The notes under the pieces were generated by a model. The model was not told where the DNA came from, did no database searches, and saw only the letters and a program-made list of their open reading frames with translations. Of a stretch of 48,132 nucleotides of DNA, positions 1 through 48,132 are shown piece after piece. Position 1 is the first letter of the stretch. Every line of letters begins with the position of its first letter. Origin of the DNA: Ligilactobacillus salivarius DSM 20555 = ATCC 11741 (GTDB lineage: Bacteria; Bacillota; Bacilli; Lactobacillales; Lactobacillaceae); assembly GCF_001435955.1 (NCBI RefSeq), contig NZ_AYYT01000015.1:1-48132 (forward strand). The letters are read 5' to 3'. The position numbers were made by a program, and so were the translations under genes.

Positions 1-106
1 AGAGGTTTGCGCCCGTTTTCTAATCAATATTAAGTTATTTTTTTGTTGATAAAATTCTCGGAATATATTGTAAAAGTGTACCATATGAGATATGATTAAA
101 TTATAA

Positions 107-121
107 TAGAAAACGTTTACA
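107..121 (+). promoter_or_regulatory. cre-like CcpA site upstream of adhE
   Basis: TAGAAAACGTTTACA matches the catabolite-responsive element consensus (WTGNAANCGNWNNCW) with one mismatch. It touches the TATAAT at 102-107, so bound CcpA would block initiation there. The core TAGAAAACGTTT recurs upstream of pflB at 38194. CcpA binding is inferred from the consensus only. Confidence 0.6.
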
Positions 122-276
122 AAAAATATTTTTTAAGTTTTTTTTTACGCTTTATTTTGTATTTTTGATCGATTGATATAAGTGACTTATTTAACAAAAT
201 CTGAGAAAAAATAAAATTAAATTTAAAAATAGTATTGATTTATTGTAGATATGATGTTATTTTATAAGTGTAATAT

Positions 277-294
277 TTGTGAATTAATTCACGA
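277..294 (+). promoter_or_regulatory. Rex redox-repressor box upstream of adhE
   Basis: TTGTGAATTAATTCACGA is an almost perfect inverted repeat matching the Gram-positive Rex operator TTGTGAA-N4-TTCACAA (16 of 18 conserved or symmetric positions by eye). Rex senses the NADH/NAD ratio and typically represses adhE. The site sits about 80 bases before the adhE start, just after the possible -10 at 258-263. Confidence 0.7.
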
Positions 295-375
295 TAACAC
301 AATTATATTTATATCGTTTATTAATGGTTAAATATTAACTTATAGTTTATTTAGCTATAGTAGGAGGCTAAAGTA

Positions 376-3033
376 ATGGTTAACAAGACAAACAACAAAG
401 AAGAAGATGCTCGTGTATACACTGATGGTTTAGTAGAAAAAGCATTAAAAGCTGAACAAGAATATTCTACTTTCTCACAAGAACAAGTAGATAAGATTGT
501 TGCAGCAGCTGCTTTGGCTGGCTCAGAGGCTGCTTTGATTTTAGCTCATGAAGCAGTAGATGAAACTGGACGTGGGGTTGTAGAAGATAAGGATACAAAG
601 AACCGTTTCGCAACTGAAAATGTCTATAATACTATTAAGAATGATAAAACAGTTGGTGTAATTGAAGAAGATAAGATTAAAGGCGAAGTAAAAATTGCAG
701 CTCCACTTGGTGTTTTAGCAGGTATTGTACCTACAACAAACCCAACATCAACAGCAATGTTTAAGTCATTATTAGCATTGAAGACTAGAAACGCAATTGT
801 ATTCGCTTTCCACCCACAAGCTCAAAAGAGTTCAGCACATGCTGCAAAGATCGTTTATGATGCAGCTGTAAAAGCTGGTGCTCCAAAGAACATTATTCAA
901 TGGATTGAAGAACCAAGTCTAGAAAAGACAACAGCTCTTATTCAAAATCCAAAGATTGCTTCTATTTTGGCTACTGGTGGTCCAGGAATGGTTAATGCAG
1001 CTTTGAAGTCTGGTAATCCATCAATGGGTGTAGGTGCTGGTAATGGTGCTATCTACGTTGATCATACAGCACACCTTGACAGAGCTGTTGAAGATTTACT
1101 TCTATCTAAGAGATTTGATAACGGTATGATTTGTGCTACTGAAAACTCTGCAGTTGTTGAAGCTCCTATCTATGATGAATGGCTAAAGAAGATGGAAGAA
1201 AAAGGAGCATACGTTGTTCCTAAGAAAGACTATAAGAAGATTGAAGATTTCGTATTCAATGATAGACATGGTGTAAATGGTCCAGTTGCTGGTAAGCCAG
1301 CTCGCTGGATTGCTGAACAAGCTGGTGTAGAACTTCCAGAAGGTAAAGATGTAATGTTATTTGAACTTTCTGCTAAGAACATCGGTGAAAAGTTATCATC
1401 TGAAAAACTTTCTCCATTATTGTCAGTATATAAAGCAAAAGATCGTGAAGATGGTATTAAGACCGTTGCTGCATTGTTAGATTATCAAGGTGCAGGCCAT
1501 AACGCTGCTATCCAAATTGGTTCTCAATCCGATCCATTTGTAAAAGAATTTGGTGATAGAACTAAAGCAGCTCGTATCTTGGTAAATCAACCTGATTCCA
1601 TTGGTGGTATTGGTGATATTTACACAGATGGCTTACGTGCAAGTTTGACACTTGGAACAGGATCATGGGGGAAGAATTCATTGTCACATAATTTATCAAC
1701 ATCAGACCTATTAAATGTTAAGACAGTTGCTAAGAGACGTAACAGACCTCAATGGGTTCGTTTACCAGAAAAGATCTACTACGAAAAGAATGCTATCAGC
1801 TATCTACAAGATGAAACTGAAGATATCAACCGTGCATTCATCGTAGCTGACCCAGGAATGGTTAAGTTTGGATTTGTAGACAAAGTTTACGATCAATTAG
1901 CAGCAAGAGAAAATGAAGTTAAGACAGCTCTTTATGGAACTGTAAGACCTGACCCAATGTTAGGACAAACAATTGAAATTGCTCAACAAATGGCACAATT
2001 CGAACCAGATACAGTTATTGCTATCGGTGGTGGTTCCGCATTGGATGCTACAAAGATTGCTCGTTACATCTATGAATACTCCTTAGATCAAGAACCAGGA
2101 TTCTTAGATAGCTACGAAAAAGTTAGTGAAGTATTTAAAGAATTACAACAAAAATTCGTTGATATCCGTAAGAGAATTGTTAAGTTCCATCACGCTAAGA
2201 AGACAAGAATGTTTGCAATTCCAACAACATCTGGTACAGGTTCTGAAGTAACACCATATGCTGTTATTACAGATGACAATACACATGTTAAGTACCCATT
2301 AACAGACTACGAATTGACACCACAAGTATCAATCGTAGACCCAGAATTTGTTATGACTGTTCCTAAGAGAACTGTAGCATTATCTGGATTAGATAGTTTA
2401 TCACATGCTCTTGAATCATATGTATCAGTTATGGCGTCTGACTTCACACGTCCATGGTCAATGCAAGCTATCAAGTTAGTATTTGAAAACTTGGAAGCTT
2501 CATACAACTACGATCCAAAACATCCTACATTGGAAGGGGAAAAGGCTCGTGAAAACATGCACTATGCTGCAACATTAGCTGGTATGGCATTTGCTAACGC
2601 ATTCTTGGGTATTAACCACTCAATCGCTCACAAGACTGGTGGGGAATTTGGATTACCACATGGCTTGGCAATTTCCATTGCTATGCAACACGTAATTAAA
2701 TTTAACGGTGCTTCTGGTCGTGTAAAACGTACACCATTCCCACGTTATGAAGTATATCGTGCTCAAAAAGACTATGCAGATATTGCTCGTGCATTAGGCT
2801 TGAAAGGTAACTCAGATGCTGAATTAGTAGATGCATTATGCAACAAGATTAACAATTTAATGAAGAAATTAGACGTTGAACCTAAGTTATCTGCAAATGG
2901 TGTAACTAAAGAACAATTTGAAAAAGCTCTTGATAAGATGGTTGATCGTGTTTACGATGATCAATGCACAACTGCAAATCCTCGTCAACCATACTTGGAA
3001 GAAATTCGTCAATTGTTGATCGATCAATTCTAA
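376..3033 (+). CDS. adhE: bifunctional acetaldehyde-CoA/alcohol dehydrogenase AdhE
   Basis: This 885-residue protein reduces acetyl-CoA to acetaldehyde and then to ethanol in the cytosol, oxidising two NADH. The N-terminal aldehyde dehydrogenase domain (about residues 15-440) carries the catalytic Cys253 in GMICATENS. The C-terminal iron-dependent alcohol dehydrogenase domain (about 455-885) has a GGGSALD nucleotide-binding stretch, the metal-ligand motif SGLDSLSHALES and the His-containing segments NHSIAHKTGG and LPHGLA. Length is typical for AdhE, which assembles into spirosomes. The start is fixed by AGGAGG at 362-367. A Rex-like and a cre-like site lie upstream and a strong terminator follows, so it is probably monocistronic. 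In this window it is the partner of pflBA, which supplies acetyl-CoA without oxygen. Confidence 0.97.
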   Translation: MVNKTNNKEEDARVYTDGLVEKALKAEQEYSTFSQEQVDKIVAAAALAGSEAALILAHEAVDETGRGVVEDKDTKNRFATENVYNTIKNDKTVGVIEEDKIKGEVKIAAPLGVLAGIVPTTNPTSTAMFKSLLALKTRNAIVFAFHPQAQKSSAHAAKIVYDAAVKAGAPKNIIQWIEEPSLEKTTALIQNPKIASILATGGPGMVNAALKSGNPSMGVGAGNGAIYVDHTAHLDRAVEDLLLSKRFDNGMICATENSAVVEAPIYDEWLKKMEEKGAYVVPKKDYKKIEDFVFNDRHGVNGPVAGKPARWIAEQAGVELPEGKDVMLFELSAKNIGEKLSSEKLSPLLSVYKAKDREDGIKTVAALLDYQGAGHNAAIQIGSQSDPFVKEFGDRTKAARILVNQPDSIGGIGDIYTDGLRASLTLGTGSWGKNSLSHNLSTSDLLNVKTVAKRRNRPQWVRLPEKIYYEKNAISYLQDETEDINRAFIVADPGMVKFGFVDKVYDQLAARENEVKTALYGTVRPDPMLGQTIEIAQQMAQFEPDTVIAIGGGSALDATKIARYIYEYSLDQEPGFLDSYEKVSEVFKELQQKFVDIRKRIVKFHHAKKTRMFAIPTTSGTGSEVTPYAVITDDNTHVKYPLTDYELTPQVSIVDPEFVMTVPKRTVALSGLDSLSHALESYVSVMASDFTRPWSMQAIKLVFENLEASYNYDPKHPTLEGEKARENMHYAATLAGMAFANAFLGINHSIAHKTGGEFGLPHGLAISIAMQHVIKFNGASGRVKRTPFPRYEVYRAQKDYADIARALGLKGNSDAELVDALCNKINNLMKKLDVEPKLSANGVTKEQFEKALDKMVDRVYDDQCTTANPRQPYLEEIRQLLIDQF

Positions 3034-3070
3034 TTATTTAGTAAATTGTAATTACCATTAATATCAATTG

Positions 3071-3110
3071 GGATATCTTATAACTATATGGTTGTAAGAT
3101 ATCCTTTTTA
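3071..3110 (+). terminator. rho-independent terminator of adhE
   Basis: A 14-base stem (3071-3084 with 3091-3104, one mismatch) with a short loop is followed by TTTTTATATTTT. Confidence 0.85.
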
Positions 3111-3137
3111 TATTTTAAATAATTGAGGTGAGAAATC

Positions 3138-4034
3138 ATGAATCGAATTACAGAAATGTTAGGAATTAAATATCCAATTATTCAAGGAGCGATGCAAGAT
3201 GTAGCCAAAGCCAGATTGGTGGCAGCTGTTTCTAATGCTGGTGGGCTAGGTGTATTAGCTTCAGGTCAAGATACACCTGAACAGGTACGCGAAGAAATCC
3301 ATAAAGTAAAAGAATTAACTGATAAGCCATTTGCTGTCAACTTGATGTTTTTAAATAAGAAAGTTCCAGAAATCGTTGATGTTGTCATTGAAGAAGGAGT
3401 AAAAATTGTAACAACTGGTGCTGGTACACCTAAATTGTACATGCCTAAACTAAAGGAAGCAGGAATAAAAGTAATGCCTGTAATTCCAAACGTAAAAATT
3501 GCTAAAAAGATGGAAGAGCTAGGTGTAGATGCTGTTATTGCTGAAGGTATGGAGAGTGGAGGTCATATTGGAACTATGACATCACAAACACTCTGGCCTC
3601 AAGTTGTTGACGCTGTAAAAATTCCGGTTATTGCAGCTGGGGGAATTGCTGATAATCGTGGAGTGAAAGCAGCGATGGCGATGGGAGCTGAAGGTGTACA
3701 ATGTGGTACAATTTTCTCAATTTCTAAGGAAAGTCCCGTTGGTGGCAATTGGAAGAAAGTGATTATTGAATCAAAGGACACTTCTATTGGTGTAATTGGT
3801 ACAAAAATGGGAGTAGCTAGCCGAACAGTTGTAAATAAGAAAGCTAAAGAGCTATATGGGTTAGAAGACAAAATGACTGATAAGTTAAAATTCAATCAAT
3901 TATTAGATGAGGCATATCGGAAAGCTGTTTATCAAGATGATGTAGAAGATGGAATAATATTTGCTGGTTCAGTCGCTGGAATGATTCATGAGAGCAAGAG
4001 TGCTGCAGAAATTATTTCTGATTTAATGAGGTAG
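3138..4034 (+). CDS. FabK-like enoyl-ACP reductase / nitronate monooxygenase family flavoprotein
   Basis: This 298-residue TIM-barrel flavoprotein belongs to the FMN-dependent 2-nitropropane dioxygenase/FabK family. The N terminus (NRITEMLGIKYPIIQGAM) and the motifs GGLGVLASG, VTTGAGTP, AEGMESGGHIG (with the family histidine) and PVIAAGGIAD closely resemble streptococcal FabK, which reduces trans-2-enoyl-ACP at the end of each fatty-acid elongation cycle. It lacks about 15-20 residues at the C terminus compared with FabK as I remember it. It stands alone here, away from any fab cluster, so a nitronate monooxygenase or a spare FabK are both possible. The ribosome binding site GAGGTGAG precedes the ATG, and perfect terminators flank the gene. 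Confidence 0.8.
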   Translation: MNRITEMLGIKYPIIQGAMQDVAKARLVAAVSNAGGLGVLASGQDTPEQVREEIHKVKELTDKPFAVNLMFLNKKVPEIVDVVIEEGVKIVTTGAGTPKLYMPKLKEAGIKVMPVIPNVKIAKKMEELGVDAVIAEGMESGGHIGTMTSQTLWPQVVDAVKIPVIAAGGIADNRGVKAAMAMGAEGVQCGTIFSISKESPVGGNWKKVIIESKDTSIGVIGTKMGVASRTVVNKKAKELYGLEDKMTDKLKFNQLLDEAYRKAVYQDDVEDGIIFAGSVAGMIHESKSAAEIISDLMR

Positions 4035-4066
4035 TAGGTAAGCTAAAAATAATATTGAAATTGAAG

Positions 4067-4105
4067 AATTGTTAAGGATAAATTTTGTCCTTAACAATTT
4101 TTTTA
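4067..4105 (+). terminator. terminator after the FabK-like gene
   Basis: A perfect 12-base stem (4067-4078 with 4088-4099), a 9-base loop and a T-run to 4104. The phage remnant begins directly after it. Confidence 0.9.
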
Positions 4106-4134
4106 TAGAGATTATTTGTTACAAGAATAGTTTA

Positions 4135-4983
4135 ATGTCTAGCTACCCTAACAGCCGTGAAGCGTGTGCTTATATTCAAGGCAAGGTAGTCAATATAGTT
4201 CCAACTAATGATCCCAATTACAATGACAAGTACGATTCAATCTATAATCATGGTTACGGTGAACCTGCTGGAACATTAGGAATTAATTGCAGACACAAAT
4301 TATTTCCATTTACTCCAGGCGTCAACGTGAATAACATGACCCAGTATAATCCTAAAGAAGCAATTAGGAATGGTAATTTACGTCAAAAACAACGCTACTA
4401 TGAACGCTCAATCAGAGACGCTAAGAAACGCTTAAAAATTGCTGAAGAATTAGAAGACGAGCAAATGATAACTCGCACCAAAACACTAATTGCAGCACGT
4501 CAAAAGAAGTTAAGAGAGTACATCAAGGAAACTAATAAGCTGTACGGTAAAAATCATGATATTTTGATTAGGGATTATGATAGGGAGCAAATAACTTATA
4601 AAAAGAAAAATCTTGATCAAAGTAATAAAACAGAATCTCAAAAACATGTAGAAGCTAAAATAAAGAGTGGTCAATGGGGAACTAAAATTAATCCAGAAAA
4701 ACAAGCGTCGCATATGGAATCTACAAAATTAGAAGGCAAGAGTTATTTATACGATAGCGAAGATCCACAAGAATTATTAGATAAGTATGCCGGTAAGGGA
4801 CATATTAATAAAAATAAAAAAGGTCTTTGGGATAATGGAGAGGTTATTGAAATTGATCATATTGTAGGTGTAGATTATAATTCAGGTATGAAAACAAGAT
4901 GGATTAAAATTCATCATTCAAAGAAACGTACACATATTGTTCTAATCAAGCCTAAAGATGGAGATGATAATAATGCTAGGTAA
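4135..4983 (+). CDS. 5'-truncated phage minor capsid protein fused to a polymorphic toxin type 50 domain
   Basis: The reading frame is open from inside the preceding terminator; the first plausible start is the ATG at 4135, which has no ribosome binding site, so I read this as the 3' remnant of a longer gene. The first ~170 residues resemble the C-terminal part of Firmicute phage minor capsid protein 2 (SYPNSREACAYIQGK, GTLGINCRHKLFPF, a charged helical stretch). The last ~100 residues (ASHMESTKLEGKSYL, DPQELLDKYAGKG, and the end with IKIHHSKKRTHIV) look like the toxin-50 domain often found at the tail of phage head proteins. The role of that domain in phages is not established; nuclease-like activity is only presumed. 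The gene after it looks like its immunity partner. The toxin part appears intact, but expression is doubtful. Confidence 0.65.
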   Translation: MSSYPNSREACAYIQGKVVNIVPTNDPNYNDKYDSIYNHGYGEPAGTLGINCRHKLFPFTPGVNVNNMTQYNPKEAIRNGNLRQKQRYYERSIRDAKKRLKIAEELEDEQMITRTKTLIAARQKKLREYIKETNKLYGKNHDILIRDYDREQITYKKKNLDQSNKTESQKHVEAKIKSGQWGTKINPEKQASHMESTKLEGKSYLYDSEDPQELLDKYAGKGHINKNKKGLWDNGEVIEIDHIVGVDYNSGMKTRWIKIHHSKKRTHIVLIKPKDGDDNNAR

Positions 4984-5175
4984 ATTTTGGGGAAAAATGT
5001 TAGAATTATTGATGATGAAGGTGTTGAATGGAAAGGCTTTGTAAGAAGTGTTGAAACACCAGCAGATTCTGAAGATAATCAATGGTGGTTAGACGTAGTT
5101 AATGTGAATAAACCTGGTTTTGAGACGGGTCTTATCATCTCAGAAAGTGAAATAAAGAAAATAGAAGTTGTATAA
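4973..5175 (+). pseudogene. putative immunity/LSM-like small protein, frameshifted near the start
   Basis: The natural start appears to be the ATG at 4973, which overlaps the upstream stop and has GGAG at 4960-4963. That frame reads MLGKFWGKM and then ends early. The frame carrying the rest of the protein (GKNVRIIDDEGVEWKGF onward, to 5175) begins after a one-base deletion in the GGGGAAAAA run at 4989-4997; adding one base would give MLGKFWGKNVRIIDDEG. The intact part could only start from a TTG at 4987 without a ribosome binding site. Small acidic proteins with a KFWGKxVRI start commonly follow toxin-50 genes, from memory, so I infer a cognate immunity protein that is now broken or a sequence error. 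Confidence 0.55.
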
Positions 5176-5231
5176 CATATCATCCGACCTGAGTAAGTCG
5201 TTAAACTGCTTTTTTTGTATGCAATCAATCA

Positions 5232-5252
5232 GCGTGGAGCGTTCCACGTAAA
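5232..5252 (+). promoter_or_regulatory. hairpin upstream of the phage scaffold remnant
   Basis: Inverted arms GCGTGGA and TCCACGT form a short hairpin about 20 bases before the ribosome binding site of the next gene. It has no T-run, so it is more likely a processing or translational element than a terminator. Confidence 0.4.
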
Positions 5253-5276
5253 ATAAAAACGATAGGAGAGATTGAC

Positions 5277-5669
5277 ATGAAACGTGAAGATTTGAAAAAT
5301 TTAGGTTTGACTGATGAACAGATTGAAAAAGTGATGGCTGAACACGATAAAGATATAACTAATTTACAAGAAAAAGTAAGTAGTTTAACTAATGAACGTG
5401 ATAAGCAATTAGATAGATTACAAAAATCATCCAAAGACGTTGATGATTTAAACGAGCAAATCAAACAATTACAATCTGACAATAAGAAAGCTAATGAAGA
5501 ATGGCAAAATAAATTAGCTACTCAAACCAAGAATTTTAAAATCGAAACAGCATTACGTGAAGCAGATGAAGAAGAATTTGAAACATTGGTCGAAGTAATG
5601 TCCGCTAAGGTTAAAGAAGATAGACCAGTCTCATCAAGAGAAGCATTAAGATGCTTATGGGGAAAGTAA
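5277..5669 (+). CDS. phage scaffolding protein remnant (GP20-like), internally deleted
   Basis: The first ~95 of 130 residues are a highly charged coiled coil beginning MKREDLKNLGLTDEQIEKVM, as in phage minor structural protein GP20, the capsid scaffold. The final ~35 residues (from EEEFETLVEVMSAK to LRCLWGK) do not look like the GP20 C-terminal region and may come from a tail-assembly protein gene. This would be expected if one deletion removed the capsid, connector and major tail genes. The genes that normally lie between scaffold and tape measure are indeed missing here. The ribosome binding site is AGGAGA at 5263-5268. It probably has no function. Confidence 0.55.
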   Translation: MKREDLKNLGLTDEQIEKVMAEHDKDITNLQEKVSSLTNERDKQLDRLQKSSKDVDDLNEQIKQLQSDNKKANEEWQNKLATQTKNFKIETALREADEEEFETLVEVMSAKVKEDRPVSSREALRCLWGK

Positions 5670-5712
5670 AATATGGTATAATAACCATATGAGAAAGTCC
5701 CGGAGGTGAGAT

Positions 5713-5904
5713 ATGAAGAAAATGTATAACTGGTTAAAAAAAGACGATCGTTTTTGGTAGATACTAATAATTACAGTAACACTAGCTATAATTATTGGCA
5801 CGATGTTCTTCTGGGACTGGATGTGGAAGCATATTTATATTTGGATTTTTCTTTATATTAGCCTAAGTATAATAGGTAATGTGAGACCATATTGGCGAAG
5901 ATAA
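5713..5904 (+). pseudogene. small phage membrane protein gene interrupted by a TAG stop
   Basis: GGAGGTGAG at 5702-5710 precedes an ATG at 5713. The frame reads MKKMYNWLKKDDRFW, meets TAG at 5758-5760, then continues in frame as a hydrophobic segment (about residues 17-50, including ITVTLAIIIGTMFFW) to a natural TAA at 5902. The whole would be 63 codons with one or two membrane helices and a basic tail. Such small genes before the tape measure are common in Firmicute siphophages. I do not recognise a function. Confidence 0.55.
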
Positions 5905-5984
5905 GTAAACTATATTTTTAGATTATTAAAAGTCAACTGAAAAAGGTTGCTTTTTTATTTTGGAAGAAAGGAGGTTAAATTTAA

Positions 5985-7029
5985 GTGAAAGTTCAAAATG
6001 AGATGACGATAAAGATTACTGTGGATACAGTCCAGGCTGCTGAGAGTGTTTCGGCATTCAGAAACGGTATTACAGTCTTAACTAACTCATGGAAAGCCAA
6101 CGAAATGGCATATCGAACAGCTGGCGATAGTTTGAATGCTTTAAAGTCAAGATATGAAGGTATTGGTAATGTTATTGAACTTCAGAAACAAAAAATTGAC
6201 GAGTTGAAAAATAGACAAGAAGGACTTGATAGAACTAATAAAGATCAAGCTAATACTTGGTTAAAGTTAGAGAAAGATATTCAAAATGCTACACGTCAAT
6301 TAGCTAGTTATGAAGCACAACAAAAAGGGCTTGAAGATTCGCTAAAGAACTTGAATAAGCAGTATGAGAAACAAAAGAAAGAATTAGATGAATTAGTTGA
6401 TAAAACTAATGAAACTACCGAAAAAACTATTAAAGCTAGTGAAGCCTACAAGAAACAGCAAATTAGATTAAATGAAACTGCCACAGCAATTGCTAAAGCT
6501 AAATCAGAAACTAAAAAACTCCAAGATGAAATGGATAAATTAAATCCTAGAGGAATACAGAGAATAGTGTCATTTAATAATAAGTTGAGTGAGAAAATAA
6601 AATCTAGTAGAAAAAAGTTAATTGATTATACAGTTAAATTCTCTACTGTTTTATCAGGAGTAACGCCTATTATCAAAGGTATAGGAGCTGCTGCAGTTGA
6701 CGGAGTTCAAAAAGCTAGTGATTTACAAAATGCTTATGTTAAGACTTTTAATTTGCTAACTACTGGTGGCGAAAAGGCTGCAGAGGCTACTAAAAATGTA
6801 GCTAAAATGCAGGCAGAAGGCAAAGAAATGTCTGTACAGTATGGTGTCAGTCAACAAAAGATTGCTGACGGTGGTTATTCATCTTCACAAGCACTCGGTT
6901 CAATGAAAACAATGCTACAGCCAGTGTAGCGTCAAGTGAAGATTTTAATGACGTTGTACATAATTCTACTGCGGCATTAGAAGTTTTTGGAGAAAGTAGA
7001 TATAACAAAGAAGATGGCGACAAATACTA
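5985..7029 (+). pseudogene. phage tail tape-measure protein, 5' fragment with frameshift
   Basis: The start is read at the GTG 5985 with AGGAGG just upstream. The first 300 residues are tape-measure-like: a VQAAESVSAFRNGI start, long coiled coils (about 50-200), then a hydrophobic stretch (STVLSGVTPIIKGIGAAAVDG) and a YGVSQQKIADGGYSSSQALGS motif typical of the conserved tape-measure region. The frame stops at 6929. The next frame continues the expected protein (ATASVASSEDFNDVV to 7029), so there is a frameshift near 6905-6912. Full-length tape measures are usually several times longer, so the 3' part is deleted as well. No tail or lysis genes follow. Confidence 0.75.
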
Positions 7030-7167
7030 AATATATTAATGAAGTATTTCATTTAAATAAATTCATACACAGTATTGATTTGAATTTATATTATCTATAT
7101 AATTTTATTTAAATATTTAATTCGTGCAATATTTTTCTCAGATTTTAGAAATTCTTTGTATTAATTG

Positions 7168-7182
7168 TTGTAACCGTTAACA
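7168..7182 (+). promoter_or_regulatory. cre (CcpA) site of the sorbitol operon
   Basis: TTGTAACCGTTAACA matches the cre consensus at every defined position and lies 49 bases before the sorbitol-6-phosphate dehydrogenase start. It implies catabolite repression of sorbitol use. Confidence 0.75.
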
Positions 7183-7230
7183 CTAAAATAAGAATTGTAA
7201 TAAAGATATAAAGTTATTGGAGGAATTCTT

Positions 7231-8034
7231 ATGAGCGAGAACTGGTTGAACTTAAATGAAAAGGTGTACATTGTAACAGGTGGTTCTTCTGGTATTGGGG
7301 AAGCAATTGTAAAAGAATTATTAAATGACGGCGCATATGTATATGATGCAGATTTGCAACCAGCTAAGGAAGAACATGATCATTTAACATTTGTAGAGAC
7401 AGATGTAACAAATAAAGAACAAGTTGATGCATTAGTTGCTAGAGTTGTTGAAGAACATGGACATATTGATGGGGTTGTAAATAATGCAGGTATTAACTTG
7501 CCTAGGTTATTAGTAGATGCTAAGGAAAGTAATAGTAAATATGAATTAACTGAAAATGATTTTGACAAGATGTTCAATGTCAATGTAAAGAGTGTATTTT
7601 TAATGTCACAAGCTGTTGCTCGTCAATTAGTAAAACAAAAATCAGGTGTAATTGTTAATATGGCTTCTGAAGCTGGTTTGGAAGGTTCACAAGGACAAAG
7701 CATCTATTCAGGAACTAAAGCAGCGATTGTAGGTTTAACACGTTCATGGGCAAAAGAATTAGGTGAATTCAATGTTCGTGTAGTAGGTGTAGCTCCTGGA
7801 ATTATGGAAGCAACAGGTTTAAGAACACTAGCTTATGAAGAAGCTTTAGCATATACAAGACACAAAACGGTTGAAGATGTCCGTGCAGGATACAAGAGTA
7901 AGAGTACTACACCACTAGGAAGAAGTGGTAAATTATCAGAAGTTGCTGATTTAGTTGCCTACTACTTATCAGACAGATCAAGTTATATAACAGGTGTTAC
8001 AACAAACGTTGCCGGAGGAAAATCTCGCGGATAG
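7231..8034 (+). CDS. srlD: sorbitol-6-phosphate 2-dehydrogenase (SDR family)
   Basis: This 267-residue short-chain dehydrogenase should oxidise sorbitol 6-phosphate to fructose 6-phosphate with NAD+. The cofactor motif TGGSSGIGEA is at about residues 14-23, NNAG at about 87-90, and the catalytic Ser146, Tyr159 and Lys163 (YSGTK) are present. The role is assigned mainly from the adjoining glucitol PTS genes. The start follows GGAGG at 7219-7223. It is the first gene of the operon behind a perfect cre site; srlD more often stands near the end of such operons in enterobacteria. Confidence 0.9.
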   Translation: MSENWLNLNEKVYIVTGGSSGIGEAIVKELLNDGAYVYDADLQPAKEEHDHLTFVETDVTNKEQVDALVARVVEEHGHIDGVVNNAGINLPRLLVDAKESNSKYELTENDFDKMFNVNVKSVFLMSQAVARQLVKQKSGVIVNMASEAGLEGSQGQSIYSGTKAAIVGLTRSWAKELGEFNVRVVGVAPGIMEATGLRTLAYEEALAYTRHKTVEDVRAGYKSKSTTPLGRSGKLSEVADLVAYYLSDRSSYITGVTTNVAGGKSRG

Positions 8035-8049
8035 AAAGTGGGATAGGTT

Positions 8050-9909
8050 ATGAATGTATTAAACTATCAATTGTTTAAGATTCTTACGACAAATGATTCG
8101 ATTACAGTAGATAGGTTAGTTAGTGAGTTACAGGTATCTAAAAAAACTTTACAAAAGTATATAACGAGTTTGAATGAAGAATTAGGCGAAATAGCTGAGA
8201 TTCAAGAAAAAAATCAAAAATATTATTTGAAAGTCGAAGATTATGCTAGATTAGCTAAATTTCAGACACATTATTTAAAGACAACTTTGGATTTCAATAA
8301 TCCTTTAAAACGTCAAGCGTACATATTATTGATGCTGATTAAATCTAAAGGATATATGTTACTTGATGATTTATCTGAATATTTGATGGTAAGTAAAGGT
8401 ACAATCAATCGTGATATTAAAGAAATAAAACTTCTATTAAAAGATTACGATACTACTATTCGATCGGTAAGTAACAACGGGGTAATGTTAGAAAGTAAGG
8501 CAGATTGTCAAATTGCTTTCATTCTACGTAACTTTGTTTGTGACTACTATGATTTGGGTGAGAAACTAGCAATTGAAGAAAAGCAGGAAATAACCAAATT
8601 AGTTAGAAAGTACGATAAAAGTAAAACAGTACGTAATTTAATAATAAGACATTTGAAAATACTTAACTTCTTACATGAGCATGGTAGAAAAATTTCAACG
8701 ACGCCAGATTGTTATTATGAATTGACTAGTTCTGAAGTAAATGACGAAATTCTATCTATATTAAAGAAGTATTTACATTCAAAGGAAATAACAGAAGCAG
8801 AAAAAAGCTTCCTATTAATACCACTGAATATCAATTATAGTAATAGAAATACTGAACGAATAAATAAACGCTTGATGTGGATAGATGAATTATTTGCAGA
8901 AATTTTTAGTCAAGTTAAGGAAAATATCAGTCTAGATATTGATTACAATCGAGTCTTTGAACAGATAAAATATCATTCAATTTTCATGATAAATAGAAGT
9001 GCCACATATATGAGAAATGATGATCTATTTAGTCGAGAAATTGTTGAAAAATATCCAGTGGCAGTAGATTTAGCTATTATGACAGTTAATTTATTAGAAA
9101 GTAAACTGCATATTAAGATTTCAGATAAAGAATTGGGTTATTTAGCACTGTATTATCAAATGGAAATAGAAGATGAAAAAAGAGGGAATCCTCAATATCA
9201 TAAAGTTGCGATTGTTGGTGAAGTAAGTAAAAGTATTCAAAATTTGATTATTAGTAGGTTAAATGAAACTTTTCAAGGAACAACTGAAGCGGATATTTTC
9301 AAGAGTAGTGAAAGTTTCAAGAAATCATCTGAACGTTACTTGATTGTATTTTCAACTTTACCACTTGAAAGTAAAGATGTTACAACTCCAATTGTTAGAA
9401 TTCAGAGTATCTTTAAGAATGACGAATTAGTTAGCAAAGTAACTCTATCGCAAGTTATGGCGGGAATTAGTAGCCAACAAGTAAAATTTAGAATTCAAAG
9501 ATTTGAAGAAAGAATTTCCTATTTGAAAGCTGTTGAGAATTTAATTGATACAGAAATTTCAACAGGTGAATTATTACCAGGATTTAAGCTAGATTGGAAG
9601 AAAAGAGAAGAAAAAATGAGTAATGTCTTCCAAAATGGGATTGCAATTCCGCATATGGTTGATAAATCTAATCATTCTAGAATATTATTGACGGTTGGCA
9701 TCTTATCAAAAGCTGTAAAATATCAAGGAAAAGAAGTAAGAATCATTTTCTTAATAGGTATACCGCAAAATCTAAACTCTAAATTGAGTAAGATTCTGTC
9801 TCACGTATACGACTTAATCTTTATGATTTCAGGATATGATGAAATTTATAATAATTTGTTGGAATATGACATGGATTTACCATTAACGCAGATAACGGAG
9901 GGAATATAG
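8050..9909 (+). CDS. PRD-containing transcriptional regulator of the sorbitol operon (BglG/MtlR-like)
   Basis: This 619-residue regulator has an N-terminal helix-turn-helix (about 1-60), a second HTH (about 85-150; SKGTINRDIKEIK), two PTS-regulation domains (about 180-390), an EIIB-like region (about 400-490) and a C-terminal EIIA-like domain with a candidate phosphorylated His535 in NGIAIPHM. This architecture is that of DNA-binding PRD activators such as MtlR and GutR rather than RNA antiterminators. It should sense sorbitol PTS flux by phosphorylation and activate the operon. It starts 15 bases after srlD and ends directly against gutM, indicating cotranscription. Confidence 0.85.
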   Translation: MNVLNYQLFKILTTNDSITVDRLVSELQVSKKTLQKYITSLNEELGEIAEIQEKNQKYYLKVEDYARLAKFQTHYLKTTLDFNNPLKRQAYILLMLIKSKGYMLLDDLSEYLMVSKGTINRDIKEIKLLLKDYDTTIRSVSNNGVMLESKADCQIAFILRNFVCDYYDLGEKLAIEEKQEITKLVRKYDKSKTVRNLIIRHLKILNFLHEHGRKISTTPDCYYELTSSEVNDEILSILKKYLHSKEITEAEKSFLLIPLNINYSNRNTERINKRLMWIDELFAEIFSQVKENISLDIDYNRVFEQIKYHSIFMINRSATYMRNDDLFSREIVEKYPVAVDLAIMTVNLLESKLHIKISDKELGYLALYYQMEIEDEKRGNPQYHKVAIVGEVSKSIQNLIISRLNETFQGTTEADIFKSSESFKKSSERYLIVFSTLPLESKDVTTPIVRIQSIFKNDELVSKVTLSQVMAGISSQQVKFRIQRFEERISYLKAVENLIDTEISTGELLPGFKLDWKKREEKMSNVFQNGIAIPHMVDKSNHSRILLTVGILSKAVKYQGKEVRIIFLIGIPQNLNSKLSKILSHVYDLIFMISGYDEIYNNLLEYDMDLPLTQITEGI

Positions 9910-10407
9910 ATGATTATTTTAATAGGATTGATTGTTGTAGGGGCGTTTCTCTTACAAGGATTGTTTGGAATCTTTCAAATTAAAAATTTTTCCAGAAATT
10001 ATCGTGAACTAAGATTACTAGGACCTTATCGCATTCTGATTGGTAAAAATCCTAAACGTTTCTTTTCAGGTTCATTGATGTTGATAGCGATAGATAATGA
10101 TGGAAATATAAAAGAAGCCCGTTTAATGCAGGGGGTTACAGTGTTTGCTAAATTTAGAACATTGAAGAAACTCGAAGGCAAAAATATCGCGGTTTTAGCC
10201 GCAGATTATCAAGAGTTAAAGAGAATGAATAAATTGACTAGACAATGTTTATTGAATGCTTACAAAACTTTTGTTGATTTTAAGACACAAAAATTGTCAG
10301 CAAGTGCTTACGATACAAGTGTAAATGTGTTCAACATGCCATTATTTACGAAGATTGGTTTAATGGCAAACAATTTGAAGGCAAATATGTCAAAGAAATT
10401 TAATTAG
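9910..10407 (+). CDS. gutM: glucitol operon activator protein GutM
   Basis: This 165-residue protein has one N-terminal membrane helix (about 2-20) and a basic cytoplasmic remainder with GPYRILIGKNPKRFFSG and GVTVFAKF motifs typical of GutM, an auxiliary activator of glucitol operons. The mechanism of GutM is poorly known. Its start codon directly follows the regulator's stop, and it precedes srlA, the usual place for gutM in Gram-positives. Confidence 0.85.
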   Translation: MIILIGLIVVGAFLLQGLFGIFQIKNFSRNYRELRLLGPYRILIGKNPKRFFSGSLMLIAIDNDGNIKEARLMQGVTVFAKFRTLKKLEGKNIAVLAADYQELKRMNKLTRQCLLNAYKTFVDFKTQKLSASAYDTSVNVFNMPLFTKIGLMANNLKANMSKKFN

Positions 10408-10418
10408 GAGATGATCTC

Positions 10419-10961
10419 ATGGATATAGTTGTAAATCTTGCATCAGGTTTTATGAACCTCTTTGAAACAGGTGGAAAAACATTCATTGGTTGGATGAAGA
10501 CAATCGTACCAGTTGTATTGCTATTATTGGTTTTAATGAATACAATTATTGCATTCTTAGGTGAAGAAAAGATGGATAAGATTGCTAGAGGAGCATCTAA
10601 GAACATCTTTACACGTTATCTAATTTTGCCATTCTTATCAGCATTTATGTTAGGTAATCCAATGTCCTTTACAATGGCTCGTTTCTTACCTGAATACTAC
10701 AAGCCAAGTTACTACGCTGCACAAGCTCAATTCTGTCATACAAGTAATGGGGTATTCCCTCACATCAATCCAGGTGAATTGTTTGTATGGATGGGTATCG
10801 CACAAGGTGTACAAAAATTAGGTTTGAATAGTATGGACTTAGCTATTAGATACTTATTAGTAGGTTTGGTTATGAACTTCATTGGTGGTTGGGTAACTGA
10901 CTTTACAACTGCTTATGTATGTCGCACAACTGGAATTAAGTTATCTAAGACAGTGGATTAA
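10419..10961 (+). CDS. srlA: PTS glucitol/sorbitol-specific EIIC component
   Basis: This 180-residue membrane protein matches SrlA, half of the split sorbitol permease. It has several hydrophobic segments (about 20-50, 65-90, 140-165) and the conserved stretches NPMSFTMARFLPEYYKPSYYAAQAQ and CHTSNGVFPHINPGE. It forms the sorbitol channel with SrlE. The ribosome binding site is AGGAGATGA. The gene lies 16 bases from srlE. Confidence 0.93.
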   Translation: MDIVVNLASGFMNLFETGGKTFIGWMKTIVPVVLLLLVLMNTIIAFLGEEKMDKIARGASKNIFTRYLILPFLSAFMLGNPMSFTMARFLPEYYKPSYYAAQAQFCHTSNGVFPHINPGELFVWMGIAQGVQKLGLNSMDLAIRYLLVGLVMNFIGGWVTDFTTAYVCRTTGIKLSKTVD

Positions 10962-10977
10962 TTGGAGGTAATGAACT

Positions 10978-12003
10978 ATGAGTAAATGGAACAGTATTAA
11001 AATCGTAAAAGGCTCAGGTGGTTGGGGTGGTCCAATCGTTGTAACACCAACAGAAGAAAAACATAAAGTAGTTTATGTAACAGGTGGTAACAGACCAGAT
11101 ATTGTTGATACAATTGTTGAATTAACAGGTATGGAAGCTATTGATGGGTTTAAGACAGCAATTCCTGATGAAGAAATCGCATTAGCAATTGTTGACTGTG
11201 GTGGTACTTTACGTTGTGGTATTTACCCAAGTAAAAATATTTTGACAGTAAATGTTCTTCCAACAGGTAAGAGTGGTCCGTTAGCTAAATACATTACTCC
11301 AGAATTATATGTATCTGCTGTAACTCCAAAACAAATTTCATTAGTAAATGCTGAAGATGCAGAAGCAATTGTTAAACAACAAAATGAAAAGGCTACCAAA
11401 GAAGAAACTGCAGCTGATAAAGAAGATGGAATAGATACTTCTAAAACATTGACACAACAAGGTCATGGTGGTGGATTTATCGCTAAGATTGGTATTGGTG
11501 TAGGTAAAGTTGTTGCTACATTTAACCAAGCTGCTAAGGAATCAGTACAAACAGTTTTGAATACAATTATTCCATTTATGGCATTCGTTGCTTTGCTAAT
11601 CGGTATTATCATGGGTTCCGGTATTGGTAACTGGTTTGCTAAAATCATGGTACCTCTTGCAGGTAACGTTTGGGGATTGATGATTTTAGGTTTCATTTGT
11701 TCATTGCCATTCTTATCACCATTACTTGGACCAGGTGCTGTAATTGCCCAAGTTATCGGTACTCTAATTGGTGTTGAAATTGGTAAAGGTCATATTCCTC
11801 CACAATATGCATTACCAGCATTGTTCGCTATCAATACTCAAAATGCTTGTGACTTCATTCCTGTTGGTTTAGGTCTTGAAGAAGCTAAGCCAGAAACAGT
11901 TGAAGTTGGGGTTACATCTGTATTGTACTCACGTTTCTTAAACGGTTTACCTCGAGTATTTGTAGCATGGTTAGCTAGTTTCGGATTATATTCAGGAAAA
12001 TAA
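10978..12003 (+). CDS. srlE: PTS glucitol/sorbitol-specific EIIBC component
   Basis: This 341-residue protein joins an N-terminal EIIB domain (about 1-170), whose likely phospho-cysteine is Cys74 in [10 protein letters not shown], to a membrane EIIC domain (about 185-341) starting after a charged linker. Motifs such as [10 protein letters not shown] and the pair [12 protein letters not shown] and [16 protein letters not shown] are characteristic of SrlE. It transfers phosphate from EIIA to sorbitol during uptake. The ribosome binding site is TTGGAGG. Confidence 0.93.
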
Positions 12004-12039
12004 AAGTAAAAATGAATTGATGATGAGGTGTGATTTGTT

Positions 12040-12420
12040 ATGTTCTTACAAAAGAAAAAGACTAAACTTTACGAAACAGAAGTTATAGAAATTGGTGAAG
12101 AAGCTAAGAATTTCAAGGAAATTAAAATGGTTATCTTATTTGGTGAAGGTGCTCCAGATGCGCTTAGACCATCTTGCTACATCATTAAAGTAAATGAATT
12201 ATCTGGCGAAATAAAGGCAGGCATGACTTTACAAATTGACGATGAAAAATATAAAATAACAGCAGTAGGTAACGAAGTTCAAACTAACTTGAAGAACTTA
12301 GGTCATATAGCTATTAATTTCACAGGAGATAAAACTGCTACATTACCAGGATCAATGTACGTAGAAGAAAAGGAATATCCTGAAATTAATGAAGGTACAA
12401 AAATTGCTATTATAAAATAA
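12040..12420 (+). CDS. srlB: PTS glucitol/sorbitol-specific EIIA component
   Basis: This 126-residue cytosolic protein has the EIIA-glucitol signatures LFGEGAPDALR and NLKNLGHIAINF. His89 in LGHI is the likely HPr-phosphorylated residue, by analogy. It passes phosphate to the EIIB domain of SrlE. The ribosome binding site is GAGGTGTG. A hairpin separates it from the transaldolase gene. Confidence 0.9.
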   Translation: MFLQKKKTKLYETEVIEIGEEAKNFKEIKMVILFGEGAPDALRPSCYIIKVNELSGEIKAGMTLQIDDEKYKITAVGNEVQTNLKNLGHIAINFTGDKTATLPGSMYVEEKEYPEINEGTKIAIIK

Positions 12421-12427
12421 ATTAGGG

Positions 12428-12463
12428 AAGCATAGGGAGCGTTGAGGTTTCTCTATGCTTTTC
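12428..12463 (+). terminator. hairpin between srlB and the transaldolase gene
   Basis: Arms AAGCATAGGGA (12428-12438) and TCTCTATGCTT (12450-12460) form an 11-base stem with one mismatch, followed by a short TTCT. The T-run is weak, so partial read-through into the next gene is likely. Confidence 0.55.
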
Positions 12464-12486
12464 TAGCATGAAAGGACAAAATAGAT

Positions 12487-13167
12487 ATGGAATTTTTATT
12501 AGATACAGTTGATTTGAAAAAGATTAAATATTACTGTGATAAATTAAATGTTAAAGGAGTAACTTCTAATCCAACGATTCTAAAAAAAGATGGAGTAGGC
12601 GATAATTTATTCGCACATCTAAAAAAAATAAAGGAAATTATTGGAGATGAAAGAGAACTCCACGTACAAGTTGTAGCACCTTCTGTATCTGGAATGATAG
12701 ATGAAGCTCACAAAATTGTAGATGAAGTAGGCAAGGATGTATATATTAAAGTTCCAACTACTTTAAATGGGTTAGAAGTCATGAAAAAACTAAAGGCTGA
12801 AGGAATTAGAGTAACAGCAACTGCAATTTATACGGAATTTCAAGGTTATCAAGCAATTAATGTTGGTGTTGACTACTTGGCTCCTTACTATAATAGAATG
12901 TTAAATCAAAATATTGATTCAGCTGAGGTTATTAGAAATCTAGCTAAAAGAATTAACTTAGATAATAGTAATACTAAAATTTTAGCTGCAAGTTTCCATA
13001 ATGTAGCACAAGTAAATGAAGCATTAAGCAATGGTGCTCAAGCTGTAACAGTTGGTCCTGATATTGTGGCATCTGCTTTTAAGATGCCATCTATTTCTCA
13101 AGCTGTGGCAGATTTTAGAAATGACTGGGAAAGTCTATATGGTGATAAAAATATAAATAACTTATAG
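12487..13167 (+). CDS. transaldolase family protein (fructose-6-phosphate aldolase/TalC type)
   Basis: This 226-residue TIM-barrel protein has the small transaldolase/FSA size and motifs: KGVTSNPTIL, the Schiff-base Lys88 in DVYIKVPTT, VTATAIYT, and the tyrosine-containing LAPYYNRM. It may act as transaldolase or as fructose-6-phosphate aldolase; sequence alone does not decide. Its place after the sorbitol PTS genes suggests it handles the fructose 6-phosphate formed by SrlD. The ribosome binding site is AAAGGA. Confidence 0.85.
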   Translation: MEFLLDTVDLKKIKYYCDKLNVKGVTSNPTILKKDGVGDNLFAHLKKIKEIIGDERELHVQVVAPSVSGMIDEAHKIVDEVGKDVYIKVPTTLNGLEVMKKLKAEGIRVTATAIYTEFQGYQAINVGVDYLAPYYNRMLNQNIDSAEVIRNLAKRINLDNSNTKILAASFHNVAQVNEALSNGAQAVTVGPDIVASAFKMPSISQAVADFRNDWESLYGDKNINNL

Positions 13168-13177
13168 TAAGTATAAC

Positions 13178-13215
13178 AAAAAAGCCTCTAAGATGGATTC
13201 TCAGAGGTTTTTATT
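13178..13215. terminator. bidirectional terminator between the transaldolase gene and ldhD
   Basis: A CCTCTAAGA/TCTCAGAGG hairpin (13185-13193 with 13199-13207) is flanked by an A-run and a T-run, serving the convergent genes on both sides. Confidence 0.85.
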
Positions 13216-13228
13216 AAGAATAAACTAA

Positions 13229-14224
13229 TTAGTTTACACGTGTTGAAGCATCGCCAGTTTCCAATACTTCCAAAGTAGCATTTAAACCACCTTCAACTAA
13301 GTTTCTAACAGCTTCATCAGTGTAGTATGCTATGTGTGGTGAGTAGATAATCTTATCAGATTCAAGTACTTTCTTGAATGTTTTGTCTTCAATATCCTTT
13401 CCAGTTAGGTCAATAGGAACTAATGGACCTTCGTGTTCATAAACGTCAAGACCAGCTCCAGCTAAAAGGCCATCGTCTAAAGCTTTCAATAAATCTTCTG
13501 TATCAATTAAAGCACCACGAGCCATGTTAACTAATACAGCGTCAGATTTGAATTTCTTGAACATTTCGTAGTTAAACATGTGATGGTTTTCCTTGAAAGC
13601 AGGCATATGTAAGGAAATAATGTCTGCATCGCGGATAGCATCTTCTACGGAATCACGATATTCCAAGATACCGTCTAATTTGTCACTAGGATATAAATCA
13701 TATCCGACAACTTTAGCACCAAAACCATGGAAGATTTTAGCTACATGGTAACCAATACGGCCAGTTCCGATAACAGCAACTGTCATGTCGCCGATAACAC
13801 GACCTCTGATTTCAGGTTCCCATGAGAAATTATGTTCCTTAACACGTTTTTCAATTAATGGGAATTTACGTACTAAGTTCAATGCTGTAGTTACAGTGTA
13901 TTCAGCAATTGATTCTGGGGAGTAGCTAGGCACGTTAGTAATAATAATGCCATTTTCTTTAGCAGCATCTAAATTGTACATATCATAACCAGCACTACGT
14001 TGTGCGATTTGTTTGATACCAAATTCTTTTAATTTAGGATATAAATCATCAGTAACTTCCGCTACTTGCATTAAAGTTAGACCGTCAAAACCCTTAACTT
14101 CATCAATAGTATCGGATGTAAGGATGTCACTAGTCATATCAATTTTAACGTTGTGTTCTTTTGCCCAGTTTTCAGCCATTGGACGTTCTTCATCACGAAC
14201 ACCAAACATTTTGATTGAAACCAT
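13229..14224 (-). CDS. ldhD: D-lactate dehydrogenase (D-2-hydroxyacid dehydrogenase family)
   Basis: This 331-residue NAD-dependent enzyme should reduce pyruvate to D-lactate. It has the substrate-domain motifs QRSAGYDM and TNVPSYSPESIAE, the Rossmann motif GTGRIG (about 152-157), the catalytic arginine in NMARGALID, the glutamate in DVYEHEG and the histidine in YSPHIAYYTDEA. The strong ribosome binding site AGGAGG lies just upstream on the minus strand (14233-14239). The D-hydroxyisocaproate dehydrogenase branch is an alternative. It is transcribed alone, convergent with the sorbitol operon. Confidence 0.88.
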   Translation of the reverse strand: MVSIKMFGVRDEERPMAENWAKEHNVKIDMTSDILTSDTIDEVKGFDGLTLMQVAEVTDDLYPKLKEFGIKQIAQRSAGYDMYNLDAAKENGIIITNVPSYSPESIAEYTVTTALNLVRKFPLIEKRVKEHNFSWEPEIRGRVIGDMTVAVIGTGRIGYHVAKIFHGFGAKVVGYDLYPSDKLDGILEYRDSVEDAIRDADIISLHMPAFKENHHMFNYEMFKKFKSDAVLVNMARGALIDTEDLLKALDDGLLAGAGLDVYEHEGPLVPIDLTGKDIEDKTFKKVLESDKIIYSPHIAYYTDEAVRNLVEGGLNATLEVLETGDASTRVN

Positions 14225-14367
14225 TAAAAATTCCTCCTCATATAAATGATAACCTTTACAATATATATTATATCATCATTATAACAGAATACTTAAATAT
14301 AAGTGTTAAATTTAATTAATTTTTTACGTTTTTTTCTAATAAAAGAAAGAAACTAAAGAAAAATATA

Positions 14368-14396
14368 TTTACATTGCTCACAATATCACTTATAAT
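14368..14396 (+). promoter_or_regulatory. promoter of the EIIC-like membrane protein gene
   Basis: TTTACA (14368-14373), 17-base spacer, TATAAT (14391-14396). It rules out an upstream ATG at 14374 as a start codon. Confidence 0.75.
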
Positions 14397-14430
14397 AGTG
14401 TGTATATTTTACATAAAGAAGGTGACGAAT

Positions 14431-15480
14431 TTGGAAACAACAAAGATTACACCCAAAGTTTTCATTGATCGTGTTTTAGGTGGTACTGCCATCGGGATTA
14501 TAGTTGGTTTAATTCCTAATGCTGTTCTTGCCGCTATCCTCAAGATGTTCGGCACTAATCCTTTTGCCGTACATTTAGGACAAGCAGCAATTATTTTCCA
14601 ATTAGGAACACCTTTAATTATTGGTACATTGATTGCTCAAAAGTTTGGCTTTGATGGCATGAAGATGACCGTAGTTGGTGGAGCCGCATTTGTAGGTTCT
14701 GGCGTAATTAAATACTTCCCAGCGTTGAATAAAACAGGTGCCTATGTAGGTGCTGGAACAGGGGATATTATTAATACCATGTTAACAGCATCGATTGCAG
14801 TTGGATTAATTCTGTTGATAGGCGATAAATTTGGATCAGTAGCGATCGTTCTAACACCAATTGTAGTAGGAACCGGTGCTGGATTAATTGGGTTCTATAT
14901 GTATCCATATGTTACAGCGATAACTTCTGCAATTGGTAATGTGATTAACACATTTACAGAATTACAACCAGTTTTAATGTGTATTTTAATTGCCTGCTCT
15001 TTTGCAGTGTTAATTATCTCTCCAATTTCAACAGTAGCGATTGCGATGGCTATCCAAGTTAACGGTTTAGCTGCTGGTGCTGCTGCAATGGGAGTTGCTG
15101 CAACAACACTTGTACTTGTAGTAAACTCATGGAAAGTTAACAAGCCAGGGGTAACAATCGCGATTGCCTTAGGTGCGATGAAGATGATGATGCCTAACTT
15201 ATTTAGACGTCCAATTATCTTAGTACCATGTTTCTTTACAGCAATAATTTCTGCAGTTCCTGTAGCTTTGATGTCAATTTCAGGTTCTCCTGCTTCCGGT
15301 GGTTTTGGTTTAGTAGGTTTAGTAGGACCATTGGCATCAATTGAAAAAGGCTTAGGTGTTGTCGCAGCATTGCTAGCATGGTTAGTTATCCCAGTTATTG
15401 CGTCACTTGTCGGTCAATTCTTATTTGAAAAAGTATTTAAGTTATATGACCGCAAAGATGTTTTTGAATTTTTAGGTTAG
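14431..15480 (+). CDS. PTS EIIC-like multi-spanning membrane protein
   Basis: The start is read as the TTG at 14431, which has AGAAGG eight bases upstream and lies after the promoter; this gives 349 residues. The protein is very hydrophobic with about nine to ten membrane segments rich in Gly and Ala, and repeated motifs such as GTGAGLIGF and GSPASGGFGLVGLVGP typical of the PTS_EIIC_2 family. No EIIA or EIIB genes are nearby and the substrate is unknown. Proteins of this group may act as stand-alone transporters. A terminator follows, so it is a single-gene unit. Confidence 0.75.
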   Translation: METTKITPKVFIDRVLGGTAIGIIVGLIPNAVLAAILKMFGTNPFAVHLGQAAIIFQLGTPLIIGTLIAQKFGFDGMKMTVVGGAAFVGSGVIKYFPALNKTGAYVGAGTGDIINTMLTASIAVGLILLIGDKFGSVAIVLTPIVVGTGAGLIGFYMYPYVTAITSAIGNVINTFTELQPVLMCILIACSFAVLIISPISTVAIAMAIQVNGLAAGAAAMGVAATTLVLVVNSWKVNKPGVTIAIALGAMKMMMPNLFRRPIILVPCFFTAIISAVPVALMSISGSPASGGFGLVGLVGPLASIEKGLGVVAALLAWLVIPVIASLVGQFLFEKVFKLYDRKDVFEFLG

Positions 15481-15506
15481 AAAATATTAGAATTGAATAA
15501 TTGATG

Positions 15507-15540
15507 AAGACACTAGAGAAATCTGGTGTCTTTTTTATTT
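15507..15540 (+). terminator. terminator after the EIIC-like gene
   Basis: An 11-base stem (15507-15517 with 15522-15532, one G-T pair), a four-base loop and a long T-run. Confidence 0.85.
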
Positions 15541-15562
15541 TTGATAATCACCTGTTTTTATA

Positions 15563-15580
15563 GTAATTAAAAAAAATTAC
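15563..15580 (+). repeat. operator-like repeat, copy 1
   Basis: GTAATTAAAAAAAATTAC has inverted arms GTAATT/AATTAC around six A. An identical copy lies at 15638-15655. The pair brackets the promoter of the half-HsdS/HsdM-like operon. Confidence 0.75.
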
Positions 15581-15590
15581 AAAAAAAGTG

Positions 15591-15619
15591 TTGTAAATAA
15601 TATCGCACGGTGATATTAT
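15591..15619 (+). promoter_or_regulatory. promoter with inverted repeat in its spacer
   Basis: TTGTAA (15591-15596), 17-base spacer, TATTAT (15614-15619). A perfect 8-base inverted repeat, ATAATATC and GATATTAT (15597-15604 with 15612-15619), fills the spacer and the -10, so this promoter looks heavily controlled. Confidence 0.65.
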
Positions 15620-15637
15620 AAATTTGTAAGTTGATAT

Positions 15638-15655
15638 GTAATTAAAAAAAATTAC
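15638..15655 (+). repeat. operator-like repeat, copy 2
   Basis: Identical 18-base copy of the element at 15563. It ends shortly before the ribosome binding site of the first gene, about 19 bases after the -10. Confidence 0.75.
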
Positions 15656-15672
15656 TAAAAGGAGTGAAGAAT

Positions 15673-16239
15673 ATGAAATTAAAAGAACTGATAAAAATTG
15701 AAAGTGGAGTGAATACCGTTCGCTTAAAAGATAATGAGTATGAACTATATACACTTGAAGATGTGAATTATGACTTAGGTCATGGAGAGGATTATAAGCA
15801 TGAAGTGAGTTATAGAAAAAATATTGTAGCAAGAGGAGACATTGTAACCAATACAGTAGGAAATATGACTAGTATTGTACATACTAAAAATTCTGGTAAA
15901 TTGCTTAATCAAATTTTTATGAAGTTAAGTATTAATAATAAAGAAATATTAGATCCATGGTATTTATGCTACTTATTAAATGAATCGGAATATATCAAAT
16001 ATCAAGAAGCAAGTATTATGGGTGGATCAGTCATTAAAAAGCTGACTAAAGTAAATCTTGAAAATTTAGAGGTTAATTTACCAACTATTGATGAACAAAG
16101 AAAAATAGGTGAAGCGTATAAAGAGACTTTAAGAAAATATACTTTAATAACTGAGAAAGCAGAATTAGAAAAGAATTTGTATTTACAAATGTTAGGGGAA
16201 AAAGATCTTAATAATAGGAGTGTAGTTGAAAATGGATAA
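15673..16239 (+). CDS. single-TRD (half) HsdS-like DNA specificity protein
   Basis: The ATG at 15673, after AAAAGGAG at 15657-15664, gives 188 residues. The protein is one target-recognition domain of the HsdS family followed by a helical arm: KLKELIKIESG, the TRD core with GDIVTNTVGN, then IMGGSVIKKLTKVNLENLEVNLP and IDEQRKIGEAYKETLRKY at the dimerising helix. Normal HsdS has two TRDs in about 400 residues. A half-size subunit would have to dimerise and read a palindromic bipartite site. It overlaps the following HsdM-like gene by eight bases, so the two are translationally coupled. A lone fragment is less likely because the gene has its own promoter and partner. Confidence 0.75.
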   Translation: MKLKELIKIESGVNTVRLKDNEYELYTLEDVNYDLGHGEDYKHEVSYRKNIVARGDIVTNTVGNMTSIVHTKNSGKLLNQIFMKLSINNKEILDPWYLCYLLNESEYIKYQEASIMGGSVIKKLTKVNLENLEVNLPTIDEQRKIGEAYKETLRKYTLITEKAELEKNLYLQMLGEKDLNNRSVVENG

Positions 16240-17647
16240 AGAATTGGAAAAGAGATTATCAGTTAATAATTTTGAAATAAGTAACGAAGAATATATGATT
16301 AAAATAGCTTTCTATCTAGAAATTTCTAAAAAGGCATTAAGAGCTTTTGATTCTACGGAAGATATTTTAGAAACTCAAAAACAATATGAAATGAGCGATG
16401 GTACAGTTGGAAATACACAATTAGTGATTGATCCTAAAGATACATACTATCATCATTATCTATTATATAAGGATAGAAAATTTAAGTATGAAGATCTTAT
16501 AAAATCACTTTATAAAATAGAAAAGAAAAATCCTGTTTTAAAAAATATGTTTAAAGATATTAAAGGAAGCAATATGGCAGGACGTGTAGCTGATTTGATA
16601 TTCGCTATGATGTATCTGAAAAAGGAACCGAGTTTTGAAGAACTATTAGACTGGATTGCAAGAAGTTCTGGATCAAGATCTGAATTTAGTATTACACCAT
16701 TAAGTATCAATAAATTAATGGTAAAACTAGTTGGTTCTTTTAAAGAAAATATTACAGTATATGATCCAGCTGTAGGAACAGCAAATTTATTATTAAATGT
16801 AGATAGTGAAAATTTCGAAAAGAATAAATATTATGGACAAGATATTAATAAATTTGTGTTAGAAATTGCTAAAATGAATGCTATCTTACAAGATATAAAT
16901 AGTAAGAACATTGAATTGAAATTAGGGGATTCATTAAATAGTAATTGGAATTTTGGCAAGGCTGATGTCGTAGTAGCTGATATGCCATTAGCGATGAGTT
17001 GGAGACCAAGTAAAGACTTAGAACAAGATAATCGCTATAAAAATTATGGAAAACTCCCTAATAAAAATGAATGGCCATTTATTCTAGAAGGTTTAGATAA
17101 ATTATCAGCTGATGGTACGATGATAGCACTATCAGCTCAAGGAATTTTATTTAGAGCTGCTAAAGAATATAAGGTTAGACGAAAACTTTTAGAAGATGGA
17201 ATGATAAAAGCAGTTATCCTATTACCAGAAAAACTTTATTATGGAACAAGCGTAGCAACCTGTTTATTAGTACTTAAAAAGTCATCTAAAGACAGAGATG
17301 TATTCTTCATTAATGCAAGTAAGGAATATCAGAAAGTAAAATCAAATAACGTTTTAACAGATGATAATATTGGAAAGATTGTAGATGTATTTAACAATCA
17401 AAAAGAAATAAAGAATTTCTCTCGTAAAATATCTTTTGAAGAAATACAAAAAAATGATTTTAATTTAATAATGGCTCGCTATATTAATCAATATCAATTT
17501 CAAGAAAAGCTAAATCAACAAAAAGAATTTGAAAATTTGACAAAGATTGATAATAAGATAGGCAATGTTGATGAGAAACTAAATAAAATAATGAGGGAAC
17601 TAGTAACTGACGATAAATTAAAGGAAATAGAAAAATTAATTAAGTAA
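16232..17647 (+). CDS. HsdM-like N6-adenine methylase-family protein with degenerate catalytic motif
   Basis: Read from the ATG at 16232 (471 residues; a TTG at 16226 is possible). It has the HsdM layout: helical N-terminal domain (about 1-150), Rossmann methylase core with an SAM motif DPAVGTANLL at residue 178 (canonical DPxxGSGGxL), and a C-terminal coiled coil. The catalytic motif IV, normally NPPF or NPPY, reads ADMPLA (D250-M-P-L253): the first proline and the aromatic residue are missing. Methylation may therefore be lost while DNA and SAM binding are kept. It is paired with a half-HsdS and not with an HsdR. It shares little with the canonical hsdM that follows, so it is not a recent duplicate. 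Confidence 0.75.
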   Translation: MDKELEKRLSVNNFEISNEEYMIKIAFYLEISKKALRAFDSTEDILETQKQYEMSDGTVGNTQLVIDPKDTYYHHYLLYKDRKFKYEDLIKSLYKIEKKNPVLKNMFKDIKGSNMAGRVADLIFAMMYLKKEPSFEELLDWIARSSGSRSEFSITPLSINKLMVKLVGSFKENITVYDPAVGTANLLLNVDSENFEKNKYYGQDINKFVLEIAKMNAILQDINSKNIELKLGDSLNSNWNFGKADVVVADMPLAMSWRPSKDLEQDNRYKNYGKLPNKNEWPFILEGLDKLSADGTMIALSAQGILFRAAKEYKVRRKLLEDGMIKAVILLPEKLYYGTSVATCLLVLKKSSKDRDVFFINASKEYQKVKSNNVLTDDNIGKIVDVFNNQKEIKNFSRKISFEEIQKNDFNLIMARYINQYQFQEKLNQQKEFENLTKIDNKIGNVDEKLNKIMRELVTDDKLKEIEKLIK

Positions 17648-17667
17648 AAGTCAATTTTTGAATATTA

Positions 17668-17750
17668 GACACAGGAGAAATTATAAAATTTATGCAAATA
17701 AAGCGATATCAAAGATAATTTTGCATAAATTAGAAAATTGGTCCTGTGTC
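17668..17750. repeat. 83-base nested inverted repeat between the HsdM-like gene and hsdM
   Basis: Outer arms GACACAGGA (17668-17676) and TCCTGTGTC (17742-17750) enclose inner arms AATTTATGCAAA (17687-17698) and TTTGCATAAATT (17720-17731); both pairs are perfect. There is no T-run after it, so it is not a simple terminator. A small mobile element (MITE), an RNA processing structure or an operator cluster are possible. Confidence 0.6.
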
Positions 17751-17768
17751 GAAATCGCGAATTTAGGT

Positions 17769-17796
17769 TTTACAAGGAAAAAGTTACTGATAAAAT
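17769..17796 (+). promoter_or_regulatory. candidate promoter of hsdM
   Basis: TTTACA (17769-17774), 16-base spacer, TAAAAT (17791-17796), followed by AAAGGAG (17814-17820) and the hsdM ATG at 17828. Confidence 0.5.
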
Positions 17797-17827
17797 AATT
17801 ATGATAGTCATATAAAGGAGTAAGACA

Positions 17828-19348
17828 ATGGTAGAAAAAACAAAAGAATTAAATATTGAACGTGATTTGTGGCAGGCTGCTGATAAATTACGTGGAAGTA
17901 TGGATGAATCAGAATATCGTAATGTTGTATTAGGATTAATCTTCTTGAAATATGTATCAGATTCATTTGAAGAAAAAAGAGATGAGATTTTAAACTCTGA
18001 TTATCCAGAAGAAGTTGAAGAACCAGATGCATATTTAGCTGAAAATATTTTCTGGGTACCTAAAGAAGCTCGTTGGAGTGTAATTCAAAAAGCAGCTAAA
18101 ACACCACAAGTCGGTGAAATTATTGATAATGCGATGGATGCTATTGAAAAAAATAACAATTCACTCCGTGGGGTATTGAATAAAAATTATGCTTCTCCAG
18201 ATATAGATAAAACTAGATTAGGTGGTGTAGTTGATTTAGTTTCAAATATTAGTTTAAAAGGTGATGGAAAGTTAGATTTACTAGGTCGAGTTTATGAGTA
18301 TTTCTTGAATAAATTCGGTTCTGGGAAAACTGGCGGTGAATTCTATACTCCACAATCTATTGTTAAAACTTTAGTAGAAATGATCGAACCATACAGAGGA
18401 AGAATTTACGATCCATGTTGTGGTTCTGGTGGAATGTTTGTTCAATCAGGAAAATTTGTTCAAGAACATCAAGGAAGGATTGGAGATTTATCAATTTATG
18501 GGGAAGAATCCAATCCTACTACTTGGAAATTAGCTAAGATGAACTTAGCAATTCGTAGAATAGACAACAATCTTGGACAATATCAAGGTGATACTTTTAC
18601 TAATGACTTACATAAAGGTGAAAGATTTGATTTTATTTTAGCTAATCCACCATTCAACATTAAAGACTGGAGTGGTGAAAAGTTAAGAGAAGATGCTCGT
18701 TGGAAATATGGTGTTCCACCTGTAGGAAATGCTAATTATGCTTGGATTCAACATATTATTAGTAAGTTAACTCCAGATGGAAAAGCAGGATTTGTCCTTG
18801 CTAATGGTGCATTGTCTACATCTACTAAGGAAGAATATGCAATTCGTAAAGCAATTATTGAGGATGATAAGATTGATGCTATTGTTGCAATTCCTGACAA
18901 AATGTTCTATACAACTGGTATTCCAGCTTCTCTATGGTTTATTGATATGGATAAATCTTCAGATGATGAAAGAAAAAGAAATGGTGAAACCTTATTTATT
19001 GATGCTCGTGAATTAGGGGAAATGTTAGACAGAACTCACCGTGGATTCTCTGACGAAGATATAAAGAAAATTGCTGATACTTATCATGCTTATCGTGGTA
19101 CAAATGATAAAGAATATAAGGATATAGCTGGTTTTTGTAAGGTAGCTAAGATTGAAGACATTGCTAAAAATGACTATGTCCTAACTCCAGGTCGTTATGT
19201 AGGTTTAGCTGAAAAAGAAGATGATGGTGAACCATATGAAGTAAAAATGGAAAGATTAACTAATGAATTAAAAGAACAATTTGAAGAAAGTAATAAATTA
19301 CAAGCTGAAATCAAAGAAGTATTAAAGGAGTTAGGGTATGAGATATAG
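17828..19348 (+). CDS. hsdM: type I restriction-modification methyltransferase HsdM
   Basis: This 506-residue protein is a canonical HsdM: an N-terminal DLWQAADKLRGSMDESEYRNVVLGLIFLKYVSDSF segment, the SAM-binding motif DPCCGSGGMF, and the catalytic LANPPFN. With HsdS it methylates adenines in a bipartite target and protects the host DNA. The last 11 bases overlap the start of hsdS, the normal coupled arrangement. Confidence 0.97.
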   Translation: MVEKTKELNIERDLWQAADKLRGSMDESEYRNVVLGLIFLKYVSDSFEEKRDEILNSDYPEEVEEPDAYLAENIFWVPKEARWSVIQKAAKTPQVGEIIDNAMDAIEKNNNSLRGVLNKNYASPDIDKTRLGGVVDLVSNISLKGDGKLDLLGRVYEYFLNKFGSGKTGGEFYTPQSIVKTLVEMIEPYRGRIYDPCCGSGGMFVQSGKFVQEHQGRIGDLSIYGEESNPTTWKLAKMNLAIRRIDNNLGQYQGDTFTNDLHKGERFDFILANPPFNIKDWSGEKLREDARWKYGVPPVGNANYAWIQHIISKLTPDGKAGFVLANGALSTSTKEEYAIRKAIIEDDKIDAIVAIPDKMFYTTGIPASLWFIDMDKSSDDERKRNGETLFIDARELGEMLDRTHRGFSDEDIKKIADTYHAYRGTNDKEYKDIAGFCKVAKIEDIAKNDYVLTPGRYVGLAEKEDDGEPYEVKMERLTNELKEQFEESNKLQAEIKEVLKELGYEI

Positions 19349-20480
19349 TAAAATTTCGGAATCACTGTATATAAAAGGAAGAATAGGATGGAAAGGTTTG
19401 AAAAAGAAGGAATATTTACAGGAGGGAAGTTATAGGATAATTAATGGATCAAATATAGTTGATAATAAAATTGATTGGTCAAATTGTGGTTATATATCTA
19501 AGGAAAGATATGACGAATCTGAAGAGATAAAGCTAAAAGAAGGAGATATTTTAATAACTAAGGATGGAACAATAGGAAAGGTGGCTATGGTTAACAAGTT
19601 AGATAAACCTAGTACAGTTGCTTCAGGGTTATTTATATTACGTAATATAAATCTAAAAAAATGGGATACATTATATTTATTCTATTATTTACAATCTTTT
19701 AAATTTAAAGAGTTCATCTATTCTAGAACTTCAGGTAGTGTGATACCGCATTTATACCAAAGAGATTTTGAAGAATTAATGATACCAGAATTATCTTTAA
19801 AACAACAAAAACAAATTTCACAGAAGATACATTCAATTCAACAAAAAATTGATTTAAATAATAAAATAAATACTAATTTACTTGAACTAGGTTTAGAACT
19901 AATATCAAATATTAACTTTGAAAACTATCAGTCTCTTAATAAGATTGTGGAAGTAAAAGATGGAACACATTCTTCACCAGCTAGTACTTTAAATGGATAT
20001 CCATTAGTAACATCTAAAGCTATTAAAGGAACATCTGTGGACTTTTCACAAACAAAAAATATTAGTGAAGCTGACTTCACTGAAATTAATAAAAGAAGTT
20101 TAGTTGAATATCACGATATTTTGATTAGCATGATCGGTACCGTAGGAATAGTACATTTAGTTACTGAAAATCCAGTAAAATATGCAATAAAAAATGTGGG
20201 ACTAATAAAATCTTCAGATAAAAAGTTATTATCACCATTTTTATATCTTTATTTATTAAGTTATTATGGACAAACATATATAAGAAAACATCTTTCTGGG
20301 AGTACACAACAGTTTATTTCCTTAACCAATTTACGAAAAATGCCTATACCAATATCATCAGATATTCCAGCTAAATTAATTGAAAAGCTAAATACTATAG
20401 TTTTACAAATAGAACATAACTCAAACGAGAATAATACTTTGAATTCAATAAAAAATGTTCTTTTAGAAAAATATTTTTAA
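19338..20480 (+). CDS. hsdS: type I restriction-modification specificity subunit HsdS (active copy)
   Basis: This 380-residue protein has two target-recognition domains: TRD1 (about 1-160), a central conserved helix (HSIQQKIDLNNKINTNLLELG, about 165-185), and TRD2 (about 190-350) with a C-terminal helix. It sets the DNA target of both methylation and restriction. The 13-base repeat at 19868-19880 encodes the NTNL of the central helix, exactly the seam at which TRD2 can be exchanged. A second inverted copy lies six bases after the stop codon. It starts within the end of hsdM. Confidence 0.93.
   Translation: MRYSKISESLYIKGRIGWKGLKKKEYLQEGSYRIINGSNIVDNKIDWSNCGYISKERYDESEEIKLKEGDILITKDGTIGKVAMVNKLDKPSTVASGLFILRNINLKKWDTLYLFYYLQSFKFKEFIYSRTSGSVIPHLYQRDFEELMIPELSLKQQKQISQKIHSIQQKIDLNNKINTNLLELGLELISNINFENYQSLNKIVEVKDGTHSSPASTLNGYPLVTSKAIKGTSVDFSQTKNISEADFTEINKRSLVEYHDILISMIGTVGIVHLVTENPVKYAIKNVGLIKSSDKKLLSPFLYLYLLSYYGQTYIRKHLSGSTQQFISLTNLRKMPIPISSDIPAKLIEKLNTIVLQIEHNSNENNTLNSIKNVLLEKYF
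19868..19880 (+). repeat. HsdS recombination site A
   Basis: AAATACTAATTTA in the plus orientation inside hsdS, at the start of the TRD2 cassette. The match with site C extends upstream to 28 identical bases. Confidence 0.8.
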
Positions 20481-20485
20481 CTTGC

Positions 20486-20498
20486 TAAATTAGTATTT
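20486..20498 (-). repeat. HsdS recombination site B
   Basis: Inverted copy (TAAATTAGTATTT on the plus strand), six bases after the hsdS stop. With site A it brackets the active TRD2 cassette as an inverted repeat. Confidence 0.7.
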
Positions 20499-20499
20499 G

Positions 20500-20527
20500 T
20501 TGAAAGAATCTACTTGTAATGTATAAT
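20500..20527 (+). promoter_or_regulatory. promoter of the recombinase gene
   Basis: TTGAAA (20500-20505), 16-base spacer, TATAAT (20522-20527); it begins two bases after site B, so recombination at B would alter what lies upstream of it. Confidence 0.7.
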
Positions 20528-20552
20528 TTCACTAAAAACGAGGTGCAATTGT

Positions 20553-21521
20553 ATGACTACAGTAATTAAGGAAATTATACAAGCGATGCTAAAGGATTTA
20601 ACAAATGAACAATTAATTAAATTAAAGGAAGTATTGAAAGAAAAGCTATCAAGTAATAGTAAGCAAACCAGACAAAAAAGTAATGAGGAATATTTACAAG
20701 ATTTTCTAGCTGCGAAGCGTGTAGAGGGCTGTTCTGATAGGACAGAGAAGTATTATAGAATGACACTTGATACATTTATGAATGAGATTCAAAAAAATAT
20801 TCAACAAGTTACGACAGAAGACCTGCGTAAATATCTAACTGATTATCAGAAAAAAAGAAATTCAAGTAAGGTAACAATTGATAATATTAGGCGAATATTT
20901 TCAAGTTTCTTCTCGTGGCTCGAAGATGAAGATATTATTATTAAAAGTCCTGTGAGACGTATACACAAAGTAAAAACACCAAATAATATTAAAGAAACAT
21001 ACTCAGATGAAGAGTTGGAAAAACTTAGAGATAATTGTACAGAAATTAGAGACTTAGCACTAATTGATTTACTAGCTTCCACAGGTATGCGTGTAGGGGA
21101 GTTAGTACGATTAAATAGAGATGATATAGATTTTGAAGAACGAGAATGTGTAGTATTGGGTAAAGGAAATAAGGAACGAATAGTATATTTTGATGCTAGA
21201 AGTAAATTGCACCTGAAAAACTATTTATTAAGTAGAAGTGATGATAATAACGCACTGTTTGTGTCTTTAAAAAAACCTCAAAAAAGAATGTCAATAGGTG
21301 GAATTGAAAATAGAATTAGACAATTAGGTAGAGAGATAGGTATCACTAAGGCGCATCCACATAAGTTTAGAAGAACATTAGCTACTAATGCAATTGATAA
21401 GGGAATGCCAATTGAGCAATTACAGAAATTATTAGGACATGAAAGAATAGATACAACCTTGCATTATGCAATGGTGAAACAAACAAATGTAAAAATAGCA
21501 CATAGGAGGTATGTAGGGTGA
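20553..21521 (+). CDS. tyrosine recombinase (XerC/D-like), probable HsdS shuffling enzyme
   Basis: This 322-residue integrase has an N-terminal SAM-like core-binding domain (about 45-125) and a catalytic domain with the complete set Arg180 (STGMRVGEL), His270-x-x-Arg273 (HKFRR), His296 (LGHERIDTT) and Tyr305 (LHYAM). It sits between the active hsdS and the silent hsdS halves, the position of recombinases that invert S-gene cassettes in lactobacilli and streptococci. I infer that the 13-base repeats are its crossover sites. It has its own promoter and the ribosome binding site GAGGTG. Its stop overlaps the start of the next half-gene. Confidence 0.92.
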   Translation: MTTVIKEIIQAMLKDLTNEQLIKLKEVLKEKLSSNSKQTRQKSNEEYLQDFLAAKRVEGCSDRTEKYYRMTLDTFMNEIQKNIQQVTTEDLRKYLTDYQKKRNSSKVTIDNIRRIFSSFFSWLEDEDIIIKSPVRRIHKVKTPNNIKETYSDEELEKLRDNCTEIRDLALIDLLASTGMRVGELVRLNRDDIDFEERECVVLGKGNKERIVYFDARSKLHLKNYLLSRSDDNNALFVSLKKPQKRMSIGGIENRIRQLGREIGITKAHPHKFRRTLATNAIDKGMPIEQLQKLLGHERIDTTLHYAMVKQTNVKIAHRRYVG

Positions 21522-21976
21522 CGAGATATAAGTTAGGAGAAATTGTAGACATAAAGTATGGGAAAGATCATAAAAAATTAAATGCAGGTAGAGTTCCAGT
21601 ATATGGGACTGGAGGAATAATGCGGTACGTAGATAATTACTTATATGATGGGGAGAGTGTATTAATACCAAGAAAAGGATCATTGAATAATATTTATTAT
21701 GTTGTTGGAAAATTTTGGACTGTTGATACTATTTTCTGGACTATAATTAATAAAAATATTGTTCTCCCTAAATACTTGTTCTACTTTTTGAAAAGAATAG
21801 ACTTTGAAAAATTAAATGTAGGTAGTGCAGTACCAAGTTTAACACAGAAAATATTAAATGAAATCCAAATAGACGTACCAAGTATAGAAAAACAAAAAGA
21901 TATAATAGATAAAATAAGTGTATTTGAAAGAAAAATCAATTTAAATAATAAAATAAATACTAATTTAGTAGCTTAG
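21518..21976 (+). CDS. silent HsdS half-gene (N-terminal TRD cassette)
   Basis: This 152-residue frame starts at the GTG 21518 with AGGAGG at 21504-21509. It encodes one TRD (TRYKLGEIVDIKYGKDH, GKFWTVDTIFW, VPSLTQKILNEIQIDVP) and the central helix up to NNKINTNL, and then stops. The break is exactly after the 13-base site C. The start region TAGGGTGACGAGATATA resembles that of the active hsdS (TAGGGTATGAGATATA at 19332), a second homologous seam. Inversion between sites C and D would extend it in frame into the minus-strand cassette (NTNL-EKISTEFF) and give a complete second HsdS. Confidence 0.8.
   Translation: MTRYKLGEIVDIKYGKDHKKLNAGRVPVYGTGGIMRYVDNYLYDGESVLIPRKGSLNNIYYVVGKFWTVDTIFWTIINKNIVLPKYLFYFLKRIDFEKLNVGSAVPSLTQKILNEIQIDVPSIEKQKDIIDKISVFERKINLNNKINTNLVA
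21955..21967 (+). repeat. HsdS recombination site C
   Basis: AAATACTAATTTA in plus orientation, at the end of the N-terminal half-gene and also at the stop of the minus-strand half-gene. Confidence 0.8.
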
Positions 21977-22575
21977 CTAGTAATTGTTTTTTTATTTGTC
22001 TTAATATCAAATTTTGTTTGCGAATCTTAATTTTATTATCAAATATTGGGCCTAATAAGTTGTTCAATTTGGTCAACTCATCATCATCAGGAATTATGGC
22101 AAATGATTCTTTTAGATTACTACGCTTTATATGACCCATAGTAGTTGCTTTAGATTTTGCAATCAATTGAAATTCTTGTAAATAATATTTAGTCCACTCA
22201 TAAATAAACCAACTAGGGTAATCGTTAGAAGTAACTTTAAATAGATGCTGATTAAGTCCAGCTTCATTTCCTGCCCATAAATCCAATAATAGAGTACCTG
22301 ACCAAGAAAAAATAATGTCACCAGTATTGATTTGCACAGATTCATCTATATCTTTTCTACATAAATCTGAATTAGAATCTGTATGCCCTTGATTTAATTC
22401 TCTGATTTTTACTACAGGTAAAGATTCTTTAATATTAACTGGTCTAAATTTTTGCATTGCCAATCCATTTTTGTAATTTGCGATACTATCAAGAGATTTT
22501 TTCTTATCGTTATGAGTATTACTTAACCAATTTAGAAAAAATTCGGTTGATATCTTTTCTAAATTAGTATTTAAT
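21960..22575 (-). CDS. silent HsdS half-gene (C-terminal TRD cassette), opposite strand
   Basis: The minus-strand frame is open from 22640 to 21960, but the HsdS-like part begins at the seam near 22575 (FDKLNTNLEKISTEFFLNW). It continues through a TRD (SIANYKNGLAMQKF, VKIRELNQG, GDIIFSWSG, LNQHLFKV, MGHIKRSNLKESFAIIP) to the C-terminal helix LRQIKKQLLAKLLN. There is no ribosome binding site or sensible start, so it is a promoterless store of sequence. Inversion between sites A and D (about 2.7 kb) would place it in frame behind TRD1 of the active hsdS. Confidence 0.85.
22547..22575 (+). promoter_or_regulatory. candidate promoter of the Kiwa genes spanning the recombination junction
   Basis: TTGATA (22547-22552), 17-base spacer, TTTAAT (22570-22575). 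The -35 lies inside the invertible segment, the -10 partly in site D. After A-D inversion the -35 position would read AACCTA; after C-D inversion CTAGCT. The promoter would exist only in the orientation seen here. It is a sequence match only; AT-rich DNA gives chance hits. Confidence 0.4.
22560..22572 (-). repeat. HsdS recombination site D
   Basis: Inverted copy (TAAATTAGTATTT on plus) at the start of the minus-strand TRD cassette, 30 bases before the kwaB start codon. Confidence 0.8.
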
Positions 22576-22602
22576 TTATCAAATTTAAGGAGATGAATTT
22601 GT

Positions 22603-23565
22603 ATGAAAGATTTTAGGTTAGATGAATACATAAACGACATAAATGCTGTATATGAAACAGAAGAATTTATTAAAAGAACAGAAATCTTTTTAATTAAATT
22701 GGATAAGAAGGTAAGCGAAATATATAAACAAGACAGCGGTGATGATAGTAAAAAATTACTATTAGACGCTTTGATAGAAAAATTAAACGAATCAAGATTT
22801 AAAAAAAGAGAAGTAGTATATTACGATGCAGTCACTAATAAAAAGAATACTCATGAATTAGTAAAAGTTGACGATTATCCAAATATTAATGAGAAATTGA
22901 AAGAGTTTAACAATAGTTTATCTAGTACTAAAGGTCTTAAAGAAGATAAATTTCGATTATATGCAATGACCTTGAAAACGAATAAGCATAATTATAAAAT
23001 AATTGGAAGTTTCACAAATACTTTTGCACTTAAGAAAAAATTTTTAATTGGAAATTTTTCTGATTCAAAGATTAAATTAAATCAAAGAAATGATATTATT
23101 GGTTTCAATAAGAAGATAGAATTATTTGTCATAGATGACAAATATATATTAATAAATCAAGCTGAATCGAAATTTGAATCATTATTTAAAATGAATATTT
23201 TATTTTCTAATCAAGCGACCCAAATTTTAAGAGAAAATGATAGGATAAAAGAAATTTTTGATATTGAAACATGTGATAAGTTAAGTAAAAAGGTAGAACT
23301 TGGTAAAAGAATGGCAACGAGACTTATAAAAATTGTCAGTGATACTGATAGATTTAATAAGACAATCGATAATATTGATAAAATAAAGGATATTATTGAT
23401 AATAATAATCACAAATTTCATGAAAAAGTGAAAGATGTAAACTATAGAAATGGAAAATTATCTGTACCAGATGGGAAGGAAGTTCAATTATTAGATGCAA
23501 TATCGGATGCATTCTATCAAGCTGTTATTTCAGAAACAGAGAATGTAGATGAAACGAGGATGTAA
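22603..23565 (+). CDS. kwaB: Kiwa defence protein KwaB-like (DUF4868)
   Basis: This 320-residue, soluble, highly charged protein resembles DUF4868/KwaB, the DNA-binding effector of the Kiwa antiphage system. It has an N-terminal helical part, a beta-rich central region (KIELFVIDDKYILINQAESKFESLFKMNILF, the DUF4868-type strand pattern) and a C-terminal helical part with SKKVELGKRMATRLIKI. The assignment rests on remembered family features and on the neighbour, which is a KwaA-like membrane protein three bases downstream. The ribosome binding site AAGGAG is at 22587-22592. From memory Kiwa is usually ordered kwaA-kwaB; here the order is reversed. Confidence 0.78.
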   Translation: MKDFRLDEYINDINAVYETEEFIKRTEIFLIKLDKKVSEIYKQDSGDDSKKLLLDALIEKLNESRFKKREVVYYDAVTNKKNTHELVKVDDYPNINEKLKEFNNSLSSTKGLKEDKFRLYAMTLKTNKHNYKIIGSFTNTFALKKKFLIGNFSDSKIKLNQRNDIIGFNKKIELFVIDDKYILINQAESKFESLFKMNILFSNQATQILRENDRIKEIFDIETCDKLSKKVELGKRMATRLIKIVSDTDRFNKTIDNIDKIKDIIDNNNHKFHEKVKDVNYRNGKLSVPDGKEVQLLDAISDAFYQAVISETENVDETRM

Positions 23566-23568
23566 AAA

Positions 23569-24150
23569 ATGAAAAATGACTATATTTCAAAATGGTTTTT
23601 GTTTATTACATCGTATCTACCACTATATATATGGCTATTACTAAGTAACATTAATTATGTCGAACTATTGAAACTAAATAAAAAAGATTTAGAAATATCT
23701 ACTAAAAAATTATTTTATTTTGTTCTGGTAGTATTTATTATTATTTCTATCGTTGAGTTAATCCAATTATTTAAAAGTAGTGGATCTGAGATAAAAAAAA
23801 TACCGAAAGAAATGGAGGCAACTCCTGAAAGCGATGGTTTAATGAATTACATAGTAACTTATATAACTCCTCTTGTATCATTTGACTTGAGTGATATAAA
23901 ATCTGTTATTATGAATATAGCTTTATTTTTGTTGATAGGCTTAATGTATGTAGGCAGTAGTGCAACATATTTAAATCCGGTACTAGGTATATTTGGGTTT
24001 AAAATTTTCGAAGTTTCTGGCTTTCCACAAGTTCACCATATTATTTCAAAATTTTCATATGACTATTTAGAAACAATAAAAAATAGAGGAGATGAAGTGA
24101 TTAGTTATCATTTAGGAGATGGTATTTGTATTATAAAATCTAAAAAATAA
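23569..24150 (+). CDS. kwaA: Kiwa defence membrane protein KwaA-like
   Basis: This 193-residue protein has four predicted membrane helices (about 8-28, 47-67, 95-112 and 117-137) and a soluble C-terminal tail. The start (YISKWFLFITSYLPLYIWLLL), the central YIVTYITPLVSFDLSD and the end (FGFKIFEVSG) follow the KwaA pattern, the membrane sensor that detects phage at the envelope and partners KwaB. It is coupled to kwaB (three-base gap). hsdR follows 80 bases later. Confidence 0.75.
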   Translation: MKNDYISKWFLFITSYLPLYIWLLLSNINYVELLKLNKKDLEISTKKLFYFVLVVFIIISIVELIQLFKSSGSEIKKIPKEMEATPESDGLMNYIVTYITPLVSFDLSDIKSVIMNIALFLLIGLMYVGSSATYLNPVLGIFGFKIFEVSGFPQVHHIISKFSYDYLETIKNRGDEVISYHLGDGICIIKSKK

Positions 24151-24230
24151 GGTGATTTAAAAAAGTAATTTTTTTGAGATATAATTTTAATATAAGATAC
24201 TGTTTTCACAAAAAAAGGAGTGAGACTCAT

Positions 24231-27200
24231 ATGCCAAAAGGTTATCTAACAGAAGAAGCAGTAGAAGATTTAGCATTAGATGAACTAGAAAAATTAGGGT
24301 ATTCAATATTTAAAAGTGAAAGTTATACATCGCCTAATAAGCAAATAGATGCAGCTAGGAATAAAGATCATACAGTTGCTATTTTATTAACTAACTTAGA
24401 TAAAGCTTTGCGTAGACTTAATCCAGGATATGAGGATGAAATATACAAAGAAGCAGTACGTAATTTTATTAGATTAGCTGATAACCCTAATATGATGATT
24501 AATAATCATTATCTTCATAAGTTATTGGTTGAAGGAATAAGAATCAAAACAAGTGTAAACGGGGAAAGTCGTACAGTGACTTTGTATGCAATTGATTTTA
24601 ATAACGTAAATAATAATGAATTTATTGCTACTAATCAGTTTACATTTGAGGGGCGACATGAGCGTAGACCAGATGTAACTCTATTTATTAATGGATTACC
24701 ACTTATTACTTTTGAGTTTAAGGATATTTCAAACCCTAATGTAAGTATTCGTGATGCATATAATCAATTTGAAACATACAAAGAAGAAATTTCAGATTAT
24801 ATGAAATATAATGAGATTCTGATCATTTCTGACGGTATAAATGCTAGAGCTGGTTCAATAACAGCTGGATTTGATCGTTTTATGAGGTGGAGAGCACCTA
24901 AAAATGTAACAGATACTGCAGAATTAGAATTAGTTACATTAATCAAATATATGCTCGAACCAAGTGTTTTATTGAATTTGATCGAAAACTTCATTATTTT
25001 TGAAACTAATGGAGATTCTACGGTTAAAATACTAGGTGCTTATCATCAATATTACATGGTGAATAAGGCAATAAAAGCTGCTAAAAGAGCAATTAAAAGT
25101 TCAGAAGATAAGCGTATAGGGGTAGTATGGCATACTACTGGTTCTGGTAAGAGTTTATCAATGGTATTTTTTGCAAGTATAGCTGCTCGTAAATTGAATA
25201 ATCCAACTATGTTGGTAATTAATGATCGCAATGATCTAGATGATCAGTTGTTTGATACTTTTTCAGCAGCACATGAGTTTCTACGACAGACACCAGAGCA
25301 CGTTGAAACTAGAGATGATTTGAGAATTGCAATGGATAAAAATTCAGGTGGAATTGTATTTTCTACGATTCATAAATTCTATCCAGAGTTTGAAAAAGGT
25401 GAAAAAGAAATGCCAGTGCTATCTGAAAGAAGTGACATTATTGTTATTGCTGACGAAGCACACCGTACTCAATATGGATTAACAGCTAAACAAACTAAAA
25501 ATGGTATTAGATATGGTTATGCTAAGTATTTACGCGATGCTTTACCTAATGCTTCTTTCATTGGCTTTACAGGAACACCGATTTCAACGGAAGATAAGTC
25601 AACAATCAACGTCTTTGGTAACTATATTGATATTTATGATATTACTCAAGCTGTAGATGACGATGCTACTGTTAGAATTTACTACGAAAGTAATGTTTTC
25701 CCACTAAAATTAAAAGAGGGAACAGAAAAAGAGTATCAAAAGTTAATTAAGGAAGCTAATTTAGATGATGATCCTAATTTGGAAGAAAATAAACGCCGAA
25801 ATCGTGAATTTTCAAGATTAGAAACATTAGCTGGAGCAAAATCAAGATTACAAAGCATTGCTAAGCATTTTGTTAATCATTTTGAAAAAAGACAAAAAGA
25901 GACATTTGGTAAATCAATGATTGTTGAAATGTCTAGAAGAAATGCTGTTAATTTATATAATGAGATTATTAAATTGCGTCCAAATTGGGCAAGTGATGAT
26001 TTAGAAAAGGGCAAAATTAAGATTGTAATGACATCTTCAGCAGCTGATGGACCAGAATTAGCTAAACATCAGACAAGCAAAGCTGATCGTAGAATCTTGC
26101 AAAAAAGGATGAAAGATAACAATGATGAACTTCAGATAGTGATCGTTGTTGATATGTGGTTGACTGGATTTGATGTTCCATCTATGAATACAATGTATAT
26201 TGATAAGCCGATGAAAGGCCATAATTTAATCCAAGCAATCGCACGTGTAAATCGAGTATTTAAAGATAAAGACAGTGGTTTAATTGTAGACTATATTGGA
26301 ATTGCTGAAAGCTTAAAATCAGCCTTGAATATATATTCAAAGAAAGATCAGAGTCAAGTTGGCATCAACATGAAAAAAGCTATAGCAGTTTTAAAGGAAA
26401 AATACGATATTATTACGAATGATTTCTTGTATGGTATAGATTACTCAGACTTTAAGTCAGAAAAAAGTAGTGTACGAATTAGCGTTACTAATCGTGTAGC
26501 TAATGAAATTCTTAAACAAAAAGATGATAGTTGGAGAAAATTTATAGATGTAGTTACTGAATTGCAAAAAGTATATGCTATAACTGCTACTCAGGAAGAA
26601 GCTCAAGTATATGGAGAAGAGATTGCATTTTTCAAGTCTGTAAAAGCCTTAATAGTTAAGTTAAAGAGAAAACCAATTACAGGTGGGGGAAATGGTAAAG
26701 ATCCTAAAGAAGTTGACTATAGACTTAAGCAATTTATAGATCAATCTGTTATTTCTGAAAAAGACGTTGATATTTATGAACAATTTGGAATAAATAAGGA
26801 AAGCATTGAATTAATTTCAGATGAATTCTTGGATGCTATGAAGAAAGAGCCTGAAAAAGATTTAGCAATTGTTGTACTGGAAAATGTTTTAAAAGGTAAA
26901 GTAAAAGCAATGTTGAAAGTTAATCAAACTGCATCCAAACAGTTTACTGAAATGTTAAAGAAATCCATTGATGATTACAATAATCGTGGTATAACAAGTG
27001 AACTGGTTATTCGTCAACTTATAGAAATTGCTAAGAAAATTAGAGAACAACAAAATAAAGGTGAAGACCTTGGATTAACTCAAGAAGAAGTAGCTTTTTA
27101 TGATGCTCTAGCTGACCATAAGAAAGCAGTGGAAATGTTAGGTGAAGAAACACTACAACTTATTGCTAAAGAACTAGTAAAAGTCGTGCAGAGAGAAGCT

Positions 27201-27356
27201 GGAATAGATTGGGAAAAACGAGAAAGTGTCCAAGCTAAGATGCGAAGAGAAGTACGAAGATTACTTAGAAAATACGGCTATCCACCTGATTTTCAAAAGC
27301 AAGCAGTAGAAACTGTAATAGAGCAAGCAGAATTAATGGCTTCAAATAATAGTTAG
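24231..27356 (+). CDS. hsdR: type I restriction endonuclease subunit HsdR
   Basis: Read from the ATG at 24231 after AAAGGAG (24214-24220), giving 1041 residues; an upstream TTG at 24174 has no such site. It has the N-terminal nuclease motif (about 146-162, D...ITFEFKD), Walker A TTGSGKS (about 302-308), a DEAH box (about 406-409), TGTP and later superfamily-2 helicase motifs including IQAIARVNRV, and a long helical C-terminal region that binds HsdM. It translocates DNA and cuts unmodified targets. It is separated from hsdM and hsdS by the recombinase, silent cassettes and the Kiwa pair. Confidence 0.96.
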   Translation: MPKGYLTEEAVEDLALDELEKLGYSIFKSESYTSPNKQIDAARNKDHTVAILLTNLDKALRRLNPGYEDEIYKEAVRNFIRLADNPNMMINNHYLHKLLVEGIRIKTSVNGESRTVTLYAIDFNNVNNNEFIATNQFTFEGRHERRPDVTLFINGLPLITFEFKDISNPNVSIRDAYNQFETYKEEISDYMKYNEILIISDGINARAGSITAGFDRFMRWRAPKNVTDTAELELVTLIKYMLEPSVLLNLIENFIIFETNGDSTVKILGAYHQYYMVNKAIKAAKRAIKSSEDKRIGVVWHTTGSGKSLSMVFFASIAARKLNNPTMLVINDRNDLDDQLFDTFSAAHEFLRQTPEHVETRDDLRIAMDKNSGGIVFSTIHKFYPEFEKGEKEMPVLSERSDIIVIADEAHRTQYGLTAKQTKNGIRYGYAKYLRDALPNASFIGFTGTPISTEDKSTINVFGNYIDIYDITQAVDDDATVRIYYESNVFPLKLKEGTEKEYQKLIKEANLDDDPNLEENKRRNREFSRLETLAGAKSRLQSIAKHFVNHFEKRQKETFGKSMIVEMSRRNAVNLYNEIIKLRPNWASDDLEKGKIKIVMTSSAADGPELAKHQTSKADRRILQKRMKDNNDELQIVIVVDMWLTGFDVPSMNTMYIDKPMKGHNLIQAIARVNRVFKDKDSGLIVDYIGIAESLKSALNIYSKKDQSQVGINMKKAIAVLKEKYDIITNDFLYGIDYSDFKSEKSSVRISVTNRVANEILKQKDDSWRKFIDVVTELQKVYAITATQEEAQVYGEEIAFFKSVKALIVKLKRKPITGGGNGKDPKEVDYRLKQFIDQSVISEKDVDIYEQFGINKESIELISDEFLDAMKKEPEKDLAIVVLENVLKGKVKAMLKVNQTASKQFTEMLKKSIDDYNNRGITSELVIRQLIEIAKKIREQQNKGEDLGLTQEEVAFYDALADHKKAVEMLGEETLQLIAKELVKVVQREAGIDWEKRESVQAKMRREVRRLLRKYGYPPDFQKQAVETVIEQAELMASNNS

Positions 27357-27424
27357 AATACGAATCTCTATTTTAGTAATTGTAGCGAAATCGCCCAAAT
27401 TAACCTAGTAGTTTATAGTTTAAT

Positions 27425-28018
27425 GACCTAAGCTTTGTTAGTATATAAGTGTACCGATGAAGCTAGTGGATAAGGTGTGACAAGCCGCCTAGCCATACGT
27501 CTCTTAATAACTACTATGACGAAATATACGGATACGTTTATTTTTTCTAATTTCCACTTGGGTAGTACTAATTGGGAGCAACGAAAAAAAGTTGTGTAGA
27601 GAGAAGCAAGGGGACTCATATCTGAAACTAAGACACTTGCCGTCAGGGATTCGCAATATACCATCTTTAGTTAATTAAGGCTGATTACCTTAGGAACCAA
27701 CGAAGAATATCAATTAAGAATTCGTGTCGTGAAGTTGTGGTGATGCAACTATAACTGACGAGTAAGGTTTGAGTAGCCAAAATCGACAATCTTATATTAA
27801 CAGAAATATGGACATTACACATGTTTGGTGAAAATTGGATAGGAAAAGGTCTATGCCCTGAACTTGAAATGCGGACTAGGTCATGGAAGTTGCTAGCCAT
27901 GATGTGCTAGTCTGATTCAGTAGTCTAATAAGTCCAGATACAAGAGTATCCCACGTAAGCCAATACGCGTCGGTTTACATAATTTTTAGTCAATGCAAAT
28001 TTTGCGTTGGCTATTTTT
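27425..28018 (+). ncRNA. large structured non-coding RNA (probable ROOL/L. salivarius lncRNA type)
   Basis: This ~600-base stretch has no plausible gene, is clearly less AT-rich than its surroundings and is dense in hairpins near its 3' end. There is a nested stem, GACTAG/CTAGTC (27874-27879 with 27907-27912) around CATGG/CCATG (27882-27886 with 27897-27901); GATAC/GTATC with an AAGA loop (27937-27950); and GTAAGCC/GGTTTAC (27955-27961 with 27972-27978). A terminator follows at 27988-28017. Size, location and probable host fit, from memory, the abundant long RNA of L. salivarius megaplasmids and the ROOL family. The 5' end is a guess; TATAGT at 27414-27419 could be its -10. The name is an inference from context, not from a covariance search. 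Confidence 0.65.
27988..28017 (+). terminator. terminator of the large RNA
   Basis: AGTCAATGC pairs with GCGTTGGCT (27988-27996 with 28004-28012, with G-T pairs), followed by ATTTTT. Confidence 0.8.
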
Positions 28019-28063
28019 GGTATTAAATGTTCGAGGTATGTATAATTAAATTGAGGTGATTTC

Positions 28064-28336
28064 ATGAAGCCAATGTATGTTTCGATAAATTCAGAAAAAA
28101 CTGGTGCTAATCTAAAAAGTTTATTCAAAAATAATGGGTACAGTGTACGTGATATTCAATTAGTTATGGGATTTGAGAACCCACAATCCATTTATAAATG
28201 GTTATCTGGTAGATCACTACCTAGTTTGGATAATTTAGTCATTCTCAGTAAGGTTCTACATACCACAATCGAAGACATCCTCGTTATTGACGGGGATGTT
28301 GTTTTTTTATTTTTTATAAGAAATAATTTACGATAA
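28064..28336 (+). CDS. small XRE-family helix-turn-helix regulator
   Basis: This 90-residue protein has one XRE-type helix-turn-helix (about 15-70): GANLKSLFKNNGYSVRDIQLVMGFENPQSIYKWLSGRSLPSLDNL, then LSKVLHTTIEDILV. The ribosome binding site is GAGGTGAT. The target is unknown. The last ~20 codons run through a terminator hairpin and its T-run (VVFLFFIRNNLR), so most transcripts may end before the stop codon. It lies just downstream of the large RNA. Confidence 0.8.
   Translation: MKPMYVSINSEKTGANLKSLFKNNGYSVRDIQLVMGFENPQSIYKWLSGRSLPSLDNLVILSKVLHTTIEDILVIDGDVVFLFFIRNNLR
28274..28310 (+). terminator. terminator inside the 3' end of the XRE gene
   Basis: ACATCCTCG (28275-28283) pairs with CGGGGATGT (28291-28299, one G-T pair), followed by a T-rich run at 28300-28315. 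It overlaps the coding frame. Confidence 0.8.
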
Positions 28337-28488
28337 TTAAGAATTTCATACATACTCTACAATAGTTCTAGCCTAGAAGCATTTAATATGGTAATCTTTT
28401 AAAAGATAATATAGGTAAAGAGACTTAAATTTAAAATTGAAATAAAAATTTCTTAAAAATTGTATCAAGTGGGTGATTGTTGGTAAGG

Positions 28489-29687
28489 ATGTTTGAAAGA
28501 AAAAAATTTTTTTAGTTTTGCTAGGTTTAATGTATAGTAGTGTGCTTGCTTTGATTTCCTATGCATTTATTATGACTGAAAAGATACTAAGTCATATTTT
28601 GTGGGAATCAGTTTCTCAATGGTTGCATGTAAATTTTGTGTATTCGTTACTAGTATTAACCATTTTATGTAGTGTGGTTATTTTTTTAAAGATTAAATGG
28701 GGTAATTTACCTAAGACTAGTCATGAATTATTACACGAATTTAAAGCTAAAGGAACAGCATCATATAGAAAGACATGGCATAGTTTGCTGCTAGCTTTAG
28801 TGATTTTAATTTCAGGAGCTGGAGTTGGTCCTGAGGCTCCTTTATTGGGAGCAGTTATTGCTTACTCTATTTGGCAGGCAGATAAACTTAGATATTTAGA
28901 AGCAAATTGGAACCAGTTGGAAAAATCTAATCCTATAAAGTGGATAAAGTATATTTTTCATCCTAGTCATTATTTGTTATCTTATTCAATTAATCAAAAG
29001 AAGATTGGAAAAACTTGGCGAAACTTATTAATTGCGAATGGCTTACTTGCCTTTTGGTTAATGATGAGATTAACTGATCAGCCATCATTTGTGACTAAGT
29101 TAGGAAAAACTAATTGGTCTATGGTAGATTTATTAGTATTTTTACCTCTTTGTTTGTATGGATTTGTTTTTGGTAAAAGCTATAGTTGGTTAAAAAAAGT
29201 AATTTTTATAAATTTAGATCATTTGAAGATCTCTTTACCATTTAAAATTTGTATAGGTGCAATGGTTATTTTCTTAATGAAACTATTTATTCCAACGTTA
29301 CTATTTTCGGGTCAACATAGTTTACATACTGTTGCTAAACTCGGTATGAGTACACCTGTTGTAATATTATTTATTTTATCTCTTATAAAGTTATTGTTCT
29401 TAGATTTATGTTTATGGACAGGATGGACTGGAGGGGACATTTTTCCAGTAACATTTGCAGCTTTTCTACAAGGATTTGGAATGGCACAACTTTTTCCACA
29501 AATAGATAGTTTATTTGTTGTCTTAGTTGTTAGTGTGTCTATAGCTATCACTCTCCTTGAAAAAGAATGGTTAGCAGGTATCTTTATAAGTTTATTTTTC
29601 CCAATTACTCTTTTCCCAGTTTCGTTACTTGTAATTGGATTGACAATTCTGGGGAGAAAAATAAAAATGAAATTTAGTAGAATATAA
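28489..29687 (+). pseudogene. ClC-family chloride channel/transporter, start frameshifted in a homopolymer
   Basis: The membrane protein frame is open from a TTG at 28518, giving 389 residues with about ten helices, the ClC filter-like motif GAGVGPEAPLLG and the GGDIFP motif. TTG 28518 has no ribosome binding site. An ATG at 28489 after GGGTGAT (28472-28477) begins MFERKKFF and stops at TAG 28513 after A6T7 (28501-28513). One more T would fuse it to VLLGLMYSSVLALISY, a natural first ClC helix. The gene is therefore either switched off by a one-base deletion, phase-variable at this tract, or starts at the weak TTG. If expressed, it moves chloride or fluoride across the membrane; the ion cannot be told from the sequence. 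The helices themselves look intact. Confidence 0.7.
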
Positions 29688-29782
29688 CTATTTATCAATT
29701 ATTAAAAATGTAGACATTCGCGTTGTTAACGGGAATGTTATTTTTTACTAAAAGAATATTTTGCAAGTATGATTAAATTTTA

Positions 29783-29811
29783 TTGACAAAAGTATAGTAA
29801 AGTTATATGAT
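29783..29811 (+). promoter_or_regulatory. strong promoter of the Cys-rich leader/oppA unit
   Basis: Consensus TTGACA (29783-29788), exact 17-base spacer, TATGAT (29806-29811). Confidence 0.85.
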
Positions 29812-29843
29812 TTGGTTAATGAAATGAGAGGAGTGTGAATATT

Positions 29844-29954
29844 ATGTCAAAATTTATTAATACACAATGTTGTTGTTTAGTAACATGTTGTCCAGTAGGC
29901 AACATGGAATTTGACATGCAAAAAATTAGACTCACACTTCCAAGATTGGATTAA
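29844..29954 (+). CDS. 36-residue cysteine-rich peptide, possible leader peptide
   Basis: GAGAGGAG at 29826-29833 precedes an ATG at 29844. The peptide begins MSKFINTQCCCLVTCCPVG and ends RLTLPRLD, with five cysteines within seven to eight residues. It has no signal peptide or membrane segment. It is followed by an extended RNA hairpin overlapping its stop, a second stem and a terminator before oppA. This layout fits a leader peptide whose translation speed, limited by charged tRNA-Cys, controls read-through into the transporter gene. A small Cys-rich metal-binding or secreted peptide is the alternative. It is too short for standard gene finding. Confidence 0.6.
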   Translation: MSKFINTQCCCLVTCCPVGNMEFDMQKIRLTLPRLD

Positions 29955-29993
29955 TCTGTATATATTTATTATCGGTACCGATACAAATTAATC
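29949..29993 (+). promoter_or_regulatory. extended palindromic RNA hairpin over the leader-peptide stop
   Basis: GATTAAT and ATTAATC (29949-29955 with 29987-29993) and GTAT/ATAC enclose the perfect 14-base palindrome TATCGGTACCGATA (29970-29983). A further CAGTTA/TAACTG stem (29998-30003 with 30022-30027) follows. Confidence 0.6.
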
Positions 29994-30031
29994 TAATCAG
30001 TTAGTTTATAGAAGATGAAGATAACTGAACT

Positions 30032-30072
30032 GGACTTGTGATTCTAATTTTTAGGAGTTGCAAGTCCTTTTT
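30032..30072 (+). terminator. terminator (possible attenuator) between the leader peptide and oppA
   Basis: GGACTTG (30032-30038) pairs with CAAGTCC (30061-30067), with an inner TTCTAA/TTTAGGA stem, followed by TTTTTG. No clear second promoter is seen before oppA, so read-through of this site would control it. Confidence 0.75.
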
Positions 30073-30144
30073 GTTTATCTGGAAGGATGGATGATGAACT
30101 GTTTATAGATTAAAAACACATCTTACATAAAGGAGAAAATAAAG

Positions 30145-31779
30145 ATGAAAAGAATTAAAGCAATTATTACTGGAATATTTATAAGTTTAACCGCAGTTTT
30201 GTTAGTTGCATGTGGAAAATCTACTAGTGAAAATTCTAAACAAGTTTTAAATTTAAGTACAACTGGACCATTAGATACTATTGATATTTCTAAGTCTACT
30301 GGCTATGGTCAAACAGGAAATGTTTTTGAAAGCTTTTATCGACTAGGTAAAGATGGTAAGGTAACCCCTGGACTAGCTAAGAGTGGTCAGGTTTCACAAG
30401 ATGGCAAAACATGGACTTTTACTTTGAGAGATGCAAAGTGGAGTAACGGTGATAAGATTACTGCTCAAGATTTTGTATATTCCTGGAGAAGAACAATTGA
30501 TCCCAAGACAGCTTCGCCATATGCTTATTTGTTCTATGATGTAAAGAATGCTCAAGCTATTAATGAGGGTAAAATGTCAACTGATAAGTTAGGGATAGAG
30601 GCCGAAGGGGATAATAAGGTTGTCATTACATTAGATAGACCTGTATCATATTTTAAAGTCTTAATGACATATCCATTGTTTGGACCGCAAAATGAAAAAG
30701 TGGTACAAAAATACGGTAAAAAATATGGAACTAATTCTAAATATATGGTGTATTCAGGACCATTTAAAGTCAAAGATTGGAATGGTACCTCAGATAAGTG
30801 GTCATTTGTAAAGAACGATCAATACTGGGATAAAAAAGTAGTGAAACTACAAAAGATTAATTATCAAGTAGTTAAGAATACCAATACAGGCTATCAATTA
30901 TTCCAACAAGGCAAGTTAGATTTAACACCATTATCTAGTGAACAAGTTAAGAATTTACATAACAAGCCAGAATTCAAACAATACTCTTATTCTTACGTTG
31001 CGTATCTAGACTACAACTTTAATGATTCTAATGAAGTAAATCGTAAAGCACTAAATAATAAAAATATTAGGTTAGCTCTATCATTAGCAATCGATAGAAA
31101 GACACTTACAAAGAAAGTTTTTGGTGATGGCTCTAATGTACCAACTGGATTTGTAGCATCCGATTTAGCTTCTAATCCAAGCACAGGTAAAGATTTCGCA
31201 GAAGAACAAAAAGTAGATAATACGGTTGATTATAATGAAAGATTAGCTAAGAAATATTGGAAGAAGGGATTACAAGAAATTGGTGAAAAGAATTTAAATT
31301 TCACAATTCTAGCTTCTAATGAAATGGCTAATAATGATGCCTTAACTCAATATTTACAATCACAATATACAAAGGTACTACCGGGAATTAAGATTTCTGT
31401 GCAAAACATTCCTGGAAATAGTGCGTTATCTAAAGCTCGCAAAGGTAACTATGATATTTATGTATCAGGTTGGGGTGGAGACTTCAAAGATCCAATCACA
31501 TTCATGCAGATTCCAGTTACAGGAACTTCGTACAATTATGGAAGATATTCTAATAAAGAATATGATGCTTTAATTGAAAAAGCGCAAAATGAAGATGCCA
31601 ATGATGTTAATAAGCGTTGGGAAGATTTAGTAAAAGCAGCTCGAATCTTTAATGCTGATCAAGGTGTAACGCCTCTATATCAACAAACAACATCTTATAT
31701 GCAAAATACAAAAGTGAAGGGTATTATTCAAAATACTGCAGGTACACAATGGAATTACAAATACGCTTATATTAAATAG
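30145..31779 (+). CDS. oligopeptide ABC transporter substrate-binding lipoprotein (OppA family)
   Basis: This 544-residue protein has a lipoprotein signal peptide (lipobox LLVAC, lipidated Cys23) and a full SBP_bac_5 fold: DTIDISKSTGYGQTGNVFE, WTFTLRDAKWSNGDKITAQDFVYSWRR, and a C-terminal YKYAYIK end. It should capture peptides outside the cell for an Opp-type permease. No permease or ATPase genes are adjacent, so it probably serves a transporter encoded elsewhere. The ribosome binding site is AAAGGAG. The Cys-rich leader region upstream suggests cysteine-containing peptides as a possible cargo. Confidence 0.92.
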   Translation: MKRIKAIITGIFISLTAVLLVACGKSTSENSKQVLNLSTTGPLDTIDISKSTGYGQTGNVFESFYRLGKDGKVTPGLAKSGQVSQDGKTWTFTLRDAKWSNGDKITAQDFVYSWRRTIDPKTASPYAYLFYDVKNAQAINEGKMSTDKLGIEAEGDNKVVITLDRPVSYFKVLMTYPLFGPQNEKVVQKYGKKYGTNSKYMVYSGPFKVKDWNGTSDKWSFVKNDQYWDKKVVKLQKINYQVVKNTNTGYQLFQQGKLDLTPLSSEQVKNLHNKPEFKQYSYSYVAYLDYNFNDSNEVNRKALNNKNIRLALSLAIDRKTLTKKVFGDGSNVPTGFVASDLASNPSTGKDFAEEQKVDNTVDYNERLAKKYWKKGLQEIGEKNLNFTILASNEMANNDALTQYLQSQYTKVLPGIKISVQNIPGNSALSKARKGNYDIYVSGWGGDFKDPITFMQIPVTGTSYNYGRYSNKEYDALIEKAQNEDANDVNKRWEDLVKAARIFNADQGVTPLYQQTTSYMQNTKVKGIIQNTAGTQWNYKYAYIK

Positions 31780-31784
31780 GTAAG

Positions 31785-31820
31785 AACTCGTCTAGAATGA
31801 ATTTCTAGGCGAGTTTTTAA
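31785..31820 (+). terminator. terminator of oppA
   Basis: A 13-base stem (31785-31797 with 31803-31815, one G-T pair) followed by TTTTT. Confidence 0.9.
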
Positions 31821-31929
31821 GTTGTGCTAAATAATTTGTATAAGAGTATTGATTATGTTGTATGTAAGCGTTATTCTATATTTGTAAACTTATTATAAAG
31901 ATTATTACTTAATTACAAATAAATTTAAG

Positions 31930-31988
31930 GGAATATATTGTAAAAATACTTAAATCCAATCGTTAAGTTAGGTAATTTGTCTTATAAT
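31930..31988 (+). promoter_or_regulatory. suf operon upstream region
   Basis: TATAAT at 31983-31988 is the likely -10, with a weak -35 near 31960. GGAATATATTGTAAAA (31930-31945) is identical to 60-75 upstream of adhE. Confidence 0.45.
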
Positions 31989-32041
31989 GTTATTGATAAG
32001 AAAATTCCAGGAAAGGTAACTATTTTATAGTGGTGATTTAA

Positions 32042-32821
32042 ATGTCAGTATTAGAAGTTAAAGATTTACATGTAACTGTTGAAGGAAAGGAAATTTTGAA
32101 GGGTGTTAATTTGAAGATGTCAACTGGTGAGATTCATGCAATTATGGGTCCGAATGGTACTGGGAAATCAACACTTTCTTCAACTATTATGGGAGATCCT
32201 GCTTACAAGATTACAAAGGGAGATATTTTATTGAATGGCAAAAGTATCATTGATTTACCAGTTGATGAACGTGCTAGAATGGGACTATTTTTAGCGATGC
32301 AATATCCACAAGAAATTCCAGGAGTAACTAATGCAGAATTTGTTAAGAGTGCGATCAATGCTCGTCGTCCCAAAGATGATCCGATTCCTTTAATGGATTT
32401 CATCAAACGTTTAGATGAAACATTAGAAACATTGGATATGTCTGAAGAAATGTCTGATAGATATTTAAACGAAGGCTTTTCTGGTGGTGAAAAGAAACGT
32501 AATGAAATTATGCAGATGATGATGATCAGACCCGAATTCGCAATATTAGATGAAATTGACTCTGGACTAGATATTGATGCACTTAAAGTCGTTTCTCGTG
32601 GTGTCAACCAAATGCGTGGCGATAATTTTGGATCTTTGATTATTACTCACTATCAAAGACTCTTGAACTACATCGTTCCAGATTATGTACATGTTATGAT
32701 GGATGGCCAACTTGTCAAAACTGGTGGCCCAGATTTGGCAATCCGTTTGGAAAAAGAAGGATACGCAAAACTTCGTGATGAACTTGGACTAGATATTAAA
32801 TTAGTTGATGAAAATGCTTAG
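32042..32821 (+). CDS. sufC: Fe-S cluster assembly ATPase SufC
   Basis: This 259-residue ABC ATPase has Walker A GPNGTGKST (about 36-44), a Q-loop, the signature SGGEKKRNE and Walker B FAILDEIDSGLDID. With SufB and SufD it forms the SufBCD scaffold on which Fe-S clusters are built. It is the first gene of the operon; the ribosome binding site is GGTGAT. Confidence 0.97.
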   Translation: MSVLEVKDLHVTVEGKEILKGVNLKMSTGEIHAIMGPNGTGKSTLSSTIMGDPAYKITKGDILLNGKSIIDLPVDERARMGLFLAMQYPQEIPGVTNAEFVKSAINARRPKDDPIPLMDFIKRLDETLETLDMSEEMSDRYLNEGFSGGEKKRNEIMQMMMIRPEFAILDEIDSGLDIDALKVVSRGVNQMRGDNFGSLIITHYQRLLNYIVPDYVHVMMDGQLVKTGGPDLAIRLEKEGYAKLRDELGLDIKLVDENA

Positions 32822-32833
32822 GGGGCTTGTACA

Positions 32834-34084
32834 ATGAAACAATTATCCATAGATGAATTGATTGAACTTCGAAAAGAGCCCGAATGGTTTAGAGCTAAGC
32901 GAAATGAAGCTAAACAATTAATTGAAACTACTAAATTGCCTAGTTTCCAAAAAATTAAGTATCATGACTGGGATATAAATGTTGATGGGACGAGTGTAAT
33001 TGATGATCAACCTAAATTTGATACTAACGCTGATGTCTATCAATATGCTAGTAATAAGGCACAAATTAAGTTACCATCAGAATTTCTTGATAAGGGTGTA
33101 ATTGTCGAAGACTTTGAAGATGCTTTGATTAATCATGAAGACATTATGAAGAAATACTTTATGGAAAAAGGATTAAAAATGGACGATAATCGCCTGTTAG
33201 CAGAACATGTAGCAAATCTTCAAAGTGGAGTTTTAGTTTATGTACCTAAAAATGTAGACTTAGAAACACCATTAACATGCGAATATATTCAAAATTCACG
33301 AGTTGAGGAAGATTATGTTCATCATGTACTAATTGTTACAGAAGCAAATAGTTCACTATCTTATGTAGAACGTTTAAAAACAGATGGTGATAAGAAAAAT
33401 ACAGCTAACATCGTAGTTGAAGTTATCGCTGGTGATGGAAGTCGAATTCACTTTGCTAGTGTCGATAATTTAAGTAAGAACACAACTGCTTATATGAATC
33501 GTCGTGGATACTTACAAAGAGATTCCAAGATTGACTGGGCAATGGGTATGATGAATTCTGGTTTAACAATCGGTGATTTTGATTCTGATTTAGTTGGCGA
33601 TGGCTCTCATGCTGAATTAAAAGTCGTAGGTATTTCAACAAGTGATCAAATTCAAGGAATTGATACACGAGTTACAAATATTGGAAAGAATACAATCGGT
33701 CATATCTTACAACATGGTGTTGCTTTAGATGCATCCGAATTAACTTTCAACGGCATCGGACATGTAATGAAGAGAAGTAAAGGCTCTGATGCACAACAAG
33801 AAAGTCGTATTTTAATGTTATCTCCACAAGCTAGAGGGGATGCTAATCCAATTTTGCTAATTGATGATAATGATGTTACTGCAGGACATGCGGCAAGTAT
33901 TGGTCGTGTAAATCCTGAACAATTATATTACTTAATGAGTCGTGGCTTACAAAAACGTTTAGCTGAAAAATTAGTAATTAGAGGTTTCCTAGCTCCTGTT
34001 TTAGATGAAATACCTTTGAAAGAAATTCGCAATGAGTTTAGTGAATTGATTGAAAGAAAGGTAAGTTATGATGAAGAAAACTAG
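32834..34084 (+). CDS. sufD: Fe-S cluster assembly protein SufD
   Basis: This 416-residue protein has the SufB/SufD beta-helix fold with the family end [22 protein letters not shown]. It pairs with SufB and SufC in the scaffold complex. The start follows AGGGGGC, 12 bases after sufC, and the end overlaps sufS. Confidence 0.95.
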   Translation: MKQLSIDELIELRKEPEWFRAKRNEAKQLIETTKLPSFQKIKYHDWDINVDGTSVIDDQPKFDTNADVYQYASNKAQIKLPSEFLDKGVIVEDFEDALINHEDIMKKYFMEKGLKMDDNRLLAEHVANLQSGVLVYVPKNVDLETPLTCEYIQNSRVEEDYVHHVLIVTEANSSLSYVERLKTDGDKKNTANIVVEVIAGDGSRIHFASVDNLSKNTTAYMNRRGYLQRDSKIDWAMGMMNSGLTIGDFDSDLVGDGSHAELKVVGISTSDQIQGIDTRVTNIGKNTIGHILQHGVALDASELTFNGIGHVMKRSKGSDAQQESRILMLSPQARGDANPILLIDDNDVTAGHAASIGRVNPEQLYYLMSRGLQKRLAEKLVIRGFLAPVLDEIPLKEIRNEFSELIERKVSYDEEN

Positions 34085-35297
34085 TGATTTAAGAAAAGAT
34101 TTTCCTCTTTTAGAAACTAAAATGAACAATCAGCCTTTAACTTACTTAGATAGTGCAGCTACTTCGCAAAAGCCTAAGCAAGTAATTAACGAAATTGCTG
34201 ACTACTATAATAAATACAATAGTAATATTCATCGTGGTGTCTACAATTTAGCAGTCGAAACAACTGATAAATATGAAAATGTAAGACATAAAGTGGCAAA
34301 TTTTATTAATGCTTATCGCGATGAGGAAGTACTTTTTACCAAGGGAACAACTCAAAGTTTGAACTGGATAGCACAAGGTTATGTTAGATATAACTTACAT
34401 GAAGGCGATGAAATTGTTACCACCTATATGGAGCATCACAGTAACATTGTTCCATGGCAAGCAATTGCACAAGAAAAGAATCTAAAGGTAAAGTATGTAA
34501 CTTTAACTGAAGAAGGTAAACTTGATTTAGACGATTTAAAGCAAAAGGTTACTGATAAAACAAAGATTGTAGCAGTTACTCATGTTTCTAACGTTTTAGG
34601 AACAATTAATCCAATTAAAGAAATTGCAGCTATTGTTCATCAAAGTAATGCAATTTTAGTAGTTGATGGTGCTCAATCTGTACCACATTTGCCGGTAGAC
34701 ATGCAAGATTTAGAGGCAGACTTCTATGTATTTTCGGGACATAAGATGTTAGGACCTACTGGAATTGGTGTTCTATGGGGAAAGTATGAACTCTTAGAAA
34801 AAATGCATCCTTTAGAATATGGTGGAGAAATGATTGACAGTGTAACAACTGAAAAATCAACATTCAAAGAGATTCCTTGGAACTTTGAAGGTGGAACGCA
34901 AAATATTGAAGGTGTACTAGGCCTTGGTGCTGCGATTGATTATTTAGAAGAAGTTGGAATGGGAAATGTAGCTCAAAATGATGAAGACTTACAAAAGTAT
35001 GCACTTGAAAAGTTAGCTAATATTAAGACTATTGAAATTTATGGTCCCAAAGATCCTGATCAAAGATGTGGAGTAGTATCCTTTAATTTGAAAGGTATTC
35101 ATCCCCACGATGTAGCAACTTTTTTAGATGCTGATGGAATTGCAGTTAGAGCTGGTCACCATTGTGCACAACCACTTATGGATTGGTTAGGTGTTAGTGC
35201 TACGTTGAGAGCAAGTTTCTATTTTTATAATACTTATGAAGAAATCGACAAATTAGTAGATTCTCTAAAGAAAGTAGAGGAATTTTTCCAAATATGA
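34068..35297 (+). CDS. sufS: cysteine desulfurase SufS
   Basis: This 409-residue PLP enzyme removes sulfur from cysteine and hands it to SufU. It has the PLP lysine Lys226 (FSGHKMLGP), the preceding DGAQSVPH and the active-site Cys366 (RAGHHCAQP) of group II desulfurases. It overlaps sufD by 17 bases (start ATG 34068, or the next ATG at 34071) and sufU by four bases. Confidence 0.96.
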   Translation: MMKKTSDLRKDFPLLETKMNNQPLTYLDSAATSQKPKQVINEIADYYNKYNSNIHRGVYNLAVETTDKYENVRHKVANFINAYRDEEVLFTKGTTQSLNWIAQGYVRYNLHEGDEIVTTYMEHHSNIVPWQAIAQEKNLKVKYVTLTEEGKLDLDDLKQKVTDKTKIVAVTHVSNVLGTINPIKEIAAIVHQSNAILVVDGAQSVPHLPVDMQDLEADFYVFSGHKMLGPTGIGVLWGKYELLEKMHPLEYGGEMIDSVTTEKSTFKEIPWNFEGGTQNIEGVLGLGAAIDYLEEVGMGNVAQNDEDLQKYALEKLANIKTIEIYGPKDPDQRCGVVSFNLKGIHPHDVATFLDADGIAVRAGHHCAQPLMDWLGVSATLRASFYFYNTYEEIDKLVDSLKKVEEFFQI

Positions 35298-35743
35298 GTA
35301 ATTTAAATAATTTATATCGACAAGCAATTTTAGAAGAAGCTAACCATCCACGACATAAAGGTAAGTTAGAAAATGAAAGTGTTGAAGTTGAATTGAGAAA
35401 TCCGACTTGTGGCGATGTTATTACCTTAACTGCATTAATTGAGGATAATAAAATAAAGGATATTGCTTTTGATGGCTACGGCTGCACAATTTCTCAATCA
35501 TCCGCAAGTATTATGACAAATGAAGTATTAAATAAAGACTTCGATACAATAAAAAATATGGTATTGTCATTTTCCGATATGATTACAAAAGAAGTAAAAC
35601 CTGATAGAAAAGTTTTAGGTGAGGCAATAATTTTAGAAGGGGTTAAACAATTCCCAGCTCGAATTAAATGCGCAATGTTATCATGGAAGGCAATTTATCA
35701 ACTTATTGAAAAGTATGAAGGAAAGGGTGAAAAGAATGATTAG
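35294..35743 (+). CDS. sufU: zinc-dependent sulfurtransferase SufU
   Basis: This 149-residue protein keeps the SufU zinc ligands Cys39 (PTCGD), Asp41, Cys64 ([10 protein letters not shown]) and Cys126 (IKCAMLSW). It accepts sulfur from SufS and passes it to SufB. The order sufCDSUB is the Firmicute standard. The last bases overlap sufB. Confidence 0.95.
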
Positions 35744-37139
35744 TGAAGATATAAAAGACATTGGTGGCCAATATAAATATGGCTTTAAAGATGATATTGA
35801 ACCAATATATACAACTGGTGAAGGTCTTAGTGAAGAAGTTGTAAGAAATATTTCTAAAGCTAAAAATGAACCTGAATGGATGTTGGATATTAGATTGGCT
35901 GCTTATGAAAAGTACAAGACTTTGAAGATGGCTAATTTTGGACCAGATTTGTCAGAATTGGATTTAGATCATATTAATTATTTTAGACGTGATACTGATA
36001 CAGTAGCTAGAAAGTGGGAAGATGTACCACAAGAAATTAAAGATACATTTGATCGTTTGGGTGTACCAGAAGCTGAACGTAAATATTTAGCTGGTTCTTC
36101 TGCTCAATATGAATCAGAAGTTGTTTACCATAATATGAAAGAAGATTTTGCCAAAAAAGGTATCATATTTATGGATACAGATTCTGCAGTTCAAGAATAT
36201 CCGGAATTAGTAAAAGAATATTTTGGAAAGTTAATACCAGCAGATGATAATAAGATGGCCGCGCTTAATACTGCTGTTTGGTCTGGAGGAACATTTATTT
36301 ATGTGCCTAAGGGAGTGAAAGTTGAAACACCTATTCAAAGTTACTTCCGAATTAATGCCGGAAATTCAGGACAATTTGAAAGAACACTAATCATTGTCGA
36401 TGAAGGTGCTAGTGTTAACTATGTAGAAGGTTGTACTGCTCCTAATTATTCACAAGATTCCTTACATGCGGCAGTTGTTGAAGTAAATGTTTTGAAGGAT
36501 GCTTATTGCCGTTATACAACAATCCAAAACTGGTCCAACAATGTATATAGTTTGGAAACAAAACGTGCCAGAGCTTTGGAAAATGCTACTATGGAATGGG
36601 TAGACGGTAACCTTGGTTCTAAAGTAACTATGAAATATCCAAGTATCTATTTAGATGGTGAAGGTGCACATGGAAATATGTTATCTATTGCATTTGCAGG
36701 TAAAGGTATTGACTCTGATACTGGAGCAAGAATGATTCATAATGCTAAAAATACATATTCATCAACTGTATCTAAATCTCTCTGCAAAGATGGAGGAATT
36801 GCTGATTATCGTGGATATGTAAGATTTAACAGAGATAGCGATGGCTCATTTGCACACGTTGAATGTGACACTATCATTATGGACGACGAGTCTTCAAGTG
36901 ATACAATTCCATTTAATGAAGTATTAAATAGTAATGTCTCAATGGAACATGAAGCTAAGGTTTCAAAAATTTCAGAAGATCAGCTTTACTATTTGATGAG
37001 TAGAGGTATTTCTGAAGAAAAGGCTACTGAAATGATTATTATGGGATTTGTTGAACCATTTACTAAAGAACTACCAATGGAATATGCAGTCGAATTGAAT
37101 AGATTGATTGAGTATCAAATGGATGGTAGTGTAGGTTAA
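35736..37139 (+). CDS. sufB: Fe-S cluster assembly protein SufB
   Basis: Read from the ATG at 35736 after GAAAGGGTG, which gives 467 residues, the normal length. It has [50 protein letters not shown] and the end [26 protein letters not shown], all standard SufB. It carries the site of cluster assembly in the SufBCD complex. It is the last gene of the operon and is followed by a terminator. Confidence 0.97.
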
Positions 37140-37143
37140 TTAT

Positions 37144-37176
37144 AAAAAAGCATGCTTTTTAAGTATGCTTTTTTAT
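37144..37176 (+). terminator. terminator of the suf operon
   Basis: A long A/T-flanked stem built on AAGCATGCTT/AAGTATGCTT with one G-T pair and a T-run. Confidence 0.85.
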
Positions 37177-37214
37177 ATTATTGTGAAATATGTATATAAT
37201 TATAAATTTTGCTA

Positions 37215-37246
37215 AATTAGTACTAATTACTCATATGATGTATAAT
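37215..37246 (+). promoter_or_regulatory. palindromic operator and -10 of the VIT gene
   Basis: AATTAGTACTAATT (37215-37228) is a perfect 14-base palindrome covering the -35 position of TATAAT (37241-37246). It looks like the site of a metal- or redox-responsive repressor, identity unknown. Confidence 0.55.
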
Positions 37247-37331
37247 TTAATCGGGATAAAAGCGATTTATATAATTTAAATATATATATAAAAACGGTAT
37301 TATTTTTATATTTCGTGAGGAAGTGTACAAA

Positions 37332-37916
37332 TTGAAAGTTACGCATGTATTGAAAGTTAAGACTAATTTTTTTTGGGATAGTTTAAATGTTATAAGGGCT
37401 AGTATTTTAGGGGCCAATGATGGGATTATTTCAGTATCTGGAATCGTGTTAGGTGCTGCAGGGGCTAATCTTGATAGTAAGACCCTTTTAATCAGTGGTT
37501 TGTCTGGCATGCTAGCTGGAGCTTGTTCAATGGCTGGTGGAGAATGGATATCTGTAAGTACCCAAAGAGATATTCAAGAAAAGACAATGGAAAGACAAAG
37601 TCAGTTGGAAAATGAAGACTGTGAAAATTGTCCGATAAAATTGCAAAAGAATGATATCTTAATGCCGTTTCATGCTGCAGCCAGTTCTTTCTGCTCATTT
37701 ATAATTGGGGCAATGATTCCATTATTGACGATGATTCTAGCAAGACCAGAACATCGCGTGGTATTTACATTAATTGCGATGATTGCCTCATTATCAATTA
37801 ATGCAGTAGTTTGTACACACAACTCTGAGGTTTCAACTGGCAAAACAATTTTACGAAATGTTATAACCGGATTGTTGACGACGTTAGTTACCTTTATTTT
37901 AGGAGCGTCAGTATAA
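37332..37916 (+). CDS. VIT1/CCC1-family iron/manganese transporter, short form
   Basis: The start is read as the TTG at 37332 with GAGGAAG at 37317-37323 (a GTG at 37323 is too close). This gives 194 residues. It has the VIT signature IRASILGANDGIISVSGIV, the SGLSGMLAGACSMAGGEWISVSTQRD segment and three further membrane helices. The cytoplasmic metal-binding helices between helices 2 and 3 are about 35 residues shorter than usual, with a DCENC pair in the linker. The function is export or storage of Fe or Mn. The location beside suf suggests a link with iron balance. Confidence 0.85.
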   Translation: MKVTHVLKVKTNFFWDSLNVIRASILGANDGIISVSGIVLGAAGANLDSKTLLISGLSGMLAGACSMAGGEWISVSTQRDIQEKTMERQSQLENEDCENCPIKLQKNDILMPFHAAASSFCSFIIGAMIPLLTMILARPEHRVVFTLIAMIASLSINAVVCTHNSEVSTGKTILRNVITGLLTTLVTFILGASV

Positions 37917-37934
37917 ATTCTTTTAAAGACTAAA

Positions 37935-37975
37935 GACTCTATGCCTAAACTTTTTGGGGTATAGGGTCTTTTTTT
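37935..37975 (+). terminator. terminator of the VIT gene
   Basis: GACTCTATGCC (37935-37945) pairs with GGTATAGGGTC (37958-37968), followed by a seven-T run. Confidence 0.9.
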
Positions 37976-38139
37976 GTAATTTTAAGAAATTCTAAAATAA
38001 AATTAATGAAATTTATATTTTGATACATAAATCACATTTTTAAAGTTTATAAACTGTTGTCAAAAGTGTTGTCATATTAACATTTCTAATGATTAAAATA
38101 AATGATAGCGTTTATAAGATTTTTTGAAAATAAAAAACA

Positions 38140-38157
38140 TTGTGAACGATTTTTCAT
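38140..38157 (+). promoter_or_regulatory. imperfect Rex-like site upstream of pflB
   Basis: TTGTGAACGATTTTTCAT has one perfect Rex half-site (TTGTGAA) and a poor second half. It abuts the -35 of the pflB promoter. Confidence 0.35.
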
Positions 38158-38185
38158 TGAATTTAATTTAACTAAGGTGTAGTAT
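38157..38185 (+). promoter_or_regulatory. promoter of pflBA
   Basis: TTGAAT (38157-38162), 17-base spacer, TAGTAT (38180-38185) with an upstream TG. Confidence 0.6.
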
Positions 38186-38193
38186 TAACAGTG

Positions 38194-38208
38194 TAGAAAA
38201 CGTTTTCT
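38194..38208 (+). promoter_or_regulatory. cre-like CcpA site of pflBA
   Basis: TAGAAAACGTTTTCT contains the perfect palindrome AGAAAACGTTTTCT just after the start of transcription, the same core and placement as at adhE. A weaker cre-like sequence lies at 38102-38116. Confidence 0.65.
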
Positions 38209-38234
38209 TAAAAATCACAAAGGAGGCTTTGAGT

Positions 38235-40502
38235 ATGGTTGAAAAGACTCAAATGCAAAACGTTGATGTAAAAGATGCTTGGGAAGGATTTAGAGGAAAA
38301 GAATGGAAAGAAGAAATTGATATTCGTGAATTTATTCAAGATAACTTCACTCCATATGATGGAGATCAATCTTTCCTTGAAGGACCAACCGAAGCTACAA
38401 CGAAGTTAAACGATAAATTAATCGACTTAAAATTAAAAGAACGTGCACATGGTGGACCTCTTGAAGCTGATACAAAAGTAGTATCAACAATTACATCTCA
38501 TAAACCAGGTTATTTAGACAAGTCATTAGAAAAGATTGTTGGTTTACAAACAGATAAACCTATGAAACGTGCACTTATGCCATATGGTGGTATCAGAATG
38601 GCTAAAGGTGCTTTGGAAGCTTATGGATTTAAGATTGATCCAGAAACAGACTTTGTATTTGAAAATCTATCTAAGACACATAACCAAGGTGTATTTGATG
38701 CATACACAAGCGAAATCATGAAAGCTCGCCACAACAAGATTATCACTGGACTACCAGATGCATATGGTCGTGGCCGTTTGATTGGTGACTTCCCACGTGT
38801 TGCATTGTATGGTATTGATCGTTTAATCGAAGAAAAGAAAAAAGATTTGGAAAATTGTGGCGATGGTGAGATGACTAACGACATAATCCAAATGCGTGAA
38901 GAGATTTCTGACCAAATCAAAGCCTTAAATGATATGAAGATTATGGCTGAGTCTTATGGCTATGACATTTCCAAACCAGCTACAACAGCTAAAGAAGCAA
39001 TTCAATGGTTATACTTTGGATATTTAGCATCTATTAAACAACAAAATGGTGCTGCTATGTCTATTGGTCGTATCGATTCATTCATCGATATTTACATTGA
39101 ACGTGATATGAAGCGTGGTATTTTAACTGAAAAAGAAGCACAAGAATTAATTGACCAATTCACAATGAAATTGAGAATGGTATGCTTCATTCGTACACCA
39201 GCTTACAACTCACTATTCTCAGGTAACCCTATCTGGGCAACATTATCAATTGCTGGTATGGGCTTAGATGGACGTCACCATGTAACTAAGACATCATATC
39301 GTTTCTTAAATACATTGCATAATATGGGTGCCGCACCAGAACCAAATATCACATTACTTTGGTCTGATCGTTTGCCTGAATCATTTAAGCACTATGCTGC
39401 AAGTGTATCTATTGCAAGTTCTACAATTCAATACGAAAACGATGACTTAATGATGAAGACATGGGGAACAGACTACTATGGCATTGCTTGCTGTGTATCT
39501 GCACAACCAATTGCAAATGGTATGCAATTCTTCGGAGCTCGTGCAAATCTAGCTAAGGCTGTATTGTATGCTATCAATGGTGGTAAGGATGAACTTACAA
39601 AACAACAAGTAGGTCCTGCATACGAACCAATTAGCTCAGAATACATTGACTACGATGAATTCATGAAGAAATTCGATGACATGATGGAATGGATTGCTGA
39701 TATTTATGTAAATGCTTTGAACACAATTCATTACATGCATGACAAGTATTACTATGAATCAGCACAAATGGCATTGAAAGATACATTAGTAGATCGTAGC
39801 TTTGCTACAGGTATTTCTGGATTGTCTGTTGCTGCTGACTCAATTTCAGCTATCAAGTACGGACATGTTAAAGTAATTCGTGACGAAGATGGTATTGCTG
39901 TTGACTTTAAAGCAGATCATGACTTCCCTCGTTATGGTAACGATGATGATCGTGCTGACGATATTGCTGCATGGCTTGTTAAGGAACTATTTACTAAGAT
40001 GAGCAAGCATCATCTATATCGTGGAGCTAAGTTAACAACATCCGTTCTTACAATTACTTCAAATGTTGTTTATGGTAAGAACACAGGTACTACTCCAAAT
40101 GGTCGTCAAAAGGGTGAACCATTTGCACCAGGTGCTAACCCAGCATACGGAGCAGATACAACAGGTGCTTTAGCATCATTATTATCTGTTGCTAAATTAC
40201 CATACAAGTATGCTACAGATGGTATTTCTAATACATTTGCTGTAACACCAACAACATTGGGTCATGATGAAAAGATGCAAGAAGATACATTAGTAAACAT
40301 GATCGGAGGCTATATGAGAAAAGATGGTCATCATTTGAATATTAATGTATTCAATAGAGATACTTTATTAGATGCTCAAGCACATCCAGAGAAGTATCCA
40401 ACATTAACAATTCGTGTTTCAGGTTACTGTGTATACTTTGCTGATCTAACTAAAGAACAACAAGATGACGTTATTGCAAGAACCTTCCATACTTCAATGT
40501 AA
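38235..40502 (+). CDS. pflB: formate C-acetyltransferase (pyruvate formate-lyase) PflB
   Basis: Read from the ATG at 38235, eight bases after AGGAGG (38221-38226), giving 755 residues. This glycyl-radical enzyme splits pyruvate with CoA into acetyl-CoA and formate under anaerobic conditions. The catalytic pair Cys419-Cys420 (GIACCVSAQ) and the radical Gly730 (RVSGYCVYF) are intact. It is followed by its activase. cre-like and Rex-like sites couple it to sugar and redox state. Confidence 0.97.
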
Positions 40503-40528
40503 TATTTAGAAGAGAGTAGGTGGAGAGA

Positions 40529-41365
40529 ATGAGTGCTAATCCTTTATTGAATCCAGTTCCAACTAAAGACGGTCATGTCGTAGGCTATGTACATTCTTTG
40601 GAAACTTTTGGGGCTGTCGATGGACCAGGTATACGTTTTGTCGTTTTTATGCAAGGTTGCCATATGAGGTGTAAGTTCTGTCACAATCCGGACACTTGGA
40701 AAACAAGGGTAGGTTCACAAATGACGACTGAAGAAGTTCTAAATAAGGCACTTCCTTATCGTAGCTTTTGGGGCGACAAAGGTGGAATAACTTTATCAGG
40801 TGGTGAAATTCTATTGCAAATAGATTTTGCACTAGAGTTATTCAAGATGTGCAAGGAAGAAGGTATTAGCACTTGTTTGGACACTTGTGGACAGCCATTT
40901 ACAAGAAGAGAACCTTGGTTTAGTAAGTTCAATGAGTTAATGGACTATACCGATATTCTATTAGTTGATATCAAGCATATTAATTCGGACGAACATAAGA
41001 GATTAACCGGATTCCCAAATGATAATATTTTGGATATGTGCGAATATCTTTCTAGCATAGGGAAACCTGTTTGGATTCGTCATGTCCTTATCCCAGGCAT
41101 CACGGATAATGATGAATACTTGAAACAATTGGGCGAGTATGTTAAGGAAAATCTTCATAATGTCGAAAAATTTGAAGTATTACCTTATCATACAATGGGC
41201 GTTCATAAGTATCAGGAAATGGGTATCAGATATCGTCTTGAAGGTGTTGAGCCTCCTACGCCAGAAAGAGTAAAAAATGCTGAAAAACTGCTAGAAGTAG
41301 ATAGATATCAAGGATATAAAGATTGGTATCCAGGCATTAATACTTTGGATCAACAACCAAGCTAG
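40529..41365 (+). CDS. pflA: pyruvate formate-lyase-activating enzyme PflA
   Basis: Read from the ATG at 40529 after AGGTGGAG (40518-40525); 278 residues. This radical-SAM enzyme generates the glycyl radical on PflB. The 4Fe-4S cysteines are Cys44, Cys48 and Cys51 (GCHMRCKFC), and GGITLSGGE follows. It depends on Fe-S clusters, which the suf operon nearby makes. Confidence 0.96.
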   Translation: MSANPLLNPVPTKDGHVVGYVHSLETFGAVDGPGIRFVVFMQGCHMRCKFCHNPDTWKTRVGSQMTTEEVLNKALPYRSFWGDKGGITLSGGEILLQIDFALELFKMCKEEGISTCLDTCGQPFTRREPWFSKFNELMDYTDILLVDIKHINSDEHKRLTGFPNDNILDMCEYLSSIGKPVWIRHVLIPGITDNDEYLKQLGEYVKENLHNVEKFEVLPYHTMGVHKYQEMGIRYRLEGVEPPTPERVKNAEKLLEVDRYQGYKDWYPGINTLDQQPS

Positions 41366-41386
41366 CTAAATTGGCAAATATAAAAT

Positions 41387-41435
41387 AAAAACATGGTATC
41401 GCTTAGTTTTGCTAAGTAGATACCATGTTTTTTGG
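41387..41435. terminator. bidirectional terminator between pflA and the patatin gene
   Basis: AAAACATGGTATC pairs with GATACCATGTTTT around an inner CTTAG/CTAAG stem, with A- and T-runs on the two sides. Confidence 0.9.
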
Positions 41436-41450
41436 TTTTAAAATGTATTT

Positions 41451-42329
41451 TTAGTCATATAGGGGTTCACTTTTTTGAAGATAGTTAAGCATTGCTTCAA
41501 GATTACTTTCAGCATCATTTCTACCTATATTATAGAGTTCAGTCATCTTTTTAGTATTGTGTTCAAGCCTACCAACTTTAACTGGATCCTTGGGTGATAA
41601 ACAAAAAATTTCGTCGTTGTGTTCAAGTTTATTTAAAACTTCAACAGAATGGTTATACATTTCAGGACGTCTGATAGCCGTTTTAACGAATTCTGGGTAT
41701 TCCTTGAAGCTATTACTGTAGAGGCGTTTTAAAGCAAAACTAGTAGGCTTTTTGCGATAATCACGTGGGCGAGTACGAACAACTACAATTTTTTGAAAAC
41801 CCATTTTTTGAGCGATATCAAAAGGGATAGAGTTAGCAATACCACCATCTAGACAAAGTCCTTTAGAAGTATTATGTGGCTTTGAGATGAAAGGCATAGA
41901 TGAAGAAGCTTCTAAAGCATCAATTAAGTCTTGGCCAGGTTGGGGATTACGTAGCGTCACAGCTTTTCCGCTTTCTAGAGAAGTAGCTACAACAATAAAA
42001 TCAGTTTCAGACTTTAAATAAGCTTTATTATCGAAATTATGCCAATCTAATCCATGATCATCAAATAAGAAATCTAAGTTAATAATACTTTCATGCTTAA
42101 AAGGGCGTGCTAAAGAGATATAGTCATGATCTTTACGGTATTTAACATTTACATTATAAGTTCTTTGATATTGTTTTGAAACGAAATTAGCACCATTTAG
42201 GGACCCTGCAGAAACTCCAATAACACAATCAAATTGAATATCATGTTCCAAAAAGGTATCTAGAACGCCAGAAGTATAGAGGCCACGCATTGCACCACCT
42301 TCTAAAACTAGAGCTGCATTGTAATACAT
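41451..42329 (-). CDS. patatin-like phospholipase
   Basis: This 292-residue acyl hydrolase has the oxyanion motif EGGAMRG (about 10-16), the nucleophile Ser40 in GVSAGS and the catalytic Asp161 in LDGG, so the Ser-Asp dyad is complete. It resembles the bacterial YjjU/RssA group. There is no signal peptide, so it acts in the cytoplasm on membrane lipids or acyl esters; the substrate is unknown. The ribosome binding site AAAGGA lies upstream on the minus strand. Confidence 0.88.
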   Translation of the reverse strand: MYYNAALVLEGGAMRGLYTSGVLDTFLEHDIQFDCVIGVSAGSLNGANFVSKQYQRTYNVNVKYRKDHDYISLARPFKHESIINLDFLFDDHGLDWHNFDNKAYLKSETDFIVVATSLESGKAVTLRNPQPGQDLIDALEASSSMPFISKPHNTSKGLCLDGGIANSIPFDIAQKMGFQKIVVVRTRPRDYRKKPTSFALKRLYSNSFKEYPEFVKTAIRRPEMYNHSVEVLNKLEHNDEIFCLSPKDPVKVGRLEHNTKKMTELYNIGRNDAESNLEAMLNYLQKSEPLYD

Positions 42330-42467
42330 GTAACCATTCCTTTCGAAAAATAACTAGAATTAATATAAACCTAAAAAGTAGAGATAGCAAGAATACAAAG
42401 GAATAATAAGAGAATTTAAATATTTAATTAGTCAAAAACAATGCAACTGTAAAATATTTAACAAAAA

Positions 42468-42498
42468 AACAACCTCTATTTTAATGATAGAGGTTGTT
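42468..42498 (-). terminator. terminator of the 100-residue gene
   Basis: Perfect 12-base stem AACAACCTCTAT/ATAGAGGTTGTT with an A-run on the plus strand, that is, a T-run in the minus direction. Confidence 0.8.
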
Positions 42499-42586
42499 GA
42501 CAGACAAATCTTTAATCAATTAAGAATACTTAAATATATCCAAGATAAGTATTAAAATAACAACTTAATTTAATGCTTATAATCAC

Positions 42587-42889
42587 TTATTCGACGGTTT
42601 TCATATATGATAATGCGTCGATACCCCTTAATGGTAAATAACTAGAGCTAATATTGGATTCATCAATATTAAGAACATAGTCTTCTTGAATATTTGTAAC
42701 TAAGTGAGACAAATTGTTAATTTGTTCAGATTCAAAGCGGTTAAAGGATAAATTACGCTTTTTCTTCATAGCATCTTCTAATGCACGGGAAATTGAAATA
42801 TTTAAGTAATGTCCAGTTTCACTGTTAGAAATACGCCATTCAATCTTATTTTCGTCATTGTTTAACTTGCTAATAATAATTTTATTCAT
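42587..42889 (-). CDS. hypothetical protein, 100 residues
   Basis: I do not recognise this protein. It is soluble, polar and mixed alpha/beta, starting MNKIIISKLNNDENKIEWRI, with no cysteine, membrane segment or signal peptide. It has a good ribosome binding site (AAGGTGG) on the minus strand and its own terminator, so it is probably expressed. It lies between a lipase gene and the partition genes; accessory plasmid function is possible but unproven. Confidence 0.65.
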   Translation of the reverse strand: MNKIIISKLNNDENKIEWRISNSETGHYLNISISRALEDAMKKKRNLSFNRFESEQINNLSHLVTNIQEDYVLNIDESNISSSYLPLRGIDALSYMKTVE

Positions 42890-43424
42890 ATATAATTACC
42901 ACCTTAATAAATGTAAATGCTTTCCCTAACTTACAAGTATAACTTTACTCTTATTTACGAATAAAAGCAAGGGTAAAATTGAAAATATAAGTAAATAATT
43001 GTTTTTACTTATTTAAAAAGTTGAATATCCATATAATATAAGGATTGGTATGTTAATATAATTGTTTTGATAAAGGATTATTGAATGGAATCAGTTATAT
43101 AAATTAATGGTATACAAATTTGTCTTTAAAAACAACAGATCGTAGACAGATTATTAAAATCAAAATTAGGAAATTAATTCCCAATAAAATAAAAAGTTAT
43201 TTTAACTTTCTGGAAAAATATGATTTTAATTATTTAAACTCAAAAATGATCAAATACTGTCAAATAAGGAAAAGATAGGATTTAACAGTATATAGTAAAT
43301 TCAAAAAATAGTAATTAATAACTATTGACTCAGAACTTAATCAGAACTCAAAATTCTCAGAATTTAACAAAAAAACAACAATTAATTAGATAAAAAAACA
43401 TAGGAACCTTTCAATTCGGTAAAG

Positions 43425-43450
43425 CCTAGCAGTAGCTAGGTTATTTTTTT
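43425..43450 (+). terminator. plus-strand terminator with no recognised upstream gene
   Basis: CCTAGC-AGTA-GCTAGG followed by TTATTTTTTT. A plus-strand transcript must end here, yet no plus-strand gene is seen in 42890-43424. Confidence 0.7.
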
Positions 43451-43454
43451 GCAA

Positions 43455-43480
43455 TAAAAAAGCCCTAGACGGCTCTAGGA
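43455..43480 (-). terminator. terminator of parM-parR
   Basis: CCTAGA/TCTAGG stem (43464-43469 with 43474-43479) with a T-run in the minus direction, directly after the parR-like stop. Confidence 0.75.
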
Positions 43481-43485
43481 CTTAC

Positions 43486-43875
43486 TTATTTATCAAATTT
43501 TGTAGATAGCATAGATAAATCTATACCAGTAGTATTATCTGCTTTTTCATTCAATAACGCTTCACGTTCAGCTTGTAGATCAGCTAATTTTTGATTCACA
43601 TCATCAAGCTTTTGTTGATGTGCAGTATCAGCAACTTTCTCTTCATTGAAGTTGGATATTACTTGTGAGGCTTTCTCTGAATATGCAGAGGTGCTAGCAG
43701 CTTTCTTAATCAAAGCTTCTGTAAAATCACCATCACCAACTAATTCAAGCGCTAGCTTAATCAAATTTCTAATTGAAACACTTTTATTATCTTGCGCATC
43801 CATCCATTCACGATATATACCATCAACAGTGATAGTGTATGATTTGGTTGAAGGATCCTTTGTTGGTCTAGCCAT
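43486..43875 (-). CDS. ParR-like plasmid partition adaptor protein
   Basis: This 129-residue protein has a short N-terminal DNA-binding region of ribbon-helix-helix type (ARPTKDPSTKSYTITVDGIYREWMDAQ) and a charged helical C-terminal half with a coiled coil (DVNQKLADLQAEREALL). It lies 20 bases after an actin-like gene, the standard place of ParR, which links the centromere DNA to ParM filaments. The family is assigned mainly from context. The ribosome binding site is AGGAAGTGAT on the minus strand. Confidence 0.75.
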   Translation of the reverse strand: MARPTKDPSTKSYTITVDGIYREWMDAQDNKSVSIRNLIKLALELVGDGDFTEALIKKAASTSAYSEKASQVISNFNEEKVADTAHQQKLDDVNQKLADLQAEREALLNEKADNTTGIDLSMLSTKFDK

Positions 43876-43895
43876 AAATTATCACTTCCTAATCT

Positions 43896-45122
43896 TTATT
43901 TAAGTACATTTAAGACTAATTCTAGTCCTTTTTCATTTAAAATTTGTGCATAAGACTTATCAATCCAAATTACAGGTACGTCAATACCTCCAGAGAAGTC
44001 TTTCATTTTCTGAGCCAATTTTTGACGAAGTTCAGTCTGTTCTAACATAGGAATTGATCCTCCGCCATAAACATATAGAACTTCAACATTTGCTCCAGCT
44101 TTTCTCATAGTTTTACTTGCGGCTTCAACAATCTTATCTGCAAAGGGTGCTAATTGTTCAAACACAGTCTGACGTACCTTATTTTGCATTCTCTTAGCTA
44201 AAGGGGATACGTCTTGGGATAAGTAATCCTGTAACTGTGAACGGGCCTCAAAATTCATATTTTGCGTTTGTAAGACGTCAATTGCATCTTGTAGAGCATT
44301 TCCATAACCAGTAGGTAAGCTAGTTGATGAGACAGCATTAGCTTTACCATCTTTAATAACAACTAGGTCTGTTGTTCCTTCGCCAATATCTATACCTAAT
44401 AAGTTTTTGATTTTGACTAAATCAGTTACTTCAATCTCTGTAGCTAATTCGGGATAATTTTTAGCAAAATCTTTCTTAATTAATCCCTTTAGTTTGATAT
44501 CACTGTTTTGAATATAAAGTTGTGCTACTTCGCCTTCTAGAGCAACATAAACTTTATTAAAGGTTAGAGATACAGTGATAGGATCTTTTAGATTATGGAA
44601 GACTACAGTATGCTTGCTATTAACGTATTTGTTAATATAACTATCAACAATACCATTCTTTTTACCCTCAGATACAGGTAGAGCAGTAGTCATATTAACT
44701 TCAGCATTAAGTTGTTCAGATAAATCTTCACCATTTTCAACAGCTAAAGCAACACGTTGAGCTGCAATCATACCTAAAGTTAGAATAATAGATAAATCAT
44801 TATCTGATTTGCCTGTAAAATCATTAACGTCAAAAGCTCTCATAGGTAATGAGCTTTTGACAGCAGCAGTTCCCAGTAAGAAACGGCCTTGAGTTTTAAC
44901 AGCTGAACTAGAAACAGTTATATCCATGTGATTAATCATATCAGATAGATAACTTAATTTTTCCTTCTCTGAATCAAACTCAACAGGCTTTGCTATATCT
45001 TGTTCACGTTGTAGTGCTAGCACTGAAGGAAAATGGATTTTAGTATCATTAACCTTAGCTTTTACACTACCGTAACCTAAATCATTTGCGACATTCATCT
45101 TTACAACATTATTTTTTGACAT
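43896..45122 (-). CDS. ParM/StbA-family actin-like plasmid segregation ATPase
   Basis: This 408-residue protein is an actin-fold ATPase: phosphate-1 loop NDLGYGSVKA (about 13-22), phosphate-2 loop LGIDIGEGTTDLVVI (about 245-259), and adenosine motif YVYGGGSIPML near the C terminus. Filaments of such proteins push plasmid copies apart before division. It forms an operon with the ParR-like gene, with RBS AGAGGTAA. It supports a plasmid or megaplasmid origin of the window. Confidence 0.88.
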   Translation of the reverse strand: MSKNNVVKMNVANDLGYGSVKAKVNDTKIHFPSVLALQREQDIAKPVEFDSEKEKLSYLSDMINHMDITVSSSAVKTQGRFLLGTAAVKSSLPMRAFDVNDFTGKSDNDLSIILTLGMIAAQRVALAVENGEDLSEQLNAEVNMTTALPVSEGKKNGIVDSYINKYVNSKHTVVFHNLKDPITVSLTFNKVYVALEGEVAQLYIQNSDIKLKGLIKKDFAKNYPELATEIEVTDLVKIKNLLGIDIGEGTTDLVVIKDGKANAVSSTSLPTGYGNALQDAIDVLQTQNMNFEARSQLQDYLSQDVSPLAKRMQNKVRQTVFEQLAPFADKIVEAASKTMRKAGANVEVLYVYGGGSIPMLEQTELRQKLAQKMKDFSGGIDVPVIWIDKSYAQILNEKGLELVLNVLK

Positions 45123-45186
45123 AGAAATTACCTCTTTCTATATCAATCCACCTTTAATTATACATAAAATAAATTTAAAATCAATA

Positions 45187-45300
45187 ATAAATGTTTGTTA
45201 AATGTATATAACTGTTTTTAAATGTTATTAATTGATTTTGTAATTAACAATTTGATGTTATAAAGCGTGTTATAATATTATTTAATGTTTTCAAACGTAT
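45187..45300. repeat. candidate parC centromere iterons
   Basis: About six degenerate copies of an AATGTTATAA-like unit lie at irregular spacing of 10-25 bases just upstream of parM (for example AAATGTTTGTTA, AAATGTATATAAC, AAATGTTATTAA, TGATGTTATAAAG, TTAATGTTTTC). In ParM systems the centromere that ParR binds usually lies here and also autoregulates the operon. Confidence 0.5.
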
Positions 45301-45393
45301 CTATGTGGTTTTGGAATTATAAAGAAAAAAATAGGAGAGTAGAAAAAATATATTGGTTTTGTTATAATCAAGTAGACATAGAAATTACTTTTG

Positions 45394-45424
45394 AGTGCTG
45401 GATAATTGTTCAGCACTTTTTTTA
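45394..45424 (+). terminator. plus-strand terminator in the intergenic region
   Basis: AGTGCTG (45394-45400) pairs with CAGCACT (45411-45417), followed by seven T. Confidence 0.8.
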
Positions 45425-45492
45425 ATATTCTATAAAAGAAATGTTGGTACAGAACCGAAAATCGGAAGATATTATTGTATAAGACCTAATAA

Positions 45493-45533
45493 CCACTAGA
45501 AAACATGTCGTGAAATTTTCCAGTGGCTTTTAT
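45493..45533 (+). terminator. second plus-strand terminator
   Basis: CCACTAGAAAA (45493-45503) pairs with TTTTCCAGTGG (45516-45526, one mismatch), followed by CTTTTATT. Confidence 0.7.
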
Positions 45534-45657
45534 TATACTTTGCTAACATAATTTTATTTGTACATACAACTTTTGTGGATATAAAATATAGAGAGGTATT
45601 CATAAAATTTAGTGAGGATATTAGGGGGGATAACAAAAACTTTTGAAATCTTTGTTG

Positions 45658-45686
45658 TTGAAATAAACTATTGAAACGGGTATTAT
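45658..45686 (+). promoter_or_regulatory. promoter of the surface protein gene
   Basis: TTGAAA (45658-45663), 17-base spacer, TATTAT (45681-45686). Confidence 0.7.
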
Positions 45687-45691
45687 AAAGT

Positions 45692-45709
45692 TGTAACTAG
45701 GGAGTTACA
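45692..45709 (+). promoter_or_regulatory. 5' leader hairpin of the surface protein mRNA
   Basis: TGTAACT-AGGG-AGTTACA is a perfect 7-base stem with a tetraloop at the expected mRNA 5' end, likely an mRNA-stabilising structure. Confidence 0.55.
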
Positions 45710-45768
45710 TCTATACATAAAGGAAAATATTCTTTATAGGAATAAGTTCGTAGAAAGGTATGATTTTT

Positions 45769-48132
45769 ATGCTATCTAAAAATAATAGGGGGTTACGGTT
45801 ACAAAAATATAGTGACCGTAAGCAACGCTTTACAATCAAACGTTTTAGTGTAGGGGTAGCGTCTGTTTTGATCGGAACCGCTTTTATGATGTATGGGTCT
45901 GCTTCGGCTGACCAAGTTTCATCGCTAAAATCTGGCGAAGCATCTTCAGTGGTTACTCAAGACAATAACCAGATAAATAGTGGTTCGGAAACCGGTAATC
46001 CAGAAGCAACCTCGACTGAAACATCGACAGTAACCAAAGAAACACCTAGTGTTAATAGTACTCAAGAGGAAACATCTGTTGACAGTGTATCACAAGATAC
46101 TGAAACTTCGGTTACAACCAAGGAAGTTTCAAGTCAAAATGCAAGCGAAGAATCTACATTTACTCAATTGAACACTAAACAATTATCAACTTCTGTAGAT
46201 ACTTCGGCTACTGATGAAGTTGCAACAAACCAATTGAGTGCAAGTTTATTAGCAACTACACCAACATTAGTTGCTACAGGTAATCGTTCAATGGGGACAA
46301 CAGATACAGGTGCAGTTAAAAACTATACTTTTGATAATTTAGCTTTTAACTTTGATAATTTATCGGATGCAAGTGTAAAAGCTGGCAATGATATTAATTT
46401 TAGAATTTCCATTTATCAAAAGGGTGCAAATTCAGGATCAAATTGGCAAATTCGTTTACAACTTGATTCAACAATTGCCGAGCAAGTATCTAGTATTAAG
46501 GCACATCCAGTTAATAGACCTGATAAATGGGTATACTTTGAAAGACAAGCGGGAACAAATATTTGGGCAGCTCCATACATTCGTGCTAATGGTGGTATCT
46601 TTGGTGGTGCCGATTTAGGGGCATATACAGTAGATGGTGTAATTGAATTAAAGGATACAGTTGGAAATGTCATTGCTAACGATAATAATAATATTCCATA
46701 TCGTGCATATGTCTATGATCAGCATAATCAAGCACCAATTAGTTCATCAATAACAGAAGGCTATTTTAATACACTTCCTGAACCTCAAATTTCAAATGAT
46801 ACAACTCGATTAAACAAATTTAAAAAATTGAGTGCATCAAGTCAAGTTCGCTTTGACCCAACAGTGGGTGAATATGGGGCATTTATTGTAGATGAAACTA
46901 TTTTGAAAAATGGTACTTTAGCCCTAGTTATGCAATATAACTTAGATGATACACAATATCATATTAATATTGACCCAGAACTTGTAGATAAATTTGAAAA
47001 TCCAGAGTACTATATTGGTCGTTATGATTTTGGTGGACCTGGATTTATTCCAACTTATTTTGAAGAAGACTATCGTGCCACTACATCATTTAATGATCAG
47101 GGACAAGCGTACTTTGATATTCCAGATGCAACTGCTTCATTAGGGAATACAACGTCTAAAAAAGAATATTTGAATGTTAATGGGGCACAAAACCCGATTA
47201 TTGTTAGAACTGTTTTGAAATTAAAACAATCGGCATATGATTTAATGACAACAGATGCTAGCGGTGAACCAGTCTTTTTAATTCCAAAAGACTCAGCAAT
47301 TTTACCAGTTGAACTTTACTTTAGTGACAATAATGGTGGGATGTTCCCAACTACTTATACAACGGGTGGACTTTTAGCACAAGAGTTACCAACAAATGTT
47401 GATGCAAATGTAAAACCTGTTTTACCAACAGGTGATAAACAAGACACTGGAATCAAAGTTGAATATGCAACAGACAAAACAACTATTACAGCTACTGATG
47501 CTAATGGAAATGATGTTCCGGTTGAAAAGGATGAAAAGACTGGTGAAGTCTATGTTTCAACTAAAGGAGCAAAGGGTCCTATTAAAGTTACAGTATCTGA
47601 TCCTTCGATGATTACTAATGTAGACGGGGTTAAGACAGGAGAATTTACAGCTGATGTTCCAGTTGTAGTCATTCCTGAAAAGACTCCAGTTGCAAATGTA
47701 TCTGAATTAACAGATAAAGAAAAGCGAGAAGTTGAAAACAAGGTAAAAGAAGCGAATAAGGATGTATTCCCAGATCCTGATAATACAGCTGTTACGGTTG
47801 AAAATGATGGAACAGCTACAATCACATATCCTGATAAATCGACACAAACTATTCCAGGAAGTGATTTGGTTCGATTAGCTCCACAAGGAAAAGATGTAAC
47901 AGTAGAAAAAGGTAAGACGCCAGAAGCAAAACAAGGAATTGCTAATGAAAAGGATTTACCTAAAGGAACAACATATGAATGGAAAACACCGGTAGACACA
48001 TCAACCCCAGGAGAAACCGAAGGTACAGTAGAAGTAACGTACCCAGATGGGACAAAAGATGAAGTACCGGTGAAGGTTCACGTAACAGATCCACGTACAG
48101 ATGCCGACAAGAATGACCCTAAAGGTCAAGAT
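45769..48132 (+). CDS. YSIRK-type cell-surface protein with Rib-like repeats (3' end outside the window)
   Basis: Read from the ATG at 45769, ten bases after AGAAAGG; an in-frame ATG at 45760 is too close to it. The frame stays open for 788 codons to the window end. Residues 1-48 form a YSIRK-like signal peptide (RFTIKRFSVGVASVLIGTAF, then SASADQ). A Ser/Thr/Glu-rich spacer follows (about 50-160), then a ~380-residue adhesin-like domain (about 165-545), then beta-rich tandem domains (IKVTVSDPSMITNV, TPGETEGTVEVTYPDGTKDE) of the Rib/alpha type. A C-terminal LPxTG anchor is expected beyond the window. The role is probably adhesion to host mucosa or biofilm; ligand unknown. Confidence 0.88.
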   Translation, partial: MLSKNNRGLRLQKYSDRKQRFTIKRFSVGVASVLIGTAFMMYGSASADQVSSLKSGEASSVVTQDNNQINSGSETGNPEATSTETSTVTKETPSVNSTQEETSVDSVSQDTETSVTTKEVSSQNASEESTFTQLNTKQLSTSVDTSATDEVATNQLSASLLATTPTLVATGNRSMGTTDTGAVKNYTFDNLAFNFDNLSDASVKAGNDINFRISIYQKGANSGSNWQIRLQLDSTIAEQVSSIKAHPVNRPDKWVYFERQAGTNIWAAPYIRANGGIFGGADLGAYTVDGVIELKDTVGNVIANDNNNIPYRAYVYDQHNQAPISSSITEGYFNTLPEPQISNDTTRLNKFKKLSASSQVRFDPTVGEYGAFIVDETILKNGTLALVMQYNLDDTQYHINIDPELVDKFENPEYYIGRYDFGGPGFIPTYFEEDYRATTSFNDQGQAYFDIPDATASLGNTTSKKEYLNVNGAQNPIIVRTVLKLKQSAYDLMTTDASGEPVFLIPKDSAILPVELYFSDNNGGMFPTTYTTGGLLAQELPTNVDANVKPVLPTGDKQDTGIKVEYATDKTTITATDANGNDVPVEKDEKTGEVYVSTKGAKGPIKVTVSDPSMITNVDGVKTGEFTADVPVVVIPEKTPVANVSELTDKEKREVENKVKEANKDVFPDPDNTAVTVENDGTATITYPDKSTQTIPGSDLVRLAPQGKDVTVEKGKTPEAKQGIANEKDLPKGTTYEWKTPVDTSTPGETEGTVEVTYPDGTKDEVPVKVHVTDPRTDADKNDPKGQD

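Follow-up and report, generated by a model that had tools for sequence, protein, structure and literature searches.

A pair of overlapping genes encoding relatives of type I restriction-modification subunits was identified in Ligilactobacillus salivarius DSM 20555 = ATCC 11741. The window (the whole stretch of DNA that was analysed, 48,132 nucleotides of contig NZ_AYYT01000015.1) contains the genes encoding S' (15673..16239 with the stop codon) and M' (16232..17647 with the stop codon), both on the + strand and overlapping by 8 bases. S' was identified by open reading frame and domain scan as a stand-alone half-HsdS of 188 aa with one target-recognition domain; it has one Methylase_S domain, whereas two recognition domains are expected of a type I HsdS. 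M' is an HsdM-like protein of 471 aa with an N6_Mtase domain (PF02384, E 2.3e-69 in Pfam), identified by open reading frame, domain scan and alignments, and it contains the SAM motif I of type I methyltransferases. No HTH or WYL domain was found in S' or M' by Pfam. The overlap and the domains bear out the coupled operon of a single-TRD HsdS and an HsdM-like protein that had been proposed in a sequence-only reading of this DNA. The statement in that reading that the operon has no HsdR of its own holds for the S'M' pair, but a complete type I system begins 180 bp downstream.

The promoter region of S' follows a terminator-like hairpin (15506..15533, + strand, promoter/terminator scan) that ends the unit of an upstream PTS gene. 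Two exact copies of GTAATTAAAAAAAATTAC, described earlier as identical palindrome-armed repeats bracketing the promoter, were found at 15563-15580 and 15638-15655, with no further match in the window in a scan allowing 3 mismatches. Two matches at 3 mismatches are not unusual for GTAATTAAAAAAAATTAC, as 19 of 100 shuffles reach as many. For the form GTAATT-N6-AATTAC the expectation is 0.01 per window; it occurs twice in none of 100 shuffles and is present in the 1.98-Mb genome at these two sites only. As a proposed operator, the site pair stands and this form does not, since relatives have GTAAT-N8-ATTAC as the conserved element. Predicted operator 1 (15563..15580) lies 5' of the -35 and predicted operator 2 (15638..15655) in the interval from the -10 to the start codon; both rest on the scan, shuffles, genome count and alignment. 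GTAAT-N8-ATTAC occurs at 8 sites genome-wide, 4 of which are the predicted operators of two module copies, and the reversed control pattern occurs 11 times, so a single site is not enriched. The promoter-like sequence TTGTAA-17-TATTAT with an extended -10 (15591..15619, + strand) keeps its position in the alignment of upstream regions; the match alone is no proof, because shuffles give 16.9 promoter-like sites against 15 observed in the scan.

Two types of the S'M' module were recognized in L. salivarius. By its nearest relatives the contig is an L. salivarius megaplasmid, and strain 2D has an equal gene order and an M' that is 99.6% identical. The genome contains a second module copy (G000:C11) with an M' that is 53% identical. 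Among L. salivarius plasmid records, 5 carry an M' with 94.9-99.6% identity and 26 an M' with 49.5-52.7% identity; 21 of these 31 records, the window, L033 and the second genome copy make up 24 loci, which come from L. salivarius and one MAG contig; the window's type accounts for 7 of them and the second type for 17. A search of genome contigs gave a single contig, from a MAG bearing another organism's name; its copy is 96% identical, and the contig is probably mis-binned. Between the types, M' is about 52% and S' 69% identical. Two GTAAT-N8-ATTAC sites surround the -35/-10 in all 24 loci, with start-to-start distances of 63-75 bp. Alignment of the 22 distinct upstream regions shows that GTAAT and AATTAC are invariant in both sites, as are most of the -10 region and the AGGAG of the ribosome-binding site, and that the spacers and most flanks vary. 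The further 8-base inverted repeat that had been noted over the spacer and -10, ATAATATC-N7-GATATTAT (15597-15604 / 15612-15619), is present as described; in the alignment it is kept in the window's type and absent from the second type, and it was dropped as a common element because it is confined to one module type.

The second type contains a small open reading frame of about 80 aa 3' of M' that is hydrophobic by eye and, in the L034 copy, has no Pfam match. A divergent integrase gene is found 5' of the module in 16 of 17 second-type loci and is not listed for L054. No relative of M' was found in viral contigs, and the matches in phage records (the best 30 of 45) reach no more than 34% identity, many of them being unannotated.

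Altered motifs of the HsdM-like protein

The closest solved relatives of M' in the alignment are 3lkd and the M subunit of EcoR124. Motif IV is ADMPLA in M' and SNPPYS in EcoR124 M, the NPPY of EcoR124 M and 3lkd aligning to DMPL; the earlier observation that NPPF/Y had turned into ADMPLA is thus confirmed against EcoR124 M. In the window, NPPY, LPHG and FYTP are changed to DMPL, SAQG and SITP, respectively, and DPAVGTANLLL is retained. NPPF/Y is absent from 23 of the 24 M' copies, which have DMPL or DIPL (window's type) and DPPM or DPPI (second type); the 24th copy is broken. Across the M' compared, LPHG is changed to SAQG or VVQG and FYTP to SITP/SFTP or DYTS, as seen in 13 aligned M' and in the table of four. 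The SAM-site motifs DPAxGTA(xLLL) and GQ[DE] are retained across the aligned M'. The motif alignment covers 13 of the 24 M', and the motif table covers 4 M' and 17 HsdM of other S' loci.

In the window's type (6 of its 7 loci sampled) the median dN/dS was 0.17 for M' and 0.11 for S'; in the second type (12 of 17 loci) it was 0.11 and 0.09, respectively. Medians of 0.09-0.17 therefore indicate that S' and M' are maintained by purifying selection. Loss of the motif IV aromatic residue abolishes the activity of EcoKI. The earlier suggestion that the pair may no longer methylate agrees with three altered motifs under purifying selection, and these data support the view that M' has lost catalysis and would act in L. 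salivarius as a non-catalytic partner. SAM is a cofactor of DNA binding in type I enzymes, and for this reason M' could still bind SAM. The response to phage-made SAM depletion that had been suggested earlier gained no support from these comparisons.

The S' loci outside L. salivarius present a different picture, with NPPY intact in 15 of 17 HsdM. The two exceptions are L081, which has DPPY with DSTIGTG, and L097, which has HPPY with DPTMGVG. Homologues with an intact NPPY, which the sequence-only reading had held to count against it when joined to unconserved repeats, were therefore found; a lack of conservation of the repeats was not, though many relatives carry no scored pair. The site pair is also present at L084 and L086, relatives with an intact NPPY, so the operator seems to predate the loss of catalysis.

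Paired sites at promoters of the S' family

Half-HsdS proteins related to S' are distributed across the Bacilli. A profile of S' gave matches in 21 of 301 Lactobacillaceae genomes (E<=1e-12), where the open frames measure 176-209 aa. With a broader profile, 32 of 395 Lactobacillales genomes gave matches (E<=1e-13). Of these genomes, 26 have the match in a frame of 187-230 aa (E<=7.4e-25); the weaker places number 7, and 6 of them fall within frames of at least 412 aa. A third profile gave 25 places, in frames of 190-234 aa, in 24 of 398 Bacilli genomes (E<=1e-16). Ordinary hsd genes are present at 16 of 20 Lactobacillaceae S' loci, mostly in the order S'-M-S-R or S'-R-M-S (among them L089 shows hsdM only and L091 hsdR only); the other four comprise two loci with an altered M, one without an hsd gene near and one at a contig end. 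Locus L097, from another genus, has the order of the window, with S' and an altered M followed by a type I system of the window's family, and its promoter has no 5-N8-5 pair. The staphylococcal hsdS_short also belongs to the S' family, as the search recovers the records CP017461, CP013716, CP007679, CP054008 and CP068714 of PMC10030836; hsdS_short and the S' of L. salivarius share the trait of a conserved stand-alone half-HsdS of about 190 aa immediately 5' of hsdM.

The exact double GTAAT site was searched for blind to genes in 395 Lactobacillales genomes, and S' coordinates were compared afterwards. It was found at 6 places in 5 genomes, all immediately 5' of S', and the control gave 0. Within the genus it was found in 1 of 26 genomes, at both S'M' promoters of the genome that contains the window (control 0). 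The proposal that the pair binds its own operator is supported, at the level of sequence comparison, by this restriction of the double site to S' promoters in Lactobacillales and by the conservation of both sites at 24 of 24 loci.

Pairs of any half-site were scored against dinucleotide shuffles, the 5-N8-5 form and the distance limits having been chosen after the L. salivarius sites were seen. Pairs with p<=0.05 were obtained at 8 of the 22 loci on which the idea was formed (Fisher 3.9e-7), at 9 of 20 further loci (Fisher 6.2e-7) and at 9 of 26 loci (Fisher 5.9e-8) that include the close relatives L144/L145 and L132/L133/L152. GTAAT-like pairs reached p<=0.05 at 14 of the 20 loci (Fisher 1.8e-14) with a score written after the upstream regions were read; the result for this score was negative at L110, L112, L115, L116, L119 and L121 of that set. 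Under fixed rules, a pair score of at least 19 of 20 was found in 22 of 61 non-redundant S' promoters (68 S' proteins minus 7 at 85% redundancy), in 0 of 50 AT-rich controls and in 0 of 71 control promoters, which come from 20 Lactobacillaceae loci only and for which, unlike S', free upstream sequence was demanded. The remaining 39 of 61 S' promoters score at most 18, within the control range. Low-complexity pairs account for three of the 22 high scores (L092, L111 and L122), and at L078 the scored pair differs from the one that looks best. L087, L088 and L089, which by eye have one long palindrome, obtain no score, and most S'-R-M-S operons have none either. Site pairs of their own are thus commoner before other S' genes than in shuffles or control promoters, which is again consistent with the operator proposal.

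The half-site differs among members of the family. GTAAT is found in L. salivarius and many others, GTAGT in staphylococci, L143, L147, L149 and L151, GAAAT in L091, L109, L112, L120, L148 and L155, ATATT in L078, L079 and L081, and GCTAT, GATAT, ATAAA and ATACT in L156, L158, L080 and L082, respectively. The GTAGT-type paired sites of the staphylococcal loci L132 and L133 have p values of 0.040 and 0.026. Identity between S' proteins tracks half-site similarity (rho 0.29, p 0.0004) among the 39 loci scoring at least 18; at other cut-offs the trend has p values of 0.053 (22 loci) and 0.079 (all 61). S' pairs with at least 40% identity share 4.48 of 5 half-site positions and those with less than 30% share 3.20. 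Shared ancestry alone could account for part of this trend.

Defence cassettes behind the module

The module of the window is closed by an 83-nt hairpin without a T-run (17668..17750, + strand), identified by RNA folding and by comparison of the module types. Folding of 17645-17830 gave a z of -3.97, and the element at the module end is related in sequence in both types and shortened in L042 and L052. Of the cells in an alignment of 11 rows (7 of them distinct), 98.9% were paired, but the result was no better than in shuffles and covariation lacked significance; for this reason no RNA function is claimed. A promoter-like sequence, TTTACA-16-TAAAAT (17769..17796, + strand, promoter scan), lies 5' of hsdM, and the cassette of the window may thus have its own promoter as well.

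The cassette contains, on the + strand unless noted, hsdM (17828..19348; domain scan, comparison), hsdS (19338..20480), a XerA-like tyrosine recombinase gene (20553..21521), an hsdS fragment (21518..21976), an inverted hsdS fragment (21960..22640, - strand), the Kiwa genes encoding KwaB (22603..23565) and KwaA (23569..24150), and hsdR (24174..27356). The hsdS gene and its fragments were identified by open reading frame and domain scan, kwaB by a family scan, and the recombinase gene, kwaA and hsdR by family scans. The cassette HsdM has NPPF and belongs to another HsdM family, with 29% identity to M'. Where a locus of the window's type has full flanks (the window and L035-L039, six in all), a type I system stands behind the module; L033 ends inside hsdM. 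Kiwa is present in two of these six, the window and, by inference from two open reading frames of equal lengths in an equal place, L035.

Different systems follow the module in the second type. Type III RM was found at 3 loci (L040, L054 and L055), BREX at 4 (L041 and L047-L049) and PDC-M33 at 7 (L034, L043-L045, L050, L051 and L053), with the PDC-M33 cassette interrupted by a group II intron in L044 and L045. The cassettes of L042, L046 and L052 consist of an IIL-type MTase/helicase/GIY-YIG set, a helicase/HNH set, and a Schlafen-type helicase with a MazG-like protein, respectively. These calls were made from record annotation and family scans of selected proteins (L034, L040, L041, L042, L043, L046 and L052), and three BREX, two type III and five PDC-M33 loci were called by annotation alone. 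All 7 PDC-M33 loci have a third GTAAT-N8-ATTAC site, which lies within PDC-M33A at about +3,250 from S'; it was rejected as conserved coding sequence.

The S'M' module is, on this comparison of loci, a constant header before exchangeable defence systems, as would be expected if it controls the adjacent defence genes in the way suggested earlier. The L043 locus points in the same direction: neither a promoter-like nor a terminator-like sequence was found between M' and the start of PDC-M33A, the first cassette gene, so read-through from the operator promoter would be the simplest source of its transcript.

Proposed autogenous control and alternative roles

The reading preferred here, to which a probability of roughly two in three is given, is that S'M' is an autogenous control module built from type I subunits that would combine autorepression with read-through control of the cassette. 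Two S' chains, each with one recognition domain, would join M' in a symmetric complex reading GTAAT-N8-ATTAC. Binding at both predicted operators, possibly with looping, would repress the promoter of the module itself, and the defence cassette would be tuned by transcription that reads through the closing hairpin. M' would be a structural and possibly SAM-sensitive partner that no longer methylates; candidate signals for derepression are phage infection, the SAM level and entry into a new cell. Direct binding by S'M' and control by read-through are inferred from sequence comparison. Repression rather than activation is likewise suggested by the site positions only, site 1 lying 5' of the -35 and site 2 in the leader, as in a repressor with two operators. 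That the module dropped catalysis when it was freed from type I duty would be the natural reading for M'. Lost catalysis does not belong to the general mechanism, as NPPY is intact in most relatives (15 of 17). Points against the preferred reading are the promoter-like sequence of the window's own cassette, the missing pair at L097 with its window-like gene order, and a role of S' beyond its own promoter, indicated by staphylococcal hsdS_short in E. coli (PMC10030836).

This role underlies the strongest alternative, in which S' helps type I methylation as an assembly or fidelity factor and some unrelated regulator reads the paired palindromes. In PMC10030836, hsdS_short resembles S' as a stand-alone half-HsdS of about 190 aa right before hsdM, but it goes with a methylating HsdM and a long HsdS, whereas the S' of L. 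salivarius goes with a non-catalytic M' and other defence systems. In E. coli, with expression from a foreign promoter, M and long S methylated correctly only when hsdS_short was present and otherwise poorly and off-motif; hsdS_short alone was toxic (PMC10030836). These staphylococcal experiments show a second role for hsdS_short in full systems, and the ordinary hsd genes beside S' in 16 of 20 Lactobacillaceae loci fit such a factor. However, the L. salivarius module also precedes type III RM and BREX, where no long HsdS is seen in the stretches shown, and no other regulator gene was noticed as constant at the loci. The half-site varies with S' similarity at one of three cut-offs, and the symmetric bipartite form of the sites is what is expected of a half-HsdS dimer. 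An assembly factor with an unrelated regulator is therefore considered unlikely, though it is the best placed of the alternatives; the two roles of S' do not exclude each other. Putative promoters are named for the hsdS_short systems in the available text of PMC10030836, which gives no operator or regulator role, and no symmetric motif is listed there for hsdSMS strains. Ten fixed bases would by estimate give a handful of sites per E. coli genome, too few for motif calling, so the missing symmetric motif does not decide whether S'M methylates.

A second alternative, that S'M' is an active orphan methyltransferase on GTAAT-N8-ATTAC and forms an epigenetic switch at its own promoter, is judged very improbable. 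The kept SAM motif DPAxGTAxLLL, the DPP of motif IV in the second type and the relatives with intact NPPY would suit such an enzyme, but none of the 23 unbroken copies has the motif IV aromatic residue, the aligned copies also have altered LPHG and FYTP motifs, and 4 of only 8 sites genome-wide are predicted operators. There is still less to favour S'M' as a decoy or dominant-negative partner against type I assemblies of invaders or of the neighbour system: a regulatory role via hybrid dimers of half and full HsdS has been speculated for BlihIA (PMC12429846), but a decoy leaves the paired operators and the module before type III RM and BREX unexplained. The least credible alternative treats the palindromes as RNA hairpins acting in translation or termination, which the position of site 2 inside the 5' leader would allow, but site 1 lies 5' of the promoter, would be left out of its transcript and yet has the same half-sites, whose letters are themselves kept across 24 loci.

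The autogenous control module can be extended to the family as a whole, and this broader claim is held at slightly better than even odds: in Bacilli, a dedicated half-HsdS would serve as the DNA reader of a transcription regulator controlling type I RM operons, would have become in L. salivarius, together with a non-catalytic HsdM, a general header for interchangeable defence cassettes, and would have a half-site that coevolves with its TRD. If true, the operator reader would be a type I target-recognition domain instead of an HTH, a new kind of regulator. The family would offer a widely distributed regulator candidate with predicted operators, a suggested job for staphylococcal hsdS_short, a case of a restriction enzyme turned regulator, and one control header for several unrelated defence systems. 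If the recognition domains read the operators, these would also give in vivo half-sites for the type I specificity code.

Half-HsdS proteins beside full ones have been published with their function unsettled (PMC10030836; PMC12429846). Truncated HsdS subunits of EcoDXXI and EcoR124 gain palindromic recognition (cited in PMC10030836 and PMC12429846); they resemble S' in having one recognition domain and palindromic sites, but they still methylate and are not regulators, whereas S' is proposed to be one. No paper with GTAAT-N8-ATTAC as a motif string was found in the open-licence literature, and no half-HsdS operator or regulator of this kind was recognized there beyond the cited work, among the matches listed. 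Defence islands headed by regulators of other folds are known; half-HsdS operators were found in no paper, an absence that carries little weight because the search covered open-licence papers only. WYL-domain defence regulators include BrxR and CapW. Regulators of the WYL family (PMC9122601, PMC9122588) and CapK/CapS (PMC13373217) also head defence operons but belong to other protein families, and RptR (PMC12255303), likewise at the head of a defence operon, is of another family and binds a TAGCTA palindrome. C proteins and autoregulating methyltransferases of type II RM systems (PMC12707154) similarly exert autogenous control via sites in their own promoters, but C proteins have a helix-turn-helix, for which S' and M' gave no Pfam match. 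The S'M' module shares with the C-protein and WYL regulators the conserved sites in its own promoter and the position at the head of different defence systems.

Composition of the type I cassette in the window

The window's type I restriction-modification operon contains two embedded Kiwa genes, kwaB and kwaA (22603-24150), which are flanked by hsdS fragments on one side and hsdR on the other. Among the loci carrying the same module type, L035 contains open reading frames equal in length to kwaB and kwaA at the corresponding place, and no open reading frames at the Kiwa position are annotated between the hsdS fragments and hsdR in the records of L036-L039. The hsdS set (19338-22640) looks phase-variable, with one hsdS fragment in inverted orientation and a gene for a XerA-like recombinase. 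A ROOL RNA (RF03087, 135 bits, E = 6.7e-28) is located on the + strand immediately 3' of hsdR (27438-27986).

Module boundary and possible cassette replacement

The hairpin that closes the module before the cassette has a short form of 34 nt in two loci of the second module type, L042 (9677-9710) and L052 (11739-11772), which apparently arose by loss between two direct repeats. In L046, also of this type, an apparent truncated start of PDC-M33A, the first gene of the PDC-M33 cassette, is present from about 11800 between the module and a helicase/HNH set, and this remnant reads like a trace of cassette replacement.

Other S' loci and M' copies

The S' (half-HsdS) promoters of three other loci (L087, L088 and L089) contain, as judged by eye, a single long palindrome or facing repeats instead of the 5-N8-5 pair. 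On a Leuconostoc plasmid (L135), an S'-family half-HsdS is followed by a cytosine methylase and an adenine methylase, and an hsdM annotation is absent within the stretch examined around it. An M' (HsdM-like protein) 96% identical to that of the window is encoded on a contig (L033) filed in a metagenome-assembled genome named Candidatus Scybalomonas excrementigallinarum, where it is probably mis-binned. In strain IBB3154 (L054), M' is split into two annotated pieces (10001-11393), and S' and both predicted operators are intact despite the broken M'.
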